This document shows, one piece after another, positions 1 to 64,000 of a DNA stretch of 64,000 nt (positions within the stretch are counted from its first letter, which is position 1; the number at the start of each line of letters is the position of its first letter). The stretch comes from Hyunsoonleella jejuensis (GTDB lineage: Bacteria; Bacteroidota; Bacteroidia; Flavobacteriales; Flavobacteriaceae): NCBI RefSeq assembly GCF_900111025.1, contig NZ_FOFN01000003.1, positions 310,001-374,000 on the forward strand, given 5' to 3'. Position numbers and translations under genes: made by a program. The notes beneath the pieces are model-generated. The model did not search any database, was not told the origin of the DNA, and was given only the letters and a program-made list of their open reading frames with translations.

Positions 1-1
1 T

Positions 2-916
2 GCCAATAATTATATAACTGAAAATGCCAAGGGTAACAAACCGTTTTTAGCATTCATTTCAATTGCAACACCGCATTTTCCGCACCATAATGCGCCTAAG
101 AAGTATAAGGATATGTACCCACCAGAATCTTTAACCTTAAACCCAAATGTTGCTGAGAAGTTTAAAGATAGAAGTCGTGAAGAATTGCAAGGATACTATG
201 CACATGCAACCGCAACCGATCAAGCCATAGGAAGCGTTTTAGATAAATTAAAAGAACTTGATTTACTGAATAATACTATCGTTGTATTCTCAGCCGACCA
301 TGGCGAAATGATGGGGGCACATGATGTTAGACCTTTCCAGAAACAGCTAGCATGGGATGAATCAATTAGGGTCCCGTTTTTAATCAGTTATCCGGGAATA
401 GATCAACAAAAAGGTACAGTTGTAAATGCACCGATAAACACGCCAGATATTTTGCCTTCGTTGTTAGGGTTGTCCAATATAAAAATTCCTGAAGATATAG
501 AAGGAGAAAATTTGACAGCACTAATACAGAATCCTGATTCTAATGCAGATAGAGCAGCATTAGTAATGAATGTTGCACCCTTTGCAGGAAGTTATAATAA
601 TCCACCATATCGTGCCTTAAGAACCAAACAATATACATACTCAAGAACACCTGACGGCCCAAGTATGTTTTTTGATAATGTAGCAGATCCATTTCAAATG
701 AACAACTTGTTAGGTAAACCAGAGTTCAAAACAATTCAAACAGAATTAGATAATATATTGAATGAGAAATTAGCTCAAATTGGAGATGAGTTTAAATCAA
801 GAGATTATTATCTTAAAAAATACAACTACACATTTGATAAGAAAAAGCCAGCTGTTCCACATTGGGAATTTGAGGAAGGTAAGGGTATTGTGCAATCACC
901 AAAACCAGTTCAATAA
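2..916 (+). CDS. Family S1 sulfatase, 3' part (cut by window edge)
   Basis: The reading frame is open from base 2 to the TAA at 914-916, so this is the C-terminal ~304 residues of a larger gene; the N-terminal part with the formylglycine motif lies outside the window. What remains is typical of the alkaline-phosphatase fold of S1 sulfatases: a T-P-H-F-P-H-H substrate-pocket motif, the metal-binding [11 protein letters not shown] block, then K-Q-x-x-x-x-E-S-I-R-V-P-F, which usually follows the second metal site. The short C-terminal subdomain is present. The next sulfatase starts 10 bases downstream, so the two are probably co-transcribed. It would remove sulfate esters from algal oligosaccharides in the periplasm or at the cell surface. 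The precise S1 subfamily cannot be given from this fragment. Confidence 0.9.
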
Positions 917-926
917 AAATAATAAA

Positions 927-2393
927 ATGAAAAAAAATATAATAGTAGTACTTCTAGCTTTAAGCGTAGCATCTTGTAATGCTCAAAAAACTTCAGTAAA
1001 CAATGATAATGAGCCACCCAATGTATTGGTGTTCTATGTGGATGATTTAAGGGCAGAATTAGGATGCTATGGAAGTGAAACAGCCATAACTCCAAATATA
1101 GACAAGTTGGCTACAGACGGAGTCTTATTTAATAAAGCATATACACAACAAGCTATTTGTGCGCCTTCAAGAATGAGTACACTTACAGGGTTACGTCCAG
1201 AAACATTGGGGATTTATAGTATTTTTACTCCACTTCGAAAAGTGCATAAAGATGTAGTATCTATGCCACAATTGTTTAATAAAAATGGTTACAAAACAGT
1301 AAGTATTGGTAAGGTGTATCATCATAGTTCAGACGATAAAAAAGAGTGGTCTGTGTATTACGGGAAAGAAGCAAATACTTACAACGATCCAAAAAATATA
1401 GCAATAATTGAGCAATTAAAAAAAGAAGGGAAAAACCCAAAAGGGCCTGCTTTTGATGCTGCAGATGTTAGTGATGAAGCTTATAAGGATGGACGAGCAG
1501 CTAAATATGCTATTGAAACTTTAGAAAAATTAAAAGACGATAAATTTTTAATGTTTGTTGGCTTAAGCAAACCACATTTGCCTTTTAATGCACCAAAAAA
1601 ATATTGGGATTTATACGATAAAAGTAAATTTAAAATTCCGTCTAGAGAAAAACCTGAAGGCGTTTATAGATTAGCATTAACCAATTGGGGAGAATTAAAA
1701 GGGTATCATGGTATTCCAAAAGAAGGCGATTTAGATGATGATTTAACGCGCGACTTAATTCACGGGTATCATGCTTCAGTTAGTTATATCGATGCACAAA
1801 TTGGAAAGGTAATGCAAACGCTTGACGATTTAGATTTGCGTAAAAACACCATGATAGTTTTCATGAGCGACCATGGTTATAAAATTGGCGAATATGGTGC
1901 ATGGTGTAAGCATTCTAACATGGAAATAGACACAAGAGTGCCATTAATTATTAGTAGAGAAACAAATTATAAACAAAGAAAAGCTGGTAAAATATCTGAT
2001 GCTTTAGTAGAAAATGTAGATTTATTTTCAACCTTAATAGATATTTGTGGTTTTGAAAGCATACCTTCTGATGGTAATAGTTTAGTTCCAGTAATTGATA
2101 ATCCTAACCAAAAATGGGACCCAGTGGCAACAAGCGTTTACGCAAGAGGTAACAAATATATGGGTGTTACAGCTACAGATGGACAATGGCGTTACACAGA
2201 ATGGCGAGATTCAACAACACACGAAATACTTGGAGCAGAATTATATGAGCACAAAGATAATCTGTTGTCTTTTGTAAATCTTTCAGGAAATGAATCATAT
2301 AGTGAGGTGGAATCTAAAATGAAAAAACTTTTAGAAATCCAATTTCCTAGAAACGGGAAGCCTTTTTTACAAAATGATATACCACGAAATTAA
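927..2393 (+). CDS. Family S1 sulfatase, iduronate-2-sulfatase-like lipoprotein
   Basis: A 488-residue sulfatase. I place the start at the ATG at 927, not at upstream in-frame codons, because it gives a clean lipoprotein signal (hydrophobic segment, then S-V-A-S-C with Cys17) and avoids overlap with the previous gene. The canonical formylglycine motif C-A-P-S-R begins at Cys78. The first metal site is F-Y-V-D-D (Asp39/Asp40) and the second is the [10 protein letters not shown] block. [10 protein letters not shown] pocket motif resembles iduronate-2-sulfatase and the other sulfatases of this locus. It follows the truncated sulfatase by 10 bases and is closed by a strong hairpin at 2441-2475. 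Likely role: desulfation of uronate or rhamnose units. The exact substrate is inferred from context only. Confidence 0.93.
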
Positions 2394-2440
2394 TTAGAGC
2401 GACTATATTTATTTTATAAAGAAAAGAATACCTCTAAACT

Positions 2441-2475
2441 AAAGCCCTATTTTAAAATTTGTAAAATAGGGCTTT
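2441..2475. terminator. Bidirectional hairpin terminator
   Basis: A perfect 14-bp stem (AAAGCCCTATTTTA with TAAAATAGGGCTTT) around a 7-base loop lies between two convergent genes, the sulfatase ending at 2393 and the GH39-like gene ending at 2497. The A/T ends of the stem give a U-run on either strand, so it can stop transcription from both sides. Confidence 0.85.
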
Positions 2476-2496
2476 ATGTTTATGGCTTGTTAAATT

Positions 2497-4179
2497 CTAT
2501 TGAGGAATTAACTCAATAAGCTTAACACTATGCGGTTCTAGGTTAACTTCTAAGGTAAGTTTACCATCTATCTTTTTTACAATCTTGTCTTCAATAGTTT
2601 TAGGTAATTTAGCTATGTTTTCATATTTAGCCAAATTGGAATTTAGTACATCTTTCCAACCATCTTCAAAACGGTCTGAGGGTCTATTTCCATAAATACG
2701 GCCGTTAGTTTTTTCTCCTACACCAGCAGCCCTTACATCTTTGTAAAGCTCATGCATCATAATACCATGGTTTTTGTCTACAGTCCATTCATTCAATTTC
2801 CACTCTGTATTCCCTGTTATTTCTCCACCTTCTAGTATTGGGAAGAAAGTACGGGTATTGGTACTGCTTCTTGAGGTGTTGTGGTTGTAAACCAATAGAT
2901 ATATATTTCCATTTTTAGTAACTGGAATAATTCCAGCATGTACATTAGCCGCCAGATTGTCTATGGTTTGCAATCTAGTACCTCCTTCCATCATTTGAAA
3001 CATTTTGGTTACATTTCTTCTACCTTGAGGTAAATCGCTAGCCTCAATTTCTTGTCCCCAATCATAAATTTCTGTTATTCTATATTCAAAAGCCAAATCA
3101 GCTACTCTGGCATACCAACTGGCTCCCAGCTCTGTAGCATCAGTTAAACTAACACCTCTTACACCGTTTTCATCACGTAGCATTCCAAATTCTTGTATAT
3201 CAAGAGGTATGTTACTAAACTGCGAATAACTGTTCAACTTATTTCTGTAAGGTTCAATTTTTTCGGGTAGTGCAACCGTATTTTGATCAATCTTCTCATA
3301 ATACGAAATACTGAAAAAATCCATTTGAGTACCAACAGCACCAGTGGCATAATTGGTTCCAGTAGCACAATGGTCAATAAGTTCTGTTGTATAAGTTGCC
3401 GCACCTTCAGTAAGCATATTACCAGGGCCAATAATGGCATCAGGTATTACTTTTAAAACTTCGTCAACGGTAATATCATAATGCTTAAAATACTCTTCCA
3501 TAGTGCCATTCCAGTGGTTTGGTGTATAATTTGGCTCCGTACTTACTCTAAAACGCCAAGTTTTCACTTCGGCCATACCAAATTCGTTAACAAGCGCGGT
3601 TAAAAAGGCATTTACATATTGTCTCCAATGGTCATAATCGTCAGGCGGACTGGTATTTCCGTAGGTATTAACTATTTTTACCGCAACCATTTCCCAAGGG
3701 ACTTTACTCAACACAAGTCTAGGTTTAAACCCTGTACTCATAAAATTTCTCATAGTAGAAATGAGTTCGCCAAAATCTGTAATAATATTACCCGAGGCAT
3801 CTACACCCTTATAAAAGTCATTTAAATTATCGGTTCTACCTCCCATGGTTCTTACCAAATTGTAGCTTTTTACATAGTCTTTAATTGGGTTTAACGATGT
3901 TCTAAAACCAGCACCGTTAAAGCGGGATTGGTTCACCATAGGTCGTGTAGACCAAAAATTGTAGAACTCTCCAGCAACACTTCCAGTATTAATGGTTACA
4001 ACTTTATTTGGGTCAACAATAATTTCTTCGGGTGTTTCTGGATCTGGATTTGGTTCTTCAATAATCTCTTCTTCCAATTCTTTTTCTACCTCATTCTCTT
4101 TTGAGCAAGTATATAAAACGGCACTGACTGATAAGAGTAAAACAATGAAAAATAATGTGTTCTTTTTTAAGTGATTCAT
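2497..4179 (-). CDS. GH39-like clan GH-A glycoside hydrolase lipoprotein
   Basis: A 560-residue surface or periplasmic lipoprotein: membrane segment, then V-L-Y-T-C (Cys25), then a Glu/Pro-rich linker of about residues 28-55, as in surface-exposed Bacteroidota lipoproteins. The body is a TIM barrel of the GH39 type. The acid/base is probably Glu215 in R-V-S-T-E-P-N-Y (the family usually has N-E-P-N) and the nucleophile Glu330 in D-I-Q-E-F-G-M. A C-terminal beta domain follows. GH39 members include beta-xylosidases and alpha-L-iduronidases, and both sugars occur in ulvan, so removal of xylose or a uronate is plausible but unproven. It is the only degradative gene on the minus strand and faces the GH2 gene across a 156-base divergent promoter region carrying two copies of the ACAGGA-type motif. 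Confidence 0.8.
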   Translation of the reverse strand: MNHLKKNTLFFIVLLLSVSAVLYTCSKENEVEKELEEEIIEEPNPDPETPEEIIVDPNKVVTINTGSVAGEFYNFWSTRPMVNQSRFNGAGFRTSLNPIKDYVKSYNLVRTMGGRTDNLNDFYKGVDASGNIITDFGELISTMRNFMSTGFKPRLVLSKVPWEMVAVKIVNTYGNTSPPDDYDHWRQYVNAFLTALVNEFGMAEVKTWRFRVSTEPNYTPNHWNGTMEEYFKHYDITVDEVLKVIPDAIIGPGNMLTEGAATYTTELIDHCATGTNYATGAVGTQMDFFSISYYEKIDQNTVALPEKIEPYRNKLNSYSQFSNIPLDIQEFGMLRDENGVRGVSLTDATELGASWYARVADLAFEYRITEIYDWGQEIEASDLPQGRRNVTKMFQMMEGGTRLQTIDNLAANVHAGIIPVTKNGNIYLLVYNHNTSRSSTNTRTFFPILEGGEITGNTEWKLNEWTVDKNHGIMMHELYKDVRAAGVGEKTNGRIYGNRPSDRFEDGWKDVLNSNLAKYENIAKLPKTIEDKIVKKIDGKLTLEVNLEPHSVKLIELIPQ

Positions 4180-4235
4180 AACATTGTAGATTTTATTACA
4201 AATGTAACGTTAGAAATTGTAAAAACTTACCTGCT

Positions 4236-4245
4236 CTGTCTTGTT
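4236..4245 (-). promoter_or_regulatory. Candidate operator, ACAGGA-type motif
   Basis: Reads AACAAGACAG on the minus strand, 57-66 bases upstream of the GH39-like start. It is one of seven related copies in this window and pairs with the plus-strand copy at 4280. It is the most divergent copy (A for G at position 5). Confidence 0.4.
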
Positions 4246-4279
4246 TACACTGCATAGAAAAACATATAAAACATGACAC

Positions 4280-4289
4280 CACAGGATTA
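4280..4289 (+). promoter_or_regulatory. Candidate operator, ACAGGA-type motif
   Basis: Reads CACAGGATTA, about 50 bases upstream of the GH2 start. It matches the core ACAGGAT of the copies in front of the rhamnose operon, rhaT and the gene at 17601, and faces outward from the minus-strand copy at 4236. Confidence 0.4.
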
Positions 4290-4335
4290 GGGATACAAGA
4301 TTTAAAGTTATGTTTGTTTAAAGGTTATATTAAAA

Positions 4336-7300
4336 ATGAAAAATATCTTTTTTGCATTGCTTTTAAGCTTTTGTGCATGTTATAGTTACGCTCAGCGCAC
4401 AGAAACGAACTTCAATAATAATTGGCGCTTTATTCTAGAAGATAATGCTGAATATTCAAAAGAAAACATTGATGACTCTTCATGGAAAACCTTAAACATA
4501 CCGCACGATTGGTCTTTCGAAAAAGGGGTGCGCAAAGGCGGAGACCAAGGACAAGGTGGTGGCTATCACGATGGGGGTATTGGCTGGTATCGCAAACAAT
4601 TCAACATAAAAAAAGAGAGTCTATCTAAAATCACCTACATTAATTTTGATGGGGTGTATATGAATAGCGAAGTTTGGATAAATGGCAACTATTTGGGAAA
4701 AAGACCCTATGGATACATCAGTTTTAGATACAATATTTCAAAATTTTTAAAAGAAGGTAAAAATACAATAGCAGTAAGGGTTGATAACAGTTTAGAGCCA
4801 TCCGCAAGATGGTATCACCCCTGTGGAATTTATGCAGCTGTAAAATTGATAGAAGTAAACCCTATTCATTTTAAACCCAATACTGTTTTTGTAACTACGC
4901 CTTTAATTGAAAACCCAAAAGCGATTGTAAATATTGATGCTGAGGTTACAAGTACTCAAAAGGGATTAGAATATGAGGTTATTTTGTTTTCTCCTGACGG
5001 AAAAGAACTAGATAAAAATTGTGAGAAGCTAAAGACAGTGCATTCTAAAATTCAACTAGAAGTTAATAAACCACAATTATGGAGTCCGGAAAAACCAATT
5101 TTATATAAAGCTGTTACCCGAATTTTAAATGGCAATAAAGTAATTGATGAGATAGAAACGACCTTCGGGTTTAAAACTGTGGAGTGGAAAACCGAAACAG
5201 GTTTTTGGTTAAATGGTGAAAACGTAAAATTAAAAGGCGTTTGCGAACATTGGGAAGGTGGACCGGTAGGAGGCGCTTGGACGAAACCCATGTTACGTTG
5301 GAAGTTGGAGTTACTTAAAGGGATGGGCACTAACGCCATTCGTCCATCTCATAATCCAGCACCACCCATGTTTTATGACATCTGTGATGAAATTGGTTTG
5401 TTAGTCATGGATGAAATTTTTGATGGTTGGCATAAAAAGGCGCCTGAAGATTATGGAAAACAAGCCTTTGACGAATGGTGGCAAGCCGATGTAAAAGAAT
5501 GGATTACCAGAGACCGTAACCACCCTAGTATTTTTGTTTGGAGTTTAGGAAACGAAACCCATAGCGATGTGGCACCAGAATTGGTAAGTTTTGGAAAAAG
5601 TTTAGATCCAACCAGATTATTTACTTCCGGAGCAGGAAATCCAGAAGATATGGATATTCAAGGTGTTAATGGTGGTTCTGAAACAAAAGTGTTTATAGAA
5701 AATAATAAACTAACCAAACCTTTTATTTCTACCGAAGCGCCACACACATGGCAAACCAGAGGCTATTATAGAACACAAACTTGGTGGCGTGATAATGAAC
5801 TACCAGGAACCTATGAATTACCGAACTTAACAGAAAAGGAAATTTTCTTTTATGAAGGCTTAAATCCAAAGGATTGGAGAAACAGAAAACAGCGTTTCAA
5901 TTCGTCTTACGATAATGCTACGGTTCGTGTCTCAGCAAGAAAATATTGGGAAGTAATGCGTGATACACCATGGCATAGTGGACATTTTCGTTGGACAGGT
6001 TTTGATTATTACGGAGAGGCAGGTTTAGTACATGGTGGTTTACCGTTTAACTTATTCATGGGTGGAGCTATTGATGTAGCCGGTTTTGAAAAAGATTTAT
6101 ATTATTTCTACCAAAGTCAATGGACCCAAGAACCCATGATTCACATGCTACCGCATTGGTCGCACCCAAGAATGGAAAAAGGCACTAAAATTCCGGTATG
6201 GGTCTATTCTAATACTGATGAGGTAGAACTCTTTTTAAACGGGAAACCTTTAGGAAAAGACAAACCAGGAGCCGTTTGGAATGAGATGCAATGCGAGTGG
6301 CTAGTGCCTTACGAAGAAGGCACAATTGAAGCCGTTGGATATATTGATGGAAAAGAAGTGAATAGAACGTCTTTTTCAACAGCACAGCAACCGTCCACTT
6401 TACAAAATACAGTGACTAAATTAGAGGCAGAAGGCGATTTTAGAGCGAGCTATATTCTAACTTCAGAAGGAATGGATGCTGACTATAATTTGAATCCTTA
6501 TGCAGAAAATAGGGTGTATTATAACATCGTTGGTGATGTGGCTAAAGTGTCTATGGAAAACGGAAATCCTATAGACCCAACCAGCAGAACAAAAGCGGAT
6601 TATAGAAGTATGTTCTTTGGGAAAACCAGATTATTTTTAGAAGAAGGTCAAAATGCAAAAGAGGCTTCTGTAATTGTAGGTTCTATTTTAGGGGATAAAG
6701 CCTTATATGTCTCTGATGACATTACTATTGATGTACAATCTGTGTCGTTATTTGGAAATGATGCTTCCAATGATTTTGAAGTGCTTTACACGATAGATGG
6801 CAAAAACCCAGAAACGGATGGTATAGCTTACGCGGAACCTTTTAAAGTTGAAGACGGTACTACTGTAAAAGCTATCGTAAAACAAAACGGAGTTCTTGTT
6901 TTAACTATGGAAGAAACATTCGGTAAAAACGAAGGTCTTTTCTGGGGAGATGAACATTCCGCAGATATGTGGATTGGTAGAGGCGTTAATATTTCTGCTG
7001 AAGATGGTATTTTAACAGGTTCAGCAAAACCGAGTAGAAATGCACATCGTTTTAAAGGTTCTGGTTTTGTAGATTTTAAAGGTGGTGAAGGTTCCATTAC
7101 ATGGTATCAAGAAAATGATGGTGAACGCGGAGATTACAGTATTCGTTTTAGATACATGCACAACAATGAAGGCAAATTATATCCTATGAAGTTGTATGTA
7201 AATGACGAGTATGTTCGAGATATGGAGTTTCCTGCAACAGGCGGTTGGGAAAAGGAATGGAAGTTTGTACCGGCTATTATTGTACTAAAATCTGGAGCGA

Positions 7301-7365
7301 ACAATATAAAGTTAGTTACCAAAGGGGAAAGTGGCCCTTATATTGATGAGTTGTTCATTGACTAG
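4336..7365 (+). CDS. GH2-family glycoside hydrolase (beta-galactosidase/glucuronidase type)
   Basis: A 1009-residue exported enzyme with a signal peptide ending near Y-S-Y-A-Q. Domain order: GH2 jelly-roll domain (about 20-180, with the classic N-I-P-H-D-W-S and W-Y-R-K motifs), immunoglobulin-like domain (180-290), TIM barrel (290-600). The acid/base is Glu407 in S-L-G-N-E-T, and the nucleophile is probably Glu467 in I-S-T-E-A-P. C-terminal beta domains follow: a chitobiase-like Fn3 segment (about residues 815-860, Y-T-I-D-G-K-N-P) and a terminal jelly roll that looks like a CBM6/35-type module. GH2 covers beta-galactosidases, glucuronidases and mannosidases. With lyases and rhamnosidases around it, beta-glucuronidase or galactosidase action on a side chain or oligomer is likely, but specificity is inferred. 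It heads an apparent operon running to the sulfatase at 15147. Confidence 0.9.
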   Translation: MKNIFFALLLSFCACYSYAQRTETNFNNNWRFILEDNAEYSKENIDDSSWKTLNIPHDWSFEKGVRKGGDQGQGGGYHDGGIGWYRKQFNIKKESLSKITYINFDGVYMNSEVWINGNYLGKRPYGYISFRYNISKFLKEGKNTIAVRVDNSLEPSARWYHPCGIYAAVKLIEVNPIHFKPNTVFVTTPLIENPKAIVNIDAEVTSTQKGLEYEVILFSPDGKELDKNCEKLKTVHSKIQLEVNKPQLWSPEKPILYKAVTRILNGNKVIDEIETTFGFKTVEWKTETGFWLNGENVKLKGVCEHWEGGPVGGAWTKPMLRWKLELLKGMGTNAIRPSHNPAPPMFYDICDEIGLLVMDEIFDGWHKKAPEDYGKQAFDEWWQADVKEWITRDRNHPSIFVWSLGNETHSDVAPELVSFGKSLDPTRLFTSGAGNPEDMDIQGVNGGSETKVFIENNKLTKPFISTEAPHTWQTRGYYRTQTWWRDNELPGTYELPNLTEKEIFFYEGLNPKDWRNRKQRFNSSYDNATVRVSARKYWEVMRDTPWHSGHFRWTGFDYYGEAGLVHGGLPFNLFMGGAIDVAGFEKDLYYFYQSQWTQEPMIHMLPHWSHPRMEKGTKIPVWVYSNTDEVELFLNGKPLGKDKPGAVWNEMQCEWLVPYEEGTIEAVGYIDGKEVNRTSFSTAQQPSTLQNTVTKLEAEGDFRASYILTSEGMDADYNLNPYAENRVYYNIVGDVAKVSMENGNPIDPTSRTKADYRSMFFGKTRLFLEEGQNAKEASVIVGSILGDKALYVSDDITIDVQSVSLFGNDASNDFEVLYTIDGKNPETDGIAYAEPFKVEDGTTVKAIVKQNGVLVLTMEETFGKNEGLFWGDEHSADMWIGRGVNISAEDGILTGSAKPSRNAHRFKGSGFVDFKGGEGSITWYQENDGERGDYSIRFRYMHNNEGKLYPMKLYVNDEYVRDMEFPATGGWEKEWKFVPAIIVLKSGANNIKLVTKGESGPYIDELFID

Positions 7366-7379
7366 AGAGTATTTATATA

Positions 7380-10300
7380 ATGAAACAAAGCCTTTCTGTA
7401 TTGCTTTTTTGCTTTTTAAGCATTTATTTTTCTGTAGCTCAAATTAATCAGAAAAATAATGAAAACCTGTTGCATAAAGGCTTTCAAAACCCACCTAATC
7501 AGGCCAAAGCCAGAACCTGGTGGCATTGGATAAGTGGAAATGTATCTAAATCTGGAATTACCAAAGATTTAGAAGCGATGAAAGCTGTAGGTATTCAAGA
7601 AGCACAGTTGTTTAATGTACATTTAGGTTTTCCTCAAGGACCAGTTAAATATTTAAGTGAGGAATGGCTTGATTTGTTTGAGTTTTCTGCAAAGGAAGCT
7701 AAACGTTTAGGGCTCGAATTAGCATTTCATAATAGCGCAGGTTGGTCGTCCAGCGGCGGGCCTTGGGTTACCAAAGAAAATGCAATGCAAACAGTGGTGT
7801 TTAGTAAGCTAGAGTTGCAAGGCAATCAAATTTTTAAAGGTGAATTGCCTAAACCCAAAACTAAGTTCAATTATTATCAAGATATTGCAGTTTTGGCCTT
7901 TCCTAAACCCAAAACGCATATCAAGATTGACGGTTTAGATTATAAAAACCTTTCGGAGCGCATTCGAAATCATTTATTGCCTGATGATAAAGAAATATCA
8001 AAAGATGCCATTGTTCAAAAAGAAGATATCCTTGATTTAACATCAAAATTCAACGAAGATGATGGTTTAGAGTGGAACGTTCCCAAAGGCGAATGGGTAA
8101 TTTTAAGATTAGGACATACGCCCATTGGAACTACAAACAGACCAGCACCACCAGAAGCCAAAGGCTTAGAGGTAGATAAAATGAGTAAAAAAGCCTTAGA
8201 TGCTTATTGGGAAGGAGGCATACAACCCATTATTGATAGGTTGGGTGATTTAGTAGGAACTACAGTAAACAATTGCTTGATTGATAGTTATGAAGTTGAA
8301 ACGACCAATTGGACCTCGGGTTTTGATGCTCAATTTCAAGCCTTAAGGGGTTATGATTTAACAACATATTTACCAATATTAGCGGGGTATTATGTGGATA
8401 GTGGTGAAGTGTCAGAACGTTTTTTATGGGATTTTAGAAGAACTATAGGCGATTTAATAGCAGAAAACTATTATGCTCACTTTGCAGAATTGTGTCATAA
8501 AAACGGCATGAAATTTTCTGTAGAACCTTACTGGGGCCCTTTTGATAATATGCAGGTTGGTGCTACAGGTGATATAGTGATGTGTGAATTTTGGAGTGGA
8601 GGTTATCCATTTTTCGATTCGCCTAAATTTGTGTCATCTATAGCGCATTTAAATGGCAGTGCTATTGTTGGCGCAGAGTCTTTTACCGGCATTGGTGGTT
8701 GGGACAAACACCCAGCAAACATAAAGTCAATTGGAGATAGAGCTTGGGCAGAAGGCATAACCCGTTTCATTTTTCATACTTATGTACATCAACCTTGGGA
8801 TGTAGCACCAGGTTTGGCATTAAGTTATCATGGTTTTGATTTTAATCGTTTAAACACTTGGTGGAAACAAAGTAAGGGGTATATGGATTACATAGCGCGC
8901 TCACAATATTTATTACAACAAGGTAAAAATGTGGCCGATGTTTTGGTGTTTACAGGAGAATCATCTCCAAATACAGGTTTTATAAAACCTGAAATCAGAG
9001 AAATGGGTTTTGATTATGATTTGATTGGAGCGAATAAGTTAAAAGACTTAACTGCTAAAGACGGAACGATTTACTCATCAGTTGGAAATAGGTATAACCT
9101 TTTGGTATTACCAGAATCAGACTTTATAAAACCAGAAACTTTACAAAAAGTAAAAGAACTGGTTGATGGTGGCGCAAAAGTAATTGGTAAAAAACCAATG
9201 CAATCGCCAAGTTTGACTAACTATCCAAATTGTGATGAAGACGTTACAACTTATGTTGATGCATTATGGGGAAGTGGTTTGGTAAAAGACATGACTATTG
9301 AACAAGCTCTAAGCGATACAACACCAGATTTTAAAATTGAAACTAGTGATAGTTCGGATTTGAGTTTCATCCATAGAAAAACCGACAATGCAGATATCTA
9401 TTTTATAGCAAATGCTAGAAAAGAGGCTAGAGAAATTACATCACGTTTTCGAGTTGTAGGAAAACAACCTGAGCTCTGGAACTCAGAAAAAGGCACTATA
9501 AAAGATGTGGTAGTTTTTAAAGAAAATGAAGATGGAACAACCACAGTGCCGTTATCCTTAGGTATGGAAGAATCAGTTTTTGTTGTCTTTAAAAAACCTG
9601 TGAATTCTAATCATTTATTAGAAGTTTCAACAGAATTAGAACTTTCACAAGTAGAACCACTTTCAAATTTAGAAATTATAAAAGCAGAATACGGTACGTT
9701 TTTACAAGAGGGCTTGATTGACATTACGGATAGAGTTAATAATGCTATAGATAAAGGTGTATTGGATTTCAAAATGACTAGAATGTTTTGCGATTGTGAC
9801 CCTGCAATGGGATATAAAAAAGAGTTCAGAATGGAATACCAAATAGGTGATGTCAAAAAGCAGATTTATGCGGAAGAACGCGAGCATATTCATATTGACG
9901 CTGGAGATAAATCTCTAAAAGTTTTAAAAGCGGTATTTGGAAAATTTAAAGGAGAAACGACGGGTATTCCTCAGCATTATAAAACTTTTGATGTTACCAA
10001 AACGATTAAAAATATAGTAAATTCTGGAACCTATAACATTTTAGTATCTAACGAATTAATTGATAACAAAATTCCCGAAGGCGATAAAACTGTTTTAAAA
10101 ATCAGCTATAAAACTGATGGAGAAGAACGCACTATGTTTATTTCAAAAGGTCAATTTTTAAAATTATCTAAAGATGTAGCAAAACCAAAATTAGAATTTA
10201 AAAATGATGCCATAAGCTGGACAACGCCTTATGCAGGAAAGATAAATTACAAGACAGCATCAGGAGCAACAAAAACCGCAGAAGTTACATCCGTTTCAAA

Positions 10301-10880
10301 ACCAATGGTGTTATCAGGTGCTTGGGAAGTTTCTTTCCCAATAAACTCGGAAGCTTCAAAAAAAGAAACGTTTCCTAGTTTGATTTCGTGGACCGATGTG
10401 CAAGACGAAACGATTCAACATTTTTCAGGAACAGCATCTTATAAAAAAGGTTTTGTGTTATCCGAAGAGATGATACAGCGGACTAAAAGTGTAACCTTAG
10501 ATTTAGGCAGTGTATCCGTTATTGCAGAAGTCATAGTTAACGGCAATAATATTGTATCTTTATGGAAGGCCCCTTTTAGAGTAAATATTGATGGATTTGT
10601 GAAAGAAGGTAAAAATTCCCTAGAAGTTAAAGTGACCAATTTATGGCCCAATCGGTTGATTGGTGACGAAAAACTAAAATTAGATTATCCAAGACAAGGT
10701 AAACGTGCAAAACCACTTCCAGATTGGTTATTAAATCATACAGAACGACCATCAAAAAGAACAACATTTGCCAGTTGGAATCATTATAGCAAGAATGATG
10801 ATTTGCTAAAGTCTGGTCTACTAGGACCTGTAAAAATTATATTTTTTGATACTGTAAAACTAGAAAGTAATAATGAATAA
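7380..10880 (+). CDS. GH106-type alpha-L-rhamnosidase
   Basis: A 1166-residue exported protein with signal peptide M-K-Q-S-L-S-V-L-L-F-C. The mature N-terminus begins with the GH106 signature F-Q-N-P-P-N-x-A-K-A-R-T-W-W-H-W-I-S-G-N, followed by the TIM-barrel region with K-D-L-E-A-M-K and a G-W-S-S-S-G-G-P-W loop. The C-terminal third is a set of beta-sandwich domains ending in a GH2-like sugar-binding fold (residues about 1040-1130), typical of this family. Expected role: release of non-reducing terminal alpha-L-rhamnose, feeding the rhamnose pathway encoded 30 kb downstream. A second GH106-type gene lies at 30265; the two differ greatly in length (1166 versus 958 residues), suggesting different acceptors. 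It is 14 bases after the GH2 gene and overlaps the next gene by 8 bases, so translational coupling is likely. Confidence 0.88.
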   Translation: MKQSLSVLLFCFLSIYFSVAQINQKNNENLLHKGFQNPPNQAKARTWWHWISGNVSKSGITKDLEAMKAVGIQEAQLFNVHLGFPQGPVKYLSEEWLDLFEFSAKEAKRLGLELAFHNSAGWSSSGGPWVTKENAMQTVVFSKLELQGNQIFKGELPKPKTKFNYYQDIAVLAFPKPKTHIKIDGLDYKNLSERIRNHLLPDDKEISKDAIVQKEDILDLTSKFNEDDGLEWNVPKGEWVILRLGHTPIGTTNRPAPPEAKGLEVDKMSKKALDAYWEGGIQPIIDRLGDLVGTTVNNCLIDSYEVETTNWTSGFDAQFQALRGYDLTTYLPILAGYYVDSGEVSERFLWDFRRTIGDLIAENYYAHFAELCHKNGMKFSVEPYWGPFDNMQVGATGDIVMCEFWSGGYPFFDSPKFVSSIAHLNGSAIVGAESFTGIGGWDKHPANIKSIGDRAWAEGITRFIFHTYVHQPWDVAPGLALSYHGFDFNRLNTWWKQSKGYMDYIARSQYLLQQGKNVADVLVFTGESSPNTGFIKPEIREMGFDYDLIGANKLKDLTAKDGTIYSSVGNRYNLLVLPESDFIKPETLQKVKELVDGGAKVIGKKPMQSPSLTNYPNCDEDVTTYVDALWGSGLVKDMTIEQALSDTTPDFKIETSDSSDLSFIHRKTDNADIYFIANARKEAREITSRFRVVGKQPELWNSEKGTIKDVVVFKENEDGTTTVPLSLGMEESVFVVFKKPVNSNHLLEVSTELELSQVEPLSNLEIIKAEYGTFLQEGLIDITDRVNNAIDKGVLDFKMTRMFCDCDPAMGYKKEFRMEYQIGDVKKQIYAEEREHIHIDAGDKSLKVLKAVFGKFKGETTGIPQHYKTFDVTKTIKNIVNSGTYNILVSNELIDNKIPEGDKTVLKISYKTDGEERTMFISKGQFLKLSKDVAKPKLEFKNDAISWTTPYAGKINYKTASGATKTAEVTSVSKPMVLSGAWEVSFPINSEASKKETFPSLISWTDVQDETIQHFSGTASYKKGFVLSEEMIQRTKSVTLDLGSVSVIAEVIVNGNNIVSLWKAPFRVNIDGFVKEGKNSLEVKVTNLWPNRLIGDEKLKLDYPRQGKRAKPLPDWLLNHTERPSKRTTFASWNHYSKNDDLLKSGLLGPVKIIFFDTVKLESNNE

Positions 10881-12294
10881 ATGTTTAGTTATAAATTTTA
10901 TGATTTGTTTTTGTTTGTTGGGTTGTGCCAATAAAGCCAAAGAACAAAAGACAATCGACGCCGGTAGCGAAATGGTAGATTATTTTGCTGATAATGGTTT
11001 CGGAAATGCAGTGGCTATTGTGCAACATCCATCAGGGGTGTATCACAAAGGCATTACTTACGTTGCCTACCAGGGCACTTTGGAAGATCCTTATGTGGCT
11101 TCATACAATCATACTACCAAAGAGTGGAAAGGCCCATTTAAAGTGGGCGTTAGTGAAATGGGAAAAGACCCAAACCGTAAAAAGAAAATAGACAATCATG
11201 GGAAACCAGCTATTCTTATTGATGATGCCGACTATATTCATATAGCTTTTGGAGGCCATGGAGGAACACCCGATGATGGTAAAAACCCATTAGGGAATCA
11301 CCACTATGGAAAAAATTTACATGCGGTTTCTAAAAAGCCTTTAGATATTTCTGAATGGGAAACACTTGATAATATTTCATTATTTGGAACCTACAGTCAG
11401 TTTATAAAAATGGATAATGGTGATATCTATTTGTTTTATCGCCATGGCGCACATAGGAGTAATTGGGTGTATCAAAAATCAACTGATAATGGCAAAACAT
11501 TTGATGAGCCAATTTCGTTTTTAAAGCATAAGCGCAGAACAGATATTGAAGCAGAAGATTCATGGTATCCATGGGTTAGCAAAGGTAATGGGGACTATAT
11601 TATTGTAGCATTTGATTACCATATTTGTAGAGACAATAAAAATGCGCAAGATGCACGTGGGCATATTCCAGAACGGCACAACCTATATTATATGCTTTTT
11701 GATACAAAAACAGGTGTCTGGAAAAATACTAAAAACGAACCTTTAGCAATGCCTTTAACCAAAGAAATGGCAGACGAAAAAACTTTGGTTAAGCAAATAC
11801 CCAATGATTGGACATTTCAAGCTATAGCGGATATAGATTCCAATGGGAATCCGCAGGTTGGTGTAATGGTTGGTCCAGATATAGGAGCTAAAAGAAGTGG
11901 TCCTAAGCGCATACAGCATTTTAGATGGGATGGACAAGAATGGTTACAAGGTAATACCAATAATTTACCTAAAGGTGATGCAGATATTGAAGTAAAATCT
12001 GCTTCAGAAGTAAGTTTATATTTAGAAAGCAAAACGCAAGAAGATGTAGGGGAAATTAGCAGATGGGATAGTTCTGATGGTGGCACATCTTTTAAGAAAG
12101 CAAATGTTTTTTTAAGTCGAAAAAAATCAGGTTTTATCATTTCTTCGCTTATTGATAATCCACATCCTGACGCGAGACTTATTGTAGCAGAAAAAGAAGA
12201 AGGTTCAGATTTTAGAAAAATGTATTTGTTAGGGGATAATGGACCAATACGACGTTTACAAACAGAAACTAAAGTTTTAAAAAATAACAAATAA
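10873..12294 (+). CDS. BNR_4 beta-propeller lyase, PL25-like ulvan lyase (lipoprotein)
   Basis: A 473-residue lipoprotein (L-L-G-C, Cys18) of the BNR_4 beta-propeller group, to which ulvan lyases of families PL24 and PL25 belong. His109 in I-D-N-H-G-K-P, His129 in F-G-G-H-G-G, Tyr174 in G-T-Y-S-Q and Arg190 in F-Y-R-H-G have the same relative spacing (20, 65 and 81 residues from the first His) as the catalytic His123, His143, Tyr188 and Arg204 that I recall for the PL25 ulvan lyase PLSV_3936. Such enzymes cleave between sulfated rhamnose and glucuronic or iduronic acid by beta-elimination, leaving an unsaturated uronate. It overlaps the upstream GH106 gene by 8 bases. The lipoprotein anchor suggests periplasmic or surface action. 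A different BNR_4 enzyme remains possible. Confidence 0.75.
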   Translation: MNKCLVINFMICFCLLGCANKAKEQKTIDAGSEMVDYFADNGFGNAVAIVQHPSGVYHKGITYVAYQGTLEDPYVASYNHTTKEWKGPFKVGVSEMGKDPNRKKKIDNHGKPAILIDDADYIHIAFGGHGGTPDDGKNPLGNHHYGKNLHAVSKKPLDISEWETLDNISLFGTYSQFIKMDNGDIYLFYRHGAHRSNWVYQKSTDNGKTFDEPISFLKHKRRTDIEAEDSWYPWVSKGNGDYIIVAFDYHICRDNKNAQDARGHIPERHNLYYMLFDTKTGVWKNTKNEPLAMPLTKEMADEKTLVKQIPNDWTFQAIADIDSNGNPQVGVMVGPDIGAKRSGPKRIQHFRWDGQEWLQGNTNNLPKGDADIEVKSASEVSLYLESKTQEDVGEISRWDSSDGGTSFKKANVFLSRKKSGFIISSLIDNPHPDARLIVAEKEEGSDFRKMYLLGDNGPIRRLQTETKVLKNNK

Positions 12295-12315
12295 CTGAAC
12301 AAATAAGCAACAAGT

Positions 12316-13644
12316 ATGAACAAATTGAACAAACTAGGTTATATCTTATTATTAGTGATATGTTTCTCCTGCGGAAATAAAACCAAAACATCAGAAGCCA
12401 AAACCCAAGAATCTGATAAGACAAATGAAACCCCGAACATTGTATTTATTTTGTCTGATGACCAATCTTGGACAGATTATAGTTTTATGGGAGATGAAAA
12501 TATTGAAACACCGCGTATAGATCAATTTGCAAAAGAAAGTTTAACCTTCACACAATCCTATGTGCCAACGCCATTATGTTCGCCTTCTTTGGCAACAATC
12601 ATCACAGGCTTATATCCTAAAGACCATGGCATTTTAGGAAATGATAAGGTCTATGACCGTGGAAATATCCGTGGAAAAGAAAGGGCAGAAGCCTATAAAC
12701 CTGTTATTTCTGCTTTTGAAAAGAAAACGACACTTCCAGATATGTTAAAAGAGAAAGGCTATTTGTCTTTTCAAACAGGTAAATGGTGGCATGGTAACCA
12801 TAAAATTGGTGGTTTCGATTATGGTATGACCCATGGAGATCCAACACGTGGTGGAAGGCATGGTGATTATGGCTTGGAAATAGGTAGAAAGGGCTTAGAT
12901 ACGATTAACAGCTATGTGGATTTGGCATTAAAAGAAAAGAAACCGTTCTTTTTATGGTATGCGCCATTTTTGCCACACAGGCCCCATAATCCTCCGCAAC
13001 GCTTATTTGAAAAGTATCAAAAGAAAACAGACTCAGAGTATTTAGCAAAGTATTGGGCGATGTGTGAGTGGTTTGATGAAACTTGTGGACAATTATTTGA
13101 CATGTTTGAAGAAAAAGGCTTAACAGAAAACACACTTTTTGTATATGTATGCGATAACGGTTGGGCGCAAAATCCTGAAAAAAGTGGGTATTTAAAGCAT
13201 TCTAAACGTGCGCCTTATGATATGGGTATTCGTACACCAATCATGTACAAGTGGAAAGGAAAAATTACAGCTAAAATGGATGAAAATACAATAACAAGTA
13301 GTATAGATATGGTGCCAACAGTTCTAGATATTTTGGGGATTGAAAAACCTGAAAATTTACCTGGACTTAGTGTTTTAGATGAAAAGGCATTAAATGAACG
13401 AAAAGGAATCTTTGGAGAAGTATATGCGCACGATTTTGATACCATAGAAAATAGTATGTATTACAATATGGCGATTTTCCCGCCGTATAAAATTATCGTT
13501 CCAGACCCTGTCAGAAAGAAAGGCGAAGTCGTGCAATTGTTTAATATTGATGAAGATCCATTCGAGAAAAATAATATTGCAGAAGCAAACCCAGATATTG
13601 TAAAAGATTTACAGGATAAAATTACCGCGTTTAGGGCTGAATAA
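12316..13644 (+). CDS. Family S1 sulfatase with non-canonical CSPSL motif (lipoprotein)
   Basis: A 442-residue lipoprotein (F-S-C, Cys19) with a full sulfatase fold: I-L-S-D-D-Q metal ligands near residue 48, F-Q-T-G-K-W-W-H and a P-H-R-P-H pocket motif, Y-V-C-D-N-G-W as the second metal site and a conserved L-K-H-S-K-R-A-P-Y. The activation motif at Cys88 reads C-S-P-S-L-A-T-I-I-T-G. The Arg that normally completes C-x-P-S-R is Leu92 (codon TTG at 12589), while the rest, including the downstream T-G, is intact. The fold and metal sites look functional, so this may be a subfamily variant rather than decay. Whether the Cys is converted to formylglycine cannot be told from sequence. It lies between the PL25-like lyase (21-base gap) and the next sulfatase (12-base gap). 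Confidence 0.88.
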   Translation: MNKLNKLGYILLLVICFSCGNKTKTSEAKTQESDKTNETPNIVFILSDDQSWTDYSFMGDENIETPRIDQFAKESLTFTQSYVPTPLCSPSLATIITGLYPKDHGILGNDKVYDRGNIRGKERAEAYKPVISAFEKKTTLPDMLKEKGYLSFQTGKWWHGNHKIGGFDYGMTHGDPTRGGRHGDYGLEIGRKGLDTINSYVDLALKEKKPFFLWYAPFLPHRPHNPPQRLFEKYQKKTDSEYLAKYWAMCEWFDETCGQLFDMFEEKGLTENTLFVYVCDNGWAQNPEKSGYLKHSKRAPYDMGIRTPIMYKWKGKITAKMDENTITSSIDMVPTVLDILGIEKPENLPGLSVLDEKALNERKGIFGEVYAHDFDTIENSMYYNMAIFPPYKIIVPDPVRKKGEVVQLFNIDEDPFEKNNIAEANPDIVKDLQDKITAFRAE

Positions 13645-13656
13645 AAAGCTTTTATT

Positions 13657-15147
13657 ATGAATAAAACACACTTGATATTATTGGTAGTATTGACATTCTT
13701 TTTTTCGTGTAATAATGAAAAAAAGAATGTAGTAGTAGATGAAACGTCGAAGCCAAATGTTTTATTTATAGCAGTTGATGATCTAAACAATATGATTGGC
13801 CCCATCGATAACTTTTCAAATGTAAAAACACCAAATTTTGATAGGTTGGCCAACATGGGAGTTACGTTTACCAATGCTCATGTTCAAGCGCCACTTTGTG
13901 GACCATCGAGAGCATCAATTATGACTGGTTTGCGCCCATCAACTACTGGTATTTATGGAATGGCGCCAGACAATGAAGTCCGTCGAGATGGCAATCCTGC
14001 AACAAAAGATATAACGTTTCTTCCTGAATATTTTGGAAATAACGGTTATCACACTATGGGTATAGGGAAGTTGTTTCATATCCATGCGCCTGATAGTGTG
14101 TTTAATGAATCCGGAGGACGCATCAAAGGTTTTGGACCTTACCCAGAAAAGCGTTTTGTTTGGGATGGTTTTGGAAAGGGTATTAGAGGAACTCATGGGA
14201 GAACGAGTACAGATTGGGGCGCATTTCCTGATAACGATACCTTAATGCCAGACCACCAATCTGTCAATTGGGTTGTGGAGCGTTTAAATAGAGAATATGA
14301 CAAGCCATTCTTTATGGGACTAGGATTTTTGCGTGTTCACGTACCATTGTATGTGCCACAAAAATGGTTCGATATGCACCCTTTAGAAAGTATTGAGACA
14401 CCACCATATTTGGCTGATGATCTAAATGATATTCCGCCAGTAGGGTTGCAAATAAATGATTTGCCTATGATGCCATCAACGGAATGGGCTATAGAAAGGG
14501 GTGAATGGAAAAAGATAGTACAGGCTTACTTAGCCTGCATGAGTTATGTAGATTATGAGCTAGGACGTGTGTTAGATGCTTTAGAACAAAGTAAATATGC
14601 CGATAATACTGTGGTGGTATTATGGTCGGATCATGGCTACCGCTTAGGTGAAAAAGGCACCTTTGCTAAGCATGCCCTTTGGGAAACGGCTACCAAAGCA
14701 CCGTTACTATTTGCAGGACCTACTTTGCCAAAAGGGAAGAAAATTGATGCGCCGGTAGAAATGTTATCTATTTATCCAACACTTCTAGAATTAAGTGGGC
14801 TTGCTGCTTATAATAGAAATGAAGGTAAAAGTTTAGTTGCTATGATGAACAACAATGAAGGTGTTGATGAATCTTATGCCTTAACAACATACGGAATGAA
14901 CAATCACGCAGTAAGAACGAAACAGTATAGGTATATTAAGTATGAAGATGGTACTCAAGAATTATACGACCGTAACAAAGACCCAAATGAATGGACAAAC
15001 ATTTCTGGTAACCCTGAATATAAAGACAAAATAGAAGAACTGAAGAAGTTATTACCTACCAAAAATGTTAAGTGGGATGAAAAGTCTAAATATACATTTC
15101 AACCCTATTTTGTGGAGCAGAAGGCAAGAACAAGTAAGGAGAAATAA
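13657..15147 (+). CDS. Family S1 sulfatase, iduronate-2-sulfatase-like lipoprotein
   Basis: A 496-residue lipoprotein (F-F-S-C, Cys18). Canonical activation motif C-G-P-S-R-A-S-I-M-T-G at Cys81; first metal site I-A-V-D-D-L-N-N; second metal site W-S-D-H-G-Y-R-L-G-E-K-G followed by K-H-A-L-W-E. Overall it resembles iduronate-2-sulfatase/choline-sulfatase-like proteins common in algal PULs. It is the last gene of the tightly packed run that begins at 4336. Its last 42 codons have a decayed, gapless relative at about 17.2 kb, evidence that a second copy once followed the next two genes. Role: sulfate ester removal from uronate or rhamnose residues; substrate not determined. Confidence 0.93.
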   Translation: MNKTHLILLVVLTFFFSCNNEKKNVVVDETSKPNVLFIAVDDLNNMIGPIDNFSNVKTPNFDRLANMGVTFTNAHVQAPLCGPSRASIMTGLRPSTTGIYGMAPDNEVRRDGNPATKDITFLPEYFGNNGYHTMGIGKLFHIHAPDSVFNESGGRIKGFGPYPEKRFVWDGFGKGIRGTHGRTSTDWGAFPDNDTLMPDHQSVNWVVERLNREYDKPFFMGLGFLRVHVPLYVPQKWFDMHPLESIETPPYLADDLNDIPPVGLQINDLPMMPSTEWAIERGEWKKIVQAYLACMSYVDYELGRVLDALEQSKYADNTVVVLWSDHGYRLGEKGTFAKHALWETATKAPLLFAGPTLPKGKKIDAPVEMLSIYPTLLELSGLAAYNRNEGKSLVAMMNNNEGVDESYALTTYGMNNHAVRTKQYRYIKYEDGTQELYDRNKDPNEWTNISGNPEYKDKIEELKKLLPTKNVKWDEKSKYTFQPYFVEQKARTSKEK

Positions 15148-15224
15148 ATTTATAAAAGCTTCCTTTGTTTTGTACTAATAGCTATCGTATTGTTGTAAAC
15201 AATTAAAATTAGACAGAGAAATTC

Positions 15225-16223
15225 ATGCAAATTTCACCAGATAATATGCTAAAGGTTCTATATGAGCTTTTTATTAAATATAAATTCACCAACAAGAATG
15301 CTAAATTACTTGCTAGTGTATTTACAGAAAGCACTTTAGATGGTATAAGTTCACATGGCATCAATCGAGTGCCTCTTTTTATAGAATATGTAAAAAAAGG
15401 AATAATTAAAATTGATGCTGAAGCAGAGAAAGTAGATTCTTTTGGCAATATTGAGCGTTGGGATGGCAACCTAGGCCCTGGAATCGTAAATGCAACTAAG
15501 TGTACTGACAGAGCCATTGAATTGGCAAAAAAACATGGCATGGGTATGGTAGCTTTACGCAACACCAATCACTGGATGAGGGGTGGAACATATGGAAAAC
15601 AAATCGCTAATGCGAATTGCATTTCGATACTTTTTACGAATACTAAACCAAACATGCCACCTTGGGGAGGGAAGGACAGCAGAATCGGTAATAATCCCTT
15701 TGTGGTATCTATACCAAGAAAAAAAGGACATGTTATATTGGATATGGCACTTTCACAGTTTTCATTCGGTAAGATAAATGATTATAGACTGAAAGGAGAA
15801 AAATTACCGTATCATGGGGGTTGGGATGACAAGGACGAATTGTCAAATGATCCTAATAAAATTTTATCAAAAGAGCGTGGTTTGCCTATCGGTTTTTGGA
15901 AAGGATCTGCGCTATCAATGGTATTTGATATGTTAGCCACCATACTTTCTGCAGGAAACTCTACCTACAAAATAAGCGCAAAAGAAACTGAGACAGCCAT
16001 TTCACAGATATTTATTTGTATATATCCTAAAGTTTTTAAAGACAATGGACTACAGGAAAAGCTTTTAGAAGAAATTATTGATTTTACCCATGACGTAGAA
16101 CCAATAAATCCTGAAGATACAATTTACTATCCAGGTGAACGAAGCGCACAAACCAGAGCAAAAAATTTGAAAGAAGGCATGTCTGTTAACGATAGTATTT
16201 GGGAAAAGATTATGGCACTATAA
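15225..16223 (+). CDS. yiaK: YiaK-like 2,3-diketo-L-gulonate dehydrogenase (Ldh_2 family)
   Basis: A 332-residue cytoplasmic NAD(P)H-dependent oxidoreductase of the malate/L-lactate dehydrogenase (Ldh_2) family. The N-terminal block D-G-I-S-S-H-G-I-N-R-V-P places the catalytic His at residue 44, the same position as His44 of E. coli YiaK. The R-N-T-N-H-W-M-R-G-G-T-Y-G and M-P-P-W-G-G-K motifs and the final S-V-N-D-S-I-W also match YiaK closely. YiaK reduces 2,3-diketo-L-gulonate to 3-keto-L-gulonate. In this locus it may act on an intermediate derived from the uronic acid part of the polymer, which I infer from position only. No signal peptide. It lies 77 bases after a sulfatase and 37 bases before an exported isomerase-like gene; the pair is bracketed by an intact sulfatase and a sulfatase remnant. 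Confidence 0.85.
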   Translation: MQISPDNMLKVLYELFIKYKFTNKNAKLLASVFTESTLDGISSHGINRVPLFIEYVKKGIIKIDAEAEKVDSFGNIERWDGNLGPGIVNATKCTDRAIELAKKHGMGMVALRNTNHWMRGGTYGKQIANANCISILFTNTKPNMPPWGGKDSRIGNNPFVVSIPRKKGHVILDMALSQFSFGKINDYRLKGEKLPYHGGWDDKDELSNDPNKILSKERGLPIGFWKGSALSMVFDMLATILSAGNSTYKISAKETETAISQIFICIYPKVFKDNGLQEKLLEEIIDFTHDVEPINPEDTIYYPGERSAQTRAKNLKEGMSVNDSIWEKIMAL

Positions 16224-16260
16224 TAAAATAAAAATTATACATGTCTTAAATTTAAATTCG

Positions 16261-17163
16261 ATGAACATAACGCGAAGAAAACTTTTGAAAAATTTAGCAC
16301 TAGCACCCTTAGTATTGGGAGCTAACAAACTGATGGCTCACACCAACCCAATAAAAAAAAGCACGACATCAAGGCTACAATACAGCATCAATGCGTATTC
16401 GTTTAATACGGAGCTCAGAAGTGGTGAAATGACTTTTTATGATATGATGGAATTTGCTACTGATATTGGTTTGGATGCAGTAGATATAACGGGTTATTAT
16501 TTCAATTCTTATCCAGAAGCACCTTCAAACAAAGAGCTTTTTGATTTAAAAAGAAAAGCACTTGAGTTGGGTCTGGATATTTCATGGACTGGTGTTAGAA
16601 ATGACTTTGCCATCCCAAATCTTGAAAAAAGAAATAATGACATTGAACTTATCAAAAACTGGTTACAGGTTTCTTCTAAAATAGGGTCACCTATAATGAG
16701 AATTTTTACTGGAAGACATAAAAGTGAAACCTATTCAAAAGACGATGTAAAGGAATGGATGGTGGAGGACTTTAAAACCTGTGCCAAATATGGCGAACTT
16801 CACGGTGTCATTGTTGGTCTGCAGAATCATGATGAATTTTTGTTTACAAGTGAAGAGGTTATTGACATGTTAAAAAGAGTAAATTCAGACTGGTTTGGAT
16901 TAATTTTAGATTGTGGAAGTTTACCTTCTAGCGACCCTTACAAAGAAATTGAAAACCTTGCTCCTTATGCCAACTACTTTTTTGTAAAAGAACATGTAAA
17001 ACAAAAAGATAGCACCAAAGTTCCTGCGGATTTACAACGTATCGCTAAAATAATACAATCTAGTAATTACCGTGGCTATGTATCGTTTGAAAGCCTTAAA
17101 GAAGGAGATACAAAAGCAATTATAAAAAACATGGTTAGCGAATTTAAATCTGGGCTTAATTAA
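16261..17163 (+). CDS. Exported xylose-isomerase-like TIM-barrel protein
   Basis: A 300-residue protein of the sugar phosphate isomerase/epimerase (AP endonuclease 2-like TIM barrel) superfamily. The N-terminus M-N-I-T-R-R-K-L-L-K-N followed by a hydrophobic stretch looks like a twin-arginine (Tat) signal, so it is probably folded in the cytoplasm with its metal and exported to the periplasm. Candidate metal ligands occur at the ends of barrel strands in G-L-Q-N-H-D-E-F, L-I-L-D-C-G-S, F-V-K-E-H-V and Y-V-S-F-E-S-L. Such proteins interconvert keto- and aldo-sugars or open sugar derivatives. It is preceded by the yiaK-like gene and may act in the same uronate side path, but the substrate is unknown. 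The next sequence downstream is a sulfatase remnant. Confidence 0.8.
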   Translation: MNITRRKLLKNLALAPLVLGANKLMAHTNPIKKSTTSRLQYSINAYSFNTELRSGEMTFYDMMEFATDIGLDAVDITGYYFNSYPEAPSNKELFDLKRKALELGLDISWTGVRNDFAIPNLEKRNNDIELIKNWLQVSSKIGSPIMRIFTGRHKSETYSKDDVKEWMVEDFKTCAKYGELHGVIVGLQNHDEFLFTSEEVIDMLKRVNSDWFGLILDCGSLPSSDPYKEIENLAPYANYFFVKEHVKQKDSTKVPADLQRIAKIIQSSNYRGYVSFESLKEGDTKAIIKNMVSEFKSGLN

Positions 17164-17193
17164 AATGGCATATGGAATCATTGCTTGCAATGG

Positions 17194-17322
17194 TATAAAG
17201 ATGAAATAGGGGAATTTAAAAAATTATTACCTGCCACAAATGTAAAATGAGATGAAAAGTTTATGTACATATTTCAACCTTATTTTGTAGAGCAGAAAGC
17301 GCGTACTAGCGGCGAAAATTAA
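17194..17322 (+). pseudogene. Decayed 3' end of a sulfatase gene
   Basis: Read in frame, this stretch aligns without gaps over 42 codons with the 3' end of the sulfatase ending at 15147. About 30 of 41 residues are identical, including the shared block F-Q-P-Y-F-V-E-Q-K-A-R-T-S, and both end in TAA. The Trp of the intact gene is a TGA stop here (17248-17250). Many differences are synonymous, so the copy was under selection before it decayed. Similarity fades upstream of about 17194. It is a relic of a former second sulfatase gene, mostly deleted, probably when the yiaK/isomerase pair was inserted or after a tandem duplication. Confidence 0.85.
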
Positions 17323-17444
17323 AACTAGTTGAGGTTTAGGGTTAATTAGTTTTCGGGTGATATCTATCTTAATTAGAAAGTCTTATAAAATCCAGAAGTT
17401 TATCTCTGGGTTTTTTTGTTTTTATCATATTTTTTACAGCATAC

Positions 17445-17454
17445 TACAGGATAG
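17445..17454 (+). promoter_or_regulatory. Candidate operator TACAGGATAG
   Basis: Identical over 10 bases to the copy in front of rhaT (54627) and over 9 bases to that in front of the rhamnose operon (41890). It lies 147 bases upstream of the T9SS-tailed glycosidase at 17601, in a 278-base AT-rich gap. Confidence 0.45.
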
Positions 17455-17600
17455 ATAAAACCTAAAAATTAAGTAAACTTACAAATTAATTTTTTCTTGT
17501 CAAGAATGAATATTACTTGTATAATACTAAGATTAAAAAATTAACCTTTTACATATTGAAAATAAAAAGTAACAGGTAAAGTTAAGAACAAAAAAATGCC

Positions 17601-19802
17601 ATGAAAATAAAAGTACTACTATTGTTTTTAATTGTGATTCTAAAAAGTAATGCACAAGATTATCCTTTCAATCTGCCCGATAATATTGAAGCAACCATAA
17701 ATTTGAATACTGAGTCTCAAGAAAGCTTCAATAACTTATTATTAGGAACAAATATTCACCATTTTAGCACTGATGAAGAAAAAGATTTCGTGAGGTTGTT
17801 CAATCCACTTTCAGTACGTTTTCCTCATGGGTTATGGGCTAATTGGTATGACTGGAGAAGAGATGTGTCTAGACTTTTTGGTGAAGAGCAGTTTGAGTAC
17901 AAACAGGGCGCTAATGGCACCCCTAGAATGAAAGAGGTAGATTTTTTGGCCAATTTATATATTTTTGATAACAATAATATAAAAGTGGGAATTGATGGTT
18001 TAACCACATTAAATACGGAACGTAAATCCAATACAGGTAAAGGGTTCAGTATGATGTGGACCTTCAATATGAGTGCAGATGGCACTGATTTTAGCAATGG
18101 TTCTCCCGAAAGTGTTGCCCGCTATCAAGATTTAATTAATAGAGGATTTGAAGTTAAAGACGTTGAAATGGGTAACGAGAATTTTTATCCAGGACAGAGA
18201 AGTTCAATAATACCTAATGCAGAAGATTATATTGCCAGAGCAAAATCTATGTCGGCAGCTTTAAAGGAGCTAAATCCAAATATTAGAGTATCTATACCCT
18301 TACTTAGACGTGATAGTTGGGCAAACCCAAATTGGAATATAGACTTAACCGTAGATCAGTCCTATTTTGATGCTGTTACCATACATACCTATGTAGGTTC
18401 AGATCCAGATGATGCCAGTAACAGCGATGAAGCGTATAGCACAGCCTTAACAGCGAGAAAACACTTATTAGCATCAGTCATAGATTACCCGCGTAAAGTA
18501 ACGAATAAGCCTATTTGGTTAACAGAGTGGGGTGTGAAATCTGGAGGACCTAATGCGGTATCGGCATTAGGTGCTGTGGATTGTTTTTTAATGATGAGCG
18601 AAAATCAAGATATTTTTGAGCGTGCTAATTGGTTTAGTACCAATGGTAAATTAAATTCAATGCTGGTTTGGGAAGAATATATAGATGGGCAAGGTAATAC
18701 TAAAGAAAGAATAAAATATCCTTTAGAAAAAACCTTATTTGGGTCGGCTTATGAAATTACCCGAAGTATTCTTGAAAATAGTACATTAATAGGTAGTGAC
18801 ATAGAGGCTCCAAACCTTGTTGAAGGTGTAAAAGCAGTAAGTGCTAGAGTAGTTTGGAAAGATGGTAAAGCTACTATTTTGGCTTTGAATTTAACCGATA
18901 AGGATGTGGTTTTTAATGTGTCAGTTGACGGTGGAATTTTTACAGATACGTATATACATAAAGCTATGGCGTTTTTGGCTGTAGATGAAGAGCGTGCTCT
19001 ACCCTACAACGATAGTCCGTTATCATTAATCAAAGAGGGAACAGGCCAAATTATTCTACCCAAATTATCGATTAATACCATAGCATTGAGCGGTGTTAAC
19101 TTTACAGAGGCATTACCTTCTAATAATTTTAATATTGAAACCATTAGCGAAACATGTACAGGTAAAAATAACGGAAAAATCATTATAAATACACTGCGTA
19201 CCAAAAACTATAGGATACAAATTGCTGGAGTAGATTATAGTTTTACAAAAGATATAACTATTGAAAATTTAAGTTCTGGAAATTACGATTTCTGTATCAC
19301 AGTTGATGGCGAAGATTTTGAACAATGCTTTAGTTTAGAAATTGAATCTGGAAATTCTATTTCAGGTAAAATAGCTCAAAATAAAGACAAAGCGACTATT
19401 GCTATTGAAAGTGGTGAAGGTCCTTATACCATCATTAAAAATGGTGATTTATTAATGACGACATACCAAAAATATTTGGAAATTAATGTAGCTCATGGCG
19501 ATGTTATTGACGTTAAGGCAAAGACCGACTGTCAAGGTAAATTATCTAAAAGAATAAATATGCTAGAAAATATTTTAGCGTATCCAAATCCATCGAAAGG
19601 TGTGTTTGATATGTATATTCCAAATGACTTTAAAGAGGTAACGTTACAAATGTTTAATGTTTATGGTCAATTAATATCAAATCAGGTTCATGCTGTAAAT
19701 GGAGGTAAAGTGCATATTGATATCTCTAATAAACCTTCAGGTATTTATTTTGTAAAAGTAGGTATAGAGAACCAGGCTACTGTTAAAATTATGAAGCAAT
19801 AA
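17601..19802 (+). CDS. Clan GH-A glycoside hydrolase with type IX secretion tail
   Basis: A 733-residue secreted protein with a signal peptide ending near S-N-A-Q. The catalytic TIM barrel (about residues 30-400) resembles GH39/GH51/GH79-type enzymes without a clear family match by eye. Candidate acid/base is Glu193 in V-E-M-G-N-E-N-F and candidate nucleophile Glu309 in I-W-L-T-E-W-G. A beta domain follows (400-500), then two repeated beta modules (about 510-655) and a C-terminal Por_Secre_tail (about 655-733, beginning A-Y-P-N-P-S-K-G and ending V-K-I-M-K-Q) for export by T9SS. It is the only enzyme here with such a tail, so it probably acts outside the cell on polymer or long oligomers. It has its own long upstream region with a TACAGGATAG motif. 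Confidence 0.8.
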   Translation: MKIKVLLLFLIVILKSNAQDYPFNLPDNIEATINLNTESQESFNNLLLGTNIHHFSTDEEKDFVRLFNPLSVRFPHGLWANWYDWRRDVSRLFGEEQFEYKQGANGTPRMKEVDFLANLYIFDNNNIKVGIDGLTTLNTERKSNTGKGFSMMWTFNMSADGTDFSNGSPESVARYQDLINRGFEVKDVEMGNENFYPGQRSSIIPNAEDYIARAKSMSAALKELNPNIRVSIPLLRRDSWANPNWNIDLTVDQSYFDAVTIHTYVGSDPDDASNSDEAYSTALTARKHLLASVIDYPRKVTNKPIWLTEWGVKSGGPNAVSALGAVDCFLMMSENQDIFERANWFSTNGKLNSMLVWEEYIDGQGNTKERIKYPLEKTLFGSAYEITRSILENSTLIGSDIEAPNLVEGVKAVSARVVWKDGKATILALNLTDKDVVFNVSVDGGIFTDTYIHKAMAFLAVDEERALPYNDSPLSLIKEGTGQIILPKLSINTIALSGVNFTEALPSNNFNIETISETCTGKNNGKIIINTLRTKNYRIQIAGVDYSFTKDITIENLSSGNYDFCITVDGEDFEQCFSLEIESGNSISGKIAQNKDKATIAIESGEGPYTIIKNGDLLMTTYQKYLEINVAHGDVIDVKAKTDCQGKLSKRINMLENILAYPNPSKGVFDMYIPNDFKEVTLQMFNVYGQLISNQVHAVNGGKVHIDISNKPSGIYFVKVGIENQATVKIMKQ

Positions 19803-20036
19803 AACATAAATTAAACAGAGTTTTTATATGCGTTGATGATTTGTCTAAAACTCAATTTTTATGAGCAACCTATGTTGAACATCAATAGCCAAATAGTTTG
19901 ACTATAGAGGGTTTATTGTTTTATGGTTCTTGTTGTAAAATTTGCGTTTATATTTCTTCAAACACGAATTACTCTAACGGGTATTGAAGGATGCTAAAGT
20001 TGTTATCTTTTAAATTAAAAAGTTAAACTAAAAATC

Positions 20037-21506
20037 ATGAATTATAAACCTATTGTAATTTTGGTTATCATTTTTTTAATAATAACCTACATGGGGCCAT
20101 TGCATGCACAAAATAGCGATACTTATAATTCTTTAAATCAGTATGCCTTCGATTTATACGGCGAATTAAAAGAAGAAAATGAAAACCTTTTGCTCTCACC
20201 TTTAAGTACGTATTATGCACTTTTAATGGCTTATGAAGGTGCTAATAATACAACTAGGCAAGAGTTTGAGAACGTATTGTACATTGAAAATTCTCAATAC
20301 ATTCCAAGCAAATTATTAAATACCCAAAAACAGCTATCAGACAGTTTATATGGTTTAAAAGTGGCAAATGCCCTTTGGTCAGACATAGGGTTTCAAGTAG
20401 ATACAACTTACAGAAATTCAGTATTACATAAGTACGGTTCAGATGTTCATCAAATCGAGTTTAAAAACACAGGTTTGGCAGTTTCAAAAATCAATGAATG
20501 GGTTGCTAAAAATACCAACAACAGAATACAAAACATTCTAAACCTGTCAGATTTAAATGTCGACTCGAAATTAGTTATTTCCAATGCAGTTTATTTTAAA
20601 GGCGAATGGCTTAAAGCGTTTAAAAAAAGTGCAACTCATAAAAATGTATTTTTTACCGATAGCATTAACCAATATCGTACAGATTTTATGAATAAAACAG
20701 AAAAGCTGATGTATTTTGAAAATGAAGCTTTTCAGTTTGTAGCAAAGCCTTATAAGCAATCAAACTTATCGTTTGGAATTATTTTGCCAAAAGACTTTTT
20801 TGGTCTAGAAGCTGTTGAAAGCCAGTTAAATGATAAATTATTTATTGAGCTATTGGAAGATGCTGATACCTTAAATGTTAGGCTTTCAATGCCAAAAATA
20901 AAATTGGAGTCTCAGCTTAAATTAAAACCAGTTTTAAAAAAATTAGGTCTAGAAACCATGTTTAATCAGGAAGCCGATTTTTCTGGAATTAATCGAAACG
21001 ATAGCCTGCACTTTAGTCAATTTATACATAAAACCCAAATAGACCTTAACGAAGAATATACTGAAGCTGCAGCAGCTACTGTAGCCGTAGCATATATTCG
21101 TGGAATACCCAAACGCAAAGATGTTGTAGCCGATCATCCGTTCATGTTTTTCATTTTTGATAATTATACTCGAAGCATATTATTCATTGGACGTTTTACA
21201 AAACCACAAAACGGCGAATTGGTTGAAGAAGATGAATTTTCAACTGATTTGGTACAAAGAATTATAAATGAGATAAAACCTAATAAGCGGACAAGTTGGA
21301 GTTATACACAACCTTTAACTGTGATTGTTGACGGGAAGGATTTAATTGCAGTAGATTTGAATGATATTGATTTTGACGATGTTGAGGATATAAAAAATTA
21401 TAAAGTAGATGCCATACAGTTAGCATCTAAAGGTTACGAAGGCCTAATTGCAATTACCCTTAAAAAGGGCAAAACAAAGAAACTAAAAAGAAAAATCACG
21501 AAATGA
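20037..21506 (+). CDS. Serpin with C-terminal TonB-plug-like extension
   Basis: A 489-residue exported protein with a signal peptide ending near L-H-A-Q. Residues about 30-395 form a serpin: N-L-L-L-S-P-L-S near the start, [12 protein letters not shown] in the middle, the reactive-loop hinge [12 protein letters not shown] from Glu339, and D-H-P-F-M-F-F-I and I-L-F-I-G-R-F at the end. Counting from the hinge puts P1 at Arg355, so a trypsin-like protease target is possible; the loop seems about two residues longer than in alpha-1-antitrypsin, so P1 is uncertain. Residues 426-483 add an extension with V-I-V-D-G-K-D, a D-V-E-D-I pattern and a [11 protein letters not shown] ending, the pattern of TonB-receptor plug domains. 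Its TGA overlaps the ATG of the next sulfatase. Likely role: protecting surface or secreted enzymes from proteases. Confidence 0.88.
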
Positions 21507-22915
21507 AAGCATTACTCTTAAAATTATTCCTGTGCGGTCTAGTTTTTTCTGGGCATAATAGTTTCAGTCAAACTAAAACGCAATCTAACAAAAACAAAAA
21601 GCCCAATATTTTATTTATTGCTGTTGACGATTTGCGTCCTGAACTTAATTTTTACGGCGCAAATCATATTAAATCTCCAAATTTAGATAAACTTGCTGGG
21701 GAGAGTTTGGTGTTTAGTCGTGCTTATTGTAATATTCCAGTGTGTGGAGCTTCTAGAGCCAGTTTAATGACAGGGGCGAGACCTACAAGAAAACGATTTA
21801 TCAATGCGCATATTAAAAAAGATGAAGATTACCCAGAGGCTATCTCGTTGCCTATGTTATTAAAACAAAACGGATATATAACAATTTCTAATGGTAAAAT
21901 ATACCATCATAAAACAGATGATAAAAATGCATGGGACGAAATATGGCAAGCAGATGGCTTGTGGAGCTATGCCTTACCAGAAAGTCAAGAAATAAGAAAG
22001 AATACCCGTAGGGGCTTACCTATCGAAATGGCGGAGGTTCACGACTCTGTGTATAGAGATGGAAAATTGGCATTAAAAGTCATAAGGGATTTACAAAAAT
22101 TAAAGCAAGAAAAGCAATCCTTTTTCTTAACCATGGGGTTAATGAAACCCCATTTGCCTTTTACAGCACCAAAAAAGTATTGGGATTTGTACGATAGGGC
22201 AAGTATAGAATTACCCGAAAGTTATATTCAACCAGAGAATACTCCTAAACAAGCCTTTCACAATTTTGGTGAGTTGCGCCAATATGAAAACATACCAAAA
22301 AAAGGAGATTTACCAGATGCATTAGCCAGAGAATTAATTCATGGCTACTACGCCTGTGTAAGTTATATCGATGCGCAAATAGGTTTGGTTTTGGATGAAC
22401 TAAAACGTTTAGAATTGGAGGATGACACAATTGTTATTTTGTGGGGAGACCACGGTTGGAATTTAGGCGACCACAAGCTATGGTGCAAGCACGTTACATT
22501 TGAAACTTCTCTAAGAACACCATTGATAATAAAAGTGCCAGGAAAAACTAAAGGAGAAAAAACAAATGCCATAACCGAATACATAGATATTTACCCAAGT
22601 TTAGCAGAACTGGCGGGATTAGATATTCCCAATACAGTTGACGGTAAAAGCTTTGTGCCTATTTTAAATGGCGAAAAGCCACAGAAAAATTGGGCAGTTT
22701 CTAAATTCAAAGATGCAGTTACTCTTATAAAAGGCGATTTGTTTTACACGGAATGGACGGATGATAATGGGGTTGCCTATGCGCGTATGCTATTCGATCA
22801 TAAAAATGATCCTTTAGAATTAGAAAACTTGGCTGAAAAACTAGAATATGGGAATCTCGTTAAAACATTATCACTGGAACTTAGAGAAAAATGGGGTGAA
22901 GATTTTTTGAAATAA
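21503..22915 (+). CDS. Family S1 sulfatase, CGASR type
   Basis: A 470-residue exported sulfatase with a signal peptide ending near N-S-F-S-Q rather than a lipobox. Activation motif [11 protein letters not shown] at Cys81; the Ala in place of Pro is an accepted variant of the C-x-(P/A)-S-R rule. First metal site A-V-D-D-L-R-P; pocket motif G-L-M-K-P-H-L-P-F; second metal site [11 protein letters not shown] followed by W-C-K-H. It is a close paralog of the sulfatase at 26866, sharing long identical stretches through the C-terminal half. It starts within the stop codon of the serpin gene (ATGA), so it is translationally coupled to it. Iduronate-2-sulfatase-like; substrate unknown. Confidence 0.93.
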
Positions 22916-22972
22916 AAATTTAAAAATTACTCAAAAAATTTCAGTTGTGACTTTTAAAATAAACTTAAACTG

Positions 22973-25357
22973 ATGAAAAAAACAATTCTAACATTTTTAA
23001 CTATCTTTTGTGTAGTTCTGCTAAGTGCACAAAACACAGCTGATGTCAATTCTAAATTATTACAAGAATTGTGGTCTGCAAAATGGATTACGCATCCCGA
23101 AATAGCAGGTGATGAATCAGGAGTGTATTTGTTTAAGAAAGTCTTGTCTTTTAAAACAGTACCTCAAGATTATGTGATAAATATTTCAGCAGATAATCGT
23201 TATGTATTTTACATAAATGGAGAGATAATAACTCGGGGTCCAGCGCGTGGCGATTTAAATCGTTGGCTATTTGATACGGTAGATATTGCACCATACCTTA
23301 AAACAGGTGAGAACCATATCGCCGCAAAAGTATGGAATATGGCAGCGTTTAAACCTGTCGCTCAAATGTCGCTTGAAACAGGTTTGATCATTCAGGGGAA
23401 TACAGAAAAGGAAAAAGAAATAAATACCAATAAAACTTGGAATGTAGTTATTGATGAGGCCTATTCTTTTTATAAAATAAACCATCTTAGACGCTTTTAT
23501 GCAAGCGGACCAGGAGAAAAATTTAGAGGAGATTTACATCCATGGCACTGGAAAACATCAGATAATGAAATCGCGTGGAAAAAGGTAAAAGAAGGTAATA
23601 ATGGGACGCCCACGAATTATTATAATATTACAGGAAAAACAGATAAGCGACTGTTATGTCCGCGTTCCATTCCAATGATGGAAACTAAAATACAGCACTT
23701 CGCTTCAGTACGAAGAATGGAAGGTGTAAAAAATGCAAAGGATTTGATAACAGGCAGTAAACCTGTTAAAATACCTGCGAATAGTACCGCCGTTATTTTA
23801 TTGGATCAAGGCCATTTAACCAATGCATATCCCCAACTAAAATATAGTAAGGGGTCTAATAGTCATATTAAAATTACTTATGCTGAGAGTCTTTTTATAC
23901 CTAAAGATGGGAAGCCTACTTTTAATAAAGGGAATCGAAACGAGGTTGAAGGTAAGGTCATGTGGGGAAATTATGATATCATTGAAGTAGATGGCGGTGA
24001 TGATAGACTTTTTGAACCACTTTGGTGGCGGAGTTTTCGTTATGTAGAATTAGAAATTACAACAGGTGAAGAGCCTTTAATACTTGAAGGGTTTAATAGT
24101 GAGTTTACGGGGTATCCATTCGAGCTAAAGTCTAGTTTTGAAAGTGAAGACTCCCGTATGAGTGCTATTTTTGATGTGGCTTGGAGAACCCAACGTTTAT
24201 GTGCTGGAGAACTGTTTTTTGATTGCCCGTACTACGAGCAACTACAATATACAGGTGATACGCGCATACAAGGACTCAACACAGCCTATGCTTCTGGTGA
24301 CACGCGATTGTGGAAAGATGCCATTCAAGATTATTATGATTCTCGATTACCGTTCGGATTAACACAGTCACGTTATCCAAGTAGTACCCAGCAAATAATA
24401 GCGCCTTTTTCATTGGTTTGGATTACTATGGTAAACGATTATATGATGCATTGTGAAGATGATAAATTTATCGAGAAGATGGTTCCAGCCATCCTTGATA
24501 TTCTTAATTGGTACGATGCACGTGTAGCCGAAAATGGCATGCTCGGTAAATTGGAAAGTTGGCTTTTTGTAGATTGGGTTGATGAGTGGAAAACGGGATA
24601 CCCACCGTTGACGCAAGAGAAAGAATACTCTGCGGTTATTGGAATGCAATATGTTTATACCATTCAAAAAGCAATGGAAATATTTGAAGCATACGGCATG
24701 TCTGGACTTAAAGATAAATGGGCCCAAAAAGCAGAAGTTACTCAAAAATCGATACTAGAACATTGTTGGGATGAGGATAAGCAATTGCTTGCCGATACCC
24801 CAGAGAAAACCTCTTTTAGTCAACATGCTAATGTCTTAGCGATATTAAGTAACGCTTTTGATGGAACTCAAGAAAAAGAATTAATACTACGTGTTTTTAG
24901 TAATAAGGAGATAGCACAAACCTCATTTTACTTTGATTTTTATAAGATAGCAGCGCTTAAGAAGGTAGGATTAGGAAATATGTATATATCAACTTTAGAT
25001 ATTTTAAGTGACTTACTTGATAAAGGACTTACTACATTTCCTGAGAAAGCGGACCCAACGCGTTCCGATTGTCATGCTTGGAGTGCTTCACCTTTGTACT
25101 ATTATTTAGCGCTGGTATGCGGCATAGAACCTGCTGCTCCAGGGTTCAATTCAGTACGAATCGAACCTCATTTGGGAGATTTAAATTGGGTCAAGGGTTC
25201 AATGCCGCATAAACTAGGTGAGATTAAAGTCAACTTAAAGAAAACAAAGAGTAAAAAGATTATAGGAACTATTTTTCTTCCTGAGGGGCTTACGGGAACC
25301 TATATTCAAAATGGAAAACAGATAATTTTGAAAAGTGGAGAAAATCAAATTAATTAA
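22973..25357 (+). CDS. GH78-like alpha-L-rhamnosidase
   Basis: A 794-residue exported protein, with a signal peptide ending near L-L-S-A-Q. The N-terminal beta-sandwich (W-S-A-K-W-I-T-H-P, then Y-V-F-Y-I-N-G) and the (alpha/alpha)6 barrel with D-C-P-Y-Y-E-Q-L-Q-Y-T-G-D (Asp417, Glu422) match GH78. The usual family motif is D-C-P-x-R-x-E-R-x-G-W-x-G-D; here the Arg residues and Trp are replaced (Y-Y-E-Q-L-Q-Y), so the active site is atypical. A small C-terminal beta domain (G-F-N-S-V-R-I-E-P) completes the fold. Role: hydrolysis of terminal alpha-L-rhamnose from oligosaccharides in the periplasm. It sits between two sulfatases, fitting alternate desulfation and rhamnose removal. Confidence 0.85.
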   Translation: MKKTILTFLTIFCVVLLSAQNTADVNSKLLQELWSAKWITHPEIAGDESGVYLFKKVLSFKTVPQDYVINISADNRYVFYINGEIITRGPARGDLNRWLFDTVDIAPYLKTGENHIAAKVWNMAAFKPVAQMSLETGLIIQGNTEKEKEINTNKTWNVVIDEAYSFYKINHLRRFYASGPGEKFRGDLHPWHWKTSDNEIAWKKVKEGNNGTPTNYYNITGKTDKRLLCPRSIPMMETKIQHFASVRRMEGVKNAKDLITGSKPVKIPANSTAVILLDQGHLTNAYPQLKYSKGSNSHIKITYAESLFIPKDGKPTFNKGNRNEVEGKVMWGNYDIIEVDGGDDRLFEPLWWRSFRYVELEITTGEEPLILEGFNSEFTGYPFELKSSFESEDSRMSAIFDVAWRTQRLCAGELFFDCPYYEQLQYTGDTRIQGLNTAYASGDTRLWKDAIQDYYDSRLPFGLTQSRYPSSTQQIIAPFSLVWITMVNDYMMHCEDDKFIEKMVPAILDILNWYDARVAENGMLGKLESWLFVDWVDEWKTGYPPLTQEKEYSAVIGMQYVYTIQKAMEIFEAYGMSGLKDKWAQKAEVTQKSILEHCWDEDKQLLADTPEKTSFSQHANVLAILSNAFDGTQEKELILRVFSNKEIAQTSFYFDFYKIAALKKVGLGNMYISTLDILSDLLDKGLTTFPEKADPTRSDCHAWSASPLYYYLALVCGIEPAAPGFNSVRIEPHLGDLNWVKGSMPHKLGEIKVNLKKTKSKKIIGTIFLPEGLTGTYIQNGKQIILKSGENQIN

Positions 25358-25374
25358 ATATTGAGCTAACCAAG

Positions 25375-26856
25375 ATGAGGCGTATATTCAAGTATTACTT
25401 ATTACTAAATACAATCTTAGTTTTTTCTATTGGATGTATTAATAAAAAGAAAAGTGACAATATTTATTCAGAAAATGAAGATAGAATTGAAAGTCAACCC
25501 AATATAATTTTCTATTTAGCCGACGACCAAGATATTTACGATTATGGTTGCTATGGTAATGAAAAAGTGAATACGGCTGCAGTAGACCGTCTAGCAAAAG
25601 AAGGCATGCTTTTTAACAATGCTTTTACAGCTCAAGCCATATGTGCCCCAAGTAGATCTCAGCTTTTTACAGGGAAGTATCCTTTAAAGAACGGCTGTTT
25701 TGCGAATCATACCGCTACAAGACCTAATATTGAGAGTGTTACATTTAGAATGAAAAAACTCGGATATGAAGTGGTTTTAGCAGGAAAAAGTCATGTGAAG
25801 CCAGCAAGTGTATATCAATGGGATAAGGAATGGGAGCCCGTTCCAAAAAGAGATGTGCCTAGAGATTATATTCCTTTAGATAGTATAGAGGCTTACTTCA
25901 AAGCTTCAAAAAAGCCATTTTGTATGTTTATTACGTCAAAATATCCTCATGGGAAATATTTTGATGTTGAAAACCCAAATGCTGATGATATAAAGTTTTA
26001 TCCATTTAATGAACATAAAAAAAAGGATAAAGCATATGTAAAATCTAAAGCAGGGTATTACCGAAGTATCGAGGAAGATAACACGCAAATAGAAAAGGTC
26101 TTAGACTTGGTTGATACGTATTTAGATAATAACACCCTCTTTATTTATAGCGCAGATCATGGGGTTTCAGGTAAATTTACAGTAAAAGATGTGGGTTTAA
26201 AAGTGCCATTTGTAGTACGCTGGCCCAAAGTAATTAAACCTGGAACTACTTCAAATCAACTCATTCATTATACCGATGTGTTGCCAACTTTTATGGCAAT
26301 TGCTGGAGGAAAAACTCCTAACGATATGGATGGGACTAGTTTTTTACCGCTATTACAAGGCGAAGATGTTAAGATAAACGATTATGTTTATGGGGTAAGA
26401 ACCAATCAAAATATTTTAAATTCAGAGGTTTTCCCTTCGAGGATGATTCGTGATAAGCGTTATAAATACATTAGGAATTTCAATTCGGTAGAGGTTGTAG
26501 ATAAAAATTTAACAGGAAAACCCAATGTAGATTACTTCATTAAACGAGGAGCAAATGCATTTAAAAATGAGCCTCTTGAGGAATTGTACGATTTGCAGAA
26601 TGACCCATTTGAGCAAAATAATTTAGCTAACGACCCAGAATTACAAGAAGTTAAAGACAAATTAAGAAAAGATCTATTTAGTTGGATGAAGTCTCAAAAC
26701 GATTTCTTGGATGAGTCTGTTGGTAATATGCCCATAATAACACCCAAAGGGAATAAAGGATTTAAATTGGACCAAGATACACCTAGGAGAAAGATTGCAG
26801 ATTCCTTAAAGAATACCTTAAGTAATGGTGATTACATAGTTATAGAACATTGGTAA
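25375..26856 (+). CDS. Family S1 sulfatase, CAPSR type lipoprotein
   Basis: A 493-residue lipoprotein (F-S-I-G-C, Cys21). Activation motif C-A-P-S-R-S-Q-L-F-T-G at Cys90, in an A-I-C-A-P-S-R context as in heparan N-sulfatase-like proteins. First metal site L-A-D-D-Q (Asp50/Asp51); second metal site Y-S-A-D-H-G-V-S-G-K; then L-K-V-P-F-V-V-R-W-P. It differs clearly from the CGASR pair that flanks it (21503 and 26866) in the pocket segment (S-K-Y-P-H-G-K instead of K-P-H-L-P-F), so it should attack a different sulfate position. The start at 25375 lies 17 bases after the GH78 stop, and the next gene follows after 9 bases. Confidence 0.92.
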   Translation: MRRIFKYYLLLNTILVFSIGCINKKKSDNIYSENEDRIESQPNIIFYLADDQDIYDYGCYGNEKVNTAAVDRLAKEGMLFNNAFTAQAICAPSRSQLFTGKYPLKNGCFANHTATRPNIESVTFRMKKLGYEVVLAGKSHVKPASVYQWDKEWEPVPKRDVPRDYIPLDSIEAYFKASKKPFCMFITSKYPHGKYFDVENPNADDIKFYPFNEHKKKDKAYVKSKAGYYRSIEEDNTQIEKVLDLVDTYLDNNTLFIYSADHGVSGKFTVKDVGLKVPFVVRWPKVIKPGTTSNQLIHYTDVLPTFMAIAGGKTPNDMDGTSFLPLLQGEDVKINDYVYGVRTNQNILNSEVFPSRMIRDKRYKYIRNFNSVEVVDKNLTGKPNVDYFIKRGANAFKNEPLEELYDLQNDPFEQNNLANDPELQEVKDKLRKDLFSWMKSQNDFLDESVGNMPIITPKGNKGFKLDQDTPRRKIADSLKNTLSNGDYIVIEHW

Positions 26857-26865
26857 AAAATAATT

Positions 26866-28305
26866 ATGAATACAAATATGAAATGCTTTCTAAAGTTTAT
26901 TGTAATTAGTTTTCTTTTTATATCATGTAAAAATGAGCAAAAAGAAGAGACAATAATTGAAGAAAAAAAGCCAATGAACATTTTGTTTATTGCAGTTGAT
27001 GATCTGCGCCCTGAGCTAAATTTTTATGGCGCCAATTATATTCAATCACCCAATTTAGATAAATTGGCCAGCGAAAGTCTGGTGTTTAACAGAGCCTATT
27101 GTAATATTCCTGTATGCGGTGCTTCAAGGGCAAGTTTGCTTACCGGCATGCGGCCAACAAGACATCGATTTATTAATTACAAAACAAGGGCAGACGTTGA
27201 TGCTCCCGAGGTAGTTACATTACCCAAGCTTCTAAAACAGAATGGATATACAACCATTTCAAACGGAAAAATTTATCATAATAATAATGACGATAGTTTA
27301 GCTTGGGATAACAGATGGTTTCCAAAAGGTAATATTCGCAATTATCAATTAGAAGAAAATATAAATACAAATGGTAGTGCTAATTTAGCTGTTGCAGGGG
27401 CTGCGGCCTTTGAAATAGCTGAGGTTCATGATACTGCATATTTTGATGGTAAAATAGCCCAGAAAGGCATTGCAAATTTAAAAATGTTAAAAAATAAAAA
27501 GCACCCCTTTTTTCTGGCACTGGGCTTTATGAAACCGCATTTACCGTTTAATGCACCAAAAAAGTATTGGGATTTATATGATAGATCTAAAATTGAATTA
27601 CCAGAGAGTTATACGCAACCAGAATCAACACCTAAACAAGCATTTCACAATTTTGGTGAGTTGCGCAATTATGGAAACATTCCCAAGAAAGATGATCTTC
27701 CAGATGAATTAGCTAAAGAATTGATTCACGGTTATTACGCATGTGTAAGCTATGTGGATGCACAAATTGGTTTGGTTTTAGACGAGTTGAAGCGTTTAGC
27801 ATTAGAAGACGATACCATCGTAATTTTATGGGGTGACCATGGTTGGAATTTAGGTGACCATAAATTATGGTGCAAGCATGTTACTTTTGAAACCGCTTTA
27901 AGAACCCCATTAATCATAAAAGTTCCAGGTAAAACAAGTGGACAACAAACTGACGCTATAACAGAATACATAGATATTTATCCTAGTTTAGCGGAGTTAG
28001 TTGGTTTGAATGTTCCTGCAACCCTGGAAGGAAAAAGTTTTGTGCCAATTATCAATGGACAAATACCAAAAAAGGATTGGGCGGTAAGTAAATTTAAAGA
28101 TGCGGTTACACTAATAAAAGGAGATTTATTTTATACTGAGTGGACTAAAGACGATGGGGTAGCCTATGCACGTATGTTATTCGACCATAAAACAGACCCT
28201 TTAGAATTAGATAATTTAGCTGAAAAGCCAGAATACCAAGACACTGTAAATCAACTTGCTGTGGAGCTTAGAGAAAAATGGGGGAAAGATTTCTTAAGTA
28301 AATAG
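26866..28305 (+). CDS. Family S1 sulfatase, CGASR type lipoprotein
   Basis: A 479-residue lipoprotein (F-I-S-C, Cys21 counted from the ATG at 26866; an in-frame ATG at 26878 would serve equally). Activation motif [11 protein letters not shown] at Cys84; [27 protein letters not shown]. It is highly similar to the sulfatase at 21503 throughout, with an extra segment of about 15 residues near residue 165-180 rich in Asn, Gly and Ala. One copy is a lipoprotein and the other has a plain signal peptide, so the two may work in different places. Likely product of duplication within the locus. Confidence 0.93.
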
Positions 28306-28310
28306 TGTTT

Positions 28311-29093
28311 ATGAAGTGGAATGTATTCTTATTGGTATTTTTAGTCCTTGTAGTTTCCTGCAAAACAAACATGCCTCTTAACGAAAAGAACAGTGATACT
28401 CAAGATGATTGGAATTTAGCTTTTCAGGATGATTGTACCGAAGACTGGACAAAACAATGGACTTTAGATGGTTTAGTTGCAACGGTTGAAAATACTCAAG
28501 AAGGCATGCATTATAAAGCAGGTCCCGAAGCTGGAAATGATGCACATCATGCGGTTTTATGGACTAAAGAATCATTTTCAGGGGATGTGAAAATTGAGTT
28601 TGATTACATGAAAACCGATGATGCCAATAAGTATGTAAATATACTTTATATCCAAGCAACTGGTGATGAAGAAGGTGTTTACGAAAAAGATATTTCTGAA
28701 TGGAAGCACTTACGAGAGGTGCCTAAAATGCGAATGTATTTCGAGAACATGAACACGTTTCATATTAGTTTTTCGGCTTTTGGAAATAAAGGAGATGGAT
28801 TGCATTATGTGCGTGCCCGTCGCTACCCCAAACCTGATGATAAGCATTTTAATAGTACCATGGTCGAGCCTTCTTACGATATGCAGGGGCTTTTTGAAAC
28901 AGGAAAAACCTATCATATTACTGCTATTAAAACTTCAGAAAAACTAAGTTTTAAAATGGAATATGAAGATAAAGTAGAATATTTTGAGTGGGATATTAAA
29001 AAAGTAGAACCAATTACAGAGGGTAGAATAGGAATTCGTAATATGTATACCCGTTCTGCGATTTATAAAAATTTCAAAATTTATACAAATTAG
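28311..29093 (+). CDS. DUF1961-family lipoprotein
   Basis: A 260-residue lipoprotein with a signal peptide ending V-V-S-C (Cys17 from the ATG at 28311). An in-frame GTG at 28305 overlaps the previous stop codon, but the ATG gives the better signal sequence. The body resembles the DUF1961 family, beta-jelly-roll (concanavalin-like) proteins found in algal-polysaccharide loci: F-Q-D-D-C-T-E-D-W near the start, E-F-D-Y-M-K, N-I-L-Y-I-Q-A-T-G and a final R-I-G-I-R-N-M-Y-T-R-S. No catalytic mechanism can be read from the sequence. By context it binds or cleaves a fragment of the polymer in the periplasm or at the surface. It is 5 bases after the sulfatase, in the same operon. Confidence 0.75.
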   Translation: MKWNVFLLVFLVLVVSCKTNMPLNEKNSDTQDDWNLAFQDDCTEDWTKQWTLDGLVATVENTQEGMHYKAGPEAGNDAHHAVLWTKESFSGDVKIEFDYMKTDDANKYVNILYIQATGDEEGVYEKDISEWKHLREVPKMRMYFENMNTFHISFSAFGNKGDGLHYVRARRYPKPDDKHFNSTMVEPSYDMQGLFETGKTYHITAIKTSEKLSFKMEYEDKVEYFEWDIKKVEPITEGRIGIRNMYTRSAIYKNFKIYTN

Positions 29094-29145
29094 GAAATAT
29101 TTTCTTTCTGAAACTGACTAAATGTTGAATAAAAACTAACTAAAA

Positions 29146-30216
29146 ATGAGAAGTTTATTAGGTTTAATACTTATTTGTTTTTTGGTTTTAGGTTGTAAAC
29201 AATCGAAGCAAACAAAGCAGATTTCGAATGTGCAATCTGAAGCATTAGAGAAAAATCAACCTATAGTGGTACAATTTATCATTGATGGATTAATGAAAGA
29301 TGCTGCCGAAACAGCTATACAAGCAGGAGCTATAAACTTAAAGTATTTTGCAGAAAACGGGGTAATTGTAGAAGATGCCTATTCTAACAGTCCAATGGGG
29401 CGTGTAAAATTGCCTGATGGTACTGAACCCTGGGGAGGCGCATCACCACCAAATATAGGGATGCATACAGGAACACATGTTTTTGAAACTCAAGACTTAG
29501 ATGATATTTTCTTATCAGCAAGACGAAAAGGCATAAAATCCGTTTATGTAGGTGGGCATACGCTATACGATGTTTTTAAAACACCTGATATTTACTATGC
29601 TGAGATTATGCCAGACCAAAAGGTTGTAGAATTAGGTATTAAACATATTAAAGAAGATGGCGTAAGATTGGTGCGTTTACATTTACAGGAAATTAGAAGT
29701 TTCTGGAAAGGACCGCAAGATAAAACAAATACAGATTCAGCATATATTAAAGCCATTTTAAATGCCGATGTAGAATTAGGAAAACTCGTAGCTTTTTTAA
29801 AGAATGAAAATTTATGGGAAAGGGCATTTTTTATTATTTCTGCAGATCATGGTATGGGCACTTTAACTAAAAGTAATCATCTTCCAGAGCAGTTGTCCTC
29901 ATGGCAGATATACATGAATTTTTACGGTCCAAATGTAAAAAAGGGCGCAACTATTCCTTATGCAGAATCCCCAGATGTGGCATTAATGACTAATCATTTT
30001 ATGGGCTTACCAAAACTAAAAGGGTACACCTCAAAAGTCAATGGCCTAAAACAATTAGGTACAACAGGAATTTTTCTTAAAAATATATTTGAAGGAAAGT
30101 CTAAAAGTTTAAATCACCCACAATGGATTAAAAGGTATCTAGATGAAAATGCGGGGGCTCCAGCTAATGATTATTTACATTACAGAGAGGCGATGTTGAA
30201 GTTTATAAATAATTAA
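29146..30216 (+). CDS. Alkaline-phosphatase-superfamily lipoprotein without sulfatase Cys motif
   Basis: A 356-residue lipoprotein (V-L-G-C, Cys17). It has the metal sites of the alkaline phosphatase superfamily, I-I-D-G-L (Asp47) and S-A-D-H-G-M-G (Asp234/His235), but no C-x-P-S-R motif. At the nucleophile position it has G-A-S-P-P-N-I-G-M-H-T-G, which lines up with the T-F-P-N-x-x-x-x-x-T-G of nucleotide pyrophosphatase/phosphodiesterase (NPP) enzymes, making Ser100 the candidate nucleophile. It is shorter than the sulfatases and lacks their C-terminal subdomain. It could be a phosphatase, a phosphodiesterase or an unconventional sulfatase. Placed between the DUF1961 gene and a rhamnosidase, it probably acts on the same substrate. 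Confidence 0.7.
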   Translation: MRSLLGLILICFLVLGCKQSKQTKQISNVQSEALEKNQPIVVQFIIDGLMKDAAETAIQAGAINLKYFAENGVIVEDAYSNSPMGRVKLPDGTEPWGGASPPNIGMHTGTHVFETQDLDDIFLSARRKGIKSVYVGGHTLYDVFKTPDIYYAEIMPDQKVVELGIKHIKEDGVRLVRLHLQEIRSFWKGPQDKTNTDSAYIKAILNADVELGKLVAFLKNENLWERAFFIISADHGMGTLTKSNHLPEQLSSWQIYMNFYGPNVKKGATIPYAESPDVALMTNHFMGLPKLKGYTSKVNGLKQLGTTGIFLKNIFEGKSKSLNHPQWIKRYLDENAGAPANDYLHYREAMLKFINN

Positions 30217-30264
30217 TTGCAACAAATAAGAAAACTCTTGATTGAGTTGTTAAAGACGTGTAAA

Positions 30265-33141
30265 ATGAATAAATCCATTTTTTTTAAAATAGTTTTAGTT
30301 TTATGTATTGGTTTTTTACTTAATTGTGAGTCTGATAGTGAAAATAAAATAAATCCATCTCATAAATTAACTCAAGATTTATTCTCAGGTTTTCAAAATC
30401 CACCTGCCGAAGCAAGACCTTTTGTACGTTGGTGGTGGAATGGCAACAAAATAAAAAAGGAAGAGTTAGACAGACAATTAGAATCTTTAAAAAGTATTGG
30501 TTTTGGCGGGGTGGAAATAAACCCAATTGCAATGCCAGATGCCACGCCAACCGAAGAAGAATCATTGGTTTGGATGAGCGATGAATGGGTTGACCTTGTG
30601 GTTCATGCTTGCAAAAAAACGAAAGATTTAGGCATGATTGCCGATATGATTGCTGGAACGGGGTGGCCTTTTGGCGGAGAGTTTTTAAAGAAAGATGAAA
30701 CCTGCCAGCGAATGGTTACTGATAATATACCTTATAAAGCAGGAGACGTCATTGAAGTTAATGAAGATTTTTTAATAGATTATTATAAAAATAAATATAA
30801 AAATTACGGTAACGAAAAACGTAACAGCGAACGCACCATATTCAGTCTTTCAGGTGTTTCACTCGTTCCATACCACTGTAGTTCAACCTCTCAAATTATA
30901 GATCTTAAAAAATACCAAGATAATTCTGGAAATATTTCATACATCGTAAATGAAGAAGGCGATTATTTTCTGTCCTATCAATTATTACAGCAAGATTTTA
31001 GAGATGTTACTTTAGGGGCTCCTGGTGGTGCTGGTCCTGTTATAGACCATTATAAAAAAGAAATGACTTTGGCCTATTTAAATAGGATGAAAAAAATTTC
31101 AGAACGCTCAGGGATCCCTTTAAGCGATTTAATCAGAGCTTTGTTTTGTGATAGTATAGAGGTCTCTGGTGCCAATTGGAGTGATGGGTTTTCAGAATTG
31201 TTTTTCAAAACATATGGTTATAAACTTGACCCTTGGATGGCTTTTGTGTTTTACCAAGGTCATCAAGATTATTCGAAAAGTAACTATACTAATAATTTTT
31301 CTGAAGAATTCAAAGATCAAATTAAGCGTGTGCGTTTTGATTATAATAACATGTTAGTTGAAACCTTTTTGGATAATTTCACCAGAACTTATAAAGCATT
31401 CTGTGAAGAAAATGGTATTCTTTGTCGTTATCAAGCTTATGGAACTCCCTTTTTAATGGGCATGTTAGATGGATACATGATTCCTGATATTCCAGAAAGC
31501 AACAACTGGATATATTCTGCGGAAATGAAGGATGATACATGGCAATGGCGACAATCTCATGGCTATATGATTTGGAATTTGTACGCTTCATCAGGAGCGC
31601 ATCTAACGGGTAAAAAAATAACCAGTTGCGAAACTATGACCAATACCAATGGTGTTTTTAGAACCACGTTGGAGGAGATTAAACAGCATGACGACATGAA
31701 TTTCATAACCGGTATCAATCACTCGGTTTTACATGGGTATAATTATTCTCCAAAGGATGCGCCTTTTCCTGGTTGGATTCGCTACGGTGCTTATTTTAGT
31801 GAGCAAAATACATGGTGGAAACATTTGAGTAGTTGGGTAGATTACAACGCCCGTTTGTCTTATGTGTTTCAAAACTCAAAAGCTGAAAAATCTATTGCCA
31901 TCTTAGGGCCAACTTCCGATTTGTGGGGCGATAAAGGTTTGGCAAGAGAGCCGTTTCATTTAGAACCAGAGTATTTGTATAAGTTATGGGAACCTATAAG
32001 TCAGTTAGGGTATTCTTGCGATTATATTAATCAAAATGTATTGGTTAATTCGGAGTTAAACGATGGCGTTTTAACCTATGGAGATATGAATTTTAAACTG
32101 CTGGTGTTAGCCAACTTGGAATCAGTAGATATTAAAGTAGCTAAAAAATTAAAAGATTTTGTGGCTTCTGGTGGAAAGATTGTCGTTATTGATGGGTTAC
32201 CTGATAAATCTCTGGGGTACAGTAATTATCAAGCCAATGACGCCCTTGTTTTAGGAATTATGACTGATATTAAAAATAATTACGCATCATCAATAATAAG
32301 TGTAAAACAACCAAATTCAATTGAGGAATTATTCTCATGGACGGAAGAAGTTTTAAAGAAATCTCAACTCTCACCAGATGTTGAAATTAGTAATCCAAGT
32401 AAAAATATATTTCAAATACATCAATCAACTGATGATGAGGTTATTTATTTCTTTACGAATGTAAATAGGTATGAAACTTCAAACTTTAAAGCTACATTTC
32501 CGGTTCAAAATAAATATCCATACCTCTGGAATCCGGAAACTGGTGAGCGAAAACCTTATTTTTTTGAGGAATTATCTAATAAATTAGACATTACTTTAGA
32601 ACCGCTTCAATCTTTATTAATAGTTTTTGAAAATGAAAAACCTGCAGTGAAAACTGAAAACGCAAAAGTTCAATTAAGGGATTCCAAAATAATAAAAACG
32701 AATTGGACTGTAGTTGGAAAAAGGGTTGATAATGAGAATTTCACTTGGAATATGAATGAATTACTAGATTTTGGGGCATCAAAAAATCCAATTCAAAACA
32801 CCTTTGCCGGAGATATTATCTATAAAACTAAAATTATTATTGAAGAAGGTTTTACTCACTTGGATTTAGGCGACGTAAACGAAGGTATTACAGAATTGTA
32901 TATAAACGGTAAAAAAGTAGGCAAGCGCTGGTATGGTAAAGCAATTTATCCATTAATTGATGTTTTAGAAGAAGGCGAAAACGAAATTGAAATTCGCTAC
33001 ACTACGGTATTAGCAAACTACTGCATGAATCTAAATGTTCCTGCGGTAAATAGGTGGACCAAAGGTTATAGAAAAAATGGAAAGGTTGCAATTGGATTAG
33101 AAGGACCAATAAAACTATTAAATTATCAAAAAACAGAATAA
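30265..33141 (+). CDS. GH106-type alpha-L-rhamnosidase (lipoprotein)
   Basis: The ATG at 30265 gives a 958-residue protein with a lipoprotein signal (F-L-L-N-C, Cys20); an in-frame TTG 48 bases upstream would spoil the signal, so I reject it. The mature N-terminus carries the GH106 signature F-Q-N-P-P-A-E-A-R-P-F-V-R-W-W-W-N-G-N, followed by D-R-Q-L-E-S-L-K-S-I-G-F-G-G-V-E-I and a G-T-G-W-P-F-G-G loop. The C-terminus (about 820-950) is a sugar-binding beta-sandwich with H-L-D-L-G-D-V-N-E and L-Y-I-N-G-K-K-V-G. It is a distant paralog of the gene at 7380. Expected to release rhamnose from desulfated oligomers. Confidence 0.87.
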   Translation: MNKSIFFKIVLVLCIGFLLNCESDSENKINPSHKLTQDLFSGFQNPPAEARPFVRWWWNGNKIKKEELDRQLESLKSIGFGGVEINPIAMPDATPTEEESLVWMSDEWVDLVVHACKKTKDLGMIADMIAGTGWPFGGEFLKKDETCQRMVTDNIPYKAGDVIEVNEDFLIDYYKNKYKNYGNEKRNSERTIFSLSGVSLVPYHCSSTSQIIDLKKYQDNSGNISYIVNEEGDYFLSYQLLQQDFRDVTLGAPGGAGPVIDHYKKEMTLAYLNRMKKISERSGIPLSDLIRALFCDSIEVSGANWSDGFSELFFKTYGYKLDPWMAFVFYQGHQDYSKSNYTNNFSEEFKDQIKRVRFDYNNMLVETFLDNFTRTYKAFCEENGILCRYQAYGTPFLMGMLDGYMIPDIPESNNWIYSAEMKDDTWQWRQSHGYMIWNLYASSGAHLTGKKITSCETMTNTNGVFRTTLEEIKQHDDMNFITGINHSVLHGYNYSPKDAPFPGWIRYGAYFSEQNTWWKHLSSWVDYNARLSYVFQNSKAEKSIAILGPTSDLWGDKGLAREPFHLEPEYLYKLWEPISQLGYSCDYINQNVLVNSELNDGVLTYGDMNFKLLVLANLESVDIKVAKKLKDFVASGGKIVVIDGLPDKSLGYSNYQANDALVLGIMTDIKNNYASSIISVKQPNSIEELFSWTEEVLKKSQLSPDVEISNPSKNIFQIHQSTDDEVIYFFTNVNRYETSNFKATFPVQNKYPYLWNPETGERKPYFFEELSNKLDITLEPLQSLLIVFENEKPAVKTENAKVQLRDSKIIKTNWTVVGKRVDNENFTWNMNELLDFGASKNPIQNTFAGDIIYKTKIIIEEGFTHLDLGDVNEGITELYINGKKVGKRWYGKAIYPLIDVLEEGENEIEIRYTTVLANYCMNLNVPAVNRWTKGYRKNGKVAIGLEGPIKLLNYQKTE

Positions 33142-33164
33142 AACATTAATTAATAAATAGAGGT

Positions 33165-35663
33165 ATGCTAGTGCAACAAGTAAGAATAACAAGGGTAATA
33201 TTGATGCTATTGTTTTTAACGCAGTTTAATTTATGGTCTCAAAAGCAAGAACGCCCCTTTATTTTAGTGACATCACAGGAGCGTCAACAAATTCTTAATA
33301 AAATAGAAACCCTAGACTGGGCAAATGAAATTTATACCAATTTGTTGCACAAAACCGATGAGCAGGTTAATAAGTTTTATAAAAATCCTGAAGCTTATAT
33401 TAAACAATTACCATTTAATTGGACAGAACAGGAGAATACCATGTTTCCTCCATTTTATAAAACGGTTCATGTTGTAAATGGCGTAAATGAAAATCTAGAT
33501 AATGCCACAGCTGAAGAATGGAAACCCGCAGAACTTTTAATTGAGAACTTGCAGTTAGCTTTAGATTGTGGTATGATGTATTACTTTACTCAAGATGAAA
33601 AATACGCCCAAGTTGCAAGTAGTATTTTGTATACTTTTATAAAATCCGTGCAACAATTAGAAGTTTCAGAATGGACTGGAAGAGGAGGTTGGTTATTTCC
33701 CCGTGATGGGTTTCGAGAAGTACGAGTAATAGGCTATAGATTGCCATTGATTTATGATTTTATTTATCCATACATCAAAAAAGGAGGAGTGTCTTTTGAT
33801 ATTATTAAAAATAAAGGAGTGAACTTTCCTTTTAAAGAAGCGCAGAATGTATTTAAAGCCTATGCAAATATTACTGTAAATTACGGCCAAACAGGTTCTA
33901 ACCATTGTGTACTGGAGGCGCCAAATTTGGTGTATAATGCGTTAGCTTTAGACAATCTTAAAGAACGTGAACAATGGTTGTCTTATTTTCTAACAGAAAA
34001 CACAAGTAATCAAGACGCATTACCCAAAATGTACAAAAATTACAAAAATAAAGGTGATATTTGGCCAGAAACTTCTCAATATTTAAATCATTCTACATCT
34101 ATTTTGGCGGAGTTAATGTTGGTGGTAAACAGATATAATCCAGCATTAAAATTAGGGGCAAGGTATCCAAATGTTTTACATGCTTTACCTAAATTGGATT
34201 ACTTTGTTTATCCCAATAACGAGATTGTGCGTTGGGGAGATGGACACAGGCGTGCTCACGCCCCTTATCAGGCTTATGAAAATGCCTTTGTATTGTCAAA
34301 AATGGATAGTTTAACTGAATTACAAGATAAATTCGCACCACTTATCAGTAGGGCTATTCGTAAAGGAAAATATCAGCGAAAAAGTATGGAAGCTTTATTA
34401 TGGTATGAAGCTGATTTTAAAGATGTACCAGCTACTATTAATTTACCTAGAACGGACAAGGTATATCATGCCGGTATCATAATGCAACGTAATTTAAGTA
34501 GTACCAATAATCCTAAAGATGGCCTAATGTGTTTTGTAGGAGGGGCACATATGGTACATGGGCATGCTGAGGGCATGAATATTGAATTATATGGAGAAGG
34601 ACAAGTGTTGGGTGTAGACCACGGAAGAAAAAATTATGGACAAGATTTACACGAAAATTATTCCAGGATTTTTGCAGCTCACAATACGGTAATTGTTAAT
34701 GGTAGTTCACAAGGTAAAGGTGGATGGGTTAATTTGGGAATTAATAAAGTAATGCCCATTGCCATGGAACCAGAAGTTGGAAAAGTAGCGGTATCTCCAT
34801 ACCATTCTTTTAGTTTAACCAGTTTTGTGGATGATAAAGGTGATAAAGCTGAAGCTATACAAGAGCGTACTTTAGCCTTAATTAGAACTTCTCCAACCAC
34901 AGGCTATTATTTAGATGTATTTCGATCAAAATCTAAACTTCCAAATGAATATCATGATTATTTATATCATAATATAGGTGACGAACTCACTTTTGAAAAT
35001 AAAGATTTAGACTTGCAAAAAACACCAAATAGATATTCAGCGAATGCGAACGCGCCATGGAAACGAAACAAACTTTACAGGCATCCAGGGTGGCATTTTT
35101 TTGAAGATGTAAATACATCAAAACCTTATGCGAATGATGTAAAAGCCACATTTCACACCAAAAAATTAAAGCAAGGTCATATTTTTATGCAACTCCATAT
35201 TCCAGGATTTGAAAATAGAACGTTTACAAAGGTAAATGCGCCCATTACTTTTGAAGCGCCAAAGCCCTATGATAATTTACCAACCCCAACATTAGTAATT
35301 CGAAATAAGGGTGAAGCGTGGAAAAACCCCTTTGTTGTGGTTTTTGAACCTTTTAATGAAAAGGAAGAGCCATCCATTAAATCAGTTTCTAAAATTGAGC
35401 AAGACGGAATTTATAAAGGATTGAAAATTGAAAGTAATTTAGCTTCTAAATATTTAGTGCAATATGTCATTACGCAATCAAAAGGAGAGGAGTTTAAAAG
35501 TGATGTGTTAGATATCTATTTTAAAGGCACTTTTGCAGTGATAACTTTAGATGGAAATAAGGAATTATTGAGTGTTTATGTAGGAGATGGAGAAAAATTA
35601 CAACTTAGAGAAGAAGAGATAAATTTAGATACTTCAACGTCATATTATAAAGAATTCAAATAA
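33165..35663 (+). CDS. Heparinase II/III-type polysaccharide lyase, PL37-like
   Basis: An 832-residue exported protein with a signal peptide ending near N-L-W-S-Q. An (alpha/alpha) toroid covers about residues 30-400 and a beta-sandwich of the heparinase II/III C-terminal type covers 420-830 (H-M-V-H-G-H-A-E-G-M-N-I, then V-D-H-G-R-K-N-Y). Candidate catalytic residues are His247 in G-S-N-H-C-V and the Tyr/His of S-Q-Y-L-N-H-S. The size and layout fit family PL37, which I recall includes ulvan lyases from marine flavobacteria. It would cleave next to uronic acids, giving unsaturated oligosaccharides for the rhamnosidases and sulfatases. The start at 33165 is 23 bases after the previous stop, with the GH43-like gene 7 bases downstream. 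Confidence 0.75.
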   Translation: MLVQQVRITRVILMLLFLTQFNLWSQKQERPFILVTSQERQQILNKIETLDWANEIYTNLLHKTDEQVNKFYKNPEAYIKQLPFNWTEQENTMFPPFYKTVHVVNGVNENLDNATAEEWKPAELLIENLQLALDCGMMYYFTQDEKYAQVASSILYTFIKSVQQLEVSEWTGRGGWLFPRDGFREVRVIGYRLPLIYDFIYPYIKKGGVSFDIIKNKGVNFPFKEAQNVFKAYANITVNYGQTGSNHCVLEAPNLVYNALALDNLKEREQWLSYFLTENTSNQDALPKMYKNYKNKGDIWPETSQYLNHSTSILAELMLVVNRYNPALKLGARYPNVLHALPKLDYFVYPNNEIVRWGDGHRRAHAPYQAYENAFVLSKMDSLTELQDKFAPLISRAIRKGKYQRKSMEALLWYEADFKDVPATINLPRTDKVYHAGIIMQRNLSSTNNPKDGLMCFVGGAHMVHGHAEGMNIELYGEGQVLGVDHGRKNYGQDLHENYSRIFAAHNTVIVNGSSQGKGGWVNLGINKVMPIAMEPEVGKVAVSPYHSFSLTSFVDDKGDKAEAIQERTLALIRTSPTTGYYLDVFRSKSKLPNEYHDYLYHNIGDELTFENKDLDLQKTPNRYSANANAPWKRNKLYRHPGWHFFEDVNTSKPYANDVKATFHTKKLKQGHIFMQLHIPGFENRTFTKVNAPITFEAPKPYDNLPTPTLVIRNKGEAWKNPFVVVFEPFNEKEEPSIKSVSKIEQDGIYKGLKIESNLASKYLVQYVITQSKGEEFKSDVLDIYFKGTFAVITLDGNKELLSVYVGDGEKLQLREEEINLDTSTSYYKEFK

Positions 35664-35670
35664 ATAACTT

Positions 35671-37077
35671 ATGAATAACATGGTAAAGTATGTAAAGGTA
35701 TTGTTTTCAGTATCATTTTTTTTTCATGTGCTTTCGTGTAAAAGTACGCCATCTGGTTCTAAAACTATATCTGTAATAAATACTCCACAAAAACCTTCTA
35801 AAGAGGGAAATCCTTTAGTGTATGATGTTGGAATGGCAGACCCTCACATTAAAATATTTAACAATAAAGCCTATTTGTATGCAACAAGAGATGAAGATAA
35901 AACGGCTAAAAAATTTGTTATGCCAGATTGGAAAATATGGTCTTCAGAGGATTTAATTCATTGGAAATTAGAAACTACAATACTTCCTACGGATACCTAT
36001 ATGGGAGAATCAAAGAGTTGTTGGGCTACGGATGCAGCATATAAAAATGGCAGTTATTATTTCTATTTTTCAAATGGAAACATTGACACGGGCGTTATGA
36101 TAGGAGATTCACCTATTGGCCCATTTAAAGATGCATTGGGTAAGCCTTTATTACCTAAGGATTTAACAAAAATTAAAGAATATGACCCTACTGTAATAAT
36201 TGACGATGATACCACCAAAACACCATATATTGCATTTGGACATTACAGGAGAAATGACCCTGATTATTATTATATGATTGCTAAGTTGGGTGAGGATATG
36301 GTTTCTTTAGCTGAATATCCAAAAGAAATTATAATTAACGGAAATGGAAAGGTATTAGGTGGAAACGATAAGCCAAATATTCATAAGAAAAATGGATTAT
36401 ATTATCTTTCCGCGGGTTCTCATTACGCAACTTCAAAAAATATTTATGGTCCTTATACAAGGGTAGGGAACTCAGGATACGATAATAAATATGGATTGTC
36501 GGGTAAGGCACACGGTAATTATTTTGATTGGAATAACCAGAGTTTTCACACGTGGTGCCATTTTCATTTAGGTAAAGATATTGCTAGATACCGTGAATCT
36601 TACATCTCTTATTTACATTATAAGGATAATGGTGAAATGGTAACAGATGTAGATTTTTTAGACAAGCATTTTGCTTTTGGTGTGGGGCAGTATGATGCCA
36701 ATTGGAATAAAATTGAAGCCGAATGGTATATGAAAGCCGAAGGGCTTGATAAAAGAGAAAGTTTCAACGGGGGTTTCGAAATACAAAACAATAGTAATGT
36801 CGGGGGATTATATTTTCCTAATGTATATAATTTAGAGTCAAAAAAAACAATAACATTTAACGCTTCAGTTAAAAGCAACACAACCATAGAAGTAAGAGCA
36901 AATAATAGCAACGGGCCCTTATTAGGAAGTTGCAAGCTTTTTAAAACAAGTAGTTTTAAAACCTATCAATTATTTACGTGTAATCTTGCAAATACAAAAG
37001 GTATAAAAAATGTGTATTTAAAATTTATTTGTGATGGCGAGGATAGTGTTCATTTAGATTGGTTGTCTCTTAAATAA
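35671..37077 (+). CDS. GH43-like five-bladed propeller enzyme with C-terminal CBM6-like module
   Basis: A 468-residue lipoprotein (H-V-L-S-C, Cys23). The propeller part shows the GH43 base in G-M-A-D-P-H-I (Asp57) and the pKa-modulating Asp172 in K-E-Y-D-P-T-V. Where the family normally has Glu in E-G-P-H-(I/L) as general acid, this protein has N-D-K-P-N-I-H-K-K (Asp233), followed by the usual G-L-Y-Y-L-S-A-G. A beta-sandwich like CBM6 occupies about residues 345-468 (E-A-E-W-Y-M-K-A-E-G start; V-H-L-D-W-L-S-L-K end). GH43 enzymes cut xylose or arabinose linkages; xylose substitution of ulvan offers a possible substrate. The acid replacement makes the activity uncertain. Confidence 0.78.
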   Translation: MNNMVKYVKVLFSVSFFFHVLSCKSTPSGSKTISVINTPQKPSKEGNPLVYDVGMADPHIKIFNNKAYLYATRDEDKTAKKFVMPDWKIWSSEDLIHWKLETTILPTDTYMGESKSCWATDAAYKNGSYYFYFSNGNIDTGVMIGDSPIGPFKDALGKPLLPKDLTKIKEYDPTVIIDDDTTKTPYIAFGHYRRNDPDYYYMIAKLGEDMVSLAEYPKEIIINGNGKVLGGNDKPNIHKKNGLYYLSAGSHYATSKNIYGPYTRVGNSGYDNKYGLSGKAHGNYFDWNNQSFHTWCHFHLGKDIARYRESYISYLHYKDNGEMVTDVDFLDKHFAFGVGQYDANWNKIEAEWYMKAEGLDKRESFNGGFEIQNNSNVGGLYFPNVYNLESKKTITFNASVKSNTTIEVRANNSNGPLLGSCKLFKTSSFKTYQLFTCNLANTKGIKNVYLKFICDGEDSVHLDWLSLK

Positions 37078-37094
37078 AATTATTGTTCAAGAAT

Positions 37095-38234
37095 ATGGGT
37101 TTTAATAAGTGTTTTGTTGTAATTATAGTTTTAGGTCTGTTATTTAGTTGTCAAACTAAGGAAGACTATACGTTACTATTTGTAGGTAGTTTTACCAATA
37201 AAAGACCAGGAGAAGGTATTCATGTTTATGAGTTTAATAATGAAACTGGGGAAAGTAAATTAAAACATACAATAAATAATATCACCAATACGTCATTTTT
37301 AAAAATCTCTCCGAATGGAGAATATCTGTATTCCGTAGTAGAGAGCCAAATGGATTACCACGGTAAAATAGCTGCTTTTAAAGTGGATTCAATAAATAAA
37401 AGACTAGATTTAATAAATATGCAAGATTGCGGAGGAAGAAACCCAGCGCATATTGAAATTGATAAAACTGGCACCTACTTGATAAATTCAAACTATACCG
37501 ATCCAAGTTTAAGCGTTTTTAAAATCAATGCAAATGGAAGTCTAAATCCGTGCAATCAACTTTTAAAATTTAAGGATAGTAGTATTATCGCAAGCCGCCA
37601 GAAAGATGCCCATATTCATTCCTCAAATATGTCTCCAGACAATAAATTTTTATTTGCTCATGATCTTGGTGCAGATAAAATAAGAGGATTCCGTATAGAT
37701 ATTACTACTCAGGATACCGTACTTCAAGATGAAAAACAAATTAAAATGAAACCAGGAAGTGGACCAAGGCACTTTGTATTTCATCCTGATGGAACATTTG
37801 GATACAGTATTTCTGAACTAAGCGGTAAAATTACGGCATTTGAGTATAAAAATGGAAACCTGATTTTTATTCAAGACTATTCATCTTATGAGCAAAAACA
37901 AGATATTTATAGAGCGGCAGACATTCATATTTCTCCTGATGGAAAATTTTTATACGCTTCAAATCGTGGTCCAGAAGAAGATAGCATTTCGATTTTTTCT
38001 ATAAACCAGGATGATGGTACTCTAAAGTTGGTTGGTCATCAATCTACGTTTGGCAAACACCCTAGAAATTTTGCTATATCCCCATTGGGTAACTTTATAC
38101 TAGTTGCTAATCAATTTTCAAATAAGATTGTTGTTTTTAAAAGGGAAATTAAAACAGGTAAACTTAAAAAATTACCATATGATATTATGGTGGAAAGTCC
38201 GTCAAGTATTCAAATGAGAGCTTATATCAAATAA
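37095..38234 (+). CDS. Lactonase-family beta-propeller lipoprotein
   Basis: The first ATG in frame is at 37095; a TTG 12 bases earlier is possible but less likely. The 379-residue product has a lipoprotein signal (L-L-F-S-C) and a seven-bladed beta-propeller of the 6-phosphogluconolactonase type (PF10282-like): repeated I-S-P-D/N-G-x-x-L-Y motifs, G-P-R-H-F-V-F-H-P-D-G and H-P-R-N-F-A-I-S-P-L-G. Export argues against a role in the pentose phosphate pathway; it may open a sugar lactone made outside the cytoplasm or simply bind sugar. It closes the degradative operon, and its stop codon directly abuts the stop codon of the convergent regulator gene. Confidence 0.82.
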   Translation: MGFNKCFVVIIVLGLLFSCQTKEDYTLLFVGSFTNKRPGEGIHVYEFNNETGESKLKHTINNITNTSFLKISPNGEYLYSVVESQMDYHGKIAAFKVDSINKRLDLINMQDCGGRNPAHIEIDKTGTYLINSNYTDPSLSVFKINANGSLNPCNQLLKFKDSSIIASRQKDAHIHSSNMSPDNKFLFAHDLGADKIRGFRIDITTQDTVLQDEKQIKMKPGSGPRHFVFHPDGTFGYSISELSGKITAFEYKNGNLIFIQDYSSYEQKQDIYRAADIHISPDGKFLYASNRGPEEDSISIFSINQDDGTLKLVGHQSTFGKHPRNFAISPLGNFILVANQFSNKIVVFKREIKTGKLKKLPYDIMVESPSSIQMRAYIK

Positions 38235-39293
38235 TTAGATTGAGTTTCTATCAATAAAATTAAAAGGAACTTTTACTTTCCCTTTAGATTTGTTTAATAT
38301 CATTTTAGCGGCTGTTTCGCCCATAACTTTAAAATCTGTAGACATTACGGTGATGCCTAATAGTTCCTTTAGAGGAGTATCGTTATATGAAATGATACCA
38401 ATGTCTTTACCCAAAATAAACTCATCCTCCCGAGCTTGTTTTACAAGATTTACCAAATCAGCTTCTTCAATTGTAATGAACAAATCTCCTCGCTTGATAA
38501 TCATATCCTCATAAATTTCATCAAGAATTTCAAAATCTAAATTAAATTCGACACAAAATTTTCTGAAACCATGTAAAATCCTTCTAGGGTAAGGGTATAC
38601 TGATTTTTCAGGGTATATCAACATGATTTTTTTATATTTTTTTATTTTTTCTAGACCTTCCGATAAAGCAGAATATATATCATTTTCAAAATCTTGATAA
38701 ATTTCAACGGTATGATTACCGAAAATAGGTTTGCTGTTATCTAAAAGAATGAGCTTTTCTTGAGGTATGTTATTTATTGCTTTTAGTACTTTATCAGAAA
38801 AACTTTGATGTTTTAAATTATCTGTTTTAAAATGTGGCATAATAATATAGTAGTCATAAGCCGATTTGTTTTTGTCTAATAAATTTAAAAATAAAGTTTC
38901 GTCACAGTGATATATGTGTAAATCGGTATGAGAATTTCCACCAATAGCATCTATAAAATAGTTATAGGTACGTAATTTATATGAGCTAAGCTTATTGACC
39001 AAAAATAAAATATTAACTTTCGAAATCAACTGGGTTCTGGAAATGTAAAAGCCTTTACCACGGATGGATGTAATTATATTACGTTCTTTTAAAATGCTAT
39101 ATGCTTTCTCAACAGTATCGCGAGACAAATAAAATTCTTCACTAAACATGTTGATGGATGGAATCTTTTGATCTATTTTAAGATTGCCTTCTGAAATATT
39201 ATGAATAATAGAATCGATTATTTGCTGGTATTTTGGTACCCTCGAGGTTTCATCAATCTTTATGAATTTCATCATATCCATTTTTTCATTCAA
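38235..39293 (-). CDS. GntR-type regulator with LacI-like sensor domain (copy A)
   Basis: A 352-residue cytoplasmic regulator. The N-terminal winged helix (about residues 8-80) has the GntR pattern P-K-Y-Q-Q-I-I-D-S-I, then F-Y-L-S-R-D-T-V-E-K-A-Y (recognition helix) and S-I-R-G-K-G-F-Y-I. The rest is a periplasmic-binding-protein/LacI-like sugar sensor, a combination used in Bacteroidota for sugar catabolism control. It is followed upstream by a paralog (39429) with an almost identical recognition helix, suggesting one shared operator but different inducers. Alternative ATGs at residues 5, 7 and 8 could be the start. The gene ends exactly where the lactonase gene ends, with no space for a terminator. 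Confidence 0.85.
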   Translation of the reverse strand: MNEKMDMMKFIKIDETSRVPKYQQIIDSIIHNISEGNLKIDQKIPSINMFSEEFYLSRDTVEKAYSILKERNIITSIRGKGFYISRTQLISKVNILFLVNKLSSYKLRTYNYFIDAIGGNSHTDLHIYHCDETLFLNLLDKNKSAYDYYIIMPHFKTDNLKHQSFSDKVLKAINNIPQEKLILLDNSKPIFGNHTVEIYQDFENDIYSALSEGLEKIKKYKKIMLIYPEKSVYPYPRRILHGFRKFCVEFNLDFEILDEIYEDMIIKRGDLFITIEEADLVNLVKQAREDEFILGKDIGIISYNDTPLKELLGITVMSTDFKVMGETAAKMILNKSKGKVKVPFNFIDRNSI

Positions 39294-39428
39294 ATTTAAT
39301 TATAGAAAAAAATATTAAGGGAAACTTAAAACTTTTTTAGGGAAATTCAATGGAAAAGGTGCTAAAATTCCAATTTTAAAAAGGATGCCTTAAAATATTT
39401 ATCATATTTAAAGGAAATGGCTAATCAT

Positions 39429-40475
39429 TTAGACCGATTCTCGATCTATAAAACTAAAAGGTACTTTATATGTCCCTTTTTCTTTATTTAAAATCATGCG
39501 TGAAGTTACTTCTCCCATTATTTTAAAATTTGTTGTTATAACAGTAATACCAAGAAGTGCTTTTAAGGGTGTATCATTGTATGAAATAACTCCTATATCA
39601 TTTCCTAATATAAATTCTTTTTGTCTTAGTTGTTCTAGTAAACTTATTAAATCATCTTCTTCAATGGTAATAAATAAATCTTTTTTAAAAAGAACCATAT
39701 CATCATAAACTCTATCTAAAATATCAAAGTCTAAATTGTATTTAGCGCAAAACCGCATGAAACCCCGTTTAATTCGTTTAGGATATGGATAAACAGCTTT
39801 TTCTGGATAGATAAGAATAATTTTTTTGTATTGGGAAATTTTTTTAACACCTTTTTTTAAAGCATTATAAATATCTTTTTCATAGTCTTCATATACCGTA
39901 ATTATATTGTCTTCAATGGGAATTTGTTTATTGTCTAGTATAATTAATTTACTTTTTGGAATCTTATTGATAGCCTGTGTAGCAGCCACGGTAGTACTTG
40001 TATACTCGCTATTTTTGGTTTTAAAATGTGGCATTATCACATAATAGTCATACATTTTTTTATGTTTATTTATCAAATTCAGAAATAAAGATTCATCACA
40101 GTGATAAATTTGAAGGTCTACATAGGAATTGGGCCCAATGCTATTTAAAAAAGAATAATAGGTATCCATTTTGTACCAACTTAACTTATTAATAAGGAAC
40201 AAAATATTCAACCTGTTAATTAACTTGGTTCTTGAAATATAAAAGCCTTTCCCTCTTATGGATACGATTATATTTTGTTCTTTAAGTACTGAATATGCCT
40301 TTTCAACAGTATCTCTAGATAGGTATAGCTCTTCGCTCAATCCGTTTATGGAAGGAATTTTTTGCTCCATTTTAAAGTTGCCAATAGAAATATTATGTAT
40401 AATTGAATCAACAATTTGTTTGTACTTGGGTATTCTAGAGTCGTTATCAATTTTAATGAATTTGTGTACTTGCAT
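39429..40475 (-). CDS. GntR-type regulator with LacI-like sensor domain (copy B)
   Basis: A 348-residue paralog of copy A with well over half of positions identical along the whole length. The DNA-binding helix L-Y-L-S-R-D-T-V-E-K-A-Y and the wing S-I-R-G-K-G-F-Y-I-S-R-T are nearly the same, while the sensor domain differs more, notably around residues 145-185. It lies 135 bases upstream of copy A in the same direction, so the two may form one transcript or have separate promoters. Probable role: control of the PUL and rhamnose operon, perhaps through the (T/A)ACAGGA(T/C)A sites. I see no copy of that motif in its own 101-base upstream gap. Confidence 0.85.
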   Translation of the reverse strand: MQVHKFIKIDNDSRIPKYKQIVDSIIHNISIGNFKMEQKIPSINGLSEELYLSRDTVEKAYSVLKEQNIIVSIRGKGFYISRTKLINRLNILFLINKLSWYKMDTYYSFLNSIGPNSYVDLQIYHCDESLFLNLINKHKKMYDYYVIMPHFKTKNSEYTSTTVAATQAINKIPKSKLIILDNKQIPIEDNIITVYEDYEKDIYNALKKGVKKISQYKKIILIYPEKAVYPYPKRIKRGFMRFCAKYNLDFDILDRVYDDMVLFKKDLFITIEEDDLISLLEQLRQKEFILGNDIGVISYNDTPLKALLGITVITTNFKIMGEVTSRMILNKEKGTYKVPFSFIDRESV

Positions 40476-40576
40476 AATCTTTCTTTAAACCATAATAAAT
40501 AGTTGCTATGGTTTTATTTATGGCGAATCAGAATTAATGAACAATAAAATAGAAACTTACAAAGAAACCTAAATGA

Positions 40577-41584
40577 TTATGAACTTGTTTGCATAAACCT
40601 TTCGGCCTTTTCAACCATTTTTTTGCTTCCGCAAAAAATGGGGGCTCTTTCATGCAATTCCTTAGGCTCAATATCCAAAATTCTTTTATAGCCATCTGTG
40701 GCCTTACCTCCTGCTTGTTCGGTTAAAAAGGCCATTGGGTTACATTCATAAAGTAAACGCAGTTTACCATTTGGGGATTTTGAACTTGATGGATATATGT
40801 AAATACCTCCTTTTATCATGTTTCTGTGAAAATCTGAAACCATTGAGCCTATATACCTGTACGTATAAGGTCTGTCCTCCTTTTCTTCCTGACAATATTT
40901 TATATAATCTTTTACCCCTTGTGGGAAATGGGCATAATTGCCTTGGTTTATAGAAAAAATGGTTCCATTCTCTGGAAATTTCATATTTGGATGCGAAAGA
41001 TAAAAGCTCCCAATTGCCGGATTTAAAGTAAACCCATTCACACCATTTCCAGTGGTGTAAACAAGCATGGTTGACGTGCCGTAAACAATATAACCGGCAG
41101 CTACTTGCTCATTGCCTTTTTGTAAAAAATCTTCCTTTCTTACGGGCATTCCTAAAGGAGTAACCCTTCTGTATACTGAAAAAATGGTGCCAACAGAAAC
41201 ATTTACATCAATGTTAGAAGAGCCATCTAATGGGTCTATTAATACTATATATTTGTTGTCATGCGCGTGGTATTTTCCGTGAACGGTAACGAAGTCTTCT
41301 TCTTCTTCACTTGCAATACCACATACAATCTCTCTGTTTACCAGTGCCGATTTAAATACTTCATTTGCGTAGACATCAAGCTTCTGTTGATCCTCACCCT
41401 GAATATTAGTCTCGCCAACCGCACCCAAAATGTCAACCAAACCTGCTTTATTTACTTCATGATTTACAATTTTGGCAGCTAAACGAATTGAATTTATTAA
41501 TCGCGAAAGTTCTCCAGAAGAGTATTTAAAATCGTGCTGATTATTAATAATGAACTCTCCTAAGGTTTGGTAATTCTTCTCCAT
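40577..41584 (-). CDS. fbp: Class I fructose-1,6-bisphosphatase
   Basis: A 335-residue cytoplasmic enzyme, the usual length for the family. Metal-binding motifs E-E-E-E-D-F and [10 protein letters not shown] are intact, as are the substrate-binding [12 protein letters not shown] and [21 protein letters not shown] segments. It removes phosphate from fructose 1,6-bisphosphate in gluconeogenesis. Rhamnose breakdown gives DHAP and lactate, so cells growing on it must make hexose phosphates; placement divergent from the rhamnose operon, in an intergenic region with two ACAGGA-type motifs, suggests co-regulation. It may equally be the sole housekeeping copy. Confidence 0.95.
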
Positions 41585-41673
41585 AAAATAATTGAGTCGC
41601 TTTAGTTACTACTTTTGAGTGAAATTTTATTGGTTCAAATTTATCTTTTGTATATGTGTTAGGCATCCTGCGT

Positions 41674-41682
41674 TGTCCTGTA
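41674..41682 (-). promoter_or_regulatory. Candidate operator TACAGGACA
   Basis: Minus-strand copy of the motif, 90-98 bases upstream of the fbp start. It differs from the plus-strand copies only in T to C at the eighth base. Confidence 0.45.
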
Positions 41683-41889
41683 TTAATTTTTAAACATATT
41701 TATGCTTTTACTCTAAATATTTTCATTTTAAGTATAGTAAGCAGCATCTTTTTTTTGAAATAAAAAAAATAATGGAGTTTTTTTAAAGACTCAATTTTTT
41801 TGTTGTAAGTTATTGTAAAAGAACATCATAATTAGTTTTTACAAATAAAAACCATATTTTTAAGAACAATTTTCCCCTTTACGGTATAG

Positions 41890-41899
41890 TACAGGATAC
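41890..41899 (+). promoter_or_regulatory. Candidate operator TACAGGATAC
   Basis: Lies 55-64 bases upstream of the rhamnose operon start and directly before the shared AAAGTTTATTTTC block. With the 17445 and 54627 copies it defines the TACAGGATA core. Confidence 0.5.
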
Positions 41900-41953
41900 A
41901 AAAGTTTATTTTCAAATATATTTTTGAATCATTAATTCATTTCAATTTTCAAT

Positions 41954-44059
41954 ATGAAGGACATCATCAAAACATTTAAATACGTTGATTATCTATGGGA
42001 CGATGCCAAGGCAGATGCATTGGGCGATGACCAAGTCGAATTATTTTTATACAGATCAAATATATTAGGCGCCGATTTAAGAATTACTAATTATGGTGGA
42101 GGTAATACCAGCTGTAAAACTTTAGAGACCGACCCTTTAACTAACGAACAAGTTGAGGTAATGTGGGTAAAAGGTTCTGGAGGAGATATCGGAACACTAA
42201 CTAGATCTGGTATTGCAGGCTTGTATACAAAACGCCTTAGAGACTTAAAAAATGTATACCAAGGGCTTCATGATGAAGATCGTATGGTGGGACTTTTTAA
42301 TCATTGTATTTATGATTTAAATAGTAAAGCGCCTTCAATTGATACACCTTTGCATGGTTTATTACCATTTGCACACATAGATCACTTACATCCTGATGCC
42401 TTAATTGCTGTTGCGGCAGCTCAAGACAGCGAGAAAGTAACCAAGGAAATTTGGGGAGATACTATGGGTTGGGTGCCATGGCAAAAACCAGGTTTTGATT
42501 TAGGTTTACAGTTAGAAAAATGTTTAGCTGATAATCCTGGTATTAGAGGTATTGTTTTAGGAAGCCATGGTTTATTTACATGGGGTGATACTTCATATGA
42601 ATGTTATATGAATAGTTTAGAAGTTATTGAAATGGCTTCAGATTATATAACTAAGAAGATTGAATCTGGTGGACCAGTTTTTGGAGGACAAAAAGTAGAG
42701 AGCTTGCCAAAAGAAGAGCGCTTGGAGAAAGCAGCGCAACTAATGCCACTGCTTAGAGGCTTGTGTTCTTCTGAAAATAGAATGATTGGTCATTTCTCAG
42801 ATTCTGATGTGGTGATGGAATACATTAATAGTAACGATTTGGAGCGTTTAGCGCCAATGGGAACTTCTTGTCCAGATCACTTTTTAAGAACAAAAATTCA
42901 ACCATTAGTTCTAAGCTTAGATAAAAATGAAGATTTGTCTGATGCTGATGCCATTTTGAAAAAATTAGAGCCAGCATTTGAAGCATATCGTCAAGAATAT
43001 GTAGATTATTATAATACTTGTAAAAAAGATAATAGTCCAGCTATTCGTGATGCAAATCCTGTAATTATTATTTATCCAGGAGTTGGTATGTTTAGCTTTG
43101 CAAAAAATAAACAAACAACACGCGTTGCCAGTGAATTCTATATTAATGCGATAAATGTAATGCGTGGTGCTGAAGCAATTTCCGCATATACCTCATTACC
43201 AAGACAAGAAGCTTTTGATATTGAATACTGGTTATTAGAGGAAGCGAAGTTACAGCGCATGCCAAAAGAGAAACCGTTATCTCGTAAAATTGCATTAATC
43301 ACAGGTGCAGGCGGAGGCATTGGTAAAGCGATTGCTGATAAATTGGCGGCAGAAGGTGCTAATGTAGTATTAACAGATATTAATGAAGAATCTTTAGTTG
43401 AGGCAAATGGGACTTATGCAAGAGACGTATCTACATATGCAGTTTGTGATGTAACGAATACTGATTCTATTGCAAGTGCTTACAAAAAAGCTTGTATAGA
43501 ATTTGGTGGTGTTGATATCATTGTTCACAGTGCGGGATTAGCTATTTCAAAGCCATTAGAGGATACAACGGATAAAGATTGGAATATCCTTCAGGGTATT
43601 TTAGTTAAAGGTCAGTTTGATTTAGCAAAACAATTTGCAGCTATTGCACGCAAGCAAGGACTTGGTGGTGATTATATTGCCATCGCAAGTAAAAATGGGT
43701 TAGTTGCAGGACCAAATAATGTGGCATATGGTACTGCAAAGGCAGCTCAACAACACATGGTACGTTTATTGGCTGCCGAATTAGCAAAAGATAAAATACG
43801 AGTGAATACAGTAAATCCTGATGGAGTTATTGTAGGTAGTAAAATTTGGGAAGGCGCATGGGCCGAAGGTCGTGCAAAAGCCAATGGTATTACCGTTGAA
43901 GAATTACCGGCGTTTTATGCTAAAAGAAATTTATTGCATGAAATCATAACTCCAGACGATATTGCAAATGGCGTATTCTCACTAGTAGGAATACTAGATA
44001 AATCAACAGGAAATATAATAAATGTTGATGGAGGAATGGCAAATGCCTTTGTTAGATAA
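41954..44059 (+). CDS. rhaEW: Bifunctional rhamnulose-1-phosphate aldolase/lactaldehyde dehydrogenase
   Basis: A 701-residue fusion. Residues about 1-430 are a class II aldolase domain (N-Y-G-G-G-N-T-S-C-K, P-L-H-G-L-L-P-F-A-H-I-D-H-L-H-P metal-binding His residues, then L-G-S-H-G-L-F). Residues about 435-701 are a short-chain dehydrogenase with the cofactor motif T-G-A-G-G-G-I-G near residue 450, a catalytic S-K-N-G and Y-G-T-A-K (Tyr/Lys), and I-N-V-D-G-G at the end. The first half splits L-rhamnulose 1-phosphate into DHAP and L-lactaldehyde and the second oxidises lactaldehyde to lactate with NAD, as known for RhaEW-type enzymes. It is the first gene of the rhamnose operon, which fits the rhamnosidases upstream. 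Confidence 0.94.
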   Translation: MKDIIKTFKYVDYLWDDAKADALGDDQVELFLYRSNILGADLRITNYGGGNTSCKTLETDPLTNEQVEVMWVKGSGGDIGTLTRSGIAGLYTKRLRDLKNVYQGLHDEDRMVGLFNHCIYDLNSKAPSIDTPLHGLLPFAHIDHLHPDALIAVAAAQDSEKVTKEIWGDTMGWVPWQKPGFDLGLQLEKCLADNPGIRGIVLGSHGLFTWGDTSYECYMNSLEVIEMASDYITKKIESGGPVFGGQKVESLPKEERLEKAAQLMPLLRGLCSSENRMIGHFSDSDVVMEYINSNDLERLAPMGTSCPDHFLRTKIQPLVLSLDKNEDLSDADAILKKLEPAFEAYRQEYVDYYNTCKKDNSPAIRDANPVIIIYPGVGMFSFAKNKQTTRVASEFYINAINVMRGAEAISAYTSLPRQEAFDIEYWLLEEAKLQRMPKEKPLSRKIALITGAGGGIGKAIADKLAAEGANVVLTDINEESLVEANGTYARDVSTYAVCDVTNTDSIASAYKKACIEFGGVDIIVHSAGLAISKPLEDTTDKDWNILQGILVKGQFDLAKQFAAIARKQGLGGDYIAIASKNGLVAGPNNVAYGTAKAAQQHMVRLLAAELAKDKIRVNTVNPDGVIVGSKIWEGAWAEGRAKANGITVEELPAFYAKRNLLHEIITPDDIANGVFSLVGILDKSTGNIINVDGGMANAFVR

Positions 44060-44101
44060 TATATAGTAAATAGTTGTTTAATTAGTTTAGTTTGAAAATG
44101 A

Positions 44102-44136
44102 AAACTTCCATAGATAACGATGATTTATGGAAGTTT
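44102..44136 (+). terminator. Hairpin inside the rhamnose operon
   Basis: An 11-bp stem (AAACTTCCATA / TATGGAAGTTT) with a 13-base loop followed by a T-rich stretch sits between rhaEW and rhaI, 43 bases after the stop. It looks like a partial terminator or RNA-processing site that could set unequal expression within the operon, since the next gene follows in the same direction without an obvious promoter motif. Confidence 0.6.
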
Positions 44137-44160
44137 CTTTTCTTAAAGAATATTTAATTC

Positions 44161-45441
44161 ATGAAAATACAGCAAGAACAAATTTCCAGTTACAATAAGC
44201 AAGGGTTAAAAACTCATACCGAAAGCTTTGATTTTTTAGCGAATAGATTAAGTAGTACAGGCCATGATGTAAACCATATAATCTCTAAGTTAGCTGATTT
44301 TCAGGTAGCCATTCCGAGTTGGGCCTTAGGAGCAGGTGGAACACGTTTTGGACGTTTTGGGTTCTACGGTGAGCCATCAAATTTAGAAGAGAAAATTGAT
44401 GATATTGGTATATTACACAGTTTAACTCAAACTGCAGGAGCGGTATCACTGCATATTCCATGGGATATTCCATCAGATTACAACGCCATAAAAGAAAAGG
44501 CAGATGCTTTAAATATAAAGTTTGATGCAGTAAACTCTAACACGTTCCAAGATCAAAAAGATGCTAAAGAAACCTATAAATACGGTTCTTTAAGCAATAC
44601 GAGTAAAGCGGTAAGAGAGCAAGCCATACAGCATAATTTAGATGTTATTAAAATTGGAGATAAATTGGGCTCTAAAGCATTAACCGTTTGGTTGGCAGAT
44701 GGCTCATGTTTCCCAGGACAGAATAACTTCCAGACTGCATTTCAAAACACTCAGGATAGTTTAATAGATATCTATAAGGGTTTACCAAACGATTGGAGCA
44801 TGCTAGTAGAGTACAAGCCTTACGAGCCAAACTTTTACAGTACAGTAATCCAAGATTGGGGAGCATCTTTAATGTTAGCCAACGGTTGTGGAGACAAAGC
44901 ATACACACTAGTAGATTTAGGACACCATTTACCAAATTCAAACATAGAGCAAATTGTATCTATTTTACAATTAAAAGGTAAGTTAGGTGGTTTCCACTTT
45001 AACGATAGCAAGTATGGAGATGATGATTTAACGGTAGGAAGTATTAAGCCTTATGCATTATTCTTAATATTTAACGAATTAGTTTATGGTATGCAAAACA
45101 ATCCACAAAATCCAGATTTAGCGTGGATGATTGATGCGAGCCATAATGTAAAAGATCCTTTAGAAGATTTAATCCAATCTTTAGAAGCCATTCAAGAGGC
45201 ATATGCCAAAGCGATGTTGATTGATCAAAATGCTTTAAAGGCAGCACAAATCGATAATGATGTTGTGAAATGTCAAGAAATATTGCAAGGCGCTTATAGA
45301 ACAGATATTAGGCCTTTATTAGAAAAAGCACGTTTAAATTCGGGAGGAGCTTTAAGCCCGATAAACGCATATCGTGAGTTAAATGTAAGAAAGAGCTTAA
45401 TAGCAGAAAGAGGCAAGCATACTGTAGCAACCGGTTTATAA
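44161..45441 (+). CDS. rhaI: L-rhamnose isomerase, RhaI type
   Basis: A 426-residue metal-dependent TIM-barrel isomerase of the Pseudomonas stutzeri-type L-rhamnose isomerase group, not the E. coli RhaA type. It carries W-A-L-G-A-G-G-T-R-F-G-R-F near the start, S-L-H-I-P-W-D-I-P, L-V-E-Y-K-P-Y-E-P (metal Glu), L-V-D-L-G-H-H (metal Asp/His), G-G-F-H-F-N-D-S-K-Y-G-D-D-D (metal residues) and M-I-D-A-S-H-N. It converts L-rhamnose to L-rhamnulose in the cytoplasm, the first step of the pathway. It starts 101 bases after rhaEW and is followed 8 bases later by the kinase. Confidence 0.95.
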   Translation: MKIQQEQISSYNKQGLKTHTESFDFLANRLSSTGHDVNHIISKLADFQVAIPSWALGAGGTRFGRFGFYGEPSNLEEKIDDIGILHSLTQTAGAVSLHIPWDIPSDYNAIKEKADALNIKFDAVNSNTFQDQKDAKETYKYGSLSNTSKAVREQAIQHNLDVIKIGDKLGSKALTVWLADGSCFPGQNNFQTAFQNTQDSLIDIYKGLPNDWSMLVEYKPYEPNFYSTVIQDWGASLMLANGCGDKAYTLVDLGHHLPNSNIEQIVSILQLKGKLGGFHFNDSKYGDDDLTVGSIKPYALFLIFNELVYGMQNNPQNPDLAWMIDASHNVKDPLEDLIQSLEAIQEAYAKAMLIDQNALKAAQIDNDVVKCQEILQGAYRTDIRPLLEKARLNSGGALSPINAYRELNVRKSLIAERGKHTVATGL

Positions 45442-45449
45442 CCATCATA

Positions 45450-46826
45450 ATGAAACAAAAAGTAACCGCTGTTTTTGACATTGGAAAGACGAATAAAAAA
45501 TTCTTTCTATTTGACAAAGACTTTAAAGAAGTACACAAGGAATATATTTCATTCGAAGAAATAGAAGATGAAGATGGGCATCCAACAGAAAATCTTCCTG
45601 CCCTAAAAAAATGGTTAAAGAAAGTTTTTGATCGCATATTAGAAAAAAAGAAATTCACTGTTGAAGCTATAAATTTCTCAACATATGGTGCTAGTTTTGT
45701 ACATATAGACGTTAACGGCAAACCTTTAACGCCACTTTATAATTACACAAAACCATTACCTAAGAGTATAGTAGATTCATTTTTTGAGAAGTATGGCCCA
45801 AAGGAAGAGTTTCTAAAAACTACGGGGTGTGTAGATTTAAGTATGCTTAACTCAGGACTTCAATTATATTGGTTAAAAAATACGCAACCAGAAATATTTT
45901 CTAAAATTAAGTACTCGTTGCACTTACCACAATATCTAAGTTACGTTTTTACAGGAATTCCTTTAAGTGAGTATACCAGTATTGGTTGTCATACAGCCCT
46001 CTGGGATTTTGGTAAGAAGGATTATCATGACTGGGTTTACAAAGAAGGATTAAATAAGATATTACCACCAATAGTTTCGACTGAAACGAGTATTAATATG
46101 AATTACAATGGTAATCGTATAAAAATTGGTGTTGGTATTCATGATAGTTCTGCAGCTTTATTACCGTATGTAAGAAGTATAAAGAAAAAGTTTGTTTTAG
46201 TATCTACAGGTACTTGGAGTATAGTATTTAACCCATTTGCAGGAGACCAAACGTTAGATGAGGCATACAATAGCGATACGCTTAATTATATGCGTATTAA
46301 TGGTAGGCCAGTAAAAGCCACCCGCGTGTTTTTAGGAAATGAATACAAATTACAGGTAGAAAAATTAAATAAGCACTTTGGTGTAAATGATGAGTACCAT
46401 CGCACGGTAAGTTTTAATTATGATACTTATCTAGAAATCATGAAGGATTTTAAACATTGTTTTAAATGGGAAAGCATCACTGATGAAAATATGCCCAAAA
46501 CAACTGCTTTCTCTTTTGATAAGTACGAACACGCCTACCATCAATTAATGACAGAGCTTGTGCTGTTACAAATAAAGTGTATAAAACATGCACTAGGTAA
46601 CGATAGCATTGCCCGCATATATGTAGATGGTGGTTTTAGTAACAATGATATTTACATTAAGCTGCTGTCTCATAATTTCAACAACAAAAAGTTAAGCACA
46701 ACGGATGCATCTCTTGGTTCAGCTTTAGGTGCGGCTATTTCAATTTCAGATAAAAAACTGAATTCTAAATTTTTAAAACAAAATTATGCTCTTAAAAAGC
46801 ATGTGCCTTTTATAGTAAATGGTTAA
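45450..46826 (+). CDS. rhaB: Rhamnulokinase, FGGY family
   Basis: A 458-residue FGGY-type sugar kinase. The N-terminal phosphate motif is F-D-I-G-K-T-N-K-K; the sugar-site part includes I-N-F-S-T-Y-G-A-S-F and G-C-H-T-A-L-W-D-F; the second half has G-I-H-D-S-S-A-A-L, S-T-G-T-W-S-I and the adenosine motif V-D-G-G-F-S-N-N-D. It phosphorylates L-rhamnulose with ATP to L-rhamnulose 1-phosphate, the substrate of RhaEW. It belongs to the same operon, 8 bases after rhaI. Function is assigned by family plus position between isomerase and aldolase genes. Confidence 0.92.
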   Translation: MKQKVTAVFDIGKTNKKFFLFDKDFKEVHKEYISFEEIEDEDGHPTENLPALKKWLKKVFDRILEKKKFTVEAINFSTYGASFVHIDVNGKPLTPLYNYTKPLPKSIVDSFFEKYGPKEEFLKTTGCVDLSMLNSGLQLYWLKNTQPEIFSKIKYSLHLPQYLSYVFTGIPLSEYTSIGCHTALWDFGKKDYHDWVYKEGLNKILPPIVSTETSINMNYNGNRIKIGVGIHDSSAALLPYVRSIKKKFVLVSTGTWSIVFNPFAGDQTLDEAYNSDTLNYMRINGRPVKATRVFLGNEYKLQVEKLNKHFGVNDEYHRTVSFNYDTYLEIMKDFKHCFKWESITDENMPKTTAFSFDKYEHAYHQLMTELVLLQIKCIKHALGNDSIARIYVDGGFSNNDIYIKLLSHNFNNKKLSTTDASLGSALGAAISISDKKLNSKFLKQNYALKKHVPFIVNG

Positions 46827-46889
46827 TGCAAATGCATATCATTACAATAAGGTAAAACTAATTATAAACGTATTTCCAAATCAAAAAAA

Positions 46890-48179
46890 ATGTCTAAAAA
46901 CATTAAATTAATTCATCCAAGAGATCAGATTACAGAGATTATCAGTAGAGTTTATAAACGAGGTATGACCACAACTTCTGGCGGCAATATTTCTATAATA
47001 GACGAGCAAGGCGATATTTGGGTAACACCATCAGCAATAGATAAAGGGTCTTTAAGAGCATCGGATATCATATGTGTAAAAAAGGACGGTACAGTAATAG
47101 GTAAACATAAACCTTCATCCGAGTTTCCGTTTCACAAGGCCATATACGAAGCAAGACCAGATATTAAGTCTGTTATTCATGCGCACCCACCAGCATTGGT
47201 GTCATTCAGTATCGTTCGTCAAATACCAAATACAAATATTATTTCTCAAGCCAAACATATTTGTGGACCTATAGGCTATGCCAAATATAGATTGCCTGGT
47301 AGCGAAGATTTGGGTGATGTTATTGCCGATGAGTTCAAAAAAGGCTACAAAGCAGTTATTATGGAGAATCACGGTACCGTTTTAGGAGGTAGCGATTTAA
47401 CGGATGCCTATGAGCGTTTTGAAGCTTTAGAATTTTGTGCAAGAACTATTATTTATGGAGCGCAAATAGGTAACCCGAAATATCTGACAGATGATCAAAT
47501 TAACGAATTTGAGTCTCAAGCCATAGGTATTCTACCAGAAATGGAAACTACTAACTATTCTTCAGATGAAGTTGAAAAGCGTCTAGAAATCTGTAAAATA
47601 GTACAACGTTCTTGCCAACAAGGTCTGATGGTGGGTTCATATGGAACAGTATCTATGCGTTGGAAAGGCAACGATTTTTTAATCACACCAACTAATGTTA
47701 ATAGATGGGATTTAGATTTAGATGATATTGTGCAAATTAAAGATGGTCATAGAGAAGCTGGAAAAATTCCAAGTAGAGCTACTTGGATACATCAGGAAAT
47801 TTACAACCGTAATCCAAAAGTAAACTCAATTATCATGACACAATCTCCATATTTAATGGCTTTTGGCGTTACTGGAGAATATCTTAATGTAAGAACTATT
47901 CCTGAAAGCTGGATATTTTTACAGGATATAAACTTTGTTGAATATGGTAATCATTTTAGAAAAAATAACAATTCAGAAATTGTAGATAATTGTCCAACAG
48001 CATTAATTATTGAAAATGATTCTGTAATCGTAACAGGAGATAAACTGCTTCAAACTTTTGATTACTTAGAAGTAGCAGAATTTAGTGCTAAATCTATCGT
48101 GTTAGGTAGCTCATTAGGTGAAATGGTGCCTATTAATGATGATCAGGTAGAAGATTTAAGAGAAAAATTCTTAACGTAA
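46890..48179 (+). CDS. Tandem class II aldolase/adducin protein with degenerate second half
   Basis: A 429-residue protein made of two class II aldolase domains. The first (about 1-215) has T-S-G-G-N-I-S, S-S-E-F-P-F-H, the metal His pair in I-H-A-H-P-P and the third His in M-E-N-H-G-T-V, so it should bind metal and be active. The second (about 220-429) keeps the fold (G-S-Y-G-T-V-S, I-I-E-N-D-S-V-I-V-T-G) but has M-T-Q-S-P-Y instead of H-A-H-P-P and no E-N-H-G, so it has lost its metal site and may be structural or regulatory. Such enzymes cleave sugar phosphates such as fuculose 1-phosphate. With RhaEW already covering rhamnulose 1-phosphate, this may serve a related deoxysugar or uronate product. 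It starts 63 bases after the kinase. Confidence 0.83.
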   Translation: MSKNIKLIHPRDQITEIISRVYKRGMTTTSGGNISIIDEQGDIWVTPSAIDKGSLRASDIICVKKDGTVIGKHKPSSEFPFHKAIYEARPDIKSVIHAHPPALVSFSIVRQIPNTNIISQAKHICGPIGYAKYRLPGSEDLGDVIADEFKKGYKAVIMENHGTVLGGSDLTDAYERFEALEFCARTIIYGAQIGNPKYLTDDQINEFESQAIGILPEMETTNYSSDEVEKRLEICKIVQRSCQQGLMVGSYGTVSMRWKGNDFLITPTNVNRWDLDLDDIVQIKDGHREAGKIPSRATWIHQEIYNRNPKVNSIIMTQSPYLMAFGVTGEYLNVRTIPESWIFLQDINFVEYGNHFRKNNNSEIVDNCPTALIIENDSVIVTGDKLLQTFDYLEVAEFSAKSIVLGSSLGEMVPINDDQVEDLREKFLT

Positions 48180-48194
48180 AACATTTTTATTGCT

Positions 48195-49337
48195 ATGAAA
48201 TTTGATACACGTTACCCTTCAATTGATGATTTAAGAACGAGAGCTCAAAAAAAAATACCAAAATTCGCATTTGAATATTTGGACGGTGGATGTAACGAAG
48301 ATGTAAATCTAATACGGAACACGGCAGAACTTAGAGAGGTTCAGCTCAAACCCAATTATTTAAGAAAGCACCATGGGTCATCTTTAAAAACCCAATTATT
48401 CGGAATTGAATATGATGCCCCTTTCGGAATTGCTCCAGTTGGTTTGCAAGGGTTAATGTGGCCTAATTCGCCTGAAATTTTAGCAAAAGCAGCTTTTGAG
48501 CATAACATTCCGTTCATCCTTAGTACGGTAACAACCACGAGTATAGAACGTGCAGCTGAATTAACCGAAGGTAAGGCATGGTTTCAATTATATCACCCAA
48601 CGGAGGATAGCCTTAGAGATGATATTATAAAAAGAGCAGAAACGGCAGAATGTCCAGTTTTAGTTATTTTATGTGATGTCCCAAGCTTTGGTTTCAGACC
48701 AAGAGATATTAGAAACGGTTTAGCCATGCCACCAAAAATGAACCTGACGAATATTTTACAAGCCTTTGGTAGACCACATTGGAGCTTACAAACCCTAAAG
48801 CACGGTATTCCTAACTTTGCAAATTTATTACCATACATGCCTAAGAATCTAGATTTGAAACAACTAGGTAAGTTTATGGATCAAACCTTTTCTGGTAGGC
48901 TAAATGAAGATAAAATTAAGCCAATTAGAGATATGTGGAAAGGTAAGTTGGTTTTGAAAGGTGTGGCTTCTGAGTATGATGCAGAACAAGCAATACGCTT
49001 AGGTTTAGACGGTATTATAGTTTCTAACCATGGAGGAAGACAGCTAGATGCAGGAGAGTCTACAATAAAACCACTAACAACAATTGCTGCAAAGTATGGC
49101 GACCAAATAGAGGTTATGATGGATAGCGGTATTCGTTCTGGGCCTGATGTGGCGAGAGCTATGGCAAGTGGAGCAAAATTTACCTTTATGGGACGCTCTT
49201 TTATGTATGGTGTATCGGCGCTTGGAAATAAAGGTGGTGACCATACAATTTCTTTATTGAAAACGGAATTACAACAGGTTATGGAACAGTTGTGTTGTGA
49301 GAAAACAACAGATTTTCCAGATCATTTAATAAAATAG
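48195..49337 (+). CDS. lldD: FMN-dependent alpha-hydroxy-acid dehydrogenase, L-lactate dehydrogenase-like
   Basis: A 380-residue enzyme of the FMN alpha-hydroxy-acid oxidase/dehydrogenase family. Motifs: F-E-Y-L-D-G-G-C near the start, A-P-F-G-I-A-P-V-G-L-Q-G for FMN, L-V-L-K-G-V (Lys at the flavin), the active-site His/Arg of V-S-N-H-G-G-R-Q-L-D and D-S-G-I-R-S-G. The usual substrate is L-lactate, oxidised to pyruvate with electrons to the respiratory chain. L-lactate is what the RhaEW and aldehyde dehydrogenase reactions yield, so the assignment fits, although glycolate or mandelate-type substrates are used by relatives. It starts 15 bases after the tandem aldolase. Confidence 0.88.
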   Translation: MKFDTRYPSIDDLRTRAQKKIPKFAFEYLDGGCNEDVNLIRNTAELREVQLKPNYLRKHHGSSLKTQLFGIEYDAPFGIAPVGLQGLMWPNSPEILAKAAFEHNIPFILSTVTTTSIERAAELTEGKAWFQLYHPTEDSLRDDIIKRAETAECPVLVILCDVPSFGFRPRDIRNGLAMPPKMNLTNILQAFGRPHWSLQTLKHGIPNFANLLPYMPKNLDLKQLGKFMDQTFSGRLNEDKIKPIRDMWKGKLVLKGVASEYDAEQAIRLGLDGIIVSNHGGRQLDAGESTIKPLTTIAAKYGDQIEVMMDSGIRSGPDVARAMASGAKFTFMGRSFMYGVSALGNKGGDHTISLLKTELQQVMEQLCCEKTTDFPDHLIK

Positions 49338-49386
49338 ATTTAAAATCTAGACAACATTCTAAATACTAACTAAACTTTAACACATC

Positions 49387-50826
49387 ATGAAGCATTATAA
49401 ACAATTTATAAATGGCCAATTTGTAGACTCAAAAGCGACCTCTGTCATAGAAATTTTAAATCCTTGTACGGAAGAAGTGATTAGTACCATTTCTACCGGT
49501 ACCGTAGAAGATGCAAACAATGCTTTGGAAGCGGCACAAACTGCCCAACCAGCTTGGGAAGCTTTACCAGCAATTCAAAGAGCTGCATATTTGCATAAAA
49601 TGGCAGATGTTATTAGAGAAAACAGAGTGTTTTTGGCAGAAACATTGTCTAGAGAACAGGCAAAGGTTATTGGTTTAGCACAAGTTGAAATTGATGTAAC
49701 AGCTGATTATTTTGATTACAATGCAGGTTGGGCAAGACGTATAGAAGGAGAGATTATTCAGAGTGATAGAGAAAAAGAGCATATCTATTTGCATAAAGTG
49801 CCAATTGGTGTAGCTGTTGGTATTTGCCCATGGAATTTCCCGTTTTTTGTAATGGCACGTAAAGTAGCAGCATCTTTAATTACTGGGAATACATGTGTTA
49901 TAAAACCAAGTTCTGAAGCACCAAATACCATTATGGAGTTTGCAGACCTTATTCAAAAAATAAAATTACCAGCAGGTGTTTTAAATTTTGTTTGTGGCGC
50001 TGGGAGAACAGTTGGAAATGCACTTTCAAAAAGTCCAATTACAGGTATTATTAGTTTAACTGGTAGCGTTGGTGCAGGGCAAAAGGTAATTAGTGCAGCT
50101 GCAGAGAATATTACAAAAGTATCTCTAGAATTAGGAGGAAAGGCGCCTGCAATAGTTTGTGCAGATGCTAATATGGAACTAGCACTTAACTCTATTGTAT
50201 CTTCAAAAGTTATTTTTAGTGGGCAGGTATGTAACTGTGCAGAACGTGTATATGTTGAAGATAGCATTTACGACGAATTTGTAGATAAGCTAACTAAGAA
50301 AATGAGCGAAGTTACGATTGAAGACGCTATCACAGGAACTAATGCTGATATGAGTAGTTTGGTGTCTAAAGATCAGTTGGACAAAATTACAGAAATGGTA
50401 GAGTTTGCTAAAAAAGAAGGAGCAGAAGTGCTTGTTGGAGGCGGTAGACCAGATAAATTTGATAGAGGATACTTTTATGAACCAACAGTAATAACAGGAT
50501 GTAGTCAGGATAGTCAAATTATCCAAGAAGAAGTTTTTGGTCCTGTATTGCCGGTAATGAAGTTTAATACTTTGGATGAAGCTATTGCGATGTCTAATGA
50601 TACAGAGTTTGGTTTAACCTCATCGATATTTTCAGAAAACTTTAATAACATTATGAAGGCTACTAATGGTTTGCATTTCGGTGAAACCTATGTTAATAGA
50701 GAGCATTTTGAAGCGATTCAAGGGTTTCATGCAGGATGGAAAAAGTCTGGTGTAGGAGGAGCTGATGGTAAATATGGTATGGAAGAATATTTACATACAA
50801 AAGTAGTTTACGCTAAATACTATTAA
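49387..50826 (+). CDS. aldA: Aldehyde dehydrogenase, probable lactaldehyde dehydrogenase
   Basis: A 479-residue NAD-dependent aldehyde dehydrogenase of the AldA type. It contains C-P-W-N-F-P-F-F, I-K-P-S-S-E, the nucleotide motif L-T-G-S-V-G-A-G, the catalytic Glu in L-E-L-G-G-K-A-P and the catalytic Cys in S-G-Q-V-C-N-C-A-E-R. It likely oxidises L-lactaldehyde (or glycolaldehyde) to the acid. This overlaps the dehydrogenase half of RhaEW, so the pathway has two enzymes for the same step or this one serves the tandem aldolase. It is the last gene of the operon, closed by the hairpin at 50851. Confidence 0.9.
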   Translation: MKHYKQFINGQFVDSKATSVIEILNPCTEEVISTISTGTVEDANNALEAAQTAQPAWEALPAIQRAAYLHKMADVIRENRVFLAETLSREQAKVIGLAQVEIDVTADYFDYNAGWARRIEGEIIQSDREKEHIYLHKVPIGVAVGICPWNFPFFVMARKVAASLITGNTCVIKPSSEAPNTIMEFADLIQKIKLPAGVLNFVCGAGRTVGNALSKSPITGIISLTGSVGAGQKVISAAAENITKVSLELGGKAPAIVCADANMELALNSIVSSKVIFSGQVCNCAERVYVEDSIYDEFVDKLTKKMSEVTIEDAITGTNADMSSLVSKDQLDKITEMVEFAKKEGAEVLVGGGRPDKFDRGYFYEPTVITGCSQDSQIIQEEVFGPVLPVMKFNTLDEAIAMSNDTEFGLTSSIFSENFNNIMKATNGLHFGETYVNREHFEAIQGFHAGWKKSGVGGADGKYGMEEYLHTKVVYAKYY

Positions 50827-50850
50827 TAAGTTATTTTAATTCATAAAAAA

Positions 50851-50882
50851 AGCTCAGCTATTTTAAATAGCTGAGCTTTTTT
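50851..50882. terminator. Hairpin terminator after the rhamnose operon
   Basis: A perfect 13-bp stem AGCTCAGCTATTT/AAATAGCTGAGCT with a single loop base at 50864, flanked by A-tracts on the left and T-tracts on the right. It lies between convergent genes and can work for both strands. Confidence 0.85.
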
Positions 50883-50908
50883 GTTTTTGATAATAATATT
50901 AGTGCTTC

Positions 50909-51685
50909 TTATTTATTCGAAAAGTTAAGCATCCAATCAACACATTCAACGTGGCTAAATAGCATTTTATTTCCTTGTGGGTGGTTGGCACCAGGAAATG
51001 CAATATACTTTACATTTTTATTACCAGTGGCTTTTAAAAGGTCAGTCATTTTTTTTGCAGAAGCTACGTTTTTACCATCTTCTGCACCCACCATTCCAAA
51101 AACAGGAAAATTATCAAGTTTATCAAAATTGTCATTTTCGGAAACACCACTAAAGCCACCAAGTCCAGCAGCTGCAAATCGTTCTGGAGATTGCTGTATC
51201 CATTCCCAAGTGCCTTTGCCTCCCATACTGTGACCTATCAAATAAATACGGCTTTGGTCTATTTGATTTTTATAGGTCTCAAGTATATAATCTAACATGA
51301 CGTTGAGTGTTTTAGTATCCCATTTCTCAAAAGAGTTAGGTTCTAAAAGGATTAAATCTTTACCAGCTAATTCAGCCAGAGAAAGTCCTTTTACTTTTGA
51401 AGAACGTTTTAGTTGCTCTTCAATGCTCCATGATTTTCCGCCACCGCCATGTAATGCTATAAGAAGCGGTAGTTTGCCTTCAGTTTCCTTTTTTGGGAAA
51501 GCGATAAAAGCGGTCTTTTTTAAGTTTCCTAATTTCGGTTGTAAGTCTTCAGGCCAGTGTAAAAGGCTTACTTCCATGTTTTTGAAAGAGTTATTAATAT
51601 CCTTAAGTGTCTTTTCTATATCTGGTGTTTGCTGAAAACTGGTTAGCAAAAGAAGGGTAAATATGCTTAGAGCTAGATTTTTCAT
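50909..51685 (-). CDS. Exported alpha/beta-hydrolase (esterase type)
   Basis: A 258-residue protein with a signal peptide (M-K-N-L-A-L-S-I-F-T-L). It has the alpha/beta-hydrolase fold with oxyanion motif A-L-H-G-G-G-G, nucleophile elbow G-H-S-M-G-G (Ser), an acid in G-A-E-D-G and the His of G-A-N-H-P. It resembles feruloyl/acetyl-esterase-type or dienelactone-hydrolase-like proteins of the prolyl-oligopeptidase group. In this context it may remove acyl groups from algal sugars in the periplasm. It points toward the rhamnose operon terminator and lies 86 bases downstream of lutC on the same strand, so it could be the last gene of that transcript. Confidence 0.8.
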   Translation of the reverse strand: MKNLALSIFTLLLLTSFQQTPDIEKTLKDINNSFKNMEVSLLHWPEDLQPKLGNLKKTAFIAFPKKETEGKLPLLIALHGGGGKSWSIEEQLKRSSKVKGLSLAELAGKDLILLEPNSFEKWDTKTLNVMLDYILETYKNQIDQSRIYLIGHSMGGKGTWEWIQQSPERFAAAGLGGFSGVSENDNFDKLDNFPVFGMVGAEDGKNVASAKKMTDLLKATGNKNVKYIAFPGANHPQGNKMLFSHVECVDWMLNFSNK

Positions 51686-51771
51686 TATTTAGAAGTTTTA
51701 ATTAATTTTTTTAATATTACTGACAATTTCATTTGGAAATATTTATACTATTCAGTTTCTATTGAAAAATT

Positions 51772-52350
51772 TTATAACAATATAACAGTCAAACTCATAG
51801 CACCATGAGCACCTACTACAAGGCACTGTTCAATATCTGCTGTTTTAGAAGGGCCTGATATAAAAACACCAAAATCTCTATCTCTTTTAGAGATACTATC
51901 GTATGCCTCTAGCATGTGTAGGCAAATATTACGCTTCTCTAGAATAATAACTAAATCATTAGTAATAAAAGGAAGTGCACGCACCAAGCTATTGCTTGCC
52001 GTTATCCAAATGGCTCCATTTTCAGAGACACCAAGTTTTCCTTCAATAATGGCTAAATCAATATGTTCTAGTGTGTGCGGATTGGTATCCTTATTAATTA
52101 TAACGTTACCTAAGTTAGATTTAGTTGTAGTTGAGACAATACTTGATTTATCTGGATAATGTTCCATGATTTTAGAATCGATCCCGTCAGTGCTAATTTC
52201 AAAAATCTGTCCACCAACTAAAACTAAATTGTTCTTAAAAGTTTTTACTAAATCAATGTCTTCCTGAAAAGCAGATGTATCAATTTCTGGCAATGGTAGT
52301 AATTCAGGTTTATTCTCTTTTACTGATTTTAGTATCGCTTCTCTACCCAT
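51772..52350 (-). CDS. lutC: Lactate utilisation protein LutC (LUD domain)
   Basis: The LUD-domain protein begins at the ATG whose first base is 52350, giving 192 residues (M-G-R-E-A-I-L-K-S-V). This start overlaps the 3' end of lutB by 8 bases. In-frame codons upstream would extend it into lutB without homology. Conserved segments are I-V-S-T-T-T-K-S-N, L-G-V-S-E-N-G-A-I-W-I-T and F-I-S-G-P-S-K-T-A-D-I-E. LutC works with LutA and LutB in the oxidation of L-lactate to pyruvate in the cytoplasm. The order lutA-lutB-lutC is the usual one. Confidence 0.9.
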   Translation of the reverse strand: MGREAILKSVKENKPELLPLPEIDTSAFQEDIDLVKTFKNNLVLVGGQIFEISTDGIDSKIMEHYPDKSSIVSTTTKSNLGNVIINKDTNPHTLEHIDLAIIEGKLGVSENGAIWITASNSLVRALPFITNDLVIILEKRNICLHMLEAYDSISKRDRDFGVFISGPSKTADIEQCLVVGAHGAMSLTVILL

Positions 52351-53710
52351 TTTTGTTTCTTTTTTTATACCAATCATCAAAATTTTCATTTTTAATTTCC
52401 GGTAAATCCCGTGCTTTTCCCCAAGCATTTAACTTGTTGTAAATCATAAATCTTGGTGCATATTTTAGTGCGAATCTAGCGGATTTCCCTGCCATTTTAT
52501 ATAGCTTAGGTTTTGATAAAACTAAACCAGCAGTTTTCAAAATAGATGTTTTTACAATGGGTTGCTTTTCTTCTTTAACTATAATTTGTCGCCATTTATA
52601 TAGCTGTTCGTGTATGTTGATTTTCACAGGGCATACATTTGAGCAAGAGCCGCATAACGTAGATGCAAATGGCAATGAGCTGTATTTTTTCAAATCCTTT
52701 CCAGGGGAGAGGATAGAACCTATAGGTCCAGGAATGGTATAATCATAGCTATGTCCACCACTTCTTCTATAAATAGGACAAGTGTTCATGCAGGCACCAC
52801 ATCGAATACAGTGCAAAGATGCTCTAAAATCCTCTCTACTTAATTGTTCTGTCCTGCCATTATCAACAATAACAATATGCATTTCTTTGCCATCTTCTGC
52901 TTTATTGAAATGTGAAGAATAAGTAGTAATCGGCTGGCCTGTAGCGCTTCTAGCTAATAGCCTTAAAAACACACCTAAATGTTTTTCTTTTGGGATAACC
53001 TTTTCAATACCCATGCAGGCTATATGTGCTTTTGCTAAATGTACACCCATATCGGCATTTCCTTCGTTTGTGCATACTACAACACCGCCAGTATCGGCTA
53101 CTGCAAAATTTACCCCTGTTATGGCGACATCTGCATTTAGGAATTTGTCTCTTAAATGCTTTCTGGCTTCACCAACTAAATATTCAGGATTGCCTTTACT
53201 AGGTTTTGTTCCCAAATGCTTTTGAAACAGGACGTCAACGTCTTCTTTTGTTTTATGTATCGCTGGAAGCACAATATGACTTGGAGGTTCTTCTGCCAAT
53301 TGTACGATGCGTTCACCTAAATCTGTATCAACAACTTCAATACCTTTTGCTTCCAAAAATGGGTTCAAATGGCATTCTTCCGTAAGCATTGATTTACTTT
53401 TAACTACTTTTTTGGCTTTGTGTTTTTCAAGAATGGAATTAATAATAGTATTATGTTCTTCAGCATTTGATGCCCAGTGTACATGAATACCATTCTTTTG
53501 AGCGTTAGATTCAAATTGAACTAAATATTCGTCCAAGTTTGAAAGCACATTAGCTTTAATTTCTGAGCCTAATTGTCTCAAATATTCCCAACCCTCAACA
53601 TTATGTGCAGACTTATCTCTTTTTTCTCTAACATACCATAATGCTTTATCATGCCAGTTAACTTTTGACTCATCTTTATTGAATTCTGTGGCTTTGGTTG
53701 CGTGACTCAT
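52343..53710 (-). CDS. lutB: Lactate utilisation iron-sulfur protein LutB
   Basis: A 455-residue cytoplasmic protein with a LUD domain in the N-terminal two thirds (A-I-T-G-V-N-F-A-V-A-D-T-G-G) and a ferredoxin-like part with two cluster motifs, C-I-R-C-G-A-C-M-N-T-C-P and C-G-S-C-S-N-V-C-P, around residues 305-365. Length and layout match LutB. It transfers electrons in the LutABC lactate oxidation complex. The start is 2 bases after the lutA stop and the end overlaps lutC, so all three are one operon. Confidence 0.94.
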   Translation of the reverse strand: MSHATKATEFNKDESKVNWHDKALWYVREKRDKSAHNVEGWEYLRQLGSEIKANVLSNLDEYLVQFESNAQKNGIHVHWASNAEEHNTIINSILEKHKAKKVVKSKSMLTEECHLNPFLEAKGIEVVDTDLGERIVQLAEEPPSHIVLPAIHKTKEDVDVLFQKHLGTKPSKGNPEYLVGEARKHLRDKFLNADVAITGVNFAVADTGGVVVCTNEGNADMGVHLAKAHIACMGIEKVIPKEKHLGVFLRLLARSATGQPITTYSSHFNKAEDGKEMHIVIVDNGRTEQLSREDFRASLHCIRCGACMNTCPIYRRSGGHSYDYTIPGPIGSILSPGKDLKKYSSLPFASTLCGSCSNVCPVKINIHEQLYKWRQIIVKEEKQPIVKTSILKTAGLVLSKPKLYKMAGKSARFALKYAPRFMIYNKLNAWGKARDLPEIKNENFDDWYKKRNKNG

Positions 53711-53712
53711 AA

Positions 53713-54465
53713 TTATAAACTGCTGTTTAGTATTTCTGCTATATGCATCACCTTTAAAGGTTGTTTATTTCTATTAATGATTCCTTCCATATGCATTAAG
53801 CAAGAATGGTCAGCTCCTGTAACTACTTCAACACTACTATCTAAATGATCTTGTACGCGATCTTTACCCATTTTGGCTGAAATGGCTTCTTCAAAAACAG
53901 AAAATGTGCCTCCAAAACCACAGCACTCATCTTTTCTGTTTAAAGTCATGAGTTCAAGACCTTTTACGTTATTCAACAAATCTTCTTCGGTAGAAAAATG
54001 TTCGCTCTTTACTTCAGAGCACGATCCTAGTTTGAGTCCTCTTAGGCCGTGGCAGCTTTTATGTAAACCTACTTTATAAGGAAAAGAAGCCCCTAAGTCT
54101 GTAATTCCAAGAACTTTTACTATGAACTCACAGAGTTCAAACGCATTATCTCGAACTCTTTTTACTTCAGGTGTTTGTTCTAAAATATCGAAATGATGTT
54201 TTACATGATAGATACAGCTTCCCGAAGGGCCAACGATGTAATCATATGTCTTAAAATTCTCAACAAATAAATTGCATATCCCTTTTGAATCTTGTTCGTA
54301 TCCAGAGTTACCCAAAGGCTGTCCGCAACAGGTTTGGTCTTTAGGATAATAAACGTCAACACCTAATTTTTCTAGAAGTTCAAGTGTTGCAATACCTACT
54401 TGTGGATATAGTTGATTAACGTAACAGGGTATAAATAACCCTACTTTTACAGTACTATTAGTCAT
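53713..54465 (-). CDS. lutA: Lactate utilisation protein LutA (CCG domains)
   Basis: A 250-residue protein with two cysteine-rich CCG domains: the first ends in C-C-G-Q-P-L-G-N-S-G and the second has C-H-G-L-R-G-L and C-C-G-F-G-G-T-F-S. This is the typical heterodisulfide-reductase-like LutA. It opens the lutABC operon, divergent from rhaT across a 254-base region that holds the ACAGGA-type motif on both strands, which ties lactate oxidation to rhamnose uptake. Confidence 0.94.
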   Translation of the reverse strand: MTNSTVKVGLFIPCYVNQLYPQVGIATLELLEKLGVDVYYPKDQTCCGQPLGNSGYEQDSKGICNLFVENFKTYDYIVGPSGSCIYHVKHHFDILEQTPEVKRVRDNAFELCEFIVKVLGITDLGASFPYKVGLHKSCHGLRGLKLGSCSEVKSEHFSTEEDLLNNVKGLELMTLNRKDECCGFGGTFSVFEEAISAKMGKDRVQDHLDSSVEVVTGADHSCLMHMEGIINRNKQPLKVMHIAEILNSSL

Positions 54466-54518
54466 TTAGTTTGGTGAAGTTTTGGTTAGTTAAAATTATC
54501 TTAAATTATGTTAAAAAC

Positions 54519-54528
54519 TGTCCTGTTC
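54519..54528 (-). promoter_or_regulatory. Candidate operator AACAGGACAG
   Basis: Minus-strand copy of the motif, 54-63 bases upstream of the lutA start. A second partial copy (ACAGGTCAG on the same strand) lies immediately next to it at about 54529-54537. Confidence 0.45.
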
Positions 54529-54626
54529 TGACCTGTTTAAAATCATGAAAATAGATTATAATATGGATCTAGTTATAAGTTATATTTTTTTAATAAAATT
54601 TTAGGTTCAGCTAATAAACAGTACAG

Positions 54627-54636
54627 TACAGGATAG
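54627..54636 (+). promoter_or_regulatory. Candidate operator TACAGGATAG
   Basis: Plus-strand copy 84-93 bases upstream of rhaT. It is embedded in a run with repeated GTAC (54621, 54626 and again near 54637) and followed by AAAGTTTATTTTC at 54650, shared with the rhamnose operon upstream region. Confidence 0.5.
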
Positions 54637-54719
54637 AGTACTTCTATTCAAAGTTTATTTTCGTTAAACGACTAAATTTTATACATCAAACGATTTGTTA
54701 AAAAACTAAATACTAAATT

Positions 54720-55772
54720 ATGCAAGCACTATTAGGAGTTATATTTCATTCGTTAGGAGGAATTGCCTCGGGTAGTTTTTATATGCCGTTTAACAAAGTT
54801 AAAGGTTGGGCATGGGAAAGCTATTGGATAATTGGTGGTTTAATGTCTTGGTTAATTGTACCTCCTTTAGCTGCCTATTTAACCGTTCCTGGATTTTTAG
54901 ATATTATAGCGGCTGGCTCTAGTGCTATTGTTGGTTTTACCTTTTTAATGGGGTTGCTTTGGGGTGTAGGCGGCTTAACTTATGGTCTAGGAGTGCGCTA
55001 TTTAGGAATGTCTTTAGGTAATTCGGTTGTTTTAGGATTTTGTGCAGCTTTTGGAGCTATTGTGCCTTCAATATACTATAATTTTAATCCTCAGGAAGGA
55101 AAAGTATCCTTTACAGAAATGTTGAGTTCCTTTGGCGGACAACTAGTGCTATTAGGTGTTTTGGTGTGTTTAATTGGTATTGGGCTCTCTGGTAGAGCAG
55201 GTATGTTGAAAGAAAAAGAACTTTCTGACGAAGAAAAAAAGGCAAGTGTTTTAGAATTTAATCTTGTAAAAGGTTTAATCGTTGCCGTGCTTTCAGGAAT
55301 TTTAAGTTCTTTTTTTAGTTTTGGTATTGAATCAGGAAAGCCTTTAGCAGATGCCGCTGTGGAAGCAGGGTATGATCATTTATTTGCTAATAATGTAACC
55401 TTTGTGGTTATTCTATGGGGAGGTTTGGTAACCAATTTGGTTTGGACAACCATACTAAGTATTAAAAATAAAGCGTATAAAGATTTTACAAATAAAAGTA
55501 CACCAATCCTAAACAACATACTATTTTCATCATTGGCAGGAACCATTTGGTTTCTTCAGTTCTTCTTTTATGGTATGGGCGAAAGTAAATTAGGTAGTGG
55601 TGCAAGTTCATGGATTTTGCATATGTCTACCATTATTTTAACAGCAAATTTTTGGGGTATTTACCGTAAAGAATGGAAAGGTGTTGCCAAAAAAACAAAA
55701 TTGACGATAACAGCAGGTATTATAGTTATTCTATTATCTGTTGTATTAGTTGGAATCGGGAATTCTATCTAA
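54720..55772 (+). CDS. rhaT: L-rhamnose/proton symporter RhaT
   Basis: A 350-residue inner-membrane protein, close to the 344 residues of E. coli RhaT, with about ten hydrophobic segments. It begins like the family with G-V-I-F-H-S-L-G-G-I-A-S-G-S-F-Y-M-P-F and contains G-L-G-V-R-Y-L-G-M-S-L-G-N-S-V and F-F-Y-G-M-G-E-S-K-L-G. It imports L-rhamnose with protons for the RhaI/RhaB/RhaEW pathway. The gene is intact: its length matches the family, so the transporter-like sequence that follows is a different gene, not a frameshifted tail. It lies divergent from lutABC. Confidence 0.93.
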   Translation: MQALLGVIFHSLGGIASGSFYMPFNKVKGWAWESYWIIGGLMSWLIVPPLAAYLTVPGFLDIIAAGSSAIVGFTFLMGLLWGVGGLTYGLGVRYLGMSLGNSVVLGFCAAFGAIVPSIYYNFNPQEGKVSFTEMLSSFGGQLVLLGVLVCLIGIGLSGRAGMLKEKELSDEEKKASVLEFNLVKGLIVAVLSGILSSFFSFGIESGKPLADAAVEAGYDHLFANNVTFVVILWGGLVTNLVWTTILSIKNKAYKDFTNKSTPILNNILFSSLAGTIWFLQFFFYGMGESKLGSGASSWILHMSTIILTANFWGIYRKEWKGVAKKTKLTITAGIIVILLSVVLVGIGNSI

Positions 55773-55812
55773 GGTATTTTAGGATACTCTAGCATGGATA
55801 CGTCCCTCGTTA

Positions 55813-56342
55813 TGCTCTTGCGACCAAATTAAACTAACGGGCTATATTTCTGCCAGTCCTACAGTTTTAGCTTAGAGCGTTGTAGGATGGACTGGTATTA
55901 TATGTGTGATTATAGCTGGTTGGACAACTGCTAACCCTACTATTTATAGAGCAGGTTTAGCTTTTCAAAGTTTGTTTTCGTCTAAATCTAAAGCATATTC
56001 TGGAGTAATTTTAGCAGGTATCGTAGCAACAATAGCAGGTTTGTTTCCTGCGTTTGCGATGAAGTTACTCGGTTTTGTAGCGCTTTACGGGTTTATATTA
56101 GCACCGTTTGGTGCTATAGTTGTGTTTGAGCACTTCTTTCATAAAAAGGCAGGTATTGTTAAAAATTATGCCGAAGTAGCTAATTTATCTTTCAATAAAT
56201 CTGTATTTTGGGCTTGGGTAATAAGTTTTGGATTGTTTTACTTTATATCGTTACAATTTGATGTGTTTTTATCTTTTGTTACACTTCCTGCTTGGTTATT
56301 ATGTGGATTCCTTTTTTAGTCTTGAGTAAGTATGCCCAAAGA
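55813..56342 (+). pseudogene. Broken NCS1-family (purine/cytosine-type) permease, C-terminal part
   Basis: In one frame this reads as the last third of an NCS1 nucleobase-cation symporter: G-Y-I-S-A-S-P-T-V-L, a TAG stop at 55873, then V-V-G-W-T-G-I-I-C-V-I-I-A-G-W-T-T-A-N-P-T-I-Y-R-A-G-L. The open part from the GTG at 55906 encodes 137 residues with several membrane segments up to the TAG at 56317. A one-base shift near 56315 would continue into S-K-Y-A-Q-R-R. No 5' part of the gene is visible between it and rhaT. It is therefore a truncated, decaying permease with no link to rhamnose that I can see. Confidence 0.8.
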
Positions 56343-57132
56343 AGATAGCTAGTAGTTTTAGGTTTAAAATGTTTTATCACATGAATTTATTGGCTTTTAA
56401 AATGTAATTATTAACTATCAATAAACTTACATCTCTTAATTCCTAGTTTATAATCGATTTGATAATTTAATAAATATTTGAGTTTTTATTGTCAAGTTAT
56501 CATGTGTATAAATATTATACACAACATAACAGAATTATGGGAATTTAAATCAATAAGTTTAAATGTAGAATATAAAAGCAGTATAATCAAAATTAAACTC
56601 GAAATTCTGGAAAGAATTAATCCGTGATTAACACCGACTTTCCGAACAAAAATTCACTAAGAAAATAAAGGCTTTATAGGCAACAGCTCGAAATACATTC
56701 AATAAATTTTCATAAAAATTTGGAGTTTGAAGACGATACGATGGTAGGTGCTATTGGAGTAACAAACTATCGTATTAATAAATAAATACTATGTAAAAGT
56801 ACACGAGCGTTAAGTGAATATTTAGCGATAGGTACTTACAATTAGGTGTACATATAAAAAGAGAAACTATTTTAGCAGTTTTTAAAACTTTACATCAATA
56901 AGATAAAAGCGAGTTTAATTTACAGACTTTAAGTACTATTTTGAGATAAAATTGTTATAATATGAGAAAGTCGCTTTCCATACAACTTCGAATATTCCCT
57001 TGTATTCCGTTAAATTACCTTTAGGCATATTCTGTGCCATATTATTTCTGCAAAAACGTAAAAATATCATCAAAAATTATGTCTCTTTAATTTCTCTATT
57101 TATATTGGGCTTGGATAATCTAGTATTTTTTT
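56343..57132. other. Non-coding stretch with palindrome and decayed coding traces
   Basis: About 790 bases without an intact gene. It holds the 35-base palindrome at 56496-56530. Between about 56640 and 56960 are short blocks that look like former coding sequence interrupted by stops, for example R-Y-L-Q-L-G-V-H-I-K-R-E-T-I-L-A-V-F-K around 56830-56890; I cannot identify the parent family. The promoter of the regulator at 57133 should lie at its right end. Confidence 0.5.
56496..56530. repeat. 35-base inverted repeat
   Basis: Core arms TGTGTATAA and TTATACACA are perfect 9-base complements around ATA (56503-56523). Two mismatched bases farther out the outer arms GTTAT and ATAAC are again complementary. 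It could be an operator for a dimeric regulator or a small hairpin; no poly-T tail follows, so a terminator is unlikely. Confidence 0.7.
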
Positions 57133-60100
57133 TTGAAGCATTTTAAAATTACATTCTTAATCAGTATATGTCTTTTGAGTTTCTTTTATTTTGAAGCTCA
57201 GAACAGGGTTGAATTTCAAAAACTTATTGGAGATAATAGCATATCTCAAAGCATAACATATGATGTAGCGCAAGATAGTGTTGGTAATGTGTGGGTGGCT
57301 TCTGAAGAAGGTGTGTTAAAACACGATTCAAAGGAATTTAGTATATATAATTCATATAAAGGTCTTCCAGAAACTATTAGTAATTGGATAAAAGAAATTT
57401 TTATCGACTCTAGGAATAATGTTTGGATTGGTGCTGAGAACGGTGTTTGTAAATACGATAAGAAAAAAGACAAATTTAGCTTAATAAAGAGTGAAATAGG
57501 GGTAAACCCGTCATTGGTTGAGGCCATTGGAGAAGATGCCGATGGCAACTTATGGGTTGGAGCATTTAATGGTTTATGGAAATCTTCGACAGCTTCCGAA
57601 GATTTACAATTAATTCTTGATAATTATATTATTCAGGCATTTCATATTGATAAAAATAGAATCGTTTTTGGGACTACAACCGGTTTGTTTGTTTATAATT
57701 TTAAAAGCGAGAGTGTAAGACAGATAGAATTGCCGGTTGACGAGCAAGATGTTTTAACCATAAAAAAAATAAGTAATGGGTATTTAGTAGGCACTAAAAG
57801 TGGTGATTTATTAAAGATAGATCTTGGACTTTTATATCCTGAACTGGTAAAACTGGATGTAAATATTATTCGACCAATTAGGGATTTGGTAATAACTAAG
57901 ACTAAAAATATTTATTTAGGAATTGATGGACAAGGGTTATTGCTATTGAATAAAGATTTAGAAGTAATCAATCATTTTAATGAGGAGGTCGATGGGAATA
58001 AATCAATTTCAAGTAATGGTATTTACGATTTAGAAATCGGAAAAAATGGGATATTATGGATAGCTACTTATGGAGGTGGCGTAAATTTTTATGATTCTAA
58101 TAAGCTACCATTTAGCCAAATTGTTCATCAAACAAATACGAAAAACAGTATAGCTTCAAATTTCACGAGGTCTATTGCAAAGGATGCTAAGGGGAATATT
58201 TGGTTTGGTACAAGACAGGGGTTAAGCATATGGAACATTAAAAAAAACACATGGCAACATATTGGGAATTTATCTAAAAGTAACGAAACGGAGAAAAGCA
58301 TAATTCTTGCTCTAGAACCGGACGATGACTACATGTGGGTTGGTACCTATAATAATGGATTGTTTAAGGTGAACATACATACGTTAAGCATTACCAATTT
58401 AAACAAAACGTATAACACAAAGGATTTCTTAAACCAGATTTATGCGGTATTAAAAGATTCTAAAAATAATATTTGGTTTGGAGGTATTAGGGGGAATTTA
58501 GGCGTTATTAAAGCAAATGGTAAATATGAAACATACCCAATCAGTGAAATACGCTCTATTATTGAATCTAAAACCGGCCATATTTATGCTGTAGGTAGAA
58601 GGGGGGTCTATAAGATAAATAATGAGAATAAAAAAGAGTTCATTCTTTTAGAAAATTTAAATCCTGAGAAAGAAAATCTACCGTTTTCAACCATTAATGG
58701 CATTAATGAAAAAAGCGATGGTACGTTAGTTTTAGCTACGAGCGGTGCGGGATTAGTGTATTACAGTCCTGAAGAAAATGAAATACATAAATTAACGATG
58801 AGAACCGGGCTACCCTCAGACATAGTTCAGGGGTTGTTACCGCAAAATGATAGTACACTTTGGGCAAGTACTACAAAAGGCCTAACTCAAATAATCACAA
58901 CAGGCACTGATACCATAATTAATATTTTCGATAAAAAGGATGGACTGGCAAGTACCGAATATAATTATGGAAGTTTTGAACGCCTCAACGATACATTGTT
59001 TGCTTTTGGCGGAGTAGATGGTGTAACTATGTTTAACCCAAATAATATTAAGGGAAAATCATATAAGCCAATTATTGAATTTGAAGAGTTTAAACTGTTT
59101 AACAAAAAGGTAGAACCTGGTGAATTGCCATTGAGCCAGCATATTAATGAAACTAATACTATTGATTTAAAAAGTAATGAAAACTCCATAGAGATTAGAT
59201 TTATTGGTGTTTTGCAAAATGCGGCATCAAAAATTAAATATACATGGAAATTAGAGGGATTTAGCGAGTCTTGGTCAATCCCTAGTACAACAAATTTTGC
59301 AACATTTACTAATTTAAACTCAGGAGAATATAATTTTAGAGTAAGAGCATCCAATGGTTATGGCGAATATGGACAAGAACGAGTGTTAAAAATTAGTATT
59401 GCGTCACCATGGTGGGCCACGTCTGAAGCCTTCGTAATTTATGCAATTTTAATTATTCTGGGCATAGTTACAATAGTTTATATAACGAGTGTAATTGTGA
59501 AAAAGAAAAATGCGGATGATCAGATTCAATTCTTTAATAACATTACACATGAAATTAAAACACCTCTAGCCATTTTACTGTCATCGTTAGAGAATATTAC
59601 CGTTAGTTCAGATACCAACGTAAAGTCTAAAAAAAGAATAAAAAGCACAGTTAAGCGCATTAACTCATTGTTTGAGCAAATGTTAAATTTCCATAGAGTG
59701 TCTTCACAAGATTTTAAGTCTCAAGATGTAACGGCTATAGATTTAAATAGTCATATAAAACAGCTAATAAAAGACTTTAACCCGTTAATAAAAGAACATA
59801 ATCTAAACTTAGAAATTATTAATAAATGGGGAAAAGAGCCATTTTATTTTGATATAGGTGTTTTAGATAAAATTATTCTCAATTTACTTTCAAACGCAAT
59901 TAAATATTCAAATGATAATGGGAATATTTATGTGTCTTTAAAAAAAGGTAAATTAAACAGCTTAAAAATTGAAGTTAAAGACGAAGGTTTGGGTATTCCT
60001 AAAGACCAACAAAAGTATATACTTAACAGATATTACAGGGCAAGAAATGTTATAAATAGTCAACGTCCAGGAACAGGTTTGGGACTTATAATGGTTAAAC

Positions 60101-61050
60101 GACTTGTTGAGAAGACTAAAGGGAGTATTAAATTTGAAAGTGAAGAAAGTAAGGGGACAGTATTTACGGTAATACTAAAAAGTTTTAGGTTTGAATACGA
60201 AAATAGTAGAGCAAATAATACTTCACCAAAACAAAACAAAGTTGAAAATGAGGATACATCAGAAATTCATGAATTTAGTGATAGCAAAATCTTGATTGTA
60301 GAAGATAATGATGAGTTAAGAGAAGAATTGGTTAATACCTTGGGGACATACTTTCAAACTTTTGAAGCCAAGAATGGAAAAGAAGGCTTAGATGTTGCCT
60401 CGCAAGTATTTCCTGATCTGATTTTAACAGATTTAATCATGCCAGAGATGGACGGTATGGAAATGTCTCAAATTTTAAAGGACGATATTAACCTAAATCA
60501 TATCCCAGTATTTATGCTAACGGTGCTCCAAAATTCTATGCAAAAAATAGAAAGCCTAAAAAGTGGTATTACAGAGTACATTGAAAAACCAGTGGATGTA
60601 GATTTGCTCTTGGCTAAAATGGCAAATGTGTTAAAATGGCAAAAGCAGTTAAGAAAAAAGTATGTTCACGAAACTGATATTGAAAATGCAAACATTTTTA
60701 GAAATGAAAATGACCAGGAATTCATAAAAAAATTAGAAGAAGTTATTATTAAAAACTTGGGTGATAGTGCGTTTTCGGTTCATAATTTAGCTAGTGAAGT
60801 TGGAATGAGCAGAACTTCACTTTACATGAAACTTAAAAATTTAGTGGATTTATCACCTCAAGATTTTATTATCAATGCTAAATTAAAGTTTGCAAAAAAT
60901 TTAATTATCCAAGGTAAAAAAAGTATTAAAGAGGTGGCCTATAGTTCTGGGTTTTCAAACCCTAAATATTTTAGTACATCTTTCAAGAAGTTTTATGGTA
61001 CTACACCGACAGGATATATAGATGATCTTAAAAAATCTAAAAATCCTTGA
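57133..61050 (+). CDS. Hybrid two-component system sensor/regulator (HTCS)
   Basis: A 1305-residue single-chain regulator. I use the TTG at 57133 because it gives an intact signal sequence (K-H-F-K-I-T-F-L-I-S-I-C); no ATG lies in the same place. Order: two-component propeller repeats (about 25-640, repeated N-x-W-(I/V)-G/A motifs), Y_Y_Y domain (about 670-750), one membrane helix (about 762-785), histidine kinase with phospho-His806 in T-H-E-I-K-T-P and ATPase motifs N-L-L-S-N-A-I-K-Y and G-T-G-L-G-L, receiver domain with phospho-Asp1100 in L-T-D-L-I-M-P, and a C-terminal AraC-type HTH. It senses an oligosaccharide in the periplasm and activates a PUL. The transporter and phosphorylase downstream are the likely targets. 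Confidence 0.93.
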   Translation: MKHFKITFLISICLLSFFYFEAQNRVEFQKLIGDNSISQSITYDVAQDSVGNVWVASEEGVLKHDSKEFSIYNSYKGLPETISNWIKEIFIDSRNNVWIGAENGVCKYDKKKDKFSLIKSEIGVNPSLVEAIGEDADGNLWVGAFNGLWKSSTASEDLQLILDNYIIQAFHIDKNRIVFGTTTGLFVYNFKSESVRQIELPVDEQDVLTIKKISNGYLVGTKSGDLLKIDLGLLYPELVKLDVNIIRPIRDLVITKTKNIYLGIDGQGLLLLNKDLEVINHFNEEVDGNKSISSNGIYDLEIGKNGILWIATYGGGVNFYDSNKLPFSQIVHQTNTKNSIASNFTRSIAKDAKGNIWFGTRQGLSIWNIKKNTWQHIGNLSKSNETEKSIILALEPDDDYMWVGTYNNGLFKVNIHTLSITNLNKTYNTKDFLNQIYAVLKDSKNNIWFGGIRGNLGVIKANGKYETYPISEIRSIIESKTGHIYAVGRRGVYKINNENKKEFILLENLNPEKENLPFSTINGINEKSDGTLVLATSGAGLVYYSPEENEIHKLTMRTGLPSDIVQGLLPQNDSTLWASTTKGLTQIITTGTDTIINIFDKKDGLASTEYNYGSFERLNDTLFAFGGVDGVTMFNPNNIKGKSYKPIIEFEEFKLFNKKVEPGELPLSQHINETNTIDLKSNENSIEIRFIGVLQNAASKIKYTWKLEGFSESWSIPSTTNFATFTNLNSGEYNFRVRASNGYGEYGQERVLKISIASPWWATSEAFVIYAILIILGIVTIVYITSVIVKKKNADDQIQFFNNITHEIKTPLAILLSSLENITVSSDTNVKSKKRIKSTVKRINSLFEQMLNFHRVSSQDFKSQDVTAIDLNSHIKQLIKDFNPLIKEHNLNLEIINKWGKEPFYFDIGVLDKIILNLLSNAIKYSNDNGNIYVSLKKGKLNSLKIEVKDEGLGIPKDQQKYILNRYYRARNVINSQRPGTGLGLIMVKRLVEKTKGSIKFESEESKGTVFTVILKSFRFEYENSRANNTSPKQNKVENEDTSEIHEFSDSKILIVEDNDELREELVNTLGTYFQTFEAKNGKEGLDVASQVFPDLILTDLIMPEMDGMEMSQILKDDINLNHIPVFMLTVLQNSMQKIESLKSGITEYIEKPVDVDLLLAKMANVLKWQKQLRKKYVHETDIENANIFRNENDQEFIKKLEEVIIKNLGDSAFSVHNLASEVGMSRTSLYMKLKNLVDLSPQDFIINAKLKFAKNLIIQGKKSIKEVAYSSGFSNPKYFSTSFKKFYGTTPTGYIDDLKKSKNP

Positions 61051-61288
61051 GCTTAAAAATTATCAATTAGCCTTTTAGTTTAAAAAGAATTTAGCTTTTT
61101 AAATATATCAAAATCAACTTTTCAATCTCGAAGGAACTATGCGTTTCATGTTAGATTATTATCTAAATGTATATGATGCGTATGTTATTTGACAATATAA
61201 AGACCACTTCTGATTTTAAATAGACCATTACTCTTTACTATAAACTTAATTTTACTGTTGGTAAATTATCTACCAGTAATTTTTTGAA

Positions 61289-62896
61289 ATGGTCAAACTA
61301 AAATTAAGAGAAAAAATTGGTTATGCGCTAGGAGATGGTGCTGCAAATATTGCATGGCGTGGTGTAGCTACATTTTTATTTATTTTTTATACTGATGTTT
61401 TTGGTTTAAACCCAGTTACCGTTGGGGTGTTGTTTTTAGTGGCGCGTTTTAGTGATGGTATTAGTGATGTTCTTATGGGAATAATAGGCGATAGAACAAA
61501 ATCTAGATATGGTAAATTTCGGCCTTGGATTTTATGGACCGCTATTCCTTTAGCTGTGATTTTATCTTTATTGTTTACTAATCCAGGTTTTTCTGATTCT
61601 GGTAAAATAGTTTACGCTTACATAACTTACATAATGTTTACCCTAATTTATACGGCGAATAACATTCCCTATGGGGCGTTAATGGCGGTTATGACTGGTG
61701 ATGATAAAGAACGTGCCAGTTTAGGTTCATACAGGATGGTAGGGGCATTTGCAGGCGGTATGTTGGTACAAGGTGCGTTGTTGTTTTTGGTAGCTTATTT
61801 TGGTAATATTAATCCTGATGTTAACATTCAAAAGGTTGGAGCAGATAGTTATAAAATAGCAGTATCAACAAATAAGTCGGTTGAGAACGTAAATATTAAA
61901 ACTGAAAATGGAATAGGAGAGTTTATCTGGCTAGATGAAGTTGTTGAAAAAAATGAGCCTACTACGAGCAAAAGTTTTTCAATGAAAGCCAATACAACTT
62001 ATAATCTCTTAGTAACCGGTGAATCAAATTTAAAGGCTTCAGACATCTCGATAATAAATCAAAAAACAGGCTACAGTAATGCCATGTACCTTATGTCTGT
62101 TTTTCTTGCTGTGTTGTTGTTAATTACATTTTTCACTACTAAGGAACGTGTTGAGCCTCCCAAAACTCAAAAAAACAACTTATTACAAGATTTTAAAGAT
62201 TTAGTTGCTAATCAACCATGGTTAATTCTATTGCTAGTTGGTTTGTTGTTCAATATTTATAATGCTATAAAGCAAGGTATTGTTGTAATTTATTTTACTC
62301 ATTATTTAAACAATCAACTTCTGTCGGCTTCATTTTTAGTAGGTTTAATGGTTGCTTCAATTATAGGGGCAATGGTTACAGCACCATTAAGCAAAAGGTT
62401 TGGTAAGCGAAACTTATTTATTTACGCATTACTGTTTTCAGGTGCAGTAAATAGTTTGTTTTTGTTCTGTAAGCCTGGAAATGTGGAAGCTATTTTTGCT
62501 ATAGGCATCATCTCTGAATTTGCAGCCGCTATTTTTCCGACCTTGTTTTTTGTAATGTTAGGTGATGCCGCAGACTACTCAGAATATAAAAATAACAGAA
62601 GGGCAACTGGTTTAATTTATTCAGCTGGTTCGTTCGCAACCAAATTTGGTGGCGGAATTGCTGGTGCCATTATAGGTTTAGTTCTAGGAATGTTCCACTA
62701 TAACGGTCAAGATGCAGTTTCTATTGAAGGAGCGATTCCAGGAATAATAATGTTAATGAGTTGGATACCGGCAATTATAACAGCACTAGCAGCGGCCTTA
62801 ATGATGTTTTACCCTTTAACGCAAACAAAGCTTTCTATAATAACAAACGAGTTGCATGCCAGACGACTCAATGAACAACATATAAATACGATTTAA
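61289..62896 (+). CDS. GPH-family (MelB-like) sugar transporter with periplasmic insert
   Basis: A 535-residue membrane protein of the glycoside-pentoside-hexuronide cation symporter family. It has [23 protein letters not shown] and the other usual loop motifs, and about twelve membrane segments. It is longer than MelB (about 470) because of an insert of some 90 mostly polar residues (about 172-262) between helices 5 and 6, on the periplasmic side; the insert looks beta-rich. It probably imports the disaccharide or uronide split by the following phosphorylase. The 238-base gap before it shows no clear operator. Confidence 0.88.
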
Positions 62897-62907
62897 ACTT
62901 TAAACGA

Positions 62908-64000
62908 ATGAAATACGGACATTTTGACGACGATAACAGAGAATACGTAATCACAAACCCAGCCACACCATTTCCATGGATTAACTATTTGGGAGATAAA
63001 GATTTTTTCTCTTTAATATCGAATACAGCTGGAGGGTATTCCTTTTACAAAGATGCTAAATTTAGAAGGTTGAACCGTTACCGTTATAACAATGTGCCTA
63101 TGGATGATGGTGGGCGTTATTTTTACATCAACGATGGGGATTCGGTCTGGAATCCAGGATGGAAACCTTCAAAAACCGAATTAGACCATTACGAGTGCCG
63201 CCATGGTATGAACTACACAAAAATTTCAGGTGAAAAAAATGGTATAAAAGCAGAATGTTTGTTTTTTGTACCGCTAGGAACTTGGGCTGAAATTCAAAAA
63301 ATCACACTTTCCAATACATCAAATGAAGTTAAGAAGTTTAAGTTCTTTTCATACAACGAGTGGGCTTTATGGAATGCCGCTACAGATATGGAAAACTTTC
63401 AACGTAATTTTAGTACTGGAGAAGTTGAGGTTGAAGGCTCTGTAATTTATCACAAAACAGAATATAGAGAACGTAGAAACCATTTTGCATACTACTCTGT
63501 TAACACAGAAATTGATGGTTTTGATACCGATAGAGAAAGTTTTGTTGGTCTTTATAATTGTCATGCGAACCCAGAAGTAGTTTTAAGCGGTAAACCAAAA
63601 AACACAGTGGCACATGGTTGGTCTCCAATTGCATCACATTACAAAGAAATTGAATTGCAACCAGGTGAAAGTACAGATTTAATCTTTGTTTTGGGGTATG
63701 TTGAAAATGCTGAAGACGATAAATGGGAATCTAAAGGTGTTATTAACAAAACCAAAGCAAAAGAAGTTATAGCAAAATTTAATACTACTGCAAAAGTTGA
63801 AGCAGCATTATCAGAATTACGTGCGTATTGGGATGATATTTTAGACCGATTTATAATTGACTCTGGAGATGAAAGATTAGACCGTCAAGTAAACATCTGG
63901 AACCAATACCAGTGTATGATAACCTTTAACTTCTCACGGTCAGCATCATATTTTGAAAGTGGTATTGGCAGAGGCATGGGCTTCCGCGATTCTAATCAAG
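62908..64000 (+). CDS. GH94-type disaccharide phosphorylase, 5' part (cut by window edge)
   Basis: Open from the ATG at 62908 to the right edge (364 codons). The N-terminus M-K-Y-G-H-F-D-D, then Y-V-I-T-N-P-x-T-P-x-P-W-I-N-Y-L-G, and the segment [13 protein letters not shown] just before the edge are hallmarks of cellobiose-phosphorylase-like GH94 enzymes; the catalytic Asp would come right after the cut. There is no signal peptide, so it acts in the cytoplasm, splitting a beta-linked disaccharide with phosphate into glucose 1-phosphate and a sugar. It lies 11 bases after the GPH transporter, forming a transporter/phosphorylase pair. Specificity (cellobiose or another beta-glucoside) cannot be settled from this part. 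Confidence 0.9.

Follow-up and report, generated by a model that had tools for sequence, protein, structure and literature searches.

The window, by which we mean the whole stretch of 64,000 nucleotides that was analysed, comes from Hyunsoonleella jejuensis and carries on its forward strand an open reading frame of 489 amino acids (20037..21506) that encodes a serpin with a C-terminal tail. Read by eye, residues 1–25 (20037..20111, + strand) form a probable Sec signal peptide ending in GPLHAQ, in which no lipobox cysteine was seen; its residues A24-Q25 are invariant across the four tailed serpins described below. The serpin domain follows at residues 32–390 (20130..21206) and contains the reactive-centre loop, which from the hinge to P1' occupies residues 339–356 (21051..21104). 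Beyond the domain lies an extra stretch of 99 residues (391–489), which is made up of a weakly conserved linker (residues 391–423, 21207..21305), a segment that shares homology with the plug of SusC-type TonB receptors, more precisely with its C-terminal half, and is hereafter termed the half-plug (residues 424–478, 21306..21470), and a basic end (residues 479–489, 21471..21503). Together, the 14 final residues carry a net charge of +9, +9 and +7 in the tailed serpins of three Flavobacteriaceae and of +3 in that of Flammeovirga. The stop codon of the serpin gene (TGA, 21504-21506) overlaps the start codon (ATG, 21503-21505) of the following gene within the four letters ATGA (21503..21506), and this partner gene, on the same strand (21503..22915), encodes a sulfatase of 470 amino acids (PF00884, E 3.4e-40). 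Scanning the region upstream of the serpin gene for promoters and terminators gave results at chance level.

The reading frame matched the full serpin profile (PF00079, positions 2–370 of 370) at 320.4 bits (cut-off 27; E 2.3e-95), and all 60 best of its 187 PDB matches carry serpin-family names. Thus, the proposal of an earlier note on this DNA that the frame encodes a full serpin holds, as does its placement of the hinge and of a P1 residue at Arg355. By standard serpin numbering, the hinge reads E339-E-Y-T-E-A-A-A-A-T348 and the predicted P1–P1' pair is Arg355-Gly356, the arginine codon lying at 21099-21101. Compared with the inhibitory consensus for P17–P9, ExGTEAAAA, as given in the excerpt of PMC8233489 that was available, the stretch E-E-Y-T-E-A-A-A-A has the tyrosine at P15 as its sole misfit. 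In a comparison of 64 serpins (70 matches minus 6 duplicate copies of tailed serpins), P15 was glycine in 61 and tyrosine in three, namely the window serpin and its two tailed relatives in the Flavobacteriaceae. These three proteins also share the motif Y-I-R-G-[IL]-P around the predicted cleavage site. Judged from these residues, the tailed serpin is probably of the inhibitory type, with a trypsin-like cleavage specificity because the predicted P1 is arginine; the tyrosine at P15 in the three Flavobacteriaceae proteins could make loop insertion weaker.

The tail had been described as an extension of about 95 residues resembling a TonB-receptor plug, with a profile search against plug models as the suggested check. 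Its length is in fact 99 residues and the likeness is confined to residues 424–478, whose counterpart in a plug is the C-terminal half. The homology itself emerged with lineage-specific profiles and not with the Pfam model. Up to an E-value of 10, PF07715 (Plug) matched neither the window protein nor any of the three relatives with the tail, while the tail of an M56 peptidase, used alone as a positive control, reached 25.3 bits (cut-off 23.9). Next, a hidden Markov model (HMM) was made for the C-terminal half of the plug, using 12 plug sequences of the same genome (10 from receptor-length frames, two from non-receptor carriers). It scored 20.1 bits for the window tail (E 3.1e-8 for one target), 21.5 for Seonamhaeicola sediminis, 15.3 for the genome G082 and 46.4 for Flammeovirga, and for each of the four tails none of 5000 shuffled sequences reached the score. 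With a broader model of 30 plugs the signal was weaker, the scores being reached by 0 (window), 7 (S. sediminis), 10 (G082) and 0 (Flammeovirga) of 5000 shuffles each. When the half-plug models were run over the 64 serpins used for the tree, the four tailed proteins were found at E ≤ 0.0041, the next best had an E-value of 0.35, and none of the 60 others matched.

The reverse search agreed. When the tails of the four serpins, without any plug sequence, were made into a profile and this was searched against the PDB, the nine best matches were all plugs of SusC/RagA transporters, the best at E 9.4e-8. Four of the nine lie below 0.001 and five between 0.0077 and 0.058, several being near-copies of one protein; the tenth match, at E 0.087, is an unrelated protein. 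As a single sequence, the window tail found chance matches only in the PDB (best E 0.21, not SusC), and the Flammeovirga tail alone found SusC as its best match (E 4.5e-5). Searching the whole serpin against its own genome at E up to 1 returned two weak matches beyond itself (0.098 and 0.34), both of them SusC-type receptors with alignments that cross the plug. Plain scans of the tail with Pfam and NCBIfam models yielded nothing of use; the match to an NCBIfam response-regulator model (E 0.069; 12.9 bits, cut-off 119) we took as chance. The likeness between the serpin tail and the plugs of TonB receptors is one of homology and lies beyond chance.

The module nevertheless stands in a setting different from that of a receptor plug. 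SusC/RagA TonB-dependent transporters, such as those in PDB entries 6zlt and 5t3r whose plugs were matched by the tail profile, possess a barrel, a TonB box and the N-terminal half of the plug, whereas the tailed serpin lacks all three. It ends 11 residues past the half-plug and has, upstream of it, the 33-residue linker and the serpin body. SusC plugs typically contain a YG-x-x-G-x-N-G loop, which the tails of the three Flavobacteriaceae serpins have lost. AlphaFold2 runs with two-row alignments yielded no usable fold (mean pLDDT 29.7 for the whole protein and 41.5 for the tail).

Between the window serpin and that of S. sediminis, the half-plug is under significant purifying selection. Its pN/pS ratio is 0.24 (bootstrap range 0.06–0.73, Fisher p 0.002; 11 of 2000 bootstrap values reached 1 or more), which is near the 0.28 of the serpin body in the same comparison. 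The linker, by the same measure, has a ratio of 1.8, with 1608 of 2000 bootstraps at or above 1, a value with a wide range that derives from 9 changes only. Identity of the linker to that of the window protein falls from 26/33 in S. sediminis to 9/28 in G082 and 4/21 in Flammeovirga. The half-plug is 29% identical to its counterpart in G082 and likewise 29% to that in Flammeovirga, the serpin body 57% to that of G082. From these comparisons one obtains the picture of a tethered, constrained domain that drifts at greater distance.

The searches turned up intact tailed serpins in four species: that of the window, S. sediminis (L020), G082 and Flammeovirga kamogawensis (WP_184679493.1, encoded on plasmid p1), the three relatives being 81%, 52% and 36% identical to the window serpin. 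With the protein or a profile as query, tailed serpins were found in 1 of 12 genomes searched in the genus, 3 of 397 in the family and 1 of 395 each in the order, the phylum and the class; the genome draws overlap and the own genome is among the hits of every one of these searches. Further groups gave 0 of 22 genomes and, in the order of G826, 2 of 341, one being F. kamogawensis itself, matched at 100%, and the other its congener G1478, in which the copy is broken. In the large searches three or four candidates were scored per genome, and matches that were not made loci were judged by their aligned range. At the thresholds used, and with tailed proteins included, any serpin at all was found in 15 genomes of the family, 10 of the order, 56 of the phylum and 36 of the class. 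The combination of serpin and half-plug is thus rare, and it is conserved. In a tree of 64 serpin bodies the four tailed proteins form one clade with an SH-aLRT support of 100, and the tail needs a single change; the tree was made by a quick method in which columns filled in fewer than half of the rows were left out, and the tail was hence excluded. The copy in the F. kamogawensis congener (G1478:C1:4131796-4133030, L166) consists of separate frames with stops in which the half-plug is still legible, and the gene is therefore dispensable there. Some other serpins (L170, L177) also have C-terminal extensions, which are unrelated to the half-plug.

The setting of the window gene is a polysaccharide locus, as had been claimed. 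By Pfam, the window has GH106 and GH78-type rhamnosidase genes along with GH39, GH2, GH43, heparinase-like and several sulfatase genes, a gene content that suggests a locus of the ulvan type. All four intact tailed serpins lie in a polysaccharide locus, as assigned by Pfam for the window and by eye for S. sediminis and G082. The overlap of the serpin stop with the sulfatase start, already pointed out in the earlier note, is confirmed by the coordinates. In S. sediminis the two genes overlap by the same four nucleotides, judged from coordinates, and in G082 a sulfatase of the same type starts about 10 nt past the serpin; the order of serpin followed by this type of sulfatase is accordingly kept in all three Flavobacteriaceae with the tail. 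According to the record annotation, the F. kamogawensis serpin follows genes for a TonB receptor, SusD, GH2 and GH16 on the same strand, a SusC/SusD pair together with glycan enzymes as expected of a polysaccharide utilization locus, and the next gene encodes an amidohydrolase, not a sulfatase. An IS256 transposase gene (L129:29250-30446, plasmid p1) lies between this run of SusC/SusD and glycoside hydrolase genes and the serpin, and is a possible route of gene movement.

In the 64-kb window no TonB receptor or SusC was found, the nearest SusC together with a SusD-like reading frame lying about 44 kb upstream. In G082 a SusC-type reading frame with a SusD-like neighbour, recognised by eye, is located about 11 kb from the serpin, and in F. 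kamogawensis a SusC/SusD pair lies 8–10 kb away on the same strand. The Pfam scan, which covered 20 of the 39 listed reading frames of the window, named no protease. The sulfatase behind the S. sediminis serpin (L063:7723-9138) is an apparent chimera of two window sulfatases (21503-22915 and 26866-28305): its N-terminus matches the first at 34/45 positions versus 21/45 for the second, and its C-terminus matches the second at 30/30 versus 19/29 for the first. It looks as if recombination had removed the block between the two sulfatases from S. sediminis or added it to the window.

Plug-derived modules are not restricted to the serpin. The own genome contains at least four non-receptor carriers of a half-plug or plug, namely an M56 peptidase, a DUF4139 protein, a small CarboxypepD-plug protein and the serpin itself. 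The M56 peptidase (L059:2198-3892) has its half-plug at the extreme C-terminus. In relatives, seven loci were chosen because their frame length was unsuited to a receptor; they included a VWA/YfbK protein with a plug module as well as the protein with three half-plugs and the alpha-2-macroglobulin described below. Further M56, DUF4139 and CarboxypepD carriers were also found in relatives. M56 peptidases of the BlaR1 type thus resemble the serpin in having the half-plug at the very C-terminus; they differ in that the M56 carrier is a membrane metallopeptidase, while the serpin belongs to an inhibitor family. An HMM of six M56 tails scored 24.8 bits for the window tail, 47.9 for Flammeovirga, 21.4 for G082 and 15.2 for S. 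sediminis. For the window tail the M56 model exceeds the plug model (24.8 versus 20.1 bits) and for S. sediminis the plug model exceeds the M56 model (15.2 versus 21.5), so that the two models disagree between tails on the origin of the serpin's module. In one genome (G406) a protein of 299 amino acids with three half-plug repeats (L162:3154-4053) adjoins an M56 gene that has a half-plug tail of its own.

A second class of protease inhibitor also carries such a module. A genome of the same genus (G004) encodes an alpha-2-macroglobulin of 1518 amino acids (L158:2578-7134) with an internal plug (PF07715, E 4.5e-13) in the domain order MG2, plug, A2M and TED, the plug following a CarboxypepD_reg match and covering profile positions 2–107 of 107. 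This receptor plug is nearly complete and internal, whereas that of the serpin is a half and C-terminal. Three other genomes gave half-plug matches in frames of 1528–1541 amino acids, which may belong to the same alpha-2-macroglobulin family. The earlier assertion that no system of this kind had been described therefore applies to serpins in the literature searched, and not to the module in general, given the half-plugs on M56 peptidases and the plug on the alpha-2-macroglobulin of the same genus. Neither a serpin–plug fusion nor a serpin in an ulvan locus appeared among the literature matches listed, which for broad searches were a part of the hits; the part of PMC12071298 that was available deals with mouse serpins and bacterial proteases. 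On the inhibitor side, the closest known systems are bacterial serpins such as miropin of Tannerella forsythia: like these, the window protein has one serpin domain with a hinge of the inhibitory type, P15 aside, and is probably exported from a Bacteroidota cell, while its half-plug sets it apart from the 60 other serpins of the tree. Miropin is named in the available excerpt of PMC8233489.

We favour, with moderate confidence, the reading that the protein is an exported, probably inhibitory serpin whose receptor-derived C-terminal module holds the inhibitor near a partner in the cell envelope, where it would shield the enzymes of the locus; serpin and sulfatase would be made together. The signal peptide would direct the serpin to the periplasm. 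There, the half-plug on its linker most likely acts as a protein-interaction or anchoring module beside an envelope partner. In this position the inhibitor could protect the locus enzymes, first of all the sulfatase encoded by the overlapping gene, from stray or foreign proteases during the breakdown of algal polysaccharide.

A role in cis, in which the tail would lie against the body of the serpin and modulate either its stability or the insertion of its loop, seems unlikely to us. Terminal extensions of the thermophile serpins tengpin and thermopin reportedly act in just this manner, and such extensions are said to be functional in some prokaryotic serpins. Tengpin (chain 2vh4) and a related entry (2pee) are among the PDB relatives of the tailed serpin, and tail and body occur together throughout one clade. 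However, the homology to a receptor domain and the fast-changing linker of 33 residues give the picture of an independent, tethered domain rather than of a segment packed on the body. That the tail attaches the inhibitor to a SusC channel or to the SusD protein paired with it, the function put forward in the earlier note, we hold to be quite unlikely. The half-plug does derive from SusC-type plugs, and SusC/SusD genes lie 8–10 kb from the serpin in Flammeovirga and about 11 kb from it in G082. Yet the serpin has no more than half a plug and no TonB box, the three Flavobacteriaceae proteins have lost the YG-loop, and no SusC was found in the window; the same module also occurs on M56 and DUF4139 proteins and is therefore not peculiar to SusC loci. 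The docking proposal is thus left unsupported.

That the half-plug is a passenger, fused by chance recombination and tolerated without function, appears improbable. The rarity of tailed serpins in the family, the faster divergence of tail than body at greater distance and the broken copy in G1478 would all fit such a history. Against it stand the purifying selection, significant in the comparison of window and S. sediminis, that acts on the half-plug, and the retention of the tail in four intact genes from two orders. The position of the tail at the C-terminus, together with the type IX tail (PF18962) of the product of the upstream gene (17601-19802), might suggest a type IX outer-membrane secretion signal. 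This candidate was rejected and we regard it as highly improbable: neither PF18962 nor any other Pfam or NCBIfam type IX model matches the tail at E up to 10, bearing in mind that HMMER filters drop most weak matches, whereas the neighbour 17601-19802 does match PF18962, a control that covers Pfam only; plug homology, moreover, accounts for the same residues.

More speculatively, one may ask if the favoured reading, a tethered and shielding inhibitor, is an instance of something broader. Bacteroidota might have repeatedly equipped protease inhibitors, a serpin and an alpha-2-macroglobulin, with SusC-derived modules that station them at the envelope; in polysaccharide loci the serpin would be made together with a sulfatase and guard the glycan enzymes, and the strongly basic end of the tail might permit a sulfated polysaccharide to bind or tune the inhibitor. 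We consider this combined proposal rather doubtful and offer it by analogy: heparin binds and tunes antithrombin.

The functions of prokaryotic serpins are called relatively enigmatic in the available part of PMC8233489. With a serpin that is genetically tied to polysaccharide degradation and bears a conserved tail, a role for a bacterial serpin becomes directly testable. The tailed serpin is also part of a broader pattern in Bacteroidota, in which envelope proteins other than receptors carry modules derived from plugs, two unrelated classes of protease inhibitor among them.
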